Source of the DNA: Anaerolineae bacterium | Lineage (GTDB): Bacteria; Chloroflexota; Anaerolineae; J036; Brachytrichaceae | NCBI GenBank assembly: GCA_018500105.2 | Contig: JAHBAL020000276.1 | Coordinates: 1-42,727 of the forward strand | Reading direction: 5' to 3' | Length of the DNA: 42,727 bases | Part shown: in pieces, positions 1 through 42,727 of the stretch | Layout of the letters: the number at the start of each line of letters is the position of its first letter | Numbering within the stretch: position 1 is the stretch's first letter | Notes under the pieces: generated by a model | Database searches by the model: none | Told to the model about the DNA's origin: nothing | The model's input: only the letters and a program-made list of their open reading frames with translations | Made by a program: the position numbers and the translations under genes

Positions 1-840
1 GCCTTGTATGATTTGTTGGTGAAATGGAAGGCGCAGCAAGGTCAAAACCCGCCAAACCCGACGGTTGCGCCGACAGTAGTCAATCCCGCCACGCCGACAC
101 CGACGCCGACGCCGACCGCCATTCCAAATAACCCCGCCACTGCCACCCCGACCGCGACCGCAACACCAATGGCGACGGCGACAGCAGTAGCGACCAATAC
201 GCCAGCGCCGCCAACGGCAACCCCTACTCAAGCTTTCTTGCCGGGCATCTTTAACAAGACTTTGCAGCAAGGCGTAAACGGTTATACCGGCGTGAGCGAC
301 ACCAACCTTTATAACTGGTCCGTTAATAGCAACAATGGCAGCAATAGTTCGCTCAGCACGTCGAGCAACAAAGGCGAAAAATCGCTCATCCGCTTCGACC
401 TCGCAAGCATTCCCGCTAGCAGCACGGTGCAATCGGCCACGCTACAACTATTCCTCAGCCATTCTGACGCCACCGCTGGCACACGCGCCAGCGAATTGCA
501 CAAGCTCAATGTGGATTGGCTAGAGATGCAAGCCACGCATAGTCTGCGCAAAACAGGCGTGGCGTGGTCGGGTAATGGGCCGCAACCCAACAGCGACTAT
601 GTGACAAGTGCGGCGGCGGTGGCGCACACGGGCAGCAAAGACGTATGGGTGACGTGGAACGTGACAAGCTTGGTGCAAGACTGGGTGAATAATCCGGCCA
701 GCAATAACGGCGTGCTCATGTTCGACCCTGCGCCCTATGCCAACAGCAACCAAGGCGGCTACATGCGTGCCTATCGCAGCAGCAATTACTGGCTGCCAGC
801 CATGCGGCCCAAGTTGAATGTGGTTTACGCCACGCCATAG
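1..840 (+). CDS. Surface protein, C-terminal part: Thr/Pro-rich linker plus DNRLRE-type domain (5' truncated by window edge)
   Basis: The frame is open from the first base, so the true start lies upstream and only the last 279 or so codons are seen. Residues about 20-78 are a low-complexity linker dominated by Thr, Pro and Ala, a style common in exported Chloroflexota proteins. The remaining 200 residues are rich in beta-strand, Ser, Asn and aromatic residues. They carry features of the DNRLRE/CBM96-like module: a repeated-Ser stretch followed by SLIRFDL, an 'ATLQLFL' strand, and a late 'WNVTSLVQDWVNN' segment. Such modules cap large extracellular proteins and are thought to bind carbohydrate or stabilise the C-terminus. 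The missing N-terminal part would decide the function. No cell-wall anchor follows the domain. The module assignment is by recalled pattern only. Confidence 0.7.
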   Translation, partial: ALYDLLVKWKAQQGQNPPNPTVAPTVVNPATPTPTPTPTAIPNNPATATPTATATPMATATAVATNTPAPPTATPTQAFLPGIFNKTLQQGVNGYTGVSDTNLYNWSVNSNNGSNSSLSTSSNKGEKSLIRFDLASIPASSTVQSATLQLFLSHSDATAGTRASELHKLNVDWLEMQATHSLRKTGVAWSGNGPQPNSDYVTSAAAVAHTGSKDVWVTWNVTSLVQDWVNNPASNNGVLMFDPAPYANSNQGGYMRAYRSSNYWLPAMRPKLNVVYATP

Positions 841-868
841 CTTGTGCTGATTGTGTGATCTAACTCTT

Positions 869-1337
869 TAGGCGGTGGTTGAGCGCGGCATAGGCCGTCG
901 GTGGTGTCGCTACGCTCAACCACCGCCTAATTTTGTGCGAACCCTTCGGGTTCGATTTCATAATCGGCGACAAATTGTGGGCCGAAATCACCTGGAAGGG
1001 GTTTTTCCCATTAGGCGGTGGTTGAGCGCGGCATAGGCCGTCGGTGGTGTCGCTACGCTCAACCACCGCCTAATTTTGTGCGAACCCTTCGGGTTCGTTT
1101 TCATAATCGGCGACAAATTGTAAGCCGAAATCACCCCGAAGGGGTTTTTCCCATTAGGCGGTGGTTGAGCGAAGCGACACCACCGCTACGTGACCAATGT
1201 CGCTACGCTCAACCACCGCCTAATTTTGCGCGAACCCTTCGGGTTCGTTTTCATAATCGGCGACAAATTGTGGGCCGAAATCACCCCGAAGGGGTTTTTC
1301 TCATTAGGCGGTGGTTGAGCGTAGCGACACCACCGCC
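869..1337. repeat. Tandem array of 143-150 bp hairpin-rich units (about 3.2 copies)
   Basis: The 518-base gap between the surface protein and the serine hydrolase is almost entirely this array. Units begin with TTAGGCGGTGGTTGAGCG at about 869, 1011, 1154 and 1304, giving periods near 142, 143 and 150. Each full unit holds one large inverted repeat (GGCGGTGGTTGAGCG paired with CGCTCAACCACCGCC), a second small hairpin (CGAACCCTTCGGGTTCG) and a third (CCCCGAAGGGG). The copies differ by point changes and a small insertion in the third unit. Short open frames across the array are repeat-derived and are not called as genes. Confidence 0.9.
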
Positions 1338-1358
1338 TGAACTCGGTAGAATACCGGC

Positions 1359-2831
1359 ATGACAACTCTCCCCCGCAGCACCCCCGAATCACAAGGGGTG
1401 GCTTCCAGCCGCATTTCAGCTTTTATTGACGATATCAATCGCAACATCCGCGATCTGCACAGCTTAATGCTGATGCGGCATGGAACGGTCATTGCCGAGG
1501 GGTGGTGGCAGCCTTATCAGGCCGATGCGCCCCATGTACTGTTTTCGCTCAGCAAAAGCTTCACCAGTAGCGCCATCGGGTTGGCAATCGCCGAAGGGCG
1601 GTTGGGTCTGCGTGACCGCGTGCTCGATTATTTCCCCGACGACGCCCCCGCGACCATCAACGAACATTTGGCTGAGATGCGGGTTGAGCATTTGCTATCA
1701 ATGACATCGGGGCATCACGAAGACACCTTGTTTTCGATGTTCACCCAGCCAGATGGCAATTGGGCGCGTGGCTTTTTGGGCCAAGCCGTCACCCATGCGC
1801 CCGGCAGCTATTTTGTCTACAACAGCGGGGCCACCTATATGTTAGCGGCCATTTTGCAACGCCTAACCGGACAAACATTGCTCGATTATCTGCGCCCCCG
1901 TTTGCTCGCCCCGCTCGGCATCGAAGGGGCAACATGGGATGTTTGCCCGCGTGGGGTGAATGTGGGTGGCTGGGGCATGAAGATCAAGACTGAAGACATC
2001 GCTCGGTTTGGGCAGCTTTACTTACAACGTGGTCGTTGGCAAGGTCAACAAGTGCTGCCCGAAGCATGGGTCGCGCAAGCTACCGCGTTTCAATCCGACA
2101 ACAACAACGGGACCCAAACCAATCCCGATTGGCAGCAAGGTTATGGCTACCAATTTTGGCGTTGTCGGCACGGGGCGTATCGTGGGGATGGGGCATTCGG
2201 CCAATTTTGCGTCGTTTTCCCCGATCAAGACGCAGTGCTCGCCATCACAAGCGGGCTGGGCGATATGCAAGCCGTGCTGAATTTAGCGTGGCAGCATCTG
2301 TTGCCGGCCTTCGCCGCCGCGTCTTTGCCCGAAAATGCCGCCGAGCAAGCGGCATTGCAACAACGGTTGTCGGCCCTGTGCGTGCCAATGACCACCGGTG
2401 TCGCGGGCGACCATCTCGCCCAACACGTCAGTGGTAAGACCTATCAGCTTGAGCCAAACGCTTTGGGGTTAACCGCGCTACGGATGCAATTTGACACGCC
2501 CGACGTTGTTTTGCATGTCAGCGATGCCGCCGGACAGCACGATATTGTGATTGGCGGCGCAGCATGGCGGCACAGCCACAGTCGCTTCGAGGTTCGCAAT
2601 CCTCGTTTTGGCGCATCGAATCCGTCTGCGTTGCATCACATCGCCACATCGGGCGCGTGGGTTGCGCCAGATGTCTATTCGCTGCAACTTTGTTTTGCCG
2701 AAACGCCATTTATTCACACCTTCAGTTTGCGCTTCGAGGGCGAACGGGTGCAGCTTACCAGCCGCGAAAATGTCAGTTTTATGCCGATTGAGCCGATGCA
2801 GGTGTGGGGGCGGCTGGCGAAAAATGAGTAG
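1359..2831 (+). CDS. Beta-lactamase-family serine hydrolase (class C / penicillin-binding fold)
   Basis: This 490-residue protein has the serine beta-lactamase/transpeptidase fold seen in class C enzymes, esterase EstB and D-aminopeptidases. The SxxK nucleophile motif is SLSK at residues 63-66. The second motif is YNS within 'FVYNSGATY' near residue 150, and a Gly-rich third motif sits at 'YRGDGAFGQF' near residue 275. After the catalytic domain (about residues 10-330) a further 150 residues form a beta-rich C-terminal extension. No signal peptide is visible, so it is probably cytoplasmic. Members hydrolyse peptides, esters or amides; the substrate cannot be told from sequence. The ATG at 1359 lies only 22 bases after the tandem repeat block, so the promoter must be in or very near the repeats. 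It appears monocistronic. Confidence 0.85.
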   Translation: MTTLPRSTPESQGVASSRISAFIDDINRNIRDLHSLMLMRHGTVIAEGWWQPYQADAPHVLFSLSKSFTSSAIGLAIAEGRLGLRDRVLDYFPDDAPATINEHLAEMRVEHLLSMTSGHHEDTLFSMFTQPDGNWARGFLGQAVTHAPGSYFVYNSGATYMLAAILQRLTGQTLLDYLRPRLLAPLGIEGATWDVCPRGVNVGGWGMKIKTEDIARFGQLYLQRGRWQGQQVLPEAWVAQATAFQSDNNNGTQTNPDWQQGYGYQFWRCRHGAYRGDGAFGQFCVVFPDQDAVLAITSGLGDMQAVLNLAWQHLLPAFAAASLPENAAEQAALQQRLSALCVPMTTGVAGDHLAQHVSGKTYQLEPNALGLTALRMQFDTPDVVLHVSDAAGQHDIVIGGAAWRHSHSRFEVRNPRFGASNPSALHHIATSGAWVAPDVYSLQLCFAETPFIHTFSLRFEGERVQLTSRENVSFMPIEPMQVWGRLAKNE

Positions 2832-2908
2832 TTCATAATAAATCATCGGGTGGTGCATCCAATTGGCCCGTTTTTTGGTTATTCATATTAAGCAATCGCT
2901 TCGCCCAA

Positions 2909-3706
2909 ATGATGAAAACCAACCTCAAAACCCTGATGAGTGCTGTCCTCGTTGGTGGCCTACTCACGGCATGTAGCAATGCCGCAACGCCAACTGCTGC
3001 GCCGCCAACGCTGCCCCCAGTGATTGCACCCGCAACATTGGCCCCAAGCGCTGTGCCACCAACCGCCACTCGGCCTGCGCCGACCAGCGCCCCAACCGCC
3101 GTGCCGCCAACGGCGACCTCGCCTGCGCCAACCAGCGCCCCAACTGCCCCCGCTGCAACACCCACAACGGTGGCAACGACGGCCTCGGCAACGACGCAGA
3201 TGCTGAATGGCAAACCATGTGTAGCCCCTGCCGCGCTCACGCCCGCCCAAACCGAAGGCCCGCTGTATGTGGCGAACCCGCCCCAACGCCGCAATTTTCA
3301 GGCTGATGTCGCCAATCGTGGCGGCAAGCCGTTAATTTTGCTGGGGCAAGTCTTTGGCCAAGATTGCAAGCCCATCGCCAATGCACGGGTAGATTTGTGG
3401 CATACCGACGCCAAAGGTGAGTATGATCTGAGCAAGACTTACACCTCTCGCGGTTATTTTAATACCGACGCCAACGGCAGTTATCGCTTCGAGACCATCT
3501 TCCCCGAAATTTACCCGGGGCGCACCGCGCATTTTCACCTCAAGGTCACGCCGCCCAACGGTACAACCCTGACCACACAAGTGTATTTTCCCGATGTAAC
3601 CGCGAACAATCGTGATGGCATTTTTGACGCCAAATTGCTGGCCCGCATGAGCAAATCCGGCGGCACCGATGTGGCAAATTTTGATTTTGTGGTGGTGCGC
3701 CGCTAA
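2909..3706 (+). CDS. Lipoprotein intradiol ring-cleavage dioxygenase
   Basis: This 265-residue protein starts with a lipoprotein signal (hydrophobic stretch ending LLTAC, lipidated Cys22). A tether of nearly pure Pro/Ala/Thr follows at residues 25-95, then a domain resembling the catalytic beta-sandwich of protocatechuate 3,4-dioxygenase. The four non-haem Fe(III) ligands of that family can all be placed: Tyr172 (in KGEYD), Tyr202 (in EIYPGR), and His208 and His210 (AHFH). The WHTDA, TDANGSYRF and PGRTAHFH segments are typical of the family. It would cleave catechol-type aromatic rings between the hydroxyls, but outside the membrane, unlike classic cytoplasmic enzymes. No ring-hydroxylase or beta-ketoadipate genes are adjacent, so the substrate is unknown. 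An alternative start one codon downstream changes nothing. Confidence 0.85.
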   Translation: MMKTNLKTLMSAVLVGGLLTACSNAATPTAAPPTLPPVIAPATLAPSAVPPTATRPAPTSAPTAVPPTATSPAPTSAPTAPAATPTTVATTASATTQMLNGKPCVAPAALTPAQTEGPLYVANPPQRRNFQADVANRGGKPLILLGQVFGQDCKPIANARVDLWHTDAKGEYDLSKTYTSRGYFNTDANGSYRFETIFPEIYPGRTAHFHLKVTPPNGTTLTTQVYFPDVTANNRDGIFDAKLLARMSKSGGTDVANFDFVVVRR

Positions 3707-3882
3707 TACCAACCGCATGCTCAAGATGGACTTTAATCTCATATATTTTGCGCGTCATTCCGACGAGGAACGAGGAGGAATCTTTGCGTAAACTTAATCA
3801 TCGTGCCGATTTTCCACATAGACCCCTCGCTGCGCTTCGGGGTGACGGGTAAATTTATTCCAGCTTGATTTAGACGTTGGTA
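3707..3882. repeat. 176-bp MITE-like element with TACCAAC/GTTGGTA ends
   Basis: The element begins four bases after the dioxygenase stop codon at TACCAAC and ends at GTTGGTA. Terminal regions are imperfect inverted repeats (TACCAAC..., then TCAAG and TGGA on each side). The interior holds a second inverted pair, GTCATTCCGACGAGG and CCTCGCTGCGC...GGGTGAC, of the kind seen again at 38271-38389. No transposase is encoded, so it would depend on one elsewhere. Confidence 0.6.
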
Positions 3883-3895
3883 TAAGAGGCAGTCA

Positions 3896-4570
3896 TCAGG
3901 TCGCCATTTTATAGGCAGCGCGTTGGCGAATGAGCAGCCATTCGGCAAGCACAAGGTTGGGAACCCACGACAACCACATCACCACGCGATAAACCTCGAT
4001 AAACAAGGCGTCAAAATTGCCAGCGTATTTACTTTGCGGCATGGGCAATTGGCTGGCAATGAGCACACCCAGCCATAAACGTAAGGTGGCGGCGGCAAAG
4101 GTCAGCGCATAATTGCGAATCATCCATTGGCGGTGGCTTTCGACATTGCCAGCGCGAATGCTGGTGTAGGCCTTGTAACCTGTCCATAGCCACAATACCG
4201 CTAAGGTGATGAGGCCAATTTCGCCGACCAAACCCGAAATGATGCCCGGCGCAATCACAAAAGCTGTGATGCCGCCGAGAAAAACGCCCAGCATATAGAT
4301 GCGCCCCAACCAGCGATGTAGCACTGGTTTGCGGCTGCGCAAGCCAGCGAGAAATTGAAATGGCCCGAGCAACAAGGCGACGCCGCTGGCAAAGGCATGG
4401 ACAAACAACCCGACATATTTGGCGGTGTTTTCGCTGGCATAACGCGCTGTGGCGTTGTTGAAATTGGCGGGGTTTAAGGTGGCATAGGGCGCGATGGCAC
4501 TAATGCCAACGCCAATGGCGAAAAACGCCAACAAACCCCATCGCCAATGTTTAGTCAAATTGTTTTTCAT
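3896..4570 (-). CDS. DUF2306-type multi-pass membrane protein
   Basis: This 224-residue protein has about six to seven hydrophobic segments, and the first (LLAFFAIGVGISAIAPYA) follows a short basic N-terminus. The pattern matches DUF2306 membrane proteins: a His in the second helix region (FVHAFASGVALLLGPFQF), then 'HRWLGRIYMLGVFLGGI', then 'ESHRQWMIRNYALTFAAATLRLWLG'. The conserved His and Arg residues in these motifs suggest haem or metal binding, but no function has been established that I can name. It is transcribed toward the dioxygenase and separated from the upstream tetR gene by the 136-bp repeat, so the two may or may not be co-transcribed. Confidence 0.8.
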   Translation of the reverse strand: MKNNLTKHWRWGLLAFFAIGVGISAIAPYATLNPANFNNATARYASENTAKYVGLFVHAFASGVALLLGPFQFLAGLRSRKPVLHRWLGRIYMLGVFLGGITAFVIAPGIISGLVGEIGLITLAVLWLWTGYKAYTSIRAGNVESHRQWMIRNYALTFAAATLRLWLGVLIASQLPMPQSKYAGNFDALFIEVYRVVMWLSWVPNLVLAEWLLIRQRAAYKMAT

Positions 4571-4583
4571 TTTTTTTTATACC

Positions 4584-4719
4584 TTAGGACTTACGCGAAA
4601 GTTTGATTTTTACCACAAAGCACACAAAGAAATCGAAGACTTGCATTGTTAAAACTTTCTTTTCTTTGTGACATTTGTGTTCTTTGTGGTGAAATATTTT
4701 TAATGCGTGTAAATCCTAT
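4584..4719. repeat. 136-bp MITE-like element, copy 1
   Basis: Termini are TTAGGACTTACGCG at the left and CGTGTAAATCCTAT at the right, which are near-perfect inverted repeats. The interior has subterminal inverted words: ACCACAAAGCACACAAAGAA against TTCTTTGTGGT and related TTTGTG words. A second copy of the same length occurs at 40408-40543 with about 85-90% visual identity. It fills most of the gap between the DUF2306 gene and tetR. It has no coding capacity. Confidence 0.85.
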
Positions 4720-4734
4720 ACTGACACTACGCGC

Positions 4735-5424
4735 TTAACTTTTCAAAAACTGTCGTTGAACCGAGTGCAACTCGGTCAAATACAACGCATCCCCGTTGTC
4801 GCCAAAGGGTGGAAAATGCCCGTGAATTTCGAGCGAGACGAAACCATGCACCCGTGACCAAATGGTCATGGCAACAAAATGGGTGAGCGGGTGAACCGGC
4901 CCGACATAGGCACGCCATTGCTCGAATGCGGCTTCATAGGCTGGCTGAATGGGGCGATACGCCTCATCATTGAGCCGACCCGCCACCCGAATCGCCTCGA
5001 CGACTTCGAAGAGCGGGCGGATGGAACGCGCCGAAGATGGGCCAACTTGGTCGAGTGGCGCGACATAGCCCGGTATTGGGACGCTAAAAATGAGCAAATA
5101 GCGCTGGGTGTAGCGATGCGCCCAATTTCGGTAGGCCAAGCCAATGGCGTTCACCCGATTCGCATGATCATCTGCCGCAATCGTGTCGAGCGATGCCTGT
5201 TGTGAATCGCCAAACGAGGTAAATGCATCAATGATGAGCGCTGTCACCAGCGCGTCACGATCGGCAAAATAATTGTAGATGGCAGGCGCGGTGATATTTA
5301 GCTCGCGGGCAATGGCTCGCAATGAGAGTGCTGGCGCACCATATTCGGCAATCTGCTTCCATGCCGTTGCTTTGATGCTATCTTGTAGATTCGATAGCTG
5401 GGGTTTTGAGTTTCGTTTTAACAT
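4735..5424 (-). CDS. TetR-family transcriptional regulator (WHG-type C-terminal domain)
   Basis: This is a 229-residue one-component regulator. The N-terminal helix-turn-helix lies at residues about 15-60, with 'LRAIARELNITAPAIYNYFADRDALVTALI' as the HTH and the following helix. The C-terminal two-thirds is helical and resembles the TetR_C_33/WHG ligand-binding domain, including a conserved 'RAYVGPVHPLTHFVAMTIWSRVHGFVSLEI'-like segment split across residues 170-205. The ATG at 5424-5422 lies inside a perfect 61-bp palindrome that also sits upstream of the divergent TMEM175-like gene. The simplest reading is a repressor that controls itself and the channel gene, released by an unknown small molecule. 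Confidence 0.9.
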   Translation of the reverse strand: MLKRNSKPQLSNLQDSIKATAWKQIAEYGAPALSLRAIARELNITAPAIYNYFADRDALVTALIIDAFTSFGDSQQASLDTIAADDHANRVNAIGLAYRNWAHRYTQRYLLIFSVPIPGYVAPLDQVGPSSARSIRPLFEVVEAIRVAGRLNDEAYRPIQPAYEAAFEQWRAYVGPVHPLTHFVAMTIWSRVHGFVSLEIHGHFPPFGDNGDALYLTELHSVQRQFLKS

Positions 5425-5481
5425 GAATCAATAAACAGTGTATATTAACACTGTTAATATACACTGTTTATTGATTCATGT
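5421..5481. promoter_or_regulatory. Perfect 61-bp palindrome: probable TetR operator with three half-sites
   Basis: Two perfectly complementary 29-base arms (5421-5449 and 5453-5481) flank the three bases ACT. Nested in them is a regular series of half-sites: AACAGTGT at 5434-5441, AACACTGTT at 5447-5455 and ACACTGTT at 5461-5468, spaced about 13 bases apart. Two overlapping TetR-type dimers could therefore bind. The left arm includes the tetR start codon. The arrangement predicts autoregulation and control of the rightward gene. Confidence 0.8.
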
Positions 5482-5492
5482 CAAGCCCCATT

Positions 5493-5518
5493 TTCAAAAA
5501 CCTTTTGAACAGCCTTAA
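5493..5518. repeat. Isolated end of the 162-bp repeat family (short hairpin)
   Basis: CTTTTGAACAGCCTTAA at 5502-5518 is the right terminal sequence of the MITE-like element found complete at 38694-38855. A short TTCAAAA precedes it, so the site can fold into a small hairpin. It lies between the tetR palindrome and the TMEM175-like gene. Confidence 0.6.
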
Positions 5519-5556
5519 TCACAAAAGACATTTTGGATGGCTATACAATATCACCT

Positions 5557-6138
5557 ATGAGCAAAGGACGATTAGAAGCGTTTAGCGATGGCGTCATCGC
5601 CATCATTATTACGATCATGGTGTTGGAGTTAAAAACCCCACATGGACACGAGTTGAGTGATATCTTGCCAACACTGCCGGTATTTTTGGCCTATCTGTTA
5701 AGTTTTATCTTTGTAGGTATTTATTGGAACAATCATCACCATCTTTTTCAAGTGGTCAAACATATCAATGGTCGGGTGCTATGGGCCAATTTACATTTGT
5801 TGTTTTGGCTTTCACTCATCCCTTTTGTCACTTCGTGGTTGGGTGAATCGGGTTTGCACGCTGTGCCAATTGCGTTTTATGGCGCAGTATGCTGGTTAGC
5901 TGGGGTGGCGTATTACATTTTGGTGCGGGTTTTGGTTGGCATTCATGCCCCCGATTCGCCGCTCGTTATGGCTGTTGGCAAAGATCGCAAAGGGCTACTA
6001 TCATTAATCTTTTACACCGCTGCAATCCCGTTGGCATTTGTTGCCCCTTGGGCTGCCTTGGGGTTAATTGTGTTGGTGGCGCTCATGTGGTTTATCCCCG
6101 ATCGTAGAATTGCAAAGCACTCAACCCATGAAACCTAA
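5557..6138 (+). CDS. TMEM175-family (DUF1211) potassium channel-like protein
   Basis: The start is the ATG at 5557 (MSKGRLEAFSDGV), because an upstream TTG adds residues not expected in the family. The 193-residue product opens with the family signature FSDGV in helix 1 followed by 'AIIITIMVLELKTP', and has about six transmembrane segments. Bacterial TMEM175 proteins form tetrameric K+ channels with a hydrophobic gate from helix-1 residues. This protein has a single six-helix repeat, as in prokaryotic members. It is divergent from tetR across the large operator, so its expression is probably regulated. Its last 11 bases overlap the start of threonine ammonia-lyase, which suggests translational coupling. 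Confidence 0.85.
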   Translation: MSKGRLEAFSDGVIAIIITIMVLELKTPHGHELSDILPTLPVFLAYLLSFIFVGIYWNNHHHLFQVVKHINGRVLWANLHLLFWLSLIPFVTSWLGESGLHAVPIAFYGAVCWLAGVAYYILVRVLVGIHAPDSPLVMAVGKDRKGLLSLIFYTAAIPLAFVAPWAALGLIVLVALMWFIPDRRIAKHSTHET

Positions 6139-7360
6139 CCTCGACGACATTCGCGCTGCCCAAATTGCGCTGCAAACCATCGCCCACAACACACCCATTC
6201 TTCACGACGAACGCCTGAGCCGTGACAAACACAGCCATGTTTACTTGAAGGCCGAGTGTTTGCAGCGCAGCGGTTCGTTCAAAATTCGTGGGGCCTATAA
6301 CCGTGTGCGCCAATTGAATGCCGACGAGCGCCAACGCGGCGTCATCGCGCCATCGGCGGGCAATCATGCCCAAGGTCTGGCGTTGGGGGCCAAATTGTTT
6401 GGCGTGCCTGCCACCATTGTCATGCCCCAATTTGCGCCCTTGACCAAGGTGAATAACACCAAGGCGCACGGCGCAAATGTGGTGCTGCACGGCGCAACCT
6501 TCGACGATGCCAGAGCCTATGCCCACACGCTGGCGCAAGAACAAGGACTGGTCATCGTGCATCCGTTCGATGATGCTGGCGTGATTGCGGGCCAAGGCAC
6601 GATTGGCCTAGAAATTTTGGCGGCGCTGCCTGATTGCACAGTGTTGGTTGTGCCAATTGGTGGCGGCGGCCTCATCAGCGGCATCGCCATCGCGGCCAAA
6701 GCCATCAAACCAAATCTGCGTGTCATCGGCGTGCAGGCGGCGGGTTGTGCGCCGGTGCGCCAATCGCTCAACAGCGGTGCACCCATCACCGTGCCCAGCG
6801 CCCAAACCATTGCCGATGGCATCGCCGTCAAACGGCCCGGCGACATGACCTTTGCCATTATTAATGAACTGGTGGATGACGTGGTAGAAGTGACAGACGA
6901 CGAGATTGCACAGGGGATCGCGCATTGTGTGCAGCACAATCGCTTGGTGGTGGAAGGGGCCGGTGCGACCAGTGTGGCGGCGTTGTTGGCAAACAAGGTG
7001 TTGTTGCGAGCCAACGACGTGGCGTGCGCGGTGTTGGCGGGTGGCAATATTGACGGTAATTTGCTATCGCGGGTGATCGAGCAAGTGATGGTGCGCGACG
7101 GGCGCTATATGCTGGTCAAGTTGGCGATGGTGGATCGGCCCGGTTCGCTGTCGCCGCTTATTCAATTGGTGGCGGCCAACGGGGCCAATATTATTGATAT
7201 TTTTCATCGTCGCGCTTTGTGGCTGGCCCCACTCGGCAAGGTAGGGCTAGAATTGGTGCTGGAGGTGCGCGATCAACAGCACGGCAGTGCGGTTTTGCAA
7301 GCCCTGCGTGACGCTGGCTACGTTGTCGAGCGCGAAAGTTTGGGGGCGTGGGCAGAATGA
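6128..7360 (+). CDS. ilvA: Threonine ammonia-lyase (threonine dehydratase) with C-terminal ACT domain
   Basis: This 410-residue PLP enzyme converts threonine to 2-oxobutanoate, the first step toward isoleucine, or acts in threonine catabolism. The start at ATG 6128 gives the canonical N-terminus. Lys52 in 'SGSFKIRGA' forms the PLP Schiff base, SAGNHAQG binds substrate and cofactor, and the phosphate loop is GGGGL near residue 180. A single ACT-like domain occupies about residues 331-408 ('LVKLAMVDRPGSLSPLIQLV'). The length and single ACT match the short TdcB/IlvA-like form; the classic long IlvA has a two-ACT regulatory domain. It overlaps the upstream channel gene by 11 bases, and no other branched-chain gene is nearby. 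Confidence 0.9.
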   Translation: MKPNLDDIRAAQIALQTIAHNTPILHDERLSRDKHSHVYLKAECLQRSGSFKIRGAYNRVRQLNADERQRGVIAPSAGNHAQGLALGAKLFGVPATIVMPQFAPLTKVNNTKAHGANVVLHGATFDDARAYAHTLAQEQGLVIVHPFDDAGVIAGQGTIGLEILAALPDCTVLVVPIGGGGLISGIAIAAKAIKPNLRVIGVQAAGCAPVRQSLNSGAPITVPSAQTIADGIAVKRPGDMTFAIINELVDDVVEVTDDEIAQGIAHCVQHNRLVVEGAGATSVAALLANKVLLRANDVACAVLAGGNIDGNLLSRVIEQVMVRDGRYMLVKLAMVDRPGSLSPLIQLVAANGANIIDIFHRRALWLAPLGKVGLELVLEVRDQQHGSAVLQALRDAGYVVERESLGAWAE

Positions 7361-7469
7361 GGCAATTCCCTACACGTCAGCAACGCAGATAAAACATATC
7401 ACCTCAAAAATTAAGATAACTGTCAATAAAATCAATGTGAATTGTAAAAAAATATGGCATACTTAAAAA

Positions 7470-8480
7470 ATGACTTGGAACTCAGCACTTACTCAACTTA
7501 GCATCACTTTGGCAGGTTACTACCCTACTGAAAAAATGGCAATGCAAATTGTCAAACAATCCACTATGAATTCCTCACTTGTTGATTATGAGGGATCTCC
7601 TGCTACGCGATGGTTTTCGATAGTTGATGAAGCCATTAAGCAAAGTAAACTTAGCCAATTGGCAGCACGCGCAGCACAAGATTATGCAGGAGATAGCATT
7701 TTGCGCTATGCCAGCAACCATGATTTATCTCAAGCCAGTGCAGTAACAATTAATGGCCTCGAATCTGTTTGTGATGTGGCTCAAGATTTTGTTGAAGGCG
7801 ATTATGAGGTCCTTACAAGTACACAACAAACATTGTTACCAATTCAAACGTTGCTAACTGGTTGGCAAATGGCTCAAAGTGTATGCAAAATAACGCGTGG
7901 TGATGGTGGGCCTGCAACAGGATTTATGATCCAAAATGGTCTATTGCTCACGAATAACCACGTCATTGCAAATTCACAAGAAGCCCAAAAAGCAATTATC
8001 GAATTTAACTATCAAGGGGATATAACGGGGTATGTGGATCAAAACAAAGTGAAACGGTTTCAATTAGCCCCTGATCAAGGGTTTGCCACCTCAGATAAAC
8101 AAACAGGGGATGATTGGACCGCAGTAAAGGTAAAGGGCGATACCAGTGAATTCGGCACGATTCCCCTAAAAAAGCTGGATAGTGGCCCTAAAGAAAATGA
8201 GTACACCTTTATCATCCAACACCCCAGTGGTTTGCCTAAACAAATTTCGTTTTTTCATAACACAACGATTGCCTCTAAAAAAGCAAATCGAGTGCGTTAT
8301 CTTACAGATACGTTGCCGGGGTCATCAGGTTCACCGGTTTTTGATCAGAACTGGAAACTGATCGCACTTCATCATTGGGGAGAGGTAAAATCAAACAATA
8401 GTTCACGAAAATTTGCATATAACCAAGGAATTCACATCAACGCGGTCGTTGATGGGTTAACAACAAAAGGCTTACTATAA
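7470..8480 (+). CDS. EAD1-trypsin: effector-associated domain fused to a trypsin-like serine protease
   Basis: This 336-residue protein heads the AT-rich four-gene block. Residues about 1-80 match the EAD1 pattern: W near the N-terminus, a central W48, 'IVDEAIKQSKLSQL' and a final 'DYAG' turn. EADs are small helical homotypic-interaction domains found in bacterial conflict systems. Residues about 135-330 form a chymotrypsin-fold protease. The catalytic triad is assignable as His164 (TNNHV), Asp215 (GDDWTAV) and Ser286 (GSSGSPV), like glutamyl-endopeptidase/HtrA-type enzymes. There is no signal peptide, so it acts in the cytosol. It is inferred to be an effector held in check until the NTPase recruits it through EAD1-EAD1 contact. 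I see no convincing Shine-Dalgarno before the ATG. Confidence 0.85.
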   Translation: MTWNSALTQLSITLAGYYPTEKMAMQIVKQSTMNSSLVDYEGSPATRWFSIVDEAIKQSKLSQLAARAAQDYAGDSILRYASNHDLSQASAVTINGLESVCDVAQDFVEGDYEVLTSTQQTLLPIQTLLTGWQMAQSVCKITRGDGGPATGFMIQNGLLLTNNHVIANSQEAQKAIIEFNYQGDITGYVDQNKVKRFQLAPDQGFATSDKQTGDDWTAVKVKGDTSEFGTIPLKKLDSGPKENEYTFIIQHPSGLPKQISFFHNTTIASKKANRVRYLTDTLPGSSGSPVFDQNWKLIALHHWGEVKSNNSSRKFAYNQGIHINAVVDGLTTKGLL

Positions 8481-8494
8481 CAAAGGAAAACATC

Positions 8495-9049
8495 ATGAAC
8501 TGGACTTCAGAATTGAATGAATTGCGTAATGTATTTGCATACCTTTATTCATCAACCAATTCAGCACGCACCATTGCAACCCAATCGGGGGTTAGTTTGC
8601 TCCACGTCAATTTGCAAGATGCAATTATTAATGTATGGCAAGCAATTGTCGAGGAAGCTGTTAAGCAAAACCGAGTTGAGGGCTTAATCACTGAAGTTAG
8701 TCGAACCTATGGCGAGAACCAACAATTCAAGTCAGCTGTAAATGCTTGGAAAGCAAGTTTAGGAACAGTTCTACCTCCGCAGCCACCGCCAGTCGCGTTG
8801 CCAGACCGAACCGTTTTACGTATATTTATTATCGCAAATCTACAAGACGACTTCAATGAATTTCTGGTGGATTTTAGTGGGGAGTTAAATAAAAGATATG
8901 GTTTTGACGCGGTGATTACACCAGCAATATTAGGTGGCTCAAATTTTGGTCAAACTGCTCTGAACTTGATACTTTATTGCGAACGCCGTGGTTGGTATGG
9001 AGATTTGGTGCGCGAGGTGCGGAAATCGCGGCCACATTTGAATTTATAA
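8495..9049 (+). CDS. EAD1 plus second EAD-like domain: small adaptor protein
   Basis: This 184-residue protein has no catalytic domain. Residues 1-88 are an EAD1 domain strikingly like that of the next gene; both share FAYLYS, 'IIEEA/IVEEA' with KQNR, and 'LITEV..TY'. Residues about 105-184 form a second small helical domain ('VLRIFIIANLQDDFNEFLVDF', then LILYCERRGWYGDLVREV, then RPHLNL). Its plan is typical of other EAD families: a leading LR helix, a Gly/aromatic turn and a terminal RP motif. I cannot assign its EAD number. A two-headed EAD protein is best read as an adaptor joining two sets of partners. A clear ribosome site (AAAGGA at 8482-8487) lies 14 bases after the protease stop, so it is co-transcribed with it. 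Confidence 0.7.
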   Translation: MNWTSELNELRNVFAYLYSSTNSARTIATQSGVSLLHVNLQDAIINVWQAIVEEAVKQNRVEGLITEVSRTYGENQQFKSAVNAWKASLGTVLPPQPPPVALPDRTVLRIFIIANLQDDFNEFLVDFSGELNKRYGFDAVITPAILGGSNFGQTALNLILYCERRGWYGDLVREVRKSRPHLNL

Positions 9050-9197
9050 GGTTCTTGCTGTTTTCCATAGACAAGAAAATTACTTTGCATATTTTTACTG
9101 TCAAAGATCAACATTTGGGGGCACTCTGGACAAACTTAAATTTTACAAAGATAAAACAAGTAAGGTTTGAGATAAGCCAAATCAACGATTCACCAAT

Positions 9198-12100
9198 ATG
9201 GACTGGTTATCAATACACACTGATCTGCGAGATGTTTTTGCGTATCTTTACAGTGAGACTAAGTTAGCGAAGCAAGTAGCCCAAACCGCTGGAATCAACT
9301 TAATCCATCTTGAATTATCCGCCGCACCAACTAGCGCATGGCATGTAATTATTGAAGAAGCAATTAAGCAAAATCGTTTGGAGCAGTTAATCACTGAAGT
9401 TGATAAAACATATTCAGACAATCATCGCCTTAAGGAAGCAATAGGCAAATTTCGAAAAACAACTACCAATTCTAATACGAAATCGAATAGGTTTCGGTCA
9501 GCCCCGCGAGACTATACCCTCCAAAATAAATTTCATGGACGCGATCATAGCCTTACAGCCCTAAATGACTGGGTCAGATCAGAGGATCCAATCATGATTA
9601 TTCATTCTATGGGGGGGATGGGTAAAACAGCCTTATGTTGGGAATGGGTAAAAAAGCATGTTCAAAACAAGATGGATTTTGAAGGCATCTTCTGGTTTAG
9701 TTTTTATGACAAAGGCGGTAATTTAGATTTTTTTGTTAATCATGCCCTTGCTTTCGTAGAAAATAAATCCTTTGAAAATTTAAAGCACGAAAAAAGATCT
9801 AACTCATCAGCTGCAGAGAGTTTACGCAATTTACTAAAGGAGCGAAAATTTCTTATCATCATTGACGGTCTTGAACGAATATTACGCGCTTACCAAGATA
9901 TTCATTATGCGCAACTTACGGAAGATGCTATCACAAAAAAACAAGATTTAAAGGAGCACAGATGCTGTGTTGAATCAGAACACGACTCCTTCTTATTACA
10001 ACTCATTGGTTGCTCACAGTCTAAAATTTTAATCAGCTCACGATTAATCCCCACGGTTTTTGAGGGAACTTACCAAGGATATTTACCCGGTATTACAATT
10101 CATAAATTAGATGGACTAAGATCAGAAGATGCTGTCAATTTTGCTAAATCCGCCGGCATCAAACGAGTAGAGGTTAAAGATATGGTTGCTTATTTCAACA
10201 AATTTGGTAATCACCCAGTTATTATCAAGTCAATTGCTGGTTTAGTCGCCCATTACCCTTTTGGCCCGGGCAATTTTGACAAGTGGTATTTGGATGAAGG
10301 ATATAAATTGAACCTATCTGAAGTTGATCAATATAAGCAAGTAACGGAAGTCCTCAACTATGTAACGCAAGGTCTTGCGCCTGATAGTAAATTAACACTT
10401 GCATTATTAGCAGTGTTTGGCGAAGCCATAGACGCAACAATGCTTTTACATAACATAAACCCATTTTTACCCCCCAAACCGAGTTCTAGGGATTTACCAG
10501 CGATTCCGAATCTCATTCCCAACCCGCTCGGCTCTCGACAGCAGGCAGAGCAGCAGCGCCACCCTCAGGCTTATAGGCTAAACAAAAACACCACTGTAAT
10601 AAAGCATCATCACAATTTAACCTATCAAATGCTTTCTTCGAATAACAGTATCGAAGTATATTCATCACAGGAACGTAATTTCAAACAACGCCTCTCACAA
10701 CGCAACCAAGCAATAACTCGCAGAAGTGCAGTTTATCAAGCGCAGAAAAAGCAGCCGGCCTATGTGGCTGGGATAACACGATTAAACGACAGCTTAAAAG
10801 ATCTTGGTGATAGAGGATTAATAGATATCACTGAAATTGATTCACAATTTGTATATGACTTACATCCATTGGTTCGAGCATATATTACCGACGAAAATGG
10901 GTTGTTTGACAAAAAAATTGTATCTGAAGCACGTTCACACCTATTAGACAAATTATCTCAGCGACCTGTTGACAGAACTGACAAACGTGAACTGCAAAAT
11001 TTTGCTATAGAGTATAGAGGATACCTTGAGTCAGGTCAATATGATAGCGCGGCTTCGGTATATATCAATCTCATAGACGATGCCCTATTTGAGTCAGCCG
11101 ACTATATCACAAGTCTTTCGTACCTCAATCCCTTTATTGAAAATGATTTGCGACAGCTTAAACTACTCGCTGACCAAAGCAATCAGTTATCTATATTAAA
11201 TGCCGTGCTAGCATGTTATGCCATGCTTAATGATCAAGCTAATTTTGATAAGTTTATTTTACTCAACCTGCAATGGCGATTCCAAGCAGAAGACGCCGCC
11301 AGCTTGATTTATACACTAAGCTGGTACGCATATTATTTGGCAGGGAACGGACGACTAAGAGAGGTAGATTATATTTTAAATATCGCCATTGATGGCGCAA
11401 AAAAGATTAAAAATGATGATTTACTAGCAAAGGTATACTCTTGGAAGCTAGACTTAATGATCACCATAGGGCAAACAAGCGAGATTAATAACCTACTTAA
11501 CTTGCTAGCTGAAATAGCATCTAAAAACGTAAAAATTGCTTCATACCAAGCAAATAACACCGTTTACTTATATGCACGCATTCGGTTAGCCCTACGATCA
11601 GGGGCTGACCCTGCCGAATTCTTTAAACACCTAGAAAAAATTCCTCGTGCTAAATATCACTTAGGGTATTACTTGCTCCAAGCACAGTATAAGTTGATAA
11701 ACAATGAATTTGCAGATGCAAAAAAAATCGCCGAGTTAGGGTTAAACACCTTGTCAGGCAAGGGCATAAATTGCTCAAACTTGTGGGCATTAAAAGCTGA
11801 AATTTGTCAACATTTATCCGATACTGCAGAAGTCAATAAAGCAATTGAAAAATCACTCTTTGAGTTTGAAAAAACTAATATTTCTATACTTCAGAAAGCA
11901 GCAACTTGTAATGCGCTGGCCAGGATTTATTGTCTTCAAAACAATCAAGAAGAAGCCCTCAGATATGCAAATATGGCTTTTGAATATGCAATTTGCGAGG
12001 GTGAGCCATACACCTATTGGCAAGGCATTGAAGAAGCCAAGCAAACCTTACAAACGTTATCCGTTTCTATACCTAGCATTCCTTTTGTCAGGGACAACAT

Positions 12101-12713
12101 AACGGAAATGCCATATGATCGTGAAGCCCACCGTGTTTTGGCGCAAGCCAAAGGGAAGCCGAATGAAACACGCGAAAAAATTGAGATTAAATTATGTCGC
12201 TGGTTTCAAATTGGTGTTACGGCTTTTTTTAATGTTAAGACAGATGAAGAACGCCAAAAAATGACGGCTATTGGCTGTGAACTCTATGCGCTCTCGTCCG
12301 ACCCCGGGCCAGTATCGGTAACCACAGCAGATGAGTTGGTTGACCGCCCTCCGTTATTTTCATATCTCGAAGACTGTATCCCTCATAAAGAGGCGGAAGA
12401 GCTTGATTTAAGCTTTATTCGCCAAGCCGCCCATCACGACTGCATATCCATCGTTTATATTTGTGCGGATACCCAAGACAATAAGATTATCCATTTTTTC
12501 ATGTCTGTGCGATCAGAACAGATGACTAGCCTGTATCTTAAATGTCAATCTGGCACATTATTTGATGTCAGCACTTATGGAAGGGTTGTCTCAGGTCCCT
12601 TTGATGACCAGCCATCAAAAGAGCAGCTAGATGATATGTTTGATAACTGGCTTTTTTGTAGTCATTTTCTACCCTTAAAAGTTATCTCTCGAAAAGCGGG
12701 GGAGGATAGCTAG
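9198..12713 (+). CDS. EAD1-STAND NTPase with helical repeats and an unassigned C-terminal domain
   Basis: This 1171-residue protein is the likely sensor and switch. Residues 1-88 are EAD1. A linker leads to a STAND/AP-ATPase-type P-loop domain: FHGRD at 112-116, Walker A GGMGKT at 139-144, Walker B 'FLIIIDGLERIL' at 218-229 with Asp223, a sensor-like 'KILISSR' at 276-282, and a GNHP motif near 337. Residues about 375-590 hold a winged-helix-like region interrupted by a Pro/Gln/His-rich low-complexity stretch. Residues about 610-955 are helical repeats consistent with TPRs (alternating Ala/Leu/Tyr helices). Residues about 960-1171 form an extra alpha/beta domain I do not recognise. The STAND mode of action is ligand-triggered oligomerisation; the ligand is unknown. 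It starts 148 bases after the adaptor and is followed seven bases later by the hydrolase gene. Confidence 0.85.
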   Translation: MDWLSIHTDLRDVFAYLYSETKLAKQVAQTAGINLIHLELSAAPTSAWHVIIEEAIKQNRLEQLITEVDKTYSDNHRLKEAIGKFRKTTTNSNTKSNRFRSAPRDYTLQNKFHGRDHSLTALNDWVRSEDPIMIIHSMGGMGKTALCWEWVKKHVQNKMDFEGIFWFSFYDKGGNLDFFVNHALAFVENKSFENLKHEKRSNSSAAESLRNLLKERKFLIIIDGLERILRAYQDIHYAQLTEDAITKKQDLKEHRCCVESEHDSFLLQLIGCSQSKILISSRLIPTVFEGTYQGYLPGITIHKLDGLRSEDAVNFAKSAGIKRVEVKDMVAYFNKFGNHPVIIKSIAGLVAHYPFGPGNFDKWYLDEGYKLNLSEVDQYKQVTEVLNYVTQGLAPDSKLTLALLAVFGEAIDATMLLHNINPFLPPKPSSRDLPAIPNLIPNPLGSRQQAEQQRHPQAYRLNKNTTVIKHHHNLTYQMLSSNNSIEVYSSQERNFKQRLSQRNQAITRRSAVYQAQKKQPAYVAGITRLNDSLKDLGDRGLIDITEIDSQFVYDLHPLVRAYITDENGLFDKKIVSEARSHLLDKLSQRPVDRTDKRELQNFAIEYRGYLESGQYDSAASVYINLIDDALFESADYITSLSYLNPFIENDLRQLKLLADQSNQLSILNAVLACYAMLNDQANFDKFILLNLQWRFQAEDAASLIYTLSWYAYYLAGNGRLREVDYILNIAIDGAKKIKNDDLLAKVYSWKLDLMITIGQTSEINNLLNLLAEIASKNVKIASYQANNTVYLYARIRLALRSGADPAEFFKHLEKIPRAKYHLGYYLLQAQYKLINNEFADAKKIAELGLNTLSGKGINCSNLWALKAEICQHLSDTAEVNKAIEKSLFEFEKTNISILQKAATCNALARIYCLQNNQEEALRYANMAFEYAICEGEPYTYWQGIEEAKQTLQTLSVSIPSIPFVRDNITEMPYDREAHRVLAQAKGKPNETREKIEIKLCRWFQIGVTAFFNVKTDEERQKMTAIGCELYALSSDPGPVSVTTADELVDRPPLFSYLEDCIPHKEAEELDLSFIRQAAHHDCISIVYICADTQDNKIIHFFMSVRSEQMTSLYLKCQSGTLFDVSTYGRVVSGPFDDQPSKEQLDDMFDNWLFCSHFLPLKVISRKAGEDS

Positions 12714-12720
12714 ATTTGTT

Positions 12721-13764
12721 ATGACTAACTTGCGCTATCACGCCTTATCTAACCATCTTATCAGCCTCGGCAATGATGGAAAACTGATCGAGAAAGGTAA
12801 GTTTGCCACAACGCCAGATGATATTAATACAAAAATCAAGCATATGCTTGAGTCTACTCGGACTTGGCATAAAAAGCGTGTGATGCTATATGCCCATGGT
12901 GGCGTGGTGAGTGAAGCAGACGCCGTGAAATGGGCTGACAAGCAGCTAAAGACATTTTTAGACGCTGAAATTTATCCATTCTTCTTTGTTTGGCACAGTG
13001 ATCCTTGGAGCACGTTTCGGTCAGCCGTTCGGCGAGATATCAGATCATGGCTGGGGTTTGAAAGCTTTGAAGCTAATCTTCAGGCAAAAATTAATCAAAC
13101 ATCTGAGAGATTAGCCAGCGCCCTTAGACACAAGACATGGCTGCAAATGAAGCACAATGCTAGTCACGCCACAATTCATCCGCAAGGCGGGGCACGACTG
13201 CTAATTGCTGAGTTAGCAGATAAGATTTTGAACAATACACCACTTGAATTGCATCTAACAGGTCACAGCGCGGGTGGTGTATTTCACGCACCACTCACCC
13301 AGCTTATTGCCGCCTCAGGGTTCATATCCACAGGCCAAATGCGTGGGCAAGGAGGCTTTGGGCTTAAACTCAAGACAGTTAATTTATGGGCACCGGGCTG
13401 CACCAATGAAGTATTCACAACATGCTATCAGCCTTATCTAGGCAACAGCGTCGAAAGATTCTCTCTCTTTACTTTGCCCGATCAACAAGAGTTGGCTGAG
13501 AAAATGTCATTGATTGGAGATTTGGGGTATCAAGGTTCAATTCTTTATTTAGTCTCCAAAGCCTTTGAACCCGTCCAAGACACACCTATTCTGGGCATGG
13601 CAAAGTGGATAGAGCAAGACGCAGCGCTTAAATCTCTGCTTAATCAACTAAATGCATGGCATCTTAGCGGTGGTCCACTGTCTTCAGCACACACTCATGG
13701 CGCTTTTGACGATGACTTGTTGACGGTAACGTCAACCATTAAAATTATGCGGGGCGAACTTTAA
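12721..13764 (+). CDS. Alpha/beta hydrolase (lipase/esterase-like), probable second effector
   Basis: This 347-residue protein is encoded seven bases after the NTPase and shares the AT-rich base use of the block. An alpha/beta-hydrolase core is visible: strand and oxyanion turn 'VMLYAHGGV' at residues 54-62, and nucleophile elbow GHSAGG at 181-186 with Ser183. A His-rich 'SAHTHGAFDDD' near 322-332 supplies a candidate catalytic His. The acid residue may be Asp254 or Asp287, which I cannot settle. There is no signal peptide or membrane helix. Ser183 lies after a helix-rich insertion (residues 95-170), as in lipases. The chemistry could be lipid, ester or peptide hydrolysis. Its co-location with EAD/STAND genes suggests a membrane-lipid or metabolite-degrading effector; it lacks its own EAD. 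Confidence 0.7.
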   Translation: MTNLRYHALSNHLISLGNDGKLIEKGKFATTPDDINTKIKHMLESTRTWHKKRVMLYAHGGVVSEADAVKWADKQLKTFLDAEIYPFFFVWHSDPWSTFRSAVRRDIRSWLGFESFEANLQAKINQTSERLASALRHKTWLQMKHNASHATIHPQGGARLLIAELADKILNNTPLELHLTGHSAGGVFHAPLTQLIAASGFISTGQMRGQGGFGLKLKTVNLWAPGCTNEVFTTCYQPYLGNSVERFSLFTLPDQQELAEKMSLIGDLGYQGSILYLVSKAFEPVQDTPILGMAKWIEQDAALKSLLNQLNAWHLSGGPLSSAHTHGAFDDDLLTVTSTIKIMRGEL

Positions 13765-13774
13765 CAAAACAACG

Positions 13775-13802
13775 CTGTTCAAAAGTCGGCAATTTTGAAC
13801 AG
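13775..13802. terminator. Perfect hairpin at the right edge of the AT-rich block, sharing repeat-family end sequence
   Basis: CTGTTCAAAA (13775-13784) pairs with TTTTGAACAG (13793-13802) across an eight-base loop. The left part extends to CTGTTCAAAAGTC, the terminal sequence of the dispersed repeat at 38694-38855. It could end transcription of the four-gene block, although no T-run follows. It may equally be a residual pair of element ends. Confidence 0.55.
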
Positions 13803-13815
13803 ACCAATTAAGTAT

Positions 13816-14124
13816 ATGGCACACGTAGATGGACAAGGGCAACGCTTCGTGCCCGGCTCACGCAAATATGACCGCAGCATCGAGGATGCGCTGCAAACGA
13901 TGGAGCGCTTGGCGCTATGGCTTGACCGCGCCAAACAAGACAATATTTGGCAAGAATTGGACGACCCGCTGCAAATTGCGGCTTTGCACGGCATGTTGAG
14001 CCATTTGCAACATGAAACCGCCAGCCTGATTGACCTTGGCGGCGAGACGGCGCAAAACACGGTGCAGCAATTGCGCAGCCTGCGCCAATCTGCCGCCTTG
14101 ATGCGAGGTGAATATGGCGAATAA
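13816..14124 (+). CDS. Small helical protein of unknown function, upstream of and overlapping fdhE
   Basis: This 102-residue protein begins with the ATG at 13816; an upstream in-frame TTG lies inside the hairpin and is less likely. Base use returns to the GC-richer style of the chromosome. The N-terminal third contains 'DGQGQRFVPGSRKYDRSIEDALQ' elements, and the rest is predicted helical with many Gln and Leu residues. I do not recognise a family. Its last 11 bases overlap fdhE, so it is probably translationally coupled to that formate dehydrogenase maturation gene and could be a small maturation or chaperone factor. That role is only inferred from position. Confidence 0.6.
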   Translation: MAHVDGQGQRFVPGSRKYDRSIEDALQTMERLALWLDRAKQDNIWQELDDPLQIAALHGMLSHLQHETASLIDLGGETAQNTVQQLRSLRQSAALMRGEYGE

Positions 14125-15124
14125 AGCCGCCGCTCCTGCCATTGACCCGAACCTTGCGCCGTTTGTGCGCCGAATTGATCTGCTCGCCAAGCGTGGCCCA
14201 CAAGCCGCCGAAATTGCCGAGTTTTATCGCGGCTGCATTCCCATTTTGCGAGTAGCGACGCAAGCCATCGAGCCGTTAGACATTGACCTTGCTTATGCCG
14301 AAGCGAAATTGGCGGCCGGGATGCCGGTCTTGGTAGATGAAGATTTGCCGCTCGATATTGATGCCTATGCCGCTTTGTTTGTGCAGTTGTGCGAGGTGAT
14401 CGAAAATTTGAAGTCGCCAGCCGCCTTCACAGCCGCGCCAGCCGCTGGCAGCGTGGGCAAATCGCTCTTGTCGGGGCTGTTTAAACGTGGCAAACCCGAT
14501 GTCGCCAAGGTCATGACGCACATTGAAAATAGCGATGCGAATGCATTGAGGCGCATGGCGGCGGGCCAATTGCGGCAAGTGGTCAAGCAAGGCAAGCTCG
14601 ATCTCGGTGAGGCGTATGGCGCAATTTTAAGCGGTGACCGTGACGCATTGACTGCAATGGCCCATGCGCATCAACTTGATATGGGGTTGTTGACGATGTT
14701 GGCGCAAAACAGTTTGCGCCCGGCTTTTCGCGCATGGGCAAATGGCTTAAGTGCGCTCGACACCTCATTCTGGCAACGCGGTTTGTGCCCCATCTGCGGC
14801 GCGATCGCTATTTTTAGCGAAATTGCTGGCAAAGAGAGCGAACGCCATTTGATTTGTGGCATGTGCGGCTGTCGTTGGCGTTACCCGCGTTTGCAATGTA
14901 TGAGCTGTGGCTGTGATGACCATCACCAATTGGGCCGCATTAGCGGCGAAGGCGACGACGCCGAGAAATATTTTGCCCAAACCTGCAATCGTTGCCAATC
15001 TTACAATAAATTTATCACCAACTTTGACCCCATTGCCACCGAGCTTTTGCAAGTCGAAGATTTGCTGTGTGGGCACTTCGATGTCGAGGCGCGGCGACAA
15101 GGCTTTCATGGAAATTATGAATGA
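14114..15124 (+). CDS. fdhE: FdhE, formate dehydrogenase accessory protein
   Basis: This 336-residue rubredoxin-like accessory protein is needed to activate Tat-exported respiratory formate dehydrogenases. The ATG at 14114 follows a GAGGTG ribosome site. The C-terminal half shows the zinc/iron-binding CxxC series expected of FdhE: CPICGA, CGMCGCRW, CMSCGCDD and CNRCQ, about residues 224-298. The N-terminal part is helical, and 'RPAFRAWANGL', 'FWQRGLCPICG' and 'ICGMCGCRWRYPRLQC' follow the family pattern. It is encoded just ahead of mrp and the formate dehydrogenase structural genes, so this cluster carries its own maturation factor. In the family the protein acts in the cytoplasm before export, probably by binding the catalytic subunit. 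Confidence 0.9.
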   Translation: MANKAAAPAIDPNLAPFVRRIDLLAKRGPQAAEIAEFYRGCIPILRVATQAIEPLDIDLAYAEAKLAAGMPVLVDEDLPLDIDAYAALFVQLCEVIENLKSPAAFTAAPAAGSVGKSLLSGLFKRGKPDVAKVMTHIENSDANALRRMAAGQLRQVVKQGKLDLGEAYGAILSGDRDALTAMAHAHQLDMGLLTMLAQNSLRPAFRAWANGLSALDTSFWQRGLCPICGAIAIFSEIAGKESERHLICGMCGCRWRYPRLQCMSCGCDDHHQLGRISGEGDDAEKYFAQTCNRCQSYNKFITNFDPIATELLQVEDLLCGHFDVEARRQGFHGNYE

Positions 15125-15283
15125 TGAGTGATGAACTATGAATTATGAATGATGAGTGATGAACTATGAATTATGAATTATGAGTTGAATTGAAATTCAT
15201 TACTCATTACTCATTACTCATTACTCGTTACTCATCACCTATCATTCATAATTCATAATTCATAATTCATAATTCATCATTTG
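15121..15283. repeat. Inverted repeat built from short tandem words (ATGAATTATG / TGATGAGT)
   Basis: The left half is made of tandem words such as GATGAGTGATGAACTATGA and GAATTATGA. The right half is made of their complements (TTACTCATTACTCATTACTC, then CATAATTCATAATTC). The spacer can fold into a very long imperfect hairpin. It lies entirely between fdhE and mrp and carries no gene. Confidence 0.85.
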
Positions 15284-15296
15284 TAATTCCCAAATA

Positions 15297-16427
15297 ATGC
15301 AACTAAGAAACCTTTTTAAGAAAACCCCGGCACAAGCGCCACTGACCGTTGATGATGTGCAAAAGGCGCTGGCAACCGTATTAGAACCAGAGGTTAACCG
15401 CGACCTGATTTCGCTCGGCATGGTGAAAGACATTGCGGCGCGGGACGGTGTGGTGAGCTTTAGCATTATGCTGCGTGAGGCCGGCAGCCCGCTGCAAGTG
15501 CCGATTGAGCGCCGCGCCCGAAAAGTGGTGGGCGCATTGGCTGGCGTTAAAGACGTGCGCATTAGTTTCGAGACCAGCCCACGCTCGGTGCTGCGTGATA
15601 CCACGCAGCTTGAAAATCTCGACATTAAGCATTTTGTGGTGGTGGCGAGCGGCAAAGGCGGCGTGGGCAAAAGCACGGTGTCGGTCAATTTGGCGGCTGG
15701 GTTGGCGCAATTGGGGCATCGGGTCGGCATCCTCGATGGTGACATTCACGGGCCAAACGTGCCGATGATGCTGGGTGTGCCCAACGAGCAGCCGTTGGCC
15801 TTCGGCGACAAAGTTTACCCGCCACAAGCCCACAACCTCACTGTGATGTCAATGGGACTGCTTGTGCCATCGGATGTGCCGGTGATTTGGCGCGGGCCGA
15901 TGTTGCACCAAGCCGTGCGCCAATTGCTGCGCGATGTATTGTGGGGCCAGCTCGATTATTTAATCATTGATTTGCCGCCCGGCACGGGTGATGTGCAATT
16001 GACGCTGCTGCAATCATTGCCGTTGCACGGGGCGGTGCTGGTGACCACCCCGCAAGAAGTCGCCTTGGCCGACGTGGTGAAAAGCGCCGAAATGTTCAAA
16101 CAATTGGATGTGCCGATCATCGGGCTGGTCGAAAACATGAGCTATTACCAATTGCCCGATGGCAGCCGCGATTATGTGTTTGGTGAAGGCGGCGGCACAA
16201 AATTGGCGACTCGCATGAAGATTCCGTTGTTGGCACAAGTGCCGCTCAATGGCTTGGTGCGCAGCGGTGGTGATGCTGGCGTGCCGGTGGTAATTGGGCA
16301 ACCAGACAGCCCAGCGGGGGCGGCGCTCAAGTCGGTGGCCGAGCGCGTCGTCAAGCGCGTCGCCGAAATCCCCAAACCGGTTGTCATTCCACAATTTAAG
16401 GCCGACCCGACGCTGAAGATTTTTTAA
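15297..16427 (+). CDS. mrp: Mrp/NBP35-family P-loop ATPase (iron-sulfur cluster carrier type)
   Basis: This 376-residue protein has an N-terminal MIP18/DUF59 domain (residues about 15-95, including 'LEPEVNRDLISLGMV') and a deviant Walker A 'GKGGVGKST' near residue 120. Further family signatures are 'ILDGDIHGPNVPMMLG', 'VIDLPPGTGDVQLTL' in near form (LIIDLPPGTGD) and 'GLVENMSYY'. Mrp/ApbC proteins bind and transfer [4Fe-4S] clusters in the cytoplasm. The usual CxxC after the NMSYF motif is absent here: the sequence reads SYYQLPDGS. This may be a divergent cluster-binding mode or an apo-type member. Its position between fdhE and the formate dehydrogenase genes suggests a role in loading that enzyme's clusters. 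Confidence 0.9.
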   Translation: MQLRNLFKKTPAQAPLTVDDVQKALATVLEPEVNRDLISLGMVKDIAARDGVVSFSIMLREAGSPLQVPIERRARKVVGALAGVKDVRISFETSPRSVLRDTTQLENLDIKHFVVVASGKGGVGKSTVSVNLAAGLAQLGHRVGILDGDIHGPNVPMMLGVPNEQPLAFGDKVYPPQAHNLTVMSMGLLVPSDVPVIWRGPMLHQAVRQLLRDVLWGQLDYLIIDLPPGTGDVQLTLLQSLPLHGAVLVTTPQEVALADVVKSAEMFKQLDVPIIGLVENMSYYQLPDGSRDYVFGEGGGTKLATRMKIPLLAQVPLNGLVRSGGDAGVPVVIGQPDSPAGAALKSVAERVVKRVAEIPKPVVIPQFKADPTLKIF

Positions 16428-16431
16428 GCGC

Positions 16432-16464
16432 ATGGCGCAGGGGCATGCCATGCCCCTACGCCAT
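16432..16464. terminator. Strong hairpin after mrp
   Basis: Arms 16432-16446 and 16450-16464 (ATGGCGCAGGGGCAT against ATGCCCCTACGCCAT) pair with one mismatch over a three-base loop. The hairpin begins five bases after the mrp stop codon. No T-run follows, so it may be an intrinsic terminator of reduced strength or an mRNA-stabilising structure. Confidence 0.5.
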
Positions 16465-16642
16465 CAAATTGGCGTCTGCGCAAAATAATCTGATTAGTTT
16501 TGCCTTAAAACAAACGATATCTCCCTTTACAAAACTGAAAATACGATTAAACTTCGTCTATATCTTATGATGATTTGGGCGGCGTATTAACGCCTCTTAA
16601 GCCATAAGAGAAGCACTCATACACTCACAGGAGGAAGTTCTA

Positions 16643-19600
16643 GTGAAAAACACTGTTTCACGTCGGCAATTTCTCAAATTGTCGGCAAAGGCGCTAGGGG
16701 GGGCCGCCGCAGCCGAAGCGGCTGGGCTGGGTATTGCCAATGCCAGCACCTATAGCAAGCCTGCACTGCTCAAAAGCGGCAAAGAAGTGCCAAGCCTATG
16801 TCCGTATTGCTCGGTTGGATGCGGGCAAATTGTCACGGTCGCTGAAGGCAAAATCATTGATATCCAAGGCAACTACGACAGCCCGATCAACGAAGGCACA
16901 CTCTGCCCCAAAGGCGCAGCCACCTATCAGTTGGCGGTCAACCCATTGCGCGAGACCAAGGCTAAAATCCGCAAGCCCGGCTCAGACAAATGGGAAGACA
17001 TTTCGCTGGAAGCCGCGATGGATCGTGTGGCAACGTTGTTCAAAGAAACCCGCGACAGGACATTTGTCGAAAAGGTTAAGATTGGCGATACCGAAAAGGT
17101 AGTCAATCACACCCAAGCCATTTTCTCGTTGGGCGGGGCCACCATTGACGATGAATGGAACTACATTCACCAAAAAGTGATGCGTGCGGCGGGCTTGGTC
17201 GCCATCGAAAACCAAGCGCGGATATGACATAGCGCATCCGTCCCCGGTCTGGGGACTACCTTTGGTCGCGGTGCGGCCACCACTTTTGCCCGTGATTTGG
17301 TCAATTCAGACGCGATCATGATCATGGGTTCGAACATGGCAGAATGCCATCCCGTCGCCTTTCGTTGGGTAATCAAAGGCAAAGAAAAGGGCGCCAAGCT
17401 CATTCACGTTGACCCGCGCTTTACGCGCACCAGCGCCATGGCCGATCAATATGTGCCGATTCGAGCCGGTGGCGATATTGCGTTTTTGGGCGGCATGGTC
17501 AATTGGCTGCTCAATAACCCGAAATGGCTCAACAGCGAATTTCATCGCGAATATGTCTCATTGTTCACCAACATGAGCACGATTGTGAGCAAAGATTACA
17601 AGGGCGCGGATGAACTCGACGGCGTATTTTCGGGCTTAGCCCAAGACGGTAAGAGTTATAGCTCGGCCTCGTGGCAATATCAGCGCGACGAGGCGCAAAA
17701 CAAGGTCACCGGCGAGGAAAAAACCTATGCCGAAATGTTGACCGCCCGTGTGCCGGGCACACCCAAGACCGATCCAACTTGGCAAGACCCGAACTGTGTG
17801 TATCAAATTCTCAAGCGTCACTATGCCCGCTACACGCCTGAGATGATCGAAAAGACCACCGGCACGCCCAAAGATCTATTCTTGAAGACGTGCGAGACGA
17901 TGTTTGAGAATTCTGGGCGTGACAAGACCGGCTGTATCGTTTATTCGGTGGGCTGGGCGCAGCACAGCTTTGGCGTGCAGATTATTCGTGCATCGGGCAT
18001 TGTGCAGGCGTTGCTGGGCAATATGGGCCGGCCCGGCTCAGGCATTTTGGCGTTGCGCGGTCATGCCACCATCCAAGGCAGCACCGACATTTCGACGCTG
18101 TATCACTCGTGGAATGGCTATTTGGCAAATTCGGATGCGCGGCGCAACCACGCCACGCTGAAGGATTACATCTTGACCGAAAGCCATACCACCAGTTTCT
18201 GGAGCAACACGCCCGCCTTTGTCATTAGTATGCTCAAAGCGTGGTTTGGCGATGCCGCTACCGCCGAAAACGAGTATGGCTATAACAGCCTGCCGAAGTT
18301 GACGGCTGACCACTCACATATGCCGACCTTTGTGGCGATGCAGCAAGGCGGCGTTGAGGGCATGTTGGCGATTGGGCAAAACCCAGCCGTCGGCGGGCAA
18401 AACTCTGAATTTCAGCGCCAAGCGATGGGCAAGCTGAAGTGGTTGGTGGTGCGCGATTATTTCGACACCGAAACCGCCGCCTTCTGGAAGCGTCCGGGCG
18501 TCAATCCGAAAGACATTCAAACCGAAGTGATCTTCTTGCCTGCCGCACACGTGGCCGAAGGCGATGGCACATTTACCAACACCTCGCGTTTGTTGCAAAA
18601 GCACGAGAAAGCCGTAGACCCGCCGGGCGATGCGCGCACCGACTTGTGGTTTAGCTATCACTTGGGCGCACGGCTGAAGAAGATGTATGCCAGCAGCACC
18701 AACCCGCGTGATTGGGCGATCAAGAATCTGTATTGGGATTATTTGGACGAGGCCGAGCAAAAGGCACACGGCTGGAAGATTTTGGATGAGCCAAGCGCCG
18801 ACAAGATTTTGAAGGAAGTCAACGGCTTTACTTGGGCAGACAAAAAGTTGGTGGCTGGTTTCACTGCGCTCAGAGACGACGGCACAACCGCCTGCGGGGC
18901 ATGGATTTATTCAGGTGTGTATCCGGCAGAAGGGCGCAATTTGGCGGCAGCGCGTAAGGGCGACAATTATGTTTCGCCGGGCTGGGGCTTCTCTTGGCCC
19001 GCCAATCGTCACATTATGTATAGCCGCGCCAGCGCTGACGGGGCCGGCAAACCTTGGAGTGAGAAGAAGAAGTTTACCTATTGGGACGCAACCCGTGACA
19101 CTGGCACGAAAGATGCCAACGGTAACCCAATTTTGGGTCAATGGGTGAATGCCTTCGGTGACGCGATTGACTTCCCCGTAACCAAGGCCCCGACTGCCAA
19201 AGCCAACCCGAAAGGTTTGGGCTTGGCGTTCCATGATGGCACATCACCCGCGATTATGCGCCAAGACGGCAAGTTTTGGCTGTTTGCGCCGGGCGGAACC
19301 ATTGACGGGCCGTTGCCGACGCAGTATGAGCCGGTCGAAAGCCCGGTGAAGAACCCCATGTATAAGCAACAACGCAACCCGTTGGCGCGGATGTGGGATG
19401 TGAAGGGCAATCGGTATCACGAGGAGGCTGACGCGGCGAAATACCCGATGATCATCAGCACCTATCGCGTCACCGAGCATTACTTGGCGGGTGGCATGAG
19501 CCGCTGGTTGCCTTGGTTGGCCGAATTGATGCCTGAATTCTTCATCGAAATCAGCGAAGAATTGGCGAAAGAAAAGGGGGTGGCTAACGGTGAGTTTGTG

Positions 19601-19948
19601 GTGGTCGAGACCAAACGCGGCGAGGTCGAAGGCCGCGCCTTGGTGACCAAACGCCTCAAGCCATATAACATTGACGGCAAAGTGGTGCATGAGGTGGGTA
19701 TGCCTTGGCACTGGGGCAAGCAAGGCTTGGCCAGTGGCGACTCGGCGAACGATGTGGTGGCGATGATTGGCGATCCCAATACCACCATTCACGAAGGCAA
19801 AGTGTTTAGCGGCAACCTGCGCAAAGGTCGCCGCAGCAAGCAAGCCCCCGACATTTTTGCCGAGCGCGTGGCAATGGATATGGACAGCGAAATGGCACTG
19901 GCCGACGTCCAGCATAGCCCATTCTTGGGCGAGGTGGAGAATGCTTGA
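16643..19948 (+). CDS. fdnG: Selenocysteine-containing formate dehydrogenase, catalytic (alpha) subunit, Tat-exported
   Basis: This 1101-residue molybdenum/tungsten bis-MGD enzyme oxidises formate to CO2 outside the cytoplasmic membrane. A GTG start at 16643 follows an AGGAGG site. The twin-arginine signal SRRQFLK is at residues 6-12. The [4Fe-4S] ligands are Cys53, Cys56, Cys60 and Cys88 (CPYCSVGC...CPKG). The in-frame TGA at 17225-17227 falls exactly where FdnG-type enzymes have selenocysteine (QARI-Sec-HS...GLGTTFGRGA), giving Sec195. The frame continues without shift to the TGA at 19946. The C-terminal part has the MGD-binding domain (for example 'YPMIISTYRVTEHY' and 'MPWHWG'). If TGA is read as stop, the gene would wrongly appear as two pieces. 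It forms an operon with the next two genes, interrupted by an unusual hairpin. Confidence 0.95.
17225..17262 (+). promoter_or_regulatory. Bacterial SECIS element directing selenocysteine insertion
   Basis: Directly after the in-frame TGA an mRNA hairpin can form: CCCC (17242-17245), loop GGTCT (17246-17250), GGGG (17251-17254). GGTCT is the apical loop that SelB recognises in Escherichia coli formate dehydrogenase mRNAs. The 18-base spacing between TGA and GGTCT equals that in E. coli fdhF as I recall it. The hairpin is translated as part of the protein, so the coding sequence is under dual constraint. Confidence 0.92.
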
Positions 19949-19950
19949 GA

Positions 19951-20017
19951 GTTAAAAGTGCTAAGTGCTAAGTGCTAAGTATTGAAAACTTAGCACTTAG
20001 CACTTAGCACTTTTAAC
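19951..20017. repeat. Perfect 30-bp-arm hairpin built from AAGTGCT heptamers, inside the fdh operon
   Basis: Arms 19951-19980 and 19988-20017 are exactly complementary and contain three tandem copies of the heptamer AAGTGCT. The loop is seven bases (ATTGAAA). The structure begins two bases after the catalytic-subunit stop codon and ends four bases before the AGGAG site of the iron-sulfur subunit gene. It could attenuate transcription or protect the upstream message from 3' decay. Confidence 0.9.
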
Positions 20018-20032
20018 TTTAACAGGAGAAAT

Positions 20033-20857
20033 ATGGCAAAAGGAATGTTTGTAGATACCTCGATTTGCATCGGCTGCAAGGCGTGTCAAGTGGCGTGCAA
20101 AGAATGGAACGGATTGGAAGGCGAGCCAGATCACTTTACAAAAGATGCGGGTGGGCAATTACGCGCCACCAACTTTACGGGTATGTCGTATGACAACACC
20201 GGCGGCATGTCGGCCACCAACTGGCGGCAAGTGCGCTTTGTCGAGACTGGCTCGGTGACCCAAGGCAATATGGCGTGGTATATGATGAGCGACTCGTGCA
20301 AGCATTGCAACGAAGCGGGTTGTCTCGAAGTATGCCCGACCCAAGCCCTCATCCGCACCGACCTCGGCAATGTGGTGGTGCAACAAGACGTATGCAACGG
20401 CTGCCGCAACTGTATTCCGGCTTGTCCGTTTGATGTCATTAGCTATAACAAAAAGACGGGGCGCGTGAATAAATGCACTTTGTGCGATGATCGCGTTCAT
20501 AACGGATTAGAGACCGCATGTGCCAAAGCCTGCCCGACCGACTCGATTGTGTTTGGCGATGTGGATAAACTGGCGGCTCAGGCCCGCACCCGCGTCGAAT
20601 TGCTCAAAAAGCAAGGCTTTAACAAAGCCCAGCTTTATGGTCAAGACGACGGGCGTTTGGGGGGTCTCAATGTGTTTTATCTGTTGCTCGATGAGCCAGA
20701 AAAATACAATCAGCCCAAAAACCCGACCTTGCCGCAAAAAACCGGCTTGCCGGCCTCAATCGCGGGGGCCATCACCTCGCTCATCCTCGGCTTGGGCGCG
20801 TTGGTGGCGTTCCGCAATCGCGGGGCAAACGAGAAAATGGAGGCGCGTAAGCGATAA
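20033..20857 (+). CDS. fdnH: Formate dehydrogenase iron-sulfur (beta) subunit with C-terminal membrane anchor
   Basis: This 274-residue electron-transfer subunit carries 16 Cys in four clusters typical of FdnH/FdoH: 'CIGCKACQVAC', 'CKHCNEAGCLEVCP', 'CNGCRNCIPACP' and 'CTLCDDRVHNGLETACAKACP'. These would bind four [4Fe-4S] clusters that pass electrons from the Mo/W site to the membrane subunit. Residues about 242-262 ('IAGAITSLILGLGALVAF') form a single transmembrane helix like the anchor of FdnH. There is no signal of its own, so export as a complex with the Tat-tagged catalytic subunit is expected. The start follows AGGAG at 20024-20028. The downstream gene begins three bases after its stop codon. 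Confidence 0.93.
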   Translation: MAKGMFVDTSICIGCKACQVACKEWNGLEGEPDHFTKDAGGQLRATNFTGMSYDNTGGMSATNWRQVRFVETGSVTQGNMAWYMMSDSCKHCNEAGCLEVCPTQALIRTDLGNVVVQQDVCNGCRNCIPACPFDVISYNKKTGRVNKCTLCDDRVHNGLETACAKACPTDSIVFGDVDKLAAQARTRVELLKKQGFNKAQLYGQDDGRLGGLNVFYLLLDEPEKYNQPKNPTLPQKTGLPASIAGAITSLILGLGALVAFRNRGANEKMEARKR

Positions 20858-20860
20858 ATC

Positions 20861-21778
20861 ATGCACAGTGCTTTACATTCGCCCTACTGGGAAGGCTGGA
20901 TTGTGGCTTACTTTTTTGTCGGCGGATTGGCAGGCGGGGCGTATTTCATCGCTTGCTTGCTCGATCTGATTCGGCATGGCAGCGGGCGCGCGATCACTCG
21001 CGCTGGCTGGCTCATCGCTTTTCCCGCTTCGCTCATCTGCGCGGTGTGCCTCATCCTCGATCTTGGTGTTCCAGAGCGCTTCTTGCACATGGTCATCAAC
21101 ATTAAGGCGATGATGCCCACGCCCAAGATTCACTCGCCCATTAGCATTGGTTCGTATATCGTGCTGGTGTTTAGCGGGCTGGCTTTTGTTCACTTTTTGC
21201 GGCTGATGGTGGATGGTGGCACACTGAAGGGCGGGATCGCCAATTTGGTGCGCACACTCACCAGCGGCACAATTGGTCGTGTGGTCAGCGCGTTGGGTTG
21301 TGTGTTTGGCTTGTTGTTAGCCGGCTATACGGCGGCCTTGCTTGCCACCACCCATTACCCCGCGTGGAAGGATTCACCGTTGATTGGCGCATTGTTCGTC
21401 GCGTCGGGCGTCTCTACTGGCTTGGCCGCCATTGCGCTGCTTTTGGCAGCGCGTAACGAGAAGATGGCGGGCGAAGCATGGAGCAGCCTCAAACGTGCCG
21501 ACAATTTCGCCATCATCGTCGAGATCGCGGCGCTGGTGCTGATGTTGGTGACGCTGGGTGGCTCGGCTGCGCCGTATCTCAAACCCCTGACTATGGGCTT
21601 GTTGTTGGGTGGCACGTTGTTGGTTGGGTTGCTCATTCCGTTGCTGTTGCAATGGAAACCCGCCTTTGCCGGCGCCCACGCCAGCAATTCACTCACCATC
21701 GGCACGGCTTTGCTCATTCTGCTAGGCGGTCTAATTTTGCGATTGGTGGTTGTGCTTGCGCCGCAAGGCTTTATTTAG
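20861..21778 (+). CDS. NrfD/PsrC-like integral membrane subunit of formate dehydrogenase
   Basis: This 305-residue protein has about eight to nine transmembrane helices, starting with 'WIVAYFFVGGLAGGAYFIACLLDL'. That segment and 'CLILDLGVPERFLHM' are typical of the NrfD/PsrC family of quinone-interacting subunits. No haem-ligand His pattern of the FdnI cytochrome b subunit is evident, so this organism pairs an FdnGH-type dehydrogenase with an NrfD-type quinone module. It presumably passes electrons from the iron-sulfur subunit to menaquinone. It is the last gene of the operon and converges on aroE with a strong hairpin between them. Confidence 0.88.
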   Translation: MHSALHSPYWEGWIVAYFFVGGLAGGAYFIACLLDLIRHGSGRAITRAGWLIAFPASLICAVCLILDLGVPERFLHMVINIKAMMPTPKIHSPISIGSYIVLVFSGLAFVHFLRLMVDGGTLKGGIANLVRTLTSGTIGRVVSALGCVFGLLLAGYTAALLATTHYPAWKDSPLIGALFVASGVSTGLAAIALLLAARNEKMAGEAWSSLKRADNFAIIVEIAALVLMLVTLGGSAAPYLKPLTMGLLLGGTLLVGLLIPLLLQWKPAFAGAHASNSLTIGTALLILLGGLILRLVVVLAPQGFI

Positions 21779-21799
21779 ATCAAAGTATCAACGCATCAT

Positions 21800-21847
21800 G
21801 ACAAGGTGAGGGGGTGACAGGGTGACTTGTCACCCCCTCACCTTGTC
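21800..21847. terminator. Bidirectional hairpin between convergent fdh operon and aroE
   Basis: Arms 21800-21818 and 21829-21847 (GACAAGGTGAGGGGGTGAC and its complement) are perfectly paired over a ten-base loop. Imperfect copies of the word ACCTTGT follow to 21870. The position between two convergent transcription units suits a shared terminator. It also fits the word-built inverted repeats seen in other spacers. Confidence 0.7.
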
Positions 21848-21869
21848 ACCTTGTTACCTTGTCATCTTG

Positions 21870-22691
21870 TTAGCGCAACGCCTTCCTCATCACGCCCGAA
21901 ACCTCAGTCGCAGGGACGCCAGTCCATAGCTCGAAGGCGGCAGCACCTTGCTCGATCAGCATACCGAGACCATCAACAACGGGCGCACCCGCCGCAGCCG
22001 CTTGCTTCATCAGCGCTGTGATGCGTGGCTTATACACCAAATCGTAAAGTGTGGCAGCTTTGGGGTAGGGTAAATGGCGCGGCCAAGGGCTGTCGTTGTC
22101 GTTCGGCGACATGCCGACGCTGGTGCAATTGACCACCAAATTGATGTCGCCAATCGGCACGTTGGCAAGGGATGCCGAGACGGTGACGGGCTGTGTTGCG
22201 CCGATGGTGTCGGCCAATTGCTGTGCCCGCTGCGGGTTGCGGTTGATGAGGGTGATGCGACTGTGGCATTGCACAAGCGCATACACAACGGCTCGCGCCG
22301 CGCCGCCCGCGCCTAGCACAACCGCGTGCGTGTTGGCATCGGGCGAATAGCCGTGCAAACGCAAGTCGGTCAGCCAGCCGCGCCAATCGGTGTTGTCGCC
22401 ATATAGCTTGCCATCGCGTTTAATGATGGTATTGACCGCGCCGACAGCTTGGGCGTGTGGGCTAACTGCGTTTAAATAAGGCACAACATTTTGCTTGTGT
22501 GGAATGGTGACATTGCATCCGCCAAGGTCGCCGCGCTCGCAGAGCGCCGCCATGCGGGCGGGCAATTCGTCGTGTGGCGTGTTCCACAATTCATAACGCC
22601 AATCGTGCCAGCCAATGTGGGCAAATGCGGCGTTGTGCATCACCGCCGATAAGCTGTGGGATACGGGATAACCGATGAGACCGATAATCAT
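21870..22691 (-). CDS. aroE: Shikimate dehydrogenase
   Basis: This 273-residue NADP-dependent enzyme reduces 3-dehydroshikimate to shikimate in aromatic amino acid synthesis. The start is the ATG at 22691 (MIIGLIGYPVSHSLSAVMHN); longer in-frame starts are translated repeat sequence. Substrate-binding SHSLS is at residues 11-15, catalytic Lys67 is in 'NVTIPHKQ', the conserved Asp is in 'GDNTDWRGW', and the NADP loop is 'VLGAGGAARAVVYAL'. The length is typical. It is separated from coaE, on the same strand upstream, by an octamer-built inverted repeat. Confidence 0.95.
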   Translation of the reverse strand: MIIGLIGYPVSHSLSAVMHNAAFAHIGWHDWRYELWNTPHDELPARMAALCERGDLGGCNVTIPHKQNVVPYLNAVSPHAQAVGAVNTIIKRDGKLYGDNTDWRGWLTDLRLHGYSPDANTHAVVLGAGGAARAVVYALVQCHSRITLINRNPQRAQQLADTIGATQPVTVSASLANVPIGDINLVVNCTSVGMSPNDNDSPWPRHLPYPKAATLYDLVYKPRITALMKQAAAAGAPVVDGLGMLIEQGAAAFELWTGVPATEVSGVMRKALR

Positions 22692-22850
22692 ATAAGATGA
22701 ATGAGTGAATGAGCGAATGAGTGGATGAGTGGATGAAATGAGTGGATGAGTGAATGAGTGAATGACAGATGAAGGCCAAAATTCATTCATTCATTCACTC
22801 ATTTACTCATTCACTCATTCACTCATTCAGCCATTCACTCATTAATTTTT
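22692..22850. repeat. Octamer-built inverted repeat (GAATGAGT / ACTCATTC) between aroE and coaE
   Basis: The left half consists of tandem GAATGAGT/GGATGAGT words and the right half of ACTCATTC words, so the spacer can fold into a long hairpin. The right half runs into the coaE coding region: the last residues and stop codon of coaE (stop 22819-22821) are written in the repeat. Confidence 0.85.
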
Positions 22851-23424
22851 CTAACTGCCGCCGCGTGGTTTCTAGGTCAACTGAGGTGTCAATGACGACG
22901 TTGGCTTTGGCGACTTTGTCGGCTTGTGGGGTTTGGGCGTTGACGCGAGTGCGAGCTTCGGACTCAGTGAAGCCTCGAGATTGCATGAGGCGAGCGATTT
23001 GCTGGTCGGGGGAGCAATGGGTCACCCACACTTCGTCACAATCGCTGGCGTAGCCACCCTCAAACAGCCGGATGACCTCGATGACGACGAGGTGTTGCAG
23101 CGAGCTGGCGCTGCGAAACGCCAAGGCCGTGCGCCGCCACAATTCAGCCCGCGCCGCAGGATGCGTGATGGCTTCGAGTTGGCGCAATTTGACGGGGTCG
23201 TTAAACACAATATCGCCCATGCGCTTGCGGTTTAGCTCGCCGCTGGGCAACAATACCGATTCGCCAAATGTTTGGGCAATTTGCGCCAGCGCTGGCTGGC
23301 CTTTGGCGACAATATCGCGGGCAACTTGGTCAGCGTCTATTACGGTTGCGCCTTGTTGGCGCAAAATTCGGCAGACTTCGCTTTTGCCGGTTGCGATATT
23401 GCCAGTTAGTCCGATTAATTTCAT
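22819..23424 (-). CDS. coaE: Dephospho-CoA kinase
   Basis: This 201-residue enzyme phosphorylates the 3'-OH of dephospho-CoA, the last step of coenzyme A synthesis. The P-loop is 'GLTGNIATGKS' near residues 5-15, then 'VIDADQVARDIV' with the catalytic Asp, a lid region 'GELNRKRMGDIVFND', and 'LEAITHPA'. All are characteristic of CoaE. The C-terminus (SEWLNE) and stop codon lie within the adjacent octamer repeat, so the repeat seems to have replaced or extended the original 3' end. The gene upstream on the same strand ends 34 bases away. Confidence 0.95.
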   Translation of the reverse strand: MKLIGLTGNIATGKSEVCRILRQQGATVIDADQVARDIVAKGQPALAQIAQTFGESVLLPSGELNRKRMGDIVFNDPVKLRQLEAITHPAARAELWRRTALAFRSASSLQHLVVIEVIRLFEGGYASDCDEVWVTHCSPDQQIARLMQSRGFTESEARTRVNAQTPQADKVAKANVVIDTSVDLETTRRQLEKLMSEWLNE

Positions 23425-23458
23425 CGGGGGCGATTATGCCCGAAAATTTCAATTTTGG

Positions 23459-23875
23459 CTACAGCATGATCTTGAATAAATTGACATCATTGCTGTTGGC
23501 AAGCACACTGAGCATCGCGCCGGGTTGCACTTTGGCGAGGGCATCGGCGGCAAGGGTGAGGGTTGCGCTGGCGTAATAGGGCTGATGGCCGGGCACATGC
23601 ACTTCGAGTTGCAAGAGGGCGGCATTATCGGCGCTGGTTTGCATCTCGCGCACAAATGCGATACCCAAACGCCCTTGGGTGTAACGCACAAATTCGGGGC
23701 GTGCGCCGCGTCGAAAAAGCTGGGGCAAGCTGATCGAAATCATTAATGGTAATACCCCCAAAAACGTCAACCCCGCCAACAATTGCTGTGCAAAATCGCT
23801 GCTATGGGCATTGACGCTGCTGAAATTGAGCCAAAAATGGGAGAGATTGGGGATAACCATCGGAAGATTGACCAT
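23459..23875 (-). CDS. Hypothetical protein with one membrane segment
   Basis: I do not recognise this 138-residue protein. A hydrophobic segment lies near residues 32-48 ('LLAGLTFLGVLPLMISISL'). It is followed by a soluble part with beta-rich 'LLQLEVHVPGHQPYYASATLTL' and 'PGAMLSVLANSNDVNLFKI', which suggests a small beta-barrel domain of about 70 residues outside or inside the membrane. It is encoded upstream of coaE on the same strand and may be co-transcribed with it. The start could also be the internal Met at residue 6. Confidence 0.6.
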   Translation of the reverse strand: MVNLPMVIPNLSHFWLNFSSVNAHSSDFAQQLLAGLTFLGVLPLMISISLPQLFRRGARPEFVRYTQGRLGIAFVREMQTSADNAALLQLEVHVPGHQPYYASATLTLAADALAKVQPGAMLSVLANSNDVNLFKIML

Positions 23876-24234
23876 TGTGCTTTACCTATCTGTTGCTTTA
23901 CGCAGACTGTTTGTCTAAATTGGGTTTGTTTAATTGCAAAACCTTGGCTGCGTTGTGGTGTAAATGGCGACGATGGGGTGCGATATAAGGTTTTGCGTGC
24001 ATATCATGCCATTTTGCAGTTCTAAGCACATCAGCCCTAGGGGCCAAGCCCTAACACGAATGTTATCGGCGAAAACGCAAAACACTATCCATGAAATTTG
24101 CATCGTTGCAACAGTGATACTGCAATGCAAACATTGACCTCTAATCGCTCGGCGGTGGTTGAGCGAAGCGACACCACTGCCGATTTTCTTGATGTAATTT
24201 TCGCGGGCATTGGTGCGTCCAACAGATAATTTAT
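23876..24234. other. 359-base intergenic region with a divergent promoter zone and one REP-like hairpin
   Basis: This gap separates the leftward hypothetical gene from the rightward OlsB-like gene, so it must hold both promoters, but I cannot place them with confidence. One hairpin at 24150-24182 is described separately. I see no gene, tRNA or other repeat here. Confidence 0.6.
24150..24182. repeat. Dispersed copy of the GGCGGTGGTTGAGCG hairpin
   Basis: CGGCGGTGGTTGAG, then CGAAGCGACACCACTGCCG, is an imperfect palindrome. It matches the core hairpin of the tandem array at 869-1337, showing that this hairpin is dispersed in the genome as a REP-like unit. Confidence 0.75.
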
Positions 24235-25053
24235 ATGATAAACACGCGATCTTCTCAACCTATCCTTTTTCGCCTGCCATCGCTCGACGTGCAGATGGGA
24301 GACTATGTTTTGCGTTTTGCCCAAACCGAAAGCGACGTGCGCCGCGCCCAATTGTTGCGTTTTAATGTGTTCAATTTGGAACTAGGCGAGGGCTTGGCCG
24401 AAAGCTATGTGCTGGGGCGCGATGAAGATGAATTTGACGCGACTTGCCACCACCTCATCATTCAACATATGCCAAGCAACGACGTGATCGGAACTTATCG
24501 TTTGCAAGTGGCAGAAATGGCGGCGCAGGCGCACGGGTTTTATTCAAATGGTGAATTTGATCTGTCTACGCTGCCGCCCGCCATGCTCAATCGGGCGGTG
24601 GAGTTGGGCCGCGCTTGTATTGCCAAAGCGCATCGTGTGCCGCAAGTGTTGTTTTTGTTGTGGCAAGGCATCGCTGTTTACATGACCGCGCTCGACAAAG
24701 ATTATCTTTTTGGCTGCTGCTCGCTCACCAGCCAAGACCCAAACGACGGGGCACAGGTGATGGCAATTTTGCGCGAGCAAAACGCCATTCACCCAAGCCT
24801 GCATGTGTTGCCGCGCCCCGATTTTGCTTGCTACGATTCGCATTTTTGCCCGCAGCCCAGCGCCGCCACCGTGCCCAAATTGTTTCGCGCTTGTTTGCGC
24901 ATGGGGGCCAAGGCGCTTGGCCCGCCCGCCCTCGATCAACAATTTAAAACCATTGACTATTTGGTGTGGTTTGATCGCCACGACATGCACCCAGATGCCC
25001 AAAAGTTTTTCGTCGGCGCATCGCAACTGTTGCGCCAAAACCCGCTAAACTAA
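24235..25053 (+). CDS. olsB: OlsB-like GNAT N-acyltransferase (ornithine lipid synthesis)
   Basis: This 272-residue protein matches the OlsB/Acetyltransf_5 family, which acylates the alpha-amino group of ornithine (or a related amino acid) with 3-hydroxyacyl-ACP to give lyso-ornithine lipid. Supporting segments are 'LRFAQTESDVRRAQLLRFNVF', an acidic 'DEDEFDATCHHLII', 'VIGTYRL', 'AVELGRACI' and 'YLFGCCSLTS', in family order. Related families are acyl-homoserine lactone synthases and PEP-CTERM-associated acyltransferases. The OlsA-like gene follows four bases after its stop, which favours OlsB. It is a cytoplasmic, membrane-associated protein. Confidence 0.8.
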   Translation: MINTRSSQPILFRLPSLDVQMGDYVLRFAQTESDVRRAQLLRFNVFNLELGEGLAESYVLGRDEDEFDATCHHLIIQHMPSNDVIGTYRLQVAEMAAQAHGFYSNGEFDLSTLPPAMLNRAVELGRACIAKAHRVPQVLFLLWQGIAVYMTALDKDYLFGCCSLTSQDPNDGAQVMAILREQNAIHPSLHVLPRPDFACYDSHFCPQPSAATVPKLFRACLRMGAKALGPPALDQQFKTIDYLVWFDRHDMHPDAQKFFVGASQLLRQNPLN

Positions 25054-25057
25054 ACCC

Positions 25058-25876
25058 ATGAGCAAGCTCCGCATCGTTCTCCGCCTCATCGCTTTTCTTG
25101 CCGTCACCGTCGGGGTTTACCTCATTTGGTCAGCAGGCCAGCTTGTATGCTTACATGCTCACCAGCGGCGGTTGGCTTGGCGCAATTGGGCGTTTGGCAC
25201 ATGGGCGCGGCTAATGTGCCGCGTGATTGGCCTGCGAGTAAGCCAGCGCGGCCCGCTGCCAAAGCCGCCGTTCTTGCTCGTTACCAATCATCTGAGCTAC
25301 CTCGATGTCATCGTCATTGCGGCGCAGGTCAATTGCACCTTGGTGGCAAAACAACAAGTGGCAACATGGCCTTTGTTGGGCGCGATGGCGCGTCGCATTG
25401 GCATCATTTTTCTCGACCGCGCCAATATTGCCGATGTGTCGCGCACGGGTGAGGTCATGCGAAGCGCCATACAAGACGGGCAAGGGGTGGTCTTGTTTCC
25501 CGAAGGAACCAGTTCGCCGGGTCAGCGTGTGCTGCCGTTTTATTCGCCGCTATTCGAGCCAGTGGTTCGCTTGGGGTTGCCGGTCAGCTATGCCAGCCTA
25601 AGCTATCGCTCGCCCGCCCCCGCCCGGCCTGCGCATCTTAATGTGTGCTGGTGGGGCGATATGACTTTTCTTGACCACTTGCTTGGTCTGTTTGCCTTGC
25701 CCTATGTCGAGGCGGATGTGCATTTTGGTGCTGCGCCGGTATATGATGGTGACCGTAAACGTCTTGCCAAGCGGCTCCACGCCGAAATCAACCAAATTTT
25801 CATCCCATCTGCCGCCCAAGATGCCTCGCTTGACTACGCCCAAGGCCCAGCTTGGCTCAAGGCGACGGGGCATTAA
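25058..25876 (+). CDS. olsA: OlsA/PlsC-like 1-acyl-glycerol-3-phosphate-type O-acyltransferase
   Basis: This 272-residue membrane acyltransferase has an N-terminal transmembrane helix ('LIAFLAVTVGVYLIWSAGQLV') and the PlsC motifs. Motif I is NHLSYLD (HX4D) near residue 80, 'FLDRAN' near 128 carries the motif II Arg, and motif III is 'VVLFPEGTSSPG' near 150. With the preceding OlsB-like gene it would complete ornithine lipid by O-acylating the 3-hydroxyl of lyso-ornithine lipid. On its own it could also be a phosphatidic-acid-forming PlsC. The tight two-gene arrangement supports the OlsBA reading. Confidence 0.8.
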   Translation: MSKLRIVLRLIAFLAVTVGVYLIWSAGQLVCLHAHQRRLAWRNWAFGTWARLMCRVIGLRVSQRGPLPKPPFLLVTNHLSYLDVIVIAAQVNCTLVAKQQVATWPLLGAMARRIGIIFLDRANIADVSRTGEVMRSAIQDGQGVVLFPEGTSSPGQRVLPFYSPLFEPVVRLGLPVSYASLSYRSPAPARPAHLNVCWWGDMTFLDHLLGLFALPYVEADVHFGAAPVYDGDRKRLAKRLHAEINQIFIPSAAQDASLDYAQGPAWLKATGH

Positions 25877-25877
25877 G

Positions 25878-25964
25878 AAATGGGTGAATGGGTGAATGAG
25901 TGAATGAGTGAATGCACGAATATTATCATTCGCCCATTCACCCATTCACTCATTCACTCATTCC
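25878..25964. repeat. Octamer-built inverted repeat (GAATGAGT / ACTCATTC)
   Basis: Left-half words GGTGAATG and GAGTGAATG are mirrored by CATTCACC and CATTCACTC in the right half, with a short centre near 25915-25926. It uses the same word as the aroE-coaE spacer. It begins two bases after the olsA stop and ends nine bases before the DinB-like gene's start codon. Confidence 0.85.
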
Positions 25965-25973
25965 AAAACTTCT

Positions 25974-26492
25974 ATGTTTCAATCCTTAATAGATGCTAAT
26001 ATCATGTTGTTGGGGCAGGCTCAACAGTTGTTGCCGAAATTGAATGATGCGCAATTTACCTATTTTCCAAGACCGGCATTTCAGGCCGGGGTAGGCACGC
26101 ATTTGCGGCATTGCCTCGATTTTTATCACGCCTTTTTGGCTGGGCTGCCCAATGGCGGTGTAGATTATGATGCTCGGCAGCGCGACCCGCAAATTGAGCA
26201 TGATCGCCACTACGCCGACGCCAAAATTGAGGCAATCGCCCAGCGGTTACGCCAATTGCCCATGCTGCCCGACAATGCGCCGCTGCAAGTGAAGGTGAAC
26301 GACAGCGGGCGCGGCGTCATGGGGCATTCGTCGGTCTCGCGCGAACTTCAGGCGCTTATCGAGCACACTATTCACCACTATGCGCTGATGGCGGTTTTGC
26401 TCAAATTGCAAGGCTTTGATCCGGGCAATGCGTTTGGCGTTGCCCCTTCGACCCTGCTGCATTGGCAATCGCACCAGCCCACGCATGGCTGA
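25974..26492 (+). CDS. DinB-superfamily four-helix protein
   Basis: This 172-residue protein starts at the ATG at 25974 (MFQSLIDANIMLL); the longer frame is translated repeat. It looks like a DinB/YfiT four-helix bundle. Candidate metal-binding His residues appear in 'GTHLRHCLDFYHAFL' and 'EHTIHHYALMAVLL'. Members include thiol-dependent transferases and putative metal-dependent hydrolases; the specific reaction cannot be given. It converges with another DinB-type gene on the opposite strand 24 bases away. Confidence 0.7.
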   Translation: MFQSLIDANIMLLGQAQQLLPKLNDAQFTYFPRPAFQAGVGTHLRHCLDFYHAFLAGLPNGGVDYDARQRDPQIEHDRHYADAKIEAIAQRLRQLPMLPDNAPLQVKVNDSGRGVMGHSSVSRELQALIEHTIHHYALMAVLLKLQGFDPGNAFGVAPSTLLHWQSHQPTHG

Positions 26493-26516
26493 TTTTGCAC
26501 CTGCGCGAGCAAAGAT

Positions 26517-26987
26517 TTACAACGCCGAAATGGTGCGCTGCATTTGAGCCAGATGATCTTCGCCGTGTTGCACATACCCCCGCAAAATGCGGTTGAGCGA
26601 CATTTCGCCATTGTCGGGATGCAATCCTACCCGCGCCCATGCGTCATCGGGCAAGGTGCGGAAAAAATAGGCCCAGCGTTGGTGCAAATGCCTCAGCAAG
26701 CTGAGTGGCCCGCTGATATCGGCGTCACTGGCGTCGGAAAAAGCGGCCCATGCGTCTTGGTCATATGGCTTGAGCGGCGGGCGATGCTCGGTGGCAATTA
26801 ATTTGCAACGCACATAGCTGTTTATGTGCGAATCAACCAAATGATGCACATTTTGCGCCACGCTCCATTCGGGCATGAGCGGGCGGGCGACGAGTTGGGC
26901 TGGCGTGAGCGATGCAACCAGTTGGGCCACTTGGTCGGGTAATTGGGCGATCTTTTCGATCAGGGTTTGGCGTTCAGATGCGGTCAT
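26517..26987 (-). CDS. DinB-superfamily protein (DfsB/YfiT type)
   Basis: This 156-residue protein follows the DinB fold pattern closely: 'WSVAQNVHHLVDSHINSYVR' provides a His pair on helix 2, and 'ILRGYVQHGEDHLAQM' provides the third His and the family's 'HxxxHxxQ' ending. That gives the usual three-His metal site. These proteins are often thiol transferases (bacillithiol- or mycothiol-dependent), but the substrate is unknown. It is convergent with the DinB-like gene to its left. Confidence 0.85.
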   Translation of the reverse strand: MTASERQTLIEKIAQLPDQVAQLVASLTPAQLVARPLMPEWSVAQNVHHLVDSHINSYVRCKLIATEHRPPLKPYDQDAWAAFSDASDADISGPLSLLRHLHQRWAYFFRTLPDDAWARVGLHPDNGEMSLNRILRGYVQHGEDHLAQMQRTISAL

Positions 26988-27014
26988 AGGCTGGTAACTA
27001 TACCAGCGTTGGCA

Positions 27015-27596
27015 TTACAAACGCAATCGCCGAATAACCGCACCCACCATCACTGCCAAACCAACTGCCGGGATGAGGTCGAAAATGGCCGCCAGTGAAA
27101 AGCGAAAGAGGCCCAACAAACCGGGCAAAATCGCAAAATAGGCGCCGCCGATGACGATGGCGATGGCCGCGACCAGCCAAATGTATTGCCCGCGTGCGGG
27201 TTTGATCGCACGTCCAATCACATCGCCCAGCTTTGTGCCAATGGCAGGCGCGGCTGCCAACGTCAGAATAATGGCGATAAACGGGATTCCGCTCATGATT
27301 TGCAAAATAAAGCCGGTCACGGCCCCGCCCACCAACGCCACCAACGCTGCAATGAGATAGTGCTGCGGGCCAGCGTTATAAAACGTCGCCACCCGTCCTT
27401 TGACAAAATATGGGCAAACGTAGCCGGTGGGCGTGCGCACTGCATCTTTCACCATCAATGGGCGTTCACATTTGGCACAGCGCAGGGTGGTTTCTCCACT
27501 GGCTTTATATTGGCAATTGGCGATTAATTCCGCATTGGCTGCTGCGGTCGAGGTTTCGCGGGTGAGATTTTGCACAGCGGGTATTTTACGCGCCAA
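27015..27596 (-). CDS. Membrane protein with N-terminal zinc-ribbon-like segment
   Basis: This is a 193-residue protein. Residues about 28-62 contain 'RCAKCERPLMV' and a later 'GYVCPYFVKG', giving three Cys that may form a degenerate zinc ribbon. From about residue 78 there are four hydrophobic helices in two pairs ('YLIAALVALVGGAVTGFILQ', 'IPFIAIILTLAAAPAIGT', 'YIWLVAAIAIVIGGAYFAIL', 'AVGLAVMVGAVI'). I cannot name the family. It is transcribed in the same direction as the upstream-lying DinB gene and divergently from pyruvate kinase. Confidence 0.7.
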   Translation of the reverse strand: MARKIPAVQNLTRETSTAAANAELIANCQYKASGETTLRCAKCERPLMVKDAVRTPTGYVCPYFVKGRVATFYNAGPQHYLIAALVALVGGAVTGFILQIMSGIPFIAIILTLAAAPAIGTKLGDVIGRAIKPARGQYIWLVAAIAIVIGGAYFAILPGLLGLFRFSLAAIFDLIPAVGLAVMVGAVIRRLRL

Positions 27597-27730
27597 GTGT
27601 AAGAGATTGATAACACACGCGACCGCTGGCGTGTGGGGCTGCGTTTTTGAGGTTATACTTAGCGTCTAAATGACAATATTAAGGAAAAAGCCTTGTGTTT
27701 GATTGAATATAGGCTTAGAATAGGGCGATT

Positions 27731-29185
27731 ATGCGAACGAAAATTGTAGCTACCATTGGTCCAGCCAGTGAAAACGAAGATGTATTGCGGCAGATGATCC
27801 GCGCCGGGATGAGTGTGGCGCGGCTTAACTTTTCGCACGGAAGTCACGACGATCACAAGCGTCGTTTGGAGTTGGTGCGCCGGATGGCGCGGGAAGAAAA
27901 TGCTTATGTCGCCGTGATGGGCGACTTGCAAGGCCCCAAATTTCGGGTGGGCAATTTGCCCAAAGAAGGGGTGAAATTGATCAACGGCGAGGTGATTAGC
28001 TTGTCGTGTAGCGCCAAACTCGCCGCCGATCAAATTCCATTGCCGCACCCAGAGTTAATTCACGCCATGCAGCCGGGGATGCGGGTGTTAATTGACGATG
28101 GCGTGTTAATGTTGCGCGTCGTGGATGTTGGCAGTGACGTCGCCCGTTGTATCGTCACAGCGGGGGGCACATTGTTGCCCCGCAAAGGGGTCAGCCTGCC
28201 CGGCAGCAAAATCTCGGTGTCGTCAATGAGCGACAAAGACCGCGAAGACCTTAAATTTATGCTGCAAATTGGCATTGATGCGGTGGCGCTGTCGTTTGTG
28301 CGCACCGCCGATGACTTGCGCGAGCTGCGTGCTTTGATCAATGTGTATGTGCCCAACAAGGCTGACCAACCTTTGGTTGTCGCCAAGATCGAAAAGCCCG
28401 AAGCCGTGACCGACTTGGCCGCCATTCTCAAGGTGACCGATGTGGTCATGGTGGCGCGTGGCGATTTGGGTGTCGAGGCATTGCCACAAGAAGTGCCGTT
28501 TTATCAAAAACGCATCATTCGTGCGTGCGGTCGAGCGGGCATTCCGGTCATCACCGCCACCCAAATGCTGCAAAGCATGGTCGAATCGCCAACCCCAACC
28601 CGCGCCGAAGCCACCGACGTGGCAAATGCGGTGCTTGATGGCACAGACGCGGTGATGCTGAGCGCCGAAACCGCCACCGGCACTTATCCGGTCGAGGCGA
28701 TTCAAATGATGCAAGCGATTGCCACCCACGCCGAGCGCGAAGAGGACAAAGTCGCCGCCAAAGATCGCCGCAAGTGGCGTTTGAAGAAGGTGGATAGCCT
28801 GAATGTGAGCGGCCCCGATGAAGTGACCGAAGCCATCACCCACGCGGCAGTAGATGTTGCGGGCGATGTTAAGGCAGCGGCGATTGTGTGCATGACCCAT
28901 TCAGGCCTCAGCGCCCGCATGATTTCGCGTCATCGTCCTTCTGTGCCCATCATTGCCTTGGCCGCCGCCCAACGCGCCTACAAATACAGCGCCTTTATCT
29001 GGGATGCCAAACCGATCTCGGTTGAGTTTATGGGCGATGTTGATCAGGCATTTGAGAATGCGGCCCGCATTGTCAAGGAAAACGGTTTTGCAAAGTCTGG
29101 CGACCGGATCGTGATTGTGTCGGGCGTGCCGCTTGGTCGTGGCGTCGGCACAACCAACATTTGCAAAGTGCAGCCGGTCATTTAA
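27731..29185 (+). CDS. pyk: Pyruvate kinase
   Basis: This 484-residue glycolytic enzyme transfers phosphate from phosphoenolpyruvate to ADP. The N-terminus 'RTKIVATIGPAS' is canonical. Active-site segments are 'MSVARLNFSHG', 'GDLQGPKFRVG', 'SFVRTADDL', 'VAKIEKPEAV' and the signature 'VMVARGDLGVEALPQEVP', followed by 'ITATQMLQSM' and 'PTRAEATDVANAVLDGTDAVMLS'. The length matches standard bacterial enzymes without a C-terminal PEP-utiliser extension. It is monocistronic and ends in a strong intrinsic terminator. Confidence 0.97.
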   Translation: MRTKIVATIGPASENEDVLRQMIRAGMSVARLNFSHGSHDDHKRRLELVRRMAREENAYVAVMGDLQGPKFRVGNLPKEGVKLINGEVISLSCSAKLAADQIPLPHPELIHAMQPGMRVLIDDGVLMLRVVDVGSDVARCIVTAGGTLLPRKGVSLPGSKISVSSMSDKDREDLKFMLQIGIDAVALSFVRTADDLRELRALINVYVPNKADQPLVVAKIEKPEAVTDLAAILKVTDVVMVARGDLGVEALPQEVPFYQKRIIRACGRAGIPVITATQMLQSMVESPTPTRAEATDVANAVLDGTDAVMLSAETATGTYPVEAIQMMQAIATHAEREEDKVAAKDRRKWRLKKVDSLNVSGPDEVTEAITHAAVDVAGDVKAAAIVCMTHSGLSARMISRHRPSVPIIALAAAQRAYKYSAFIWDAKPISVEFMGDVDQAFENAARIVKENGFAKSGDRIVIVSGVPLGRGVGTTNICKVQPVI

Positions 29186-29203
29186 GGTGCTTATAAAGCA
29201 TTT

Positions 29204-29263
29204 ATGCCCATCCCCCCTATCGCCGCGCTTGTTTAGCTGGCGATAGGGGGGATGGGCATTTTT
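29204..29263. terminator. Intrinsic terminator of pyk (bidirectional position)
   Basis: Arms 29204-29224 and 29239-29259 are perfectly complementary over 21 bases with a 14-base loop and are followed by a five-base T-run. The hairpin begins 18 bases after the pyk stop codon. The leftward beta-helix gene ends at 29281, so it probably stops both transcripts. Confidence 0.95.
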
Positions 29264-29280
29264 CGCTACTTCAACCCAAC

Positions 29281-30768
29281 TCAATTCACTACAAGGTTAT
29301 CAACCTGCGTCGTGTTTATGCATTCGGGCGACACCTCAATCGCTAGCCCGCCATTAAACCCAAAGACATTGCCATGCCCAGCCAACCCAATTTTGATATC
29401 AGTGCTTTCTGTCACATAAAGCCCCTGTTCACCATTGCCCAAGTTGATGGGTGAGATTTGGTCGCCACCGGTATAGCTGATCCCGATACGGTTGCCTACC
29501 ACGCGGTGTTTGCTACCTTTATGCAACCAAATGCCTTGGCTCCCATTACCGCCAATCAAATTGGCTTTAAATGACTGACAAGCTTGGGTGCAACCAATCA
29601 TATTGCCCTCGCCGCCATTTGTGTAGATGCCAGTGCTAGCATTGCCCAGTTTTTGTTGTCCAAAGCGATCAACCCCAATATAGTTGCCTAAGATACTGTT
29701 ATAAACTGAATGTTGCAAATAAATGCCGCTAACGCCATTCCCAGAGATTAGGTTACGGTCTTCGATAGTAAGCCCGCCGATGACATTGTCGCCGCCGCCG
29801 ATAATGTGCACTCCAACAGCGCCATTTGCCAAAACTGCGTCACCCGCCGAGGTTGTGCCAATCACGTTACCTTTTATTTTGGCGGCAAATACCGCATCGG
29901 TGAATAACACCCCAGCATTTTTATTGCCGGCAATCCAGTTATTGCGGATGAGTGTGTTTGGCACATTTGGCCCCACAACCTGCACCCCATGATTATTGGG
30001 CACTACATTGGCCGCAGCATTGGGGTTAATTGGCGAGGTGTAAGCCCCGATGCTGTTCCCAATCACTTGCACATCGCTGCCGTGAATATGAATACCGGCC
30101 TCTTTATGACAACCAATCACATTATTTTCAATCACAACGGAGGGTTGACCTTGCCACGCAAAAACCGCCCCAAGCACCCGCACCCCATATCCCCCTTGAC
30201 GAAACACATCTACCGACTCAACGCAATTGCCTTTGACCATGCCCAACCAATTATCACGAATGTCCATACCAGTGCCAAAACCGACTTCCAGATCGGCGGC
30301 ATTGGCTGGGCTAGACGAAATACGCATATTTTTAACCTTGCTGTTATTGCCTTTAATGACCAAGGTTGGGCCAGATGACACATTAATGGCATTGATATGC
30401 GTAAGAATCGGCCCCAAGTGAATTTGACCGTTCAGGTCGCGTTTGCCGTCGATATCAATCTTGGCCGTAATCACAGGCAAGGCGCTTTGTGGCTTAATCA
30501 TGGCCACATTGCTGGCAAACCGAATTTGCCCGACTCCAAAGGCATTGGCCTGCATAATGGCCGCCCGCAAACTACATTTGCCTGTCACGGTCTCACATTT
30601 AATGTTGTTGATGTCTTTGTCTGGGTCATCCGAAGCTGTATCTACGACAAAATGGTCGGCCCCAGCCGGTAATACCCATGCTTGGGCCGATTGTGGCATC
30701 AGGCTAAGCATCGAAAGTGTTGCGCCTAGCAAGCTGCAAGCGGCGCGTTTAAATATTTTTGTGTTCAT
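29281..30768 (-). CDS. Secreted right-handed beta-helix protein with CSLREA domain
   Basis: This 495-residue protein has a signal peptide (MNTKIFKRAACSLLGATL followed by a hydrophobic run and AQA cleavage near residue 30). A CSLREA-type module follows ('FVVDTASDD...KCSLRAAIMQANAFG', residues about 37-80). The rest is a series of imperfect PbH1 turns rich in Asn, Ile and Gly ('IENNVIGCHKEAGIHIHGSDVQVIGN' type) that build a parallel beta-helix. The function is probably surface adhesion or polysaccharide interaction; no lyase active site can be identified. No membrane anchor or sorting motif is visible at the C-terminus, which ends abruptly at residue 495. Confidence 0.85.
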   Translation of the reverse strand: MNTKIFKRAACSLLGATLSMLSLMPQSAQAWVLPAGADHFVVDTASDDPDKDINNIKCETVTGKCSLRAAIMQANAFGVGQIRFASNVAMIKPQSALPVITAKIDIDGKRDLNGQIHLGPILTHINAINVSSGPTLVIKGNNSKVKNMRISSSPANAADLEVGFGTGMDIRDNWLGMVKGNCVESVDVFRQGGYGVRVLGAVFAWQGQPSVVIENNVIGCHKEAGIHIHGSDVQVIGNSIGAYTSPINPNAAANVVPNNHGVQVVGPNVPNTLIRNNWIAGNKNAGVLFTDAVFAAKIKGNVIGTTSAGDAVLANGAVGVHIIGGGDNVIGGLTIEDRNLISGNGVSGIYLQHSVYNSILGNYIGVDRFGQQKLGNASTGIYTNGGEGNMIGCTQACQSFKANLIGGNGSQGIWLHKGSKHRVVGNRIGISYTGGDQISPINLGNGEQGLYVTESTDIKIGLAGHGNVFGFNGGLAIEVSPECINTTQVDNLVVN

Positions 30769-30868
30769 GTTATTTTTCCTTTTTTTAGTATGAATACAGC
30801 ATACAATTCATCTTTAGCAAATGTGTCTCAAAAAAACACAACTTTCTATCATCGGTACAATCGGCTCT

Positions 30869-32125
30869 ATGGCACAACCCAACGGCACATTTGCCCAAAC
30901 CTTCGCCCCACTCAAAAATCGCAACTTTAGTCTTTACTTCGCTGGGCAAGGCATCTCACTCATCGGAACGTTCATGCAGCAAGTGGCCCAGCAATGGCTG
31001 ATCTGGGACCTTTCGCACGATTCACGCTTGATCGGTGTCGCCGGAGCCTTGGCGTTTTTGCCGATGGTCTTCATCGGGCCGATCACCAGTTCGTTGGCAG
31101 ACCGAGTTGACCGGCGAAAACTGCTCATCATCACCCAAATAATTGATATGTTGCTGGCGTTTTCGCTGGCGCTATTGGTGATCTTTGATGTGCGTTCGGT
31201 TTGGCCGGTGCTGGTGCTGGCCGGTTTGCTCGGCATCGTTTCGTCATTCACCATCCCCGCCCAATCGGCGTTTATTGGCGACCTGAGCGGCATGTCCGAA
31301 ATTCGCTCAGCCTACACCATTTATGGCATGGTGATCGAAACTGCGCGGTTGGTCGGGCCGGCCATCGCCGGGCAAGTGGTGGCCTTGCTTGGCACAGCCA
31401 CTGCCTTTGCGCTCAATGGCCTGAGCTTTCTCGCCGTCATTGCCAGCCTGATTATGGTGCGGGCACAACAAAAACGCCAATCTAGCGCAAAACCGAACCC
31501 GCTGGCCGATTTCAAAGAATCGCTAATTTACATGCGACATTCGCCACGAATGCTTGATCTGTTGTTATGCCGTTTGTTGGTGATGTTGTTTATTTTTTCC
31601 AGTTTGCAATTGGCTGCGCCGATTGCAGATCAGGTTTTGCGCGGCGGCCCTGAGTTGGTCGGCAACATGTTCGCGGCTTCGGGGGCGGGGGCGCTATTGG
31701 GTGCGCTTGTGGTCGCTCCGCAATTGCAACGAATGCAACGCGCTGGATTAGGGCTTTCTTTCACCTTAATTTGGTCGGGGATTTGGCTCATCATCACCTC
31801 ATCGTTCACCACGCCCGCCCTCACCATCTTGGGAATTTTCCTCTATAGCGTTAATATTCCGGTTGTGCTCACCAATGTCGCCTCGCTTACCCAAGTGCTT
31901 TCGCCACCCAATATGCGGGCGCGGTTGAGCGGGGCCTCGCAAATGATCGCTTCGGCGGCCCAACCCATCGGCGCGTTAATGGTCGGTTGGCTCGGCAACG
32001 TCCTCGGCCCCCTCACCGCCATCCGCGTCAATGGCATTCTTATGCTTACCATCTCACTCGGCCTGCTCATCTTCAGCACCGGCTTCCGCAATTGGGTTCC
32101 CGCCCCACATACCTCTGAGTCCTAA
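30869..32125 (+). CDS. Major facilitator superfamily transporter (MFS_3/EntS type)
   Basis: This 418-residue protein starts with the ATG at 30869 (MAQPNGTFAQTFAPLKNRNFSLY), the usual MFS_3 N-terminus; the upstream ATG adds untypical residues. About 12 transmembrane helices are visible. The loop 2-3 signature appears as 'GPITSSLADRVDRRKLLIITQ', and a long central loop separates helices 6 and 7. Relatives export siderophores, drugs or other small molecules in exchange for protons. No biosynthetic cluster adjoins it, so the substrate cannot be inferred. Confidence 0.9.
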   Translation: MAQPNGTFAQTFAPLKNRNFSLYFAGQGISLIGTFMQQVAQQWLIWDLSHDSRLIGVAGALAFLPMVFIGPITSSLADRVDRRKLLIITQIIDMLLAFSLALLVIFDVRSVWPVLVLAGLLGIVSSFTIPAQSAFIGDLSGMSEIRSAYTIYGMVIETARLVGPAIAGQVVALLGTATAFALNGLSFLAVIASLIMVRAQQKRQSSAKPNPLADFKESLIYMRHSPRMLDLLLCRLLVMLFIFSSLQLAAPIADQVLRGGPELVGNMFAASGAGALLGALVVAPQLQRMQRAGLGLSFTLIWSGIWLIITSSFTTPALTILGIFLYSVNIPVVLTNVASLTQVLSPPNMRARLSGASQMIASAAQPIGALMVGWLGNVLGPLTAIRVNGILMLTISLGLLIFSTGFRNWVPAPHTSES

Positions 32126-32130
32126 GTCTC

Positions 32131-32180
32131 AAGTGCTAAGTGCTAAGTGGGAAATACTTAGCACTTAGCACTTAGCACTT
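32131..32180. repeat. AAGTGCT-heptamer inverted repeat
   Basis: Arms AAGTGCTAAGTGCTAAGT (32131-32148) and its complement (32156-32173) flank a seven-base loop (GGGAAAT). A further half-copy extends the right side to 32180. It uses the same heptamer as the hairpin inside the fdh operon. It fills the short spacer between the MFS and AEC transporter genes. Confidence 0.9.
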
Positions 32181-32192
32181 TCTACTTCTATC

Positions 32193-33101
32193 ATGTCAGG
32201 TTTCATCTCCATCTTCCTAAACGTGCTTGGCCCTGTATTTTTATTGCTGGCGCTGGGTTACTATGCCGCCCCGAGGCTGGGGCTAGAGGCACGCACCCTG
32301 TCGCGGGTGGCGTATTACATCATTTCACCCGCCTTCGTGCTCACCATTTTGGGCAGCGCCAAACTCGAGGCGCAACTCACCGCCCGCATGATCGGCTTTA
32401 TTACACTCACTTACTTGATCTCGATGGCGCTTGCCATGTTGATTGCCAAATTGCTCAACCGCCCCCGCTCAATGATCGCAGCCTATGCCATGATCGCCGT
32501 GTTTGGCAATGTCGGCAATTTTGGCTTGCCCATCAGCCAATTTGCCCAAGGCAAAGAGGCGCTCATTCCCGGCACGGTCTACTTTTTGGCAAATATGGTG
32601 CTGGGATTTGTGGTATGTGTAGCGATTGCACAATTGATGAAGGGCGGCAACCCCGTGCAGGCCGCGCTGAAAGTGGTGAAAACGCCCGCCTTGTTGGCCT
32701 TGCCGCCTGCGCTGATCATCAACTATTTTGACATTGTTTTGCCGCCGCTCATTACGCGGCCTGCCGAGTTGCTCACACCAGCGCTTATCCCCATCATGCT
32801 CATCACGCTTGGGGCGCAATTGGCGGCGGCGGGCATCCCCAAGCCCGATCTCGATATCGTATTGTCGGGTGTTATTCGGCTGGTCACTGGGGCGGTCTTG
32901 TCATTCGCCTTGGTCGGGCTGTTCAATTTGCCCTTGCTTGAGCGCAATGTCGGTATCTTGCAAGCCAGCATGCCCGCTGCCGTACTGGTTAGCATCATTG
33001 CGCTCGAAAATGATGTAAAGCCAGAGTTCGTCACTGCATCGGTGCTGCTATCCAACCTGCTTAGCGCCATCTCGCTCGGCGTAGTGTTGGCGTTTATGTA
33101 G
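32193..33101 (+). CDS. AEC-family (auxin efflux carrier) transporter
   Basis: This 302-residue membrane protein has about ten helices in two five-helix halves. The family look includes 'VLGPVFLLLALGYYAAPRLGLEARTLSRVAYYIISPAFVL', 'AVFGNVGNFGLPISQFAQG' (the NxGNxGLP motif of helix 4) and 'LLTPALIPIMLITLGAQLA'. Bacterial AEC proteins move malate, malonate or other organic acids. The start ATG at 32193 immediately follows the heptamer hairpin, so translation initiation is close to a strong structure. It is convergent with the TRIC-like gene. Confidence 0.9.
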   Translation: MSGFISIFLNVLGPVFLLLALGYYAAPRLGLEARTLSRVAYYIISPAFVLTILGSAKLEAQLTARMIGFITLTYLISMALAMLIAKLLNRPRSMIAAYAMIAVFGNVGNFGLPISQFAQGKEALIPGTVYFLANMVLGFVVCVAIAQLMKGGNPVQAALKVVKTPALLALPPALIINYFDIVLPPLITRPAELLTPALIPIMLITLGAQLAAAGIPKPDLDIVLSGVIRLVTGAVLSFALVGLFNLPLLERNVGILQASMPAAVLVSIIALENDVKPEFVTASVLLSNLLSAISLGVVLAFM

Positions 33102-33106
33102 CTGGG

Positions 33107-33709
33107 TTAAAACGGCAACCGCCAATCGAACCGCATTGCCAACAGGCGCAAACCCGCCGCCACGACAATGCTCGCCAGCGTCGCCAGCGCGACATCGGGG
33201 TGATCGGGCCGCGCCCACCAATAGGCCAATCCACCCATAAAGGCACATGTGGCGTAAAGTTGCGTGTGCTGCATAAAAATGGTGGGCACTTGGTTAAACA
33301 AAATATCACGCAACACACCGCCAAATGTGGCGGTGATCACGCCCATCACAATGGCGATAAATGGCGCAAGATTCAGTGTCAGCGCATGTTCTGTGCCACT
33401 GGCGCTAAACAGCCCCAGCGCAATCGCATCCATCACAATCACAAATCGCTCTTGCGGCAACTGCGGATAAATACGCATCATGATCGAAGAAATGAGCGCC
33501 ACCGCAAAAATCAGCGAGGCGAAACTGGGGTTTTCGATCCAATACAACGGGTGACGATTGAGCAACATATCGCGCAATGTGCCGCCTCCCAATGCCACAA
33601 TGAAGGCGATGACATAAGCGCCGATCAAATCCATATTGCGCCGCCGCGCCTCGATGGCGCTGGCAATGGCGATGACAAGCACGGCGATTAACTCGATGAA
33701 TTGCAACAT
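33107..33709 (-). CDS. TRIC/YicG-family (UPF0126) cation channel-like protein
   Basis: This 200-residue protein starts at the Met in MLQFIELIAVLVIAIASAIEA (33709). It has seven hydrophobic segments in two three-helix repeats, each with the family motif: GGGTLRDML in the first half and 'GGVLRDILF' in the second. Bacterial UPF0126 proteins are homologues of the trimeric intracellular cation channels; their role may be K+ flux or glycine-related transport. A few bases separate it from the convergent AEC gene. Confidence 0.88.
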   Translation of the reverse strand: MLQFIELIAVLVIAIASAIEARRRNMDLIGAYVIAFIVALGGGTLRDMLLNRHPLYWIENPSFASLIFAVALISSIMMRIYPQLPQERFVIVMDAIALGLFSASGTEHALTLNLAPFIAIVMGVITATFGGVLRDILFNQVPTIFMQHTQLYATCAFMGGLAYWWARPDHPDVALATLASIVVAAGLRLLAMRFDWRLPF

Positions 33710-34034
33710 GCTGCAAGTATAGTGATTTGTTTTACACAAATATTGCGATTTCTTAACAGCGGCATCATGGTTTCATAATCACACCTGATTATGCTGAAGA
33801 CGAGAGTGAACGGCCAAAGCGATTTAACCAAACGACTTTGGCCTCCAAAGTATTGGGAATATCAATGAATATTGTAAAAGCTTAGGCAGGCAAGCCGCTC
33901 GGGACATTTTAACCACGAAAAGCACAAAACACACGAAAGAGAATTCTATTTTAGTGCGCGTCGTGTCTTTCGTGGTTCAGCAAGCCCAGCGACTAAGTTT
34001 TTACTAAATATCAATAAAAGGAGACACGTTTTAT
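33710..34034. other. 325-base intergenic region upstream of the triple-PDZ gene
   Basis: The region separates the leftward TRIC-like gene from the rightward PDZ gene, so it should hold both promoters. Apart from the 67-bp inverted repeat listed separately and a small GGCCAAAG/CTTTGGCC stem near 33810-33841, I see no feature. The PDZ gene has a clear AAGGAG ribosome site at 34017-34022. Confidence 0.6.
33911..33977. repeat. 67-bp inverted-repeat element (AACCACGAAA / TTTCGTGGTT)
   Basis: Termini AACCACGAAA at 33911-33920 and TTTCGTGGTT at 33968-33977 are exact inverted repeats, and inner words (CACACGAAAG against CTTTCGTG) extend the symmetry. The style resembles the CACAAAG/CTTTGTG words of the 136-bp element, which suggests a related small mobile repeat. 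Confidence 0.65.
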
Positions 34035-35339
34035 ATGATTCAACGCTTATTTAAACCAGTTGCCCTTGGGGCAGGTGTCATTGCCCTCTTGGGCGGCGCA
34101 TTTTTGGCCGGTGGCTATAGCCAATCTGCCAGCGCAGCCGCACGCTCGGCCCCGCAGTTCAGCGCAGCCGTCGCCAGCGCCCCAGCCGCCAGCGTCGAAA
34201 TAATGGCGGCTGAAGATGAGGCTATGCCTCCCTTTTTCAGTTTTGCCGGTGTTTTGGGCGATTTACCAGACGATGCGATGGGGTTTGCGGGTTTTGATGT
34301 TGCCGAGATCGTTGCTGACATGGCGCAAGCCGATGACGAACCCGGCATCGTGATTGTGCGGGTAGACAAAGACAGCCCCGCCGCCAAAGCCGGCATCAAG
34401 CGTGGCAATATTGTGATGAAAGTGAACGAAACCGACATCAAAACCTCCCGCGATGTCGTGACTGTCATGAGCAGCGTGAAAATTGGCGACAAGGTGAAAT
34501 TGACAGTTTTGCACGGCGACGAAACCAAGGTAATTGAGGTGACTGTCGGTGACAAAAACGGGCGACCTTATCTTGGCATCGCCCCATTTGGTGGCAATGG
34601 CGTGCGTATTGTGCGTGGCGGCCCTGTCACAATGACGGTGCAAAGCAAGGTGCGCGTCAGCCAAGTCATCACTGATAGCCCCGCTGCCAAAGCGGGTATG
34701 AAGGCTGGCGATGTCATCATCGAAATTGACGGCAAAAAACTCGACCAACCCTTGCCTGCCCTCATCGCGGCCCGCAAGCCGGGCGATGTGATTAAGGTGA
34801 AAGTTGAGCGTGGCAACGAAACGCCCGAATTGACCGTGACCTTGGGCGAAAACCCAGATCGCAAAGGCGTGGCGTTCTTGGGTGTCAATTTTGTCCCGGC
34901 TGGCGTGTTTGGCCCGCACAACCAACCCGGCGGCCCACGCGGGGGGCAAAATGGCCCACGCTTCCCTTGGCCTAATTTGCCAAGCATACCCGCTTTGCCC
35001 GGCGGTGTCATTAGCGGCACGCAGGTGATTGTGGCCGATGTGACTGCGGGTAGCCCCGCCGACAAAGCTGGCCTCAAACGTGGAAACATCATCGAGGCGA
35101 TTGATGGCGTTAAAGTAACCGATCCCAAGTCGGTTAGCGATGCGATTGCGGCCCGCAAACCCGGCGACGTTGCCAAGCTCAGCATCCGCAAGCCGGGCGA
35201 CAGTAGCGCTACTGAAATCAGCGTCACCCTCGGCGAACGCCCCGACGACAAGAGCAAAGCCTATCTCGGCGTCAGCCTTAGCTTCAGCCGCAGCATCCGC
35301 CAAGGCGGCCCGCGCCAAGCCTCGGACCCGCAAGGGTAG
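34035..35339 (+). CDS. Secreted protein with three PDZ domains and no protease domain
   Basis: This 434-residue protein has an N-terminal signal ('PVALGAGVIALLGGAFLAGGYSQSASA'). Three tandem PDZ domains follow, near residues 103-190, 205-290 and 329-418. Each carries the same core: 'DSPAAKAGIKRGNIV', 'DSPAAKAGMKAGDVI', 'GSPADKAGLKRGNII', then a 'KPGD' turn and a 'VTLGE' strand. Linkers contain Gly/Pro/Gln-rich stretches. A PDZ-only protein with no trypsin or S41/S2P partner domain is unusual. It may be an assembly or adaptor factor at the cell surface that binds C-termini, possibly for an unlinked HtrA-type protease. The next gene, a sensor kinase, begins 95 bases downstream after a repeat. 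Confidence 0.88.
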   Translation: MIQRLFKPVALGAGVIALLGGAFLAGGYSQSASAAARSAPQFSAAVASAPAASVEIMAAEDEAMPPFFSFAGVLGDLPDDAMGFAGFDVAEIVADMAQADDEPGIVIVRVDKDSPAAKAGIKRGNIVMKVNETDIKTSRDVVTVMSSVKIGDKVKLTVLHGDETKVIEVTVGDKNGRPYLGIAPFGGNGVRIVRGGPVTMTVQSKVRVSQVITDSPAAKAGMKAGDVIIEIDGKKLDQPLPALIAARKPGDVIKVKVERGNETPELTVTLGENPDRKGVAFLGVNFVPAGVFGPHNQPGGPRGGQNGPRFPWPNLPSIPALPGGVISGTQVIVADVTAGSPADKAGLKRGNIIEAIDGVKVTDPKSVSDAIAARKPGDVAKLSIRKPGDSSATEISVTLGERPDDKSKAYLGVSLSFSRSIRQGGPRQASDPQG

Positions 35340-35347
35340 CTTGAACG

Positions 35348-35431
35348 ATGAATTATGAATTATGAGTTATGAATTATGAATTTCCGAAGATAATTCATAA
35401 TTCATAACTCATAATTCATAACTCATAATTC
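35348..35431. repeat. Inverted repeat of ATGAATTATGAG words
   Basis: Left-half words GAATTATGA and GAGTTATGA are mirrored by TCATAATTC and TCATAACTC on the right, with a centre near 35382-35391. It uses the same word set as the repeat between fdhE and mrp. It ends three bases before the kinase start codon, so the message may fold across the ribosome site. Confidence 0.85.
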
Positions 35432-35434
35432 GTT

Positions 35435-37006
35435 ATGTTGCGCCGACGATTGGTATTAAGTTATGTGCTATTGACCGCGCTCACGGTGCTGAGTTTGGGC
35501 GGGCTGGCGCTGTGGCTGTTACAACGCAGCGCCGCGCAGCGCGAGAACGAATATTTGACCAATAGCGCCCAAGCGGTGGCCCGCCAAGCCACCGGCATGT
35601 TGCAATCGCCGGTTTCGTTCGCCAGCGACCGCTATGCCTTGCAACAATTGGCAACCACGTCGGCGTTTTTGGGCAATGTGCAAGTGTGTATATTAGATGC
35701 ACAAGGCCGCGTGGTGGCTGATTCAGACCCGCGCACGGCCTCAGAGCAAGTGCTATGGATTACGCCATCACGTGAGCAAAACATCATTGAAGGTGGCGGC
35801 GGCGCGATGATTGTTTTTATGGTGGATGGCGACCGCCGCGCTGCCGAGCGGTCTTTGCCGCAGGGGCGGCGGATGGTGGTGCAACGCGGGCGCAATCCGT
35901 ACGATGGCGCATTGGTGTTTGTGCCCGATACGGGCAATTCGTCGGTTAGCCATGCCGCCAAAACCGAGGCGCAGCCCGCCAAAACCTCGACCCGCTCGGT
36001 GAATGTGCCCATTACCGATTTTGGGCGAGTGTTGGGCTATGTCGAGGTGAGTGGTGCGCCCGATTTTGTCGGCGAGGCGCTCACGACGGCGCGTAATGCC
36101 TTGGCGGTGGCGGCGGTGGCGGCAACGGCCTTGGCGGTGCTGTGCGGCATCGTCGTTAGCCGAGGGCTGACCTTGCCATTGGCGCGTTTGGCTGGGGCGG
36201 CTGAGCAAATGTCGCACGGTGATCTATCGGCGCGGATGCTAGTGAGCGCCAAGCCGAATTCACACGACGAAATCTCGCAGCTTTCGACCCAATTCAACCA
36301 AATGGCGACCAAGCTCGAAAGCAGCTTTCAGGCGTTATCGGCGGAGCGGGATGCGTTGCGGCGCTTCATTGCCGATGCTTCGCACGAGTTGCGCACGCCC
36401 ATCACGGCGCTCAAAACCTTCAACGAGCTGTTGCAGAATGGGGCGGCCAATGACCCAAACACCCGCCACGAATTTTTGAGCGAAAGCCAGACCCAGATTA
36501 ATCGCCTCGAATGGATTACGGGCAATTTGCTTAATTTGTCGCGGCTGGATGCGGGCCTGATTACGCTTGATCTTAAAGATGAGCTTGTTGCAGATCTGAT
36601 TGAGTCGGCGCTGGCCCCGTTTCGGGTTCGGGCGCAGCAACAGCAGGTGCAATTGCAGGTTAATATTGCCAACCCTAAGCTAACGATGCGCTGTGACTGG
36701 GCGCGTATGCAAATTGTACTGAGCAATTTGATTGACAATGCACTGAAATTTACCCCTGTCGGTGGACAAATAACGCTCGGCGCGGCGTCGCCGACCACGC
36801 TTTTTGTGCGTGATACGGGGGTTGGCATCGCCGCCGATGATTTGCCGCACGTTTTCGAGCGTTTTTATCGCGGGCATGGCGATTTGAACAAAGGCGGCAG
36901 CGGTCTGGGGCTTGCCATTGTCAAAAGCATCGTCACGGCCCATCGCGGCAGTGTCAGCGCCGAGAGTGAGCTGGGGCGCGGCAGCACGTTTACGATTGTG
37001 TTGTGA
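35435..37006 (+). CDS. Sensor histidine kinase (two-TM, HAMP, HisKA, HATPase)
   Basis: This is a 523-residue membrane kinase. TM1 spans about residues 8-30. An extracellular sensor region of about 190 residues follows, then TM2 at about 222-245 ('[23 protein letters not shown]') and a HAMP linker ('[24 protein letters not shown]'). In the dimerisation domain His317 sits in '[17 protein letters not shown]'. The ATPase domain shows N-box 'NLIDNALKF', G1 '[21 protein letters not shown]' and G2 '[13 protein letters not shown]'. All catalytic boxes are intact. No response regulator is adjacent within the window, so it is an orphan here. The PDZ gene upstream may be functionally linked. Confidence 0.92.
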
Positions 37007-37049
37007 CGCGCTTGGCGATTGCCCTGTTTGCTGTGGGTAGCGGGCAAAA

Positions 37050-38162
37050 CTATGCCGTTTTTTTCATAATTTGCAACGTTTCATGCGCGGCGCGTGCCCA
37101 CGAAAAACGTTGAGCTTGCACCAAACCACGCGCAGCATAATCGCGCCGAATGGCGGCATCGTGCCACAATTGCCAAATATGCTCGGACAATGCGGCCATA
37201 TCGAGCGGGTCGTGTAATCGGGCCGCCTCGCCGACAATTTCGGGCAGCGATCCGGCATTGCTGCAAATGACCGGCGTGCCGCGAATCATGGCCTCAAGCG
37301 CGGTTAGGCCAAAGCCTTCGTAATGTGAGGGCAGCAGCAACATGCGTGCGCCACAATATAGCTGGTGCAATCGCGCTTGGTCTACTTCGCCCAGCATGTC
37401 TAGCACATCGCTGACGCCCAGCATCTGGGCCATGTGTTGCGGCGTGTCGCCCGCCCAACCTTGCGCCCCGGCAATGCCCAATTTGAAATCGGCGGGCAAA
37501 CGACCTTGTTGGCGCAACTGGGCCAGCGCTGTCAGCAGGGTAATGAGGTTTTTGCGTGGTTCGGCTGTGCCGACAAATAAGGCATAGGGCGCGGTAGAAT
37601 CACTGCTCGTCGCCCTGTCATTGGCAAATTCAGCCGCTTCGTGCACCACCCACACCTTTTGCTGGGCCATGTTGGGTAGCAGCCGATAAATATCGTGGCG
37701 CGTAAATTCGGATACCGCAATGATGGCATCGGCCTGCATCGCCGACCAGCCCACCCGCCCATAATATCGCGCCCCGTCGCGGCTCATTACCTCAGGGTGC
37801 TGCATAAAATACAAATCGTGGATCGTGATGAGTTTTTTGAATCGGCCACGTGCGGTGATGAAATCGGGGCTGTGTAGCCAATTGAAGCGGTGGCGCAATT
37901 GCAGCCGTGCCAACTCGAACGGCAAGGTGAGCCATTCGTAGCGATGATGGGCTGGGGTGATTGCGCGTAAGACGCGAATATTTGGGCCAGTTGGCAGCCA
38001 ATCTAAATCATGATCGCGCCGATCCAACAAAATATTGAGCGTGAGCGAATCATCTGTTGACTGCGCGAATGGCGCAAGTGCTCGTAGCAAATGACGGGTA
38101 TACTGCGAAATACCGGCCTTGCGATAGAACATCAGTCTGGCATCTATTAGTAGACGTATCAT
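37050..38162 (-). CDS. Glycosyltransferase family 4 (GT-B fold)
   Basis: This 370-residue GT-B enzyme has an N-terminal Gly-containing loop 'RKAGISQYTRHLL', a middle 'AIIAVSEFTRHDIYRLLP' and a nucleotide-sugar site 'YALFVGTAEPRKNL'. It also has the E-x7-E motif 'EGFGLTALEAMIRGTPVICSNAGSLPEIVG'. This is the arrangement of GT4 mannosyl- or glucosyltransferases for cell-envelope glycans. No signal peptide is present; cytoplasmic action is expected. It is monocistronic and convergent with the sensor kinase. The donor and acceptor are unknown. Confidence 0.92.
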   Translation of the reverse strand: MIRLLIDARLMFYRKAGISQYTRHLLRALAPFAQSTDDSLTLNILLDRRDHDLDWLPTGPNIRVLRAITPAHHRYEWLTLPFELARLQLRHRFNWLHSPDFITARGRFKKLITIHDLYFMQHPEVMSRDGARYYGRVGWSAMQADAIIAVSEFTRHDIYRLLPNMAQQKVWVVHEAAEFANDRATSSDSTAPYALFVGTAEPRKNLITLLTALAQLRQQGRLPADFKLGIAGAQGWAGDTPQHMAQMLGVSDVLDMLGEVDQARLHQLYCGARMLLLPSHYEGFGLTALEAMIRGTPVICSNAGSLPEIVGEAARLHDPLDMAALSEHIWQLWHDAAIRRDYAARGLVQAQRFSWARAAHETLQIMKKTA

Positions 38163-38270
38163 TGCAAAATTATTGGCTCATCTCCCGATAAGTTCAAAAT
38201 TCAAAGTGTCATCCCAAAATTTAAAGACGTTTAGGCTTATGCGCTACGTCCAAAAACGTAAATGAACTAG

Positions 38271-38389
38271 CTTGTCACCCCGACGCCCTTCGACAAGCTC
38301 AGGGTAAACTGCGAGGGGTCTTTGCATAACATACGGTTGTAGCGTATGTTATGCAAAGATTCCTCCTCGTGCCTCGTCGGAATGACAAG
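38271..38389. repeat. 119-bp palindromic element (CTTGTCACCCCGACG...CGTCGGAATGACAAG)
   Basis: The outer arms CTTGTC and GACAAG enclose GACG/CGTC words. In the centre a perfect 15-base hairpin (CTTTGCATAACATAC, 38320-38334, with its complement at 38344-38358) makes a long folded structure. Its CGAGGGGTCTTTGCATAA and GATTCCTCCTCGT words recur in the 176-bp element at 3707-3882, so both belong to one repeat superfamily. Confidence 0.75.
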
Positions 38390-38693
38390 TGTAATATATA
38401 ATAAATCCAAGTTCATGAGCAAACGAAGTGAGGGACCCCCATTGCCTAAACCAATCTAAGTGTCACACTGGTTTGACAAAACTTGGGCTGGCCTGACGAC
38501 ATTGTTGCCGAATTTAAGATTCAGAGATCCCTCGCTGTGCATCGGGATGACGACTCCATCTTTTCTGTTATCACAAGACGCTCTAAATGTGAACTGGCAC
38601 GCTTGAACGTATTTGGGGATGAGACTGCAAACACGATATTGCGCAGATTTTACAATAATTCAGAGGCGAATCCCTTTTTTGTTAGCGCATGAC

Positions 38694-38855
38694 AAGGCTG
38701 TTCAAAAGTCAGCATTGCACTTAATACGTCATCTCCGCGAACGCGGAGATCCATAACGAGGCCCGCAAAAAGTGGCGCAACCCACTCGATTTGTGCCTGT
38801 CGCGTTGTGGATTCCCTCTTTCGAGGGAATGACGAGGCGACTTTTGAACAGCCTT
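38694..38855. mobile_element. 162-bp MITE-like element with 17-bp perfect terminal inverted repeats
   Basis: AAGGCTGTTCAAAAGTC at 38694-38710 is matched by its exact complement at 38839-38855. Internally there are two hairpins (CTCCGCGAACGCGGAG and CATTCCCTC-type words). It has no coding capacity. The same ends occur alone at 5502-5518, 13774-13802 and 42632-42648, as expected for a family moved by a transposase encoded elsewhere. No clear target-site duplication is visible. Confidence 0.85.
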
Positions 38856-38922
38856 AAGCGCATGAAAATTGCGGTTTGTGTTGAAAAAGGGTTTGTGTTC
38901 AGTGCATAATTAGAATGAGTTC

Positions 38923-40353
38923 ATGAAAAATCTTCGCGCCAGCTTACGCCTTTTTTTTGCGGCCTTATTAAGCGTCTCGACATGGGCAATGATCAAACGC
39001 ACGTTTTGGGTCGCGTTGATGAATGCGATATGGGTCAATATGACGCTGCTGGGTCTCACCTTCGATGTGCCGCTCATCCGCGACCGCGATGCGTCGCTTG
39101 ATCGCGTGGTTGCGGGTAATCAGTTTAACATTTTGCGTTGGGAAATAGCGGCCTTGGGCGCAAAAGCGATGCACGAATTGATTACGCCGCAGCATGGCAT
39201 GACCGATGCTGACCAAGTGGCGTTTGTGCGCGAGACAATGAAATTGACCCACGATCTGGATGTGCTGACGGCTGAAATTGACAAAATTTATATCGCGCCG
39301 GATATTAAAGATGCGGAAAGCGCCAGCCAACCATTGCGCCAACGTCGCACCGAGTTGCAAGGCCAGTTGCACGCCCGCCAATTGTTGTGCGAGGCCATTT
39401 TTCAAGAGCAAATCGAAAGCATTGTGCGCGAGGAAGGGTTTGGTTTGGGCGGCCAAATTTTGCCGCCACTGCGTTTTCGCTTCACTGGCTTGCCCGATGT
39501 CATGATTATTTCGCGGCGCGACAAAATTGAGCGTATTGACCAACGCACGCTTGTGGCGGGGCTGACGGTCGAAGATCGGTTGCGACTAGAGCAAAATGTT
39601 GATCGGCAATTCGATGTGTCATCGCTGATTACGCCTATCGGTGGCTTGGGGGCATATCCGACCATGTTGCCACAAACTGCGTCTATCCGTTTCGCCATCG
39701 AGGTAGCGGCGCACGAATGGGCGCACAACTATTTTGTGTGGCGTTTGGCCCCCATCGCGCTCAATTATGGCAATGACTCAACGTCGCGTGTCATCAACGA
39801 AACCAGCGCCGTCATCTTCGAGCGTGAAATTAGCAAGCGCGTGCTGACAAAATATTATCCAGATGTTTTGGGGCAAGCGCCAAGAACCGAGAGCCAAGTG
39901 TCAAGCGCTAAGAACCAAGCTTGGGAATTAGGGATTGGCGGTGATGAGGCGGGCAGAAATTCAGGGCTTAGCACTCAGCACTCGGACCTCAGGTCTGCTA
40001 AGGGGCTGGGCGTGGCTCGCGCTGAGGCGCAGACGAAATTTGACTTTAATCGTGAGATGCGGGTGACGCGCTTGCGGGCGGATGAGTTGTTGGCTGAGGG
40101 CAAAATTGTTGAGGCTGAACAATATATGGAGGAACGCCGCGCTATTTTTGTTCGCAATGGCTATCAAATTCGCAAACTGAATCAGGCGTATTTTGCGTTT
40201 TATGGGGCGTATAACGCCGAACCCGGTGGCTCGGCGACCGCAGGCCGTGACCCCATTGGCCCAGCCGTGCAGCGTTTGCGCCAACAAAGTGCCAATTTGG
40301 GCGATTTTATGCACCGTGTTTCACAAGTGCGCGGTCTGTCCGATTTACCTTAA
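38923..40353 (+). CDS. Membrane-anchored protein with HEXXH zinc-peptidase-like motif
   Basis: This 476-residue protein has one or two N-terminal hydrophobic segments (about residues 10-45) and then a mostly helical soluble part. Residues 264-268 read HEWAH, a gluzincin-like HExxH motif within 'FAIEVAAHEWAHNYF'. A downstream 'INETSAVIFE' supplies a candidate third Glu ligand about 29 residues later. I do not recognise a named family. Between residues about 325 and 362 lies a Ser/Gly/Gln-rich segment encoded by AAGTGCT-like words, which looks like a repeat absorbed into the frame. It is expected to be a membrane-bound metallopeptidase with unknown substrate. Confidence 0.65.
   Translation: MKNLRASLRLFFAALLSVSTWAMIKRTFWVALMNAIWVNMTLLGLTFDVPLIRDRDASLDRVVAGNQFNILRWEIAALGAKAMHELITPQHGMTDADQVAFVRETMKLTHDLDVLTAEIDKIYIAPDIKDAESASQPLRQRRTELQGQLHARQLLCEAIFQEQIESIVREEGFGLGGQILPPLRFRFTGLPDVMIISRRDKIERIDQRTLVAGLTVEDRLRLEQNVDRQFDVSSLITPIGGLGAYPTMLPQTASIRFAIEVAAHEWAHNYFVWRLAPIALNYGNDSTSRVINETSAVIFEREISKRVLTKYYPDVLGQAPRTESQVSSAKNQAWELGIGGDEAGRNSGLSTQHSDLRSAKGLGVARAEAQTKFDFNREMRVTRLRADELLAEGKIVEAEQYMEERRAIFVRNGYQIRKLNQAYFAFYGAYNAEPGGSATAGRDPIGPAVQRLRQQSANLGDFMHRVSQVRGLSDLP
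39885..40003. repeat. Heptamer-type inverted repeat inside a coding frame
   Basis: The words AGTGTCAAGCGCTAAGA and TTAGCACTCAGCACTCGG are degenerate relatives of the AAGTGCT/AGCACTT words used in spacer hairpins, in inverted arrangement. They encode residues about 323-360 of the zinc-peptidase-like protein, a stretch with no homology to the rest of the protein. The insert keeps the frame open. Confidence 0.6.
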
Positions 40354-40380
40354 TTTCATTTGACTATAAGCCCAAACAAT

Positions 40381-40570
40381 ACAATGGTTAATGGTTAATT
40401 CAATAATTTAGGACTTGCACGAAAGTCTGATTTTTACCACAAAGCGCACAAAGAACTCGAAGGCTTATATTGGTAAATCTTTCTTTTCTTTGTGATCTTT
40501 GTGTTCTTTGTGGTGAAATGTTTTTAATGCGCGTAAGTCCTAAATTAACCATTAACCATTAACAATTAAT
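40381..40570. repeat. Heptamer inverted repeat (TGGTTAA / TTAACCA) interrupted by the 136-bp element
   Basis: The left arm ATGGTTAATGGTTAAT (near 40384) and the right arm ATTAACCATTAACCATTAAC (40544 onward) would form a simple hairpin, but they are separated by the second 136-bp element. The nesting implies that the element inserted into a pre-existing heptamer hairpin. The start codon of the next gene follows at 40571. Confidence 0.85.
40408..40543. mobile_element. 136-bp MITE-like element, copy 2
   Basis: It runs from TTAGGACTTGCACG to CGCGTAAGTCCTAA, the same length and ends as the copy at 4584-4719, with a similar interior (ACCACAAAGCGCACAAAGAA and TTCTTTGTGGTG). Its terminal inverted repeats are better preserved than in the first copy, which suggests a younger insertion. 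It encodes nothing. Confidence 0.88.
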
Positions 40571-41998
40571 ATGGGTCGCAAATCTCTCATTGTCGTCGCT
40601 GCGCTCATCACTGGCTTATTGGGGCTGTTCGCAGTTGGCGCATTTTTTATGCAATCGCTTAAGCCGGTTTCGCGTATGTTGGTCATGCCCGAAATACGGT
40701 TTGGCAGCGAGCCGGCCTTAGTGCCTGCGCCGGCTGCGTTGACGTCGCCACTATTGCGCACCGAACTGGCCGAAATAAACGCCCTGCAAGCCAAACGCAC
40801 ACCGCAAATTAACGAGCGTATTGCCCAATGGCAAAACACGCCGGTGCAACGCTGGAACGATATTGCGCGTAATCTAGTCGCCCGCAACAGTATTGGCCCA
40901 ACCCGCGCCTCGCGCATTTATGCGCTGCTCAGCGTGGCCCAATACGACGCACTGCAAACGGTTGAGCACCACCGCGAATTTTTTGGTCCGGTGCGGCCAG
41001 ATGGCGCGCCATCTGGTGCGTTTGATTATCCCTCGTCACACGCTGCCATCGCCGCTGCGTCGGCGCTGGTGCTGAGCGATTTATTCCCCGCTGAATCCGC
41101 CAGCCTCATTCAGCAAGCCAAAGAACATCAAGAGTTGATGTTGTATGCCGGGGTGAATGTGCGTAGTGACCTGACAGCAGGCGAGATGATCGGGCGGTTG
41201 GTGGCGCAGCAGGTGAACGAATATGCACATCGGGACCGTTCAGATGAGCGTTTTTCGGGGGTTTTGCCGATCGGCGAAGGGATTTGGCGCAGTCAATTGG
41301 TGGCATTGCAATCGGCAATGCCGATCACCAGCTCAACTGCACCCAGCACGCCGATGGTTGTATCTGAAAACGCGCTGGGGATTACCCCGCATTGGGGCAA
41401 AGTGCGGCCTTGGCTCATGACCTCGGGGGCGCAATTTCGCCTGCCGCCGCCGCCGCCAGTTGGTTCTGCCGAATATGTGGCGGCGTTGGCTGAGTTGCGA
41501 CGGTTATCAGACACCCGCACGCCCGAAGAATTGCGTGTGGCCCAATTTTGGGCCGATGGCCCCAGCACAGCCACCCCGCCCGGACATTGGAACAAGATCG
41601 CTATAGATTTGATCGGCGAGGCCAAAATTACCAGCACCTTGCATGTGGCGCAAATCATGGCGACGCTGAATGTGGCGATGATGGATGCGGGGATTGCATG
41701 TTGGGATTCAAAATACACCTATTGGTATTTTCGCCCATCACAAGCCGACCCTAGTATCACCACACCCATCGGGTCGCCCAATTTTCCGGCTTATCCCAGT
41801 GGTCATGCCTGTTTTTCGGGCGCAGCATCTGAGGTATTGGCGCATTATCTGCCTGCGCGTGCCGACGATTTGCGCAGCGCCGCCAAAGAAGCGGCCACCT
41901 CGCGGCTGTATGGTGGCATTCATTGGCGTTTCGATTCGACAACAGGATTAGCGCTTGGGCAAAAAATAGCGGCGCTGGCGATTAAACGTCTGGGGTGA
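40571..41998 (+). CDS. Vanadium-dependent haloperoxidase / PAP2-type acid phosphatase superfamily protein
   Basis: This 475-residue protein has an N-terminal transmembrane or signal helix ('LIVVAALITGLLGLFAVGAFF'), which places the enzyme outside the membrane. The C-terminal PAP2 domain has all three signature motifs: KX6RP at Lys381 to Arg388-Pro389, PSGH at 409-412 and SRX5H at Ser444 to His451, the vanadate or phosphate-binding and nucleophilic residues. The length and the large helical N-terminal domain ('WNDIARNLVARN', 'RIYALLSVAQYDALQ') match vanadium haloperoxidases better than short phosphatases. Halogenating activity is possible but unproven. An extra His-containing motif in the N-half, YPSSHAAIAAA, resembles a second PSGH. 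Confidence 0.85.
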   Translation: MGRKSLIVVAALITGLLGLFAVGAFFMQSLKPVSRMLVMPEIRFGSEPALVPAPAALTSPLLRTELAEINALQAKRTPQINERIAQWQNTPVQRWNDIARNLVARNSIGPTRASRIYALLSVAQYDALQTVEHHREFFGPVRPDGAPSGAFDYPSSHAAIAAASALVLSDLFPAESASLIQQAKEHQELMLYAGVNVRSDLTAGEMIGRLVAQQVNEYAHRDRSDERFSGVLPIGEGIWRSQLVALQSAMPITSSTAPSTPMVVSENALGITPHWGKVRPWLMTSGAQFRLPPPPPVGSAEYVAALAELRRLSDTRTPEELRVAQFWADGPSTATPPGHWNKIAIDLIGEAKITSTLHVAQIMATLNVAMMDAGIACWDSKYTYWYFRPSQADPSITTPIGSPNFPAYPSGHACFSGAASEVLAHYLPARADDLRSAAKEAATSRLYGGIHWRFDSTTGLALGQKIAALAIKRLG

Positions 41999-42019
41999 CG
42001 CGGTATACTTATTTCTATT

Positions 42020-42406
42020 ATGAGATTTGAACACACTGCCTATAATGTGCAAGACCCCGAAGCGGTGGCGGCATGGTATGCCAAAACCTTCGATATGGAT
42101 ATCATTCGCGCCTCAAAAGAGGGCTTAAAGCCACATTTCGTGTCTGACAAAGAGCGCCGCCTGACATGGGAGTTTTATAACAACCCGGCGGGCGCGATTC
42201 ACGACCAAAGCAAAATTAGCCAGTGGACGCAACATGTGGCGTTGGCAGTGGATGACGTGGTGAGCGCTCGTGCGACCTTGTTGGCGGCTGGCTGCACCCC
42301 CGAAGGCGAAGTTGGCACGGTGCAAGGCGGCGACGCTGCGTGTTTTGTGCGCGACCCTTGGGGGTTGTGTTTGCAATTGGTCAAGCGCATTAAGCCGCTT
42401 TATTAA
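42020..42406 (+). CDS. VOC-superfamily (glyoxalase-like) protein
   Basis: This 128-residue protein is the length of a single VOC domain made of two beta-alpha-beta3 halves. The opening 'MRFEHTAYNVQDPEAVAAWYAKTFDMDIIRASKE' supplies a metal-binding His near residue 5. The second half has 'HVALAVDDVVSARATLLAAG' and ends 'FVRDPWGLCLQLVKR', the usual place for Glu/Gln metal ligands. Members include glyoxalase I, dioxygenases and resistance proteins. The specific activity cannot be assigned. Its ATG lies 22 bases after the haloperoxidase stop, so both may share a transcript. Confidence 0.88.
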   Translation: MRFEHTAYNVQDPEAVAAWYAKTFDMDIIRASKEGLKPHFVSDKERRLTWEFYNNPAGAIHDQSKISQWTQHVALAVDDVVSARATLLAAGCTPEGEVGTVQGGDAACFVRDPWGLCLQLVKRIKPLY

Positions 42407-42463
42407 TCGCCGGAAATGTGAACTGCTAAAACTGCAAGGTAAAACAAGTTGCCGCTGAAATGA

Positions 42464-42497
42464 ATACCCCTAGGTCCCGCATGGGACCTAGGGGTAT
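42464..42497. terminator. Perfect 15-bp-arm hairpin after the VOC gene
   Basis: Arms 42464-42478 (ATACCCCTAGGTCCC) and 42483-42497 are exact complements around GCAT. The hairpin starts 58 bases after the VOC stop codon. There is no T-run, so it may act as a terminator or as an RNA-stabilising structure. Its last bases form the start of a 45-codon frame that I do not call as a gene. Confidence 0.55.
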
Positions 42498-42631
42498 GAT
42501 TTCGGCATTGGATTTTGCGAATAGAGTTCTTGGTCGTTGCGATGTTGTCAATTACCCTAATACCGTGCGCGTCGGTTGCCACCGCCGCCGCGTGAATCTC
42601 GACCGCTATTTGACACTTTTTAGCCAAAATT

Positions 42632-42727
42632 AAGGCTGTTCAAAAGTCAGCGCATGACCTAATTGGAAAAGCCCGATAGGGCTTCGCTGATCAGCCGGAC
42701 GGGTTTACCCTCCGGCGAACGCGCCTA
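42632..42727. repeat. Left end of the AAGGCTGTTCAAAAGTC repeat family, running off the window
   Basis: The 17-base terminal sequence of the 162-bp element appears at 42632-42648 with a different interior afterwards, including AAGCCCGATAGGGCTT and a CCGGACGGG...CCCTCCGG stem. The partner end, if any, lies beyond the window. Confidence 0.6.

Follow-up and report, generated by a model that had tools for sequence, protein, structure and literature searches.

A predicted selenocysteine-containing formate dehydrogenase with an NrfD-type membrane partner in an Anaerolineae bacterium

Does the TGA at 17225-17227, where standard gene calling ends the first of two reading frames, terminate translation, or is it read as selenocysteine (Sec) inside one long formate dehydrogenase (FDH) gene? 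The question arises in a window of 42,727 nucleotides (the whole stretch of DNA analysed here), which is contig C70 of the draft genome of an Anaerolineae bacterium (574 contigs with a total of 5.34 Mb; completeness 91.7%, contamination 1.6%). Our main explanation, to which we give a probability of about 97%, is that 16643-19948 is a Sec-decoded catalytic subunit of the FDH-N type. Such a gene follows a well-known mechanism and is textbook biology rather than a surprise; the features on which the argument draws are collected in Table 1.

Reading frame and protein family

The initial annotation held that standard calling splits the gene, that the TGA occupies the catalytic Sec position and that the frame runs on beyond it, and all three points were borne out. 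Calling with table 11 returns two open reading frames (16643-17227 and 17297-19948), while translation of the whole interval gives a single internal TGA, at residue 195, and the terminal TGA. In the alignment with E. coli FdnG, Sec196, His197 and Arg446 stand opposite residue 195, His196 and Arg472, and the four cysteines of the iron-sulfur cluster and the lysine that follows them are preserved. A search of solved structures returned selenocysteine-containing FDHs as its top matches (722-728 bits), in which the residue opposite the TGA is written as X in one entry (8cm4) and as C in another, within the motif QARI-[Sec]-HS. The alpha chain passes TIGR01553, the model for the formate dehydrogenase-N alpha subunit, with 972 bits against a cut-off of 814 (residues 5-1061); its top raw score among all NCBIfam models is to NF041513 (formate_DH_Act), where its 1,284 bits stay below the curated cut-off of 1,400 and leave it outside that family. 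With its aligned in-frame TGA and its conserved flanks and frame, the gene is assigned by sequence to the bacterial selenoprotein FdhA/FdnG family. The N terminus has a Tat-type start with the twin-arginine motif SRRQFLK, from which the subunit is probably exported.

Table 1. Features at and around the formate dehydrogenase locus (positions in the window)
Position	Strand	Feature	Basis
14108..15124	+	Probable, divergent FdhE maturation protein	FdhE_central 30.6 bits (cut-off 27); TIGR01562 51 bits, below cut-off
15297..16427	+	Fe-S carrier of the Mrp/ApbC type, probably a helper protein	Profile matches
16629..16634	+	Ribosome-binding site AGGAGG, 8 bases ahead of the GTG start	Sequence read directly
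16643..19948	+	fdnG/fdoG-type formate dehydrogenase alpha chain, 1,101 residues, predicted Sec at 195	Translation; TIGR01553; E. coli FdnG alignment
17225..17227	+	In-frame TGA, predicted to be read as Sec, opposite E. coli FdnG Sec196	Translation and alignments
17240..17256	+	Putative bacterial SECIS hairpin, stem GUCCCC/GGGGAC (6 bp), loop GGUCU at 17246-17250	RF01989 match, E 0.0064, below gathering score; covariation
20033..20857	+	FdnH-type beta subunit, ferredoxin-like cluster motifs, C-terminal hydrophobic stretch	Profile matches
20861..21778	+	NrfD-type membrane subunit, in place of cytochrome b FdnI	PF03916 94.8 bits

The hairpin behind the TGA

The element CCCC-GGTCT-GGGG, with 18 bases between the TGA and the loop, is present as first described, with a stem two base pairs longer than was noted. 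Its register is identical to that of E. coli fdnG, and it satisfies the constraints of the bSECIS model, which places a stem-loop 16-37 nt after the UGA, with a loop of 3-9 nt and a G in its first two positions (PMC13188914). Rfam gave no matches at the gathering threshold across the whole window, and the hairpin, which has the right place and register, scores 21.9 bits with SECIS_3 (RF01989), whose gathering score is 63; it would act like SECIS_3 though it falls outside that family by score. Thermodynamic folding did not single it out against shuffled sequences (z -0.22). At the exact spacing, a stem of 6 bp around a 5-nt loop follows 1 of 1,082 codons of the alpha gene (where the loop starts with GG, as behind the TGA) and 1 of 6,453 codons in the other open reading frames of the window. 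Since about 8-12% of synonymous recodings of the encoded peptide VPGLG recreate the stem, the hairpin in a single sequence is weak evidence, and the case for a SECIS element is made by comparison across homologues.

For this comparison 55 homologues were aligned, drawn from relatives of the host, from the phylum, from other public genomes and from E. coli. A TGA stands at the Sec codon in 52 of them, followed by a hairpin in the same or nearly the same register with a loop that is always GGUCU, AGUCU, GCUCU or AGUUU; besides E. coli, the TGA-bearing sequences come from genomes that carry, as filed for the assemblies (MAG labels), the names Chloroflexota, Nitrospirota, Pseudomonadota and Actinomycetota. 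Pair 3 of the stem (alignment columns 18 and 30) is paired in 50/52 sequences, as GC (22), CG (19), UA (5), AU (2) or GU (2), and unpaired in two, counts that are not independent events because the homologues are related by descent. When synonymous codons were redrawn according to the usage of each gene (2,000 trials), this pair formed in 21.4 ± 3.5 of 52 sequences and never in more than 32. In a 17-sequence alignment the pairing was 85%, and it fell to 40-62% when the partner was slid by 1-3 columns. It is difficult to account in another way for several kinds of pair at a third-codon position, which argues that the hairpin is more than chance, even though several distant homologues pair imperfectly in the exact register and some of these may use a shifted stem.

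The three homologues that lack the TGA (two with TGC, one with AGT) form only 3, 4 and 1 of the six pairs. These loci, L119 (G189:C23), L120 (G181:C1) and L121 (G169:C303), encode Cys or Ser where Sec would stand, and their stems have decayed; the last of them also contains an in-frame TAA. The 52-sequence set offers comparative support for selection on the SECIS hairpin in Chloroflexota, with natural Cys and Ser controls in which the stem has decayed.

Selenocysteine machinery and alternative readings

The gene had been taken to predict SelA, SelB, SelD and tRNA-Sec in the host, and the last three of these were found in the genome while selA was not. The gene for tRNA-Sec (selC) lies at C34:5832-5924 (70.7 bits, cut-off 47) and is called by ARAGORN as tRNA-SeC with anticodon tca. 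Host selB is known only from its two ends: contig C490 carries an N-terminal part at its edge (304.7 bits, cut-off 242), and contig C295 likewise carries the C-terminal end; by synteny these contigs flank one selB in the congener G002, with about 0.6 kb missing between them. The initial annotation had named the absence of both selB and selC as the observation to set against it, and both are present in the same genome. A selD gene on C120 (377 bits, cut-off 125) itself contains an in-frame TGA where Sec normally stands, in ASCAG-U-AGK (L020:2033-2035, G000:C120), which makes SelD a second predicted selenoprotein of the host; thermodynamic folding did not single out that region. fdhD was found on C523 (230 bits). 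As a separate observation, a 22-residue stretch resembling the start of SelB or EF-Tu occurs at G000:C375:11967-12032 and G000:C486:7-72, with equal scores and in very short frames, possibly as fragments of a duplicated factor.

No selA was found in the 91.7%-complete host draft, and each of the three remaining genomes in the genus has one (499-510 bits). In the two closest congeners, G002 and G003, which are 94% identical across the selA region, the gene has the same neighbours, lying in G002 between nuoN and, one gene further, a gene for a PBP-like protein. In the host these two flanking genes are on separate contigs, nuoN towards the end of C236 and the PBP-like gene close to the start of C502; only some 230-260 bases that look repetitive separate each of them from the break, and a search for selA fragments at these two contig ends returned none. 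As the contigs on both sides of the selA slot break off there, the gene has probably fallen into an assembly gap, which we regard as the most economical reading of its absence. Two other places were considered for the gene and rejected: C357:3413, at 34.6 bits (cut-off 268), is a different PLP-type enzyme with equivalents beside the true selA in the congeners, and the gap between the two selB contigs, given its size relative to G002, has no room for selA.

These data bear on two other accounts of the codon. One is that the TGA is a real stop, left by recent pseudogenization or by an error of sequencing or assembly, and that the hairpin is coincidental, as the ease with which synonymous recoding yields a similar structure might suggest. 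Against this, the same TGA is found in a congener whose protein is 92% identical and in another 50 homologues, as distant as E. coli fdnG, a conservation on which we reject a sequencing error; roughly 900 codons beyond it are open and conserved, and the hairpin covaries. We consider this account barely credible. The other, which we hold to be highly improbable though slightly less so, is that the host has lost selA and reads UGA as Cys or Trp by a route independent of the Sec machinery, in keeping with the missing gene and with the existence of Cys-containing homologues. It must contend with the congeners and contig ends just described, with the retention of tRNA-Sec, selB and a Sec-type selD, and with the use of TGA as an ordinary stop elsewhere, including at the end of the alpha gene itself.

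Operon partners, distribution and known systems

The beta and NrfD genes that follow the alpha gene also lie downstream of fdnG at four homologous loci (L063, L064, L065 and L070); FdhE is linked to fdnG at the last three of these and Mrp/ApbC at L070. Where an E. coli-like FDH-N complex would have the gamma subunit, cytochrome b FdnI, there is a gene of the NrfD family, and judged by its genes the predicted complex is FDH-N-like in its catalytic part and unlike FDH-N in its anchor. Between fdnG and the gene for the iron-sulphur subunit (19952-20018) we observed repeats of GTGCTAAGTGCTAAGTGC together with their reverse complement, and other short repeats from intergenic DNA of G002 have many copies in the host genome. 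Elsewhere in the window, three adjoining genes (7470-12713) encode an EAD1-trypsin-like protease, a protein with EAD1 and EAD7, and a 1,171-residue NB-ARC (STAND) protein with EAD1, in what looks like a conflict or defence cluster beside the formate dehydrogenase genes.

Taken together, the locus would encode a membrane-bound, periplasm-facing enzyme of the FDH-N kind with the product of 16643-19948 as its catalytic subunit. SelD would supply selenophosphate, SelA would convert Ser-tRNA-Sec to Sec-tRNA-Sec, and SelB, holding this tRNA and the hairpin, would deliver Sec at UGA codon 195, where it would serve as a ligand of a Mo or W bis-pterin centre. Electrons from formate would then pass through the [4Fe-4S] cluster of the alpha subunit and the FdnH-like subunit to the NrfD-type membrane subunit and on to quinone, the last step being proposed from what is known of NrfD (PMC8076601). 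We tentatively suggest, at somewhat under even odds, that Sec-containing FDH-N enzymes form a large clade centred on Chloroflexota, in which the host gene and its nearest relatives are anchored by NrfD and not by the haem-carrying FdnI; if this is true and NrfD couples to ion movement, energy would be conserved differently from E. coli FDH-N.

Among 79 genomes searched as relatives (the host included), an alpha chain was found in 14 (E <= 1e-100), whereas selB and selA exceeded their cut-offs in 66 and 63, respectively; within the family, FDH is patchy and the Sec machinery is not. Most relatives of family f1 (G001-G027) keep selA and selB and lack FDH, and therefore another selenoprotein, perhaps SelD, must maintain the trait in them. 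In the wider phylum, 63 of 181 genomes have the alpha chain, most full-length matches with one TGA. In a quick tree the host gene joins that of G002 and then those of two Anaerolineae MAGs (SH-aLRT 100); all of these fall in a clade of 38 rows, separate from the FDHs of most sampled relatives of the class. The locus had been put forward as a clear reference case for selenoprotein annotation in this lineage, which is fair but modest, because most full-length homologues of the phylum share the TGA and a Sec-FDH from Anaerolineales is already in print (PMC4959059). Since standard gene calling splits the FDH of this group, formate respiration may be hidden in automatic annotation.

Compared with E. 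coli FDH-N (FdnGHI; PDB 1kqf), the alpha subunits are collinear, with 416 of 974 aligned residues identical and with Sec, His, Arg and the cluster cysteines kept, although the host chain is about 90 residues longer. The E. coli hairpin (GUAGCA-AGUCU-UGCUCC) has the same spacing but differs in stem sequence and has the loop AGUCU where the host has GGUCU. The beta subunits are homologous, and the host departs from E. coli in its membrane partner and in the fdhE and mrp-like genes upstream. The Sec-FDH alpha chains of PDB 9qm0, 8cm4 and 6sdr, which we take to be of the Desulfovibrio vulgaris type and to belong to the soluble periplasmic FdhAB, align over nearly the whole chain with Sec at the aligned position; unlike in that enzyme, an NrfD gene follows in the host. 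The published Sec-FDHs from single-cell genomes of Anaerolineales and other Chloroflexi (PMC4959059, PMC5736913) come from the same phylum, though from different genomes, and likewise have a predicted active-site Sec, and that of An-B22 has been described as an NAD-linked FdhAB, in contrast to the three-subunit form predicted for the host.
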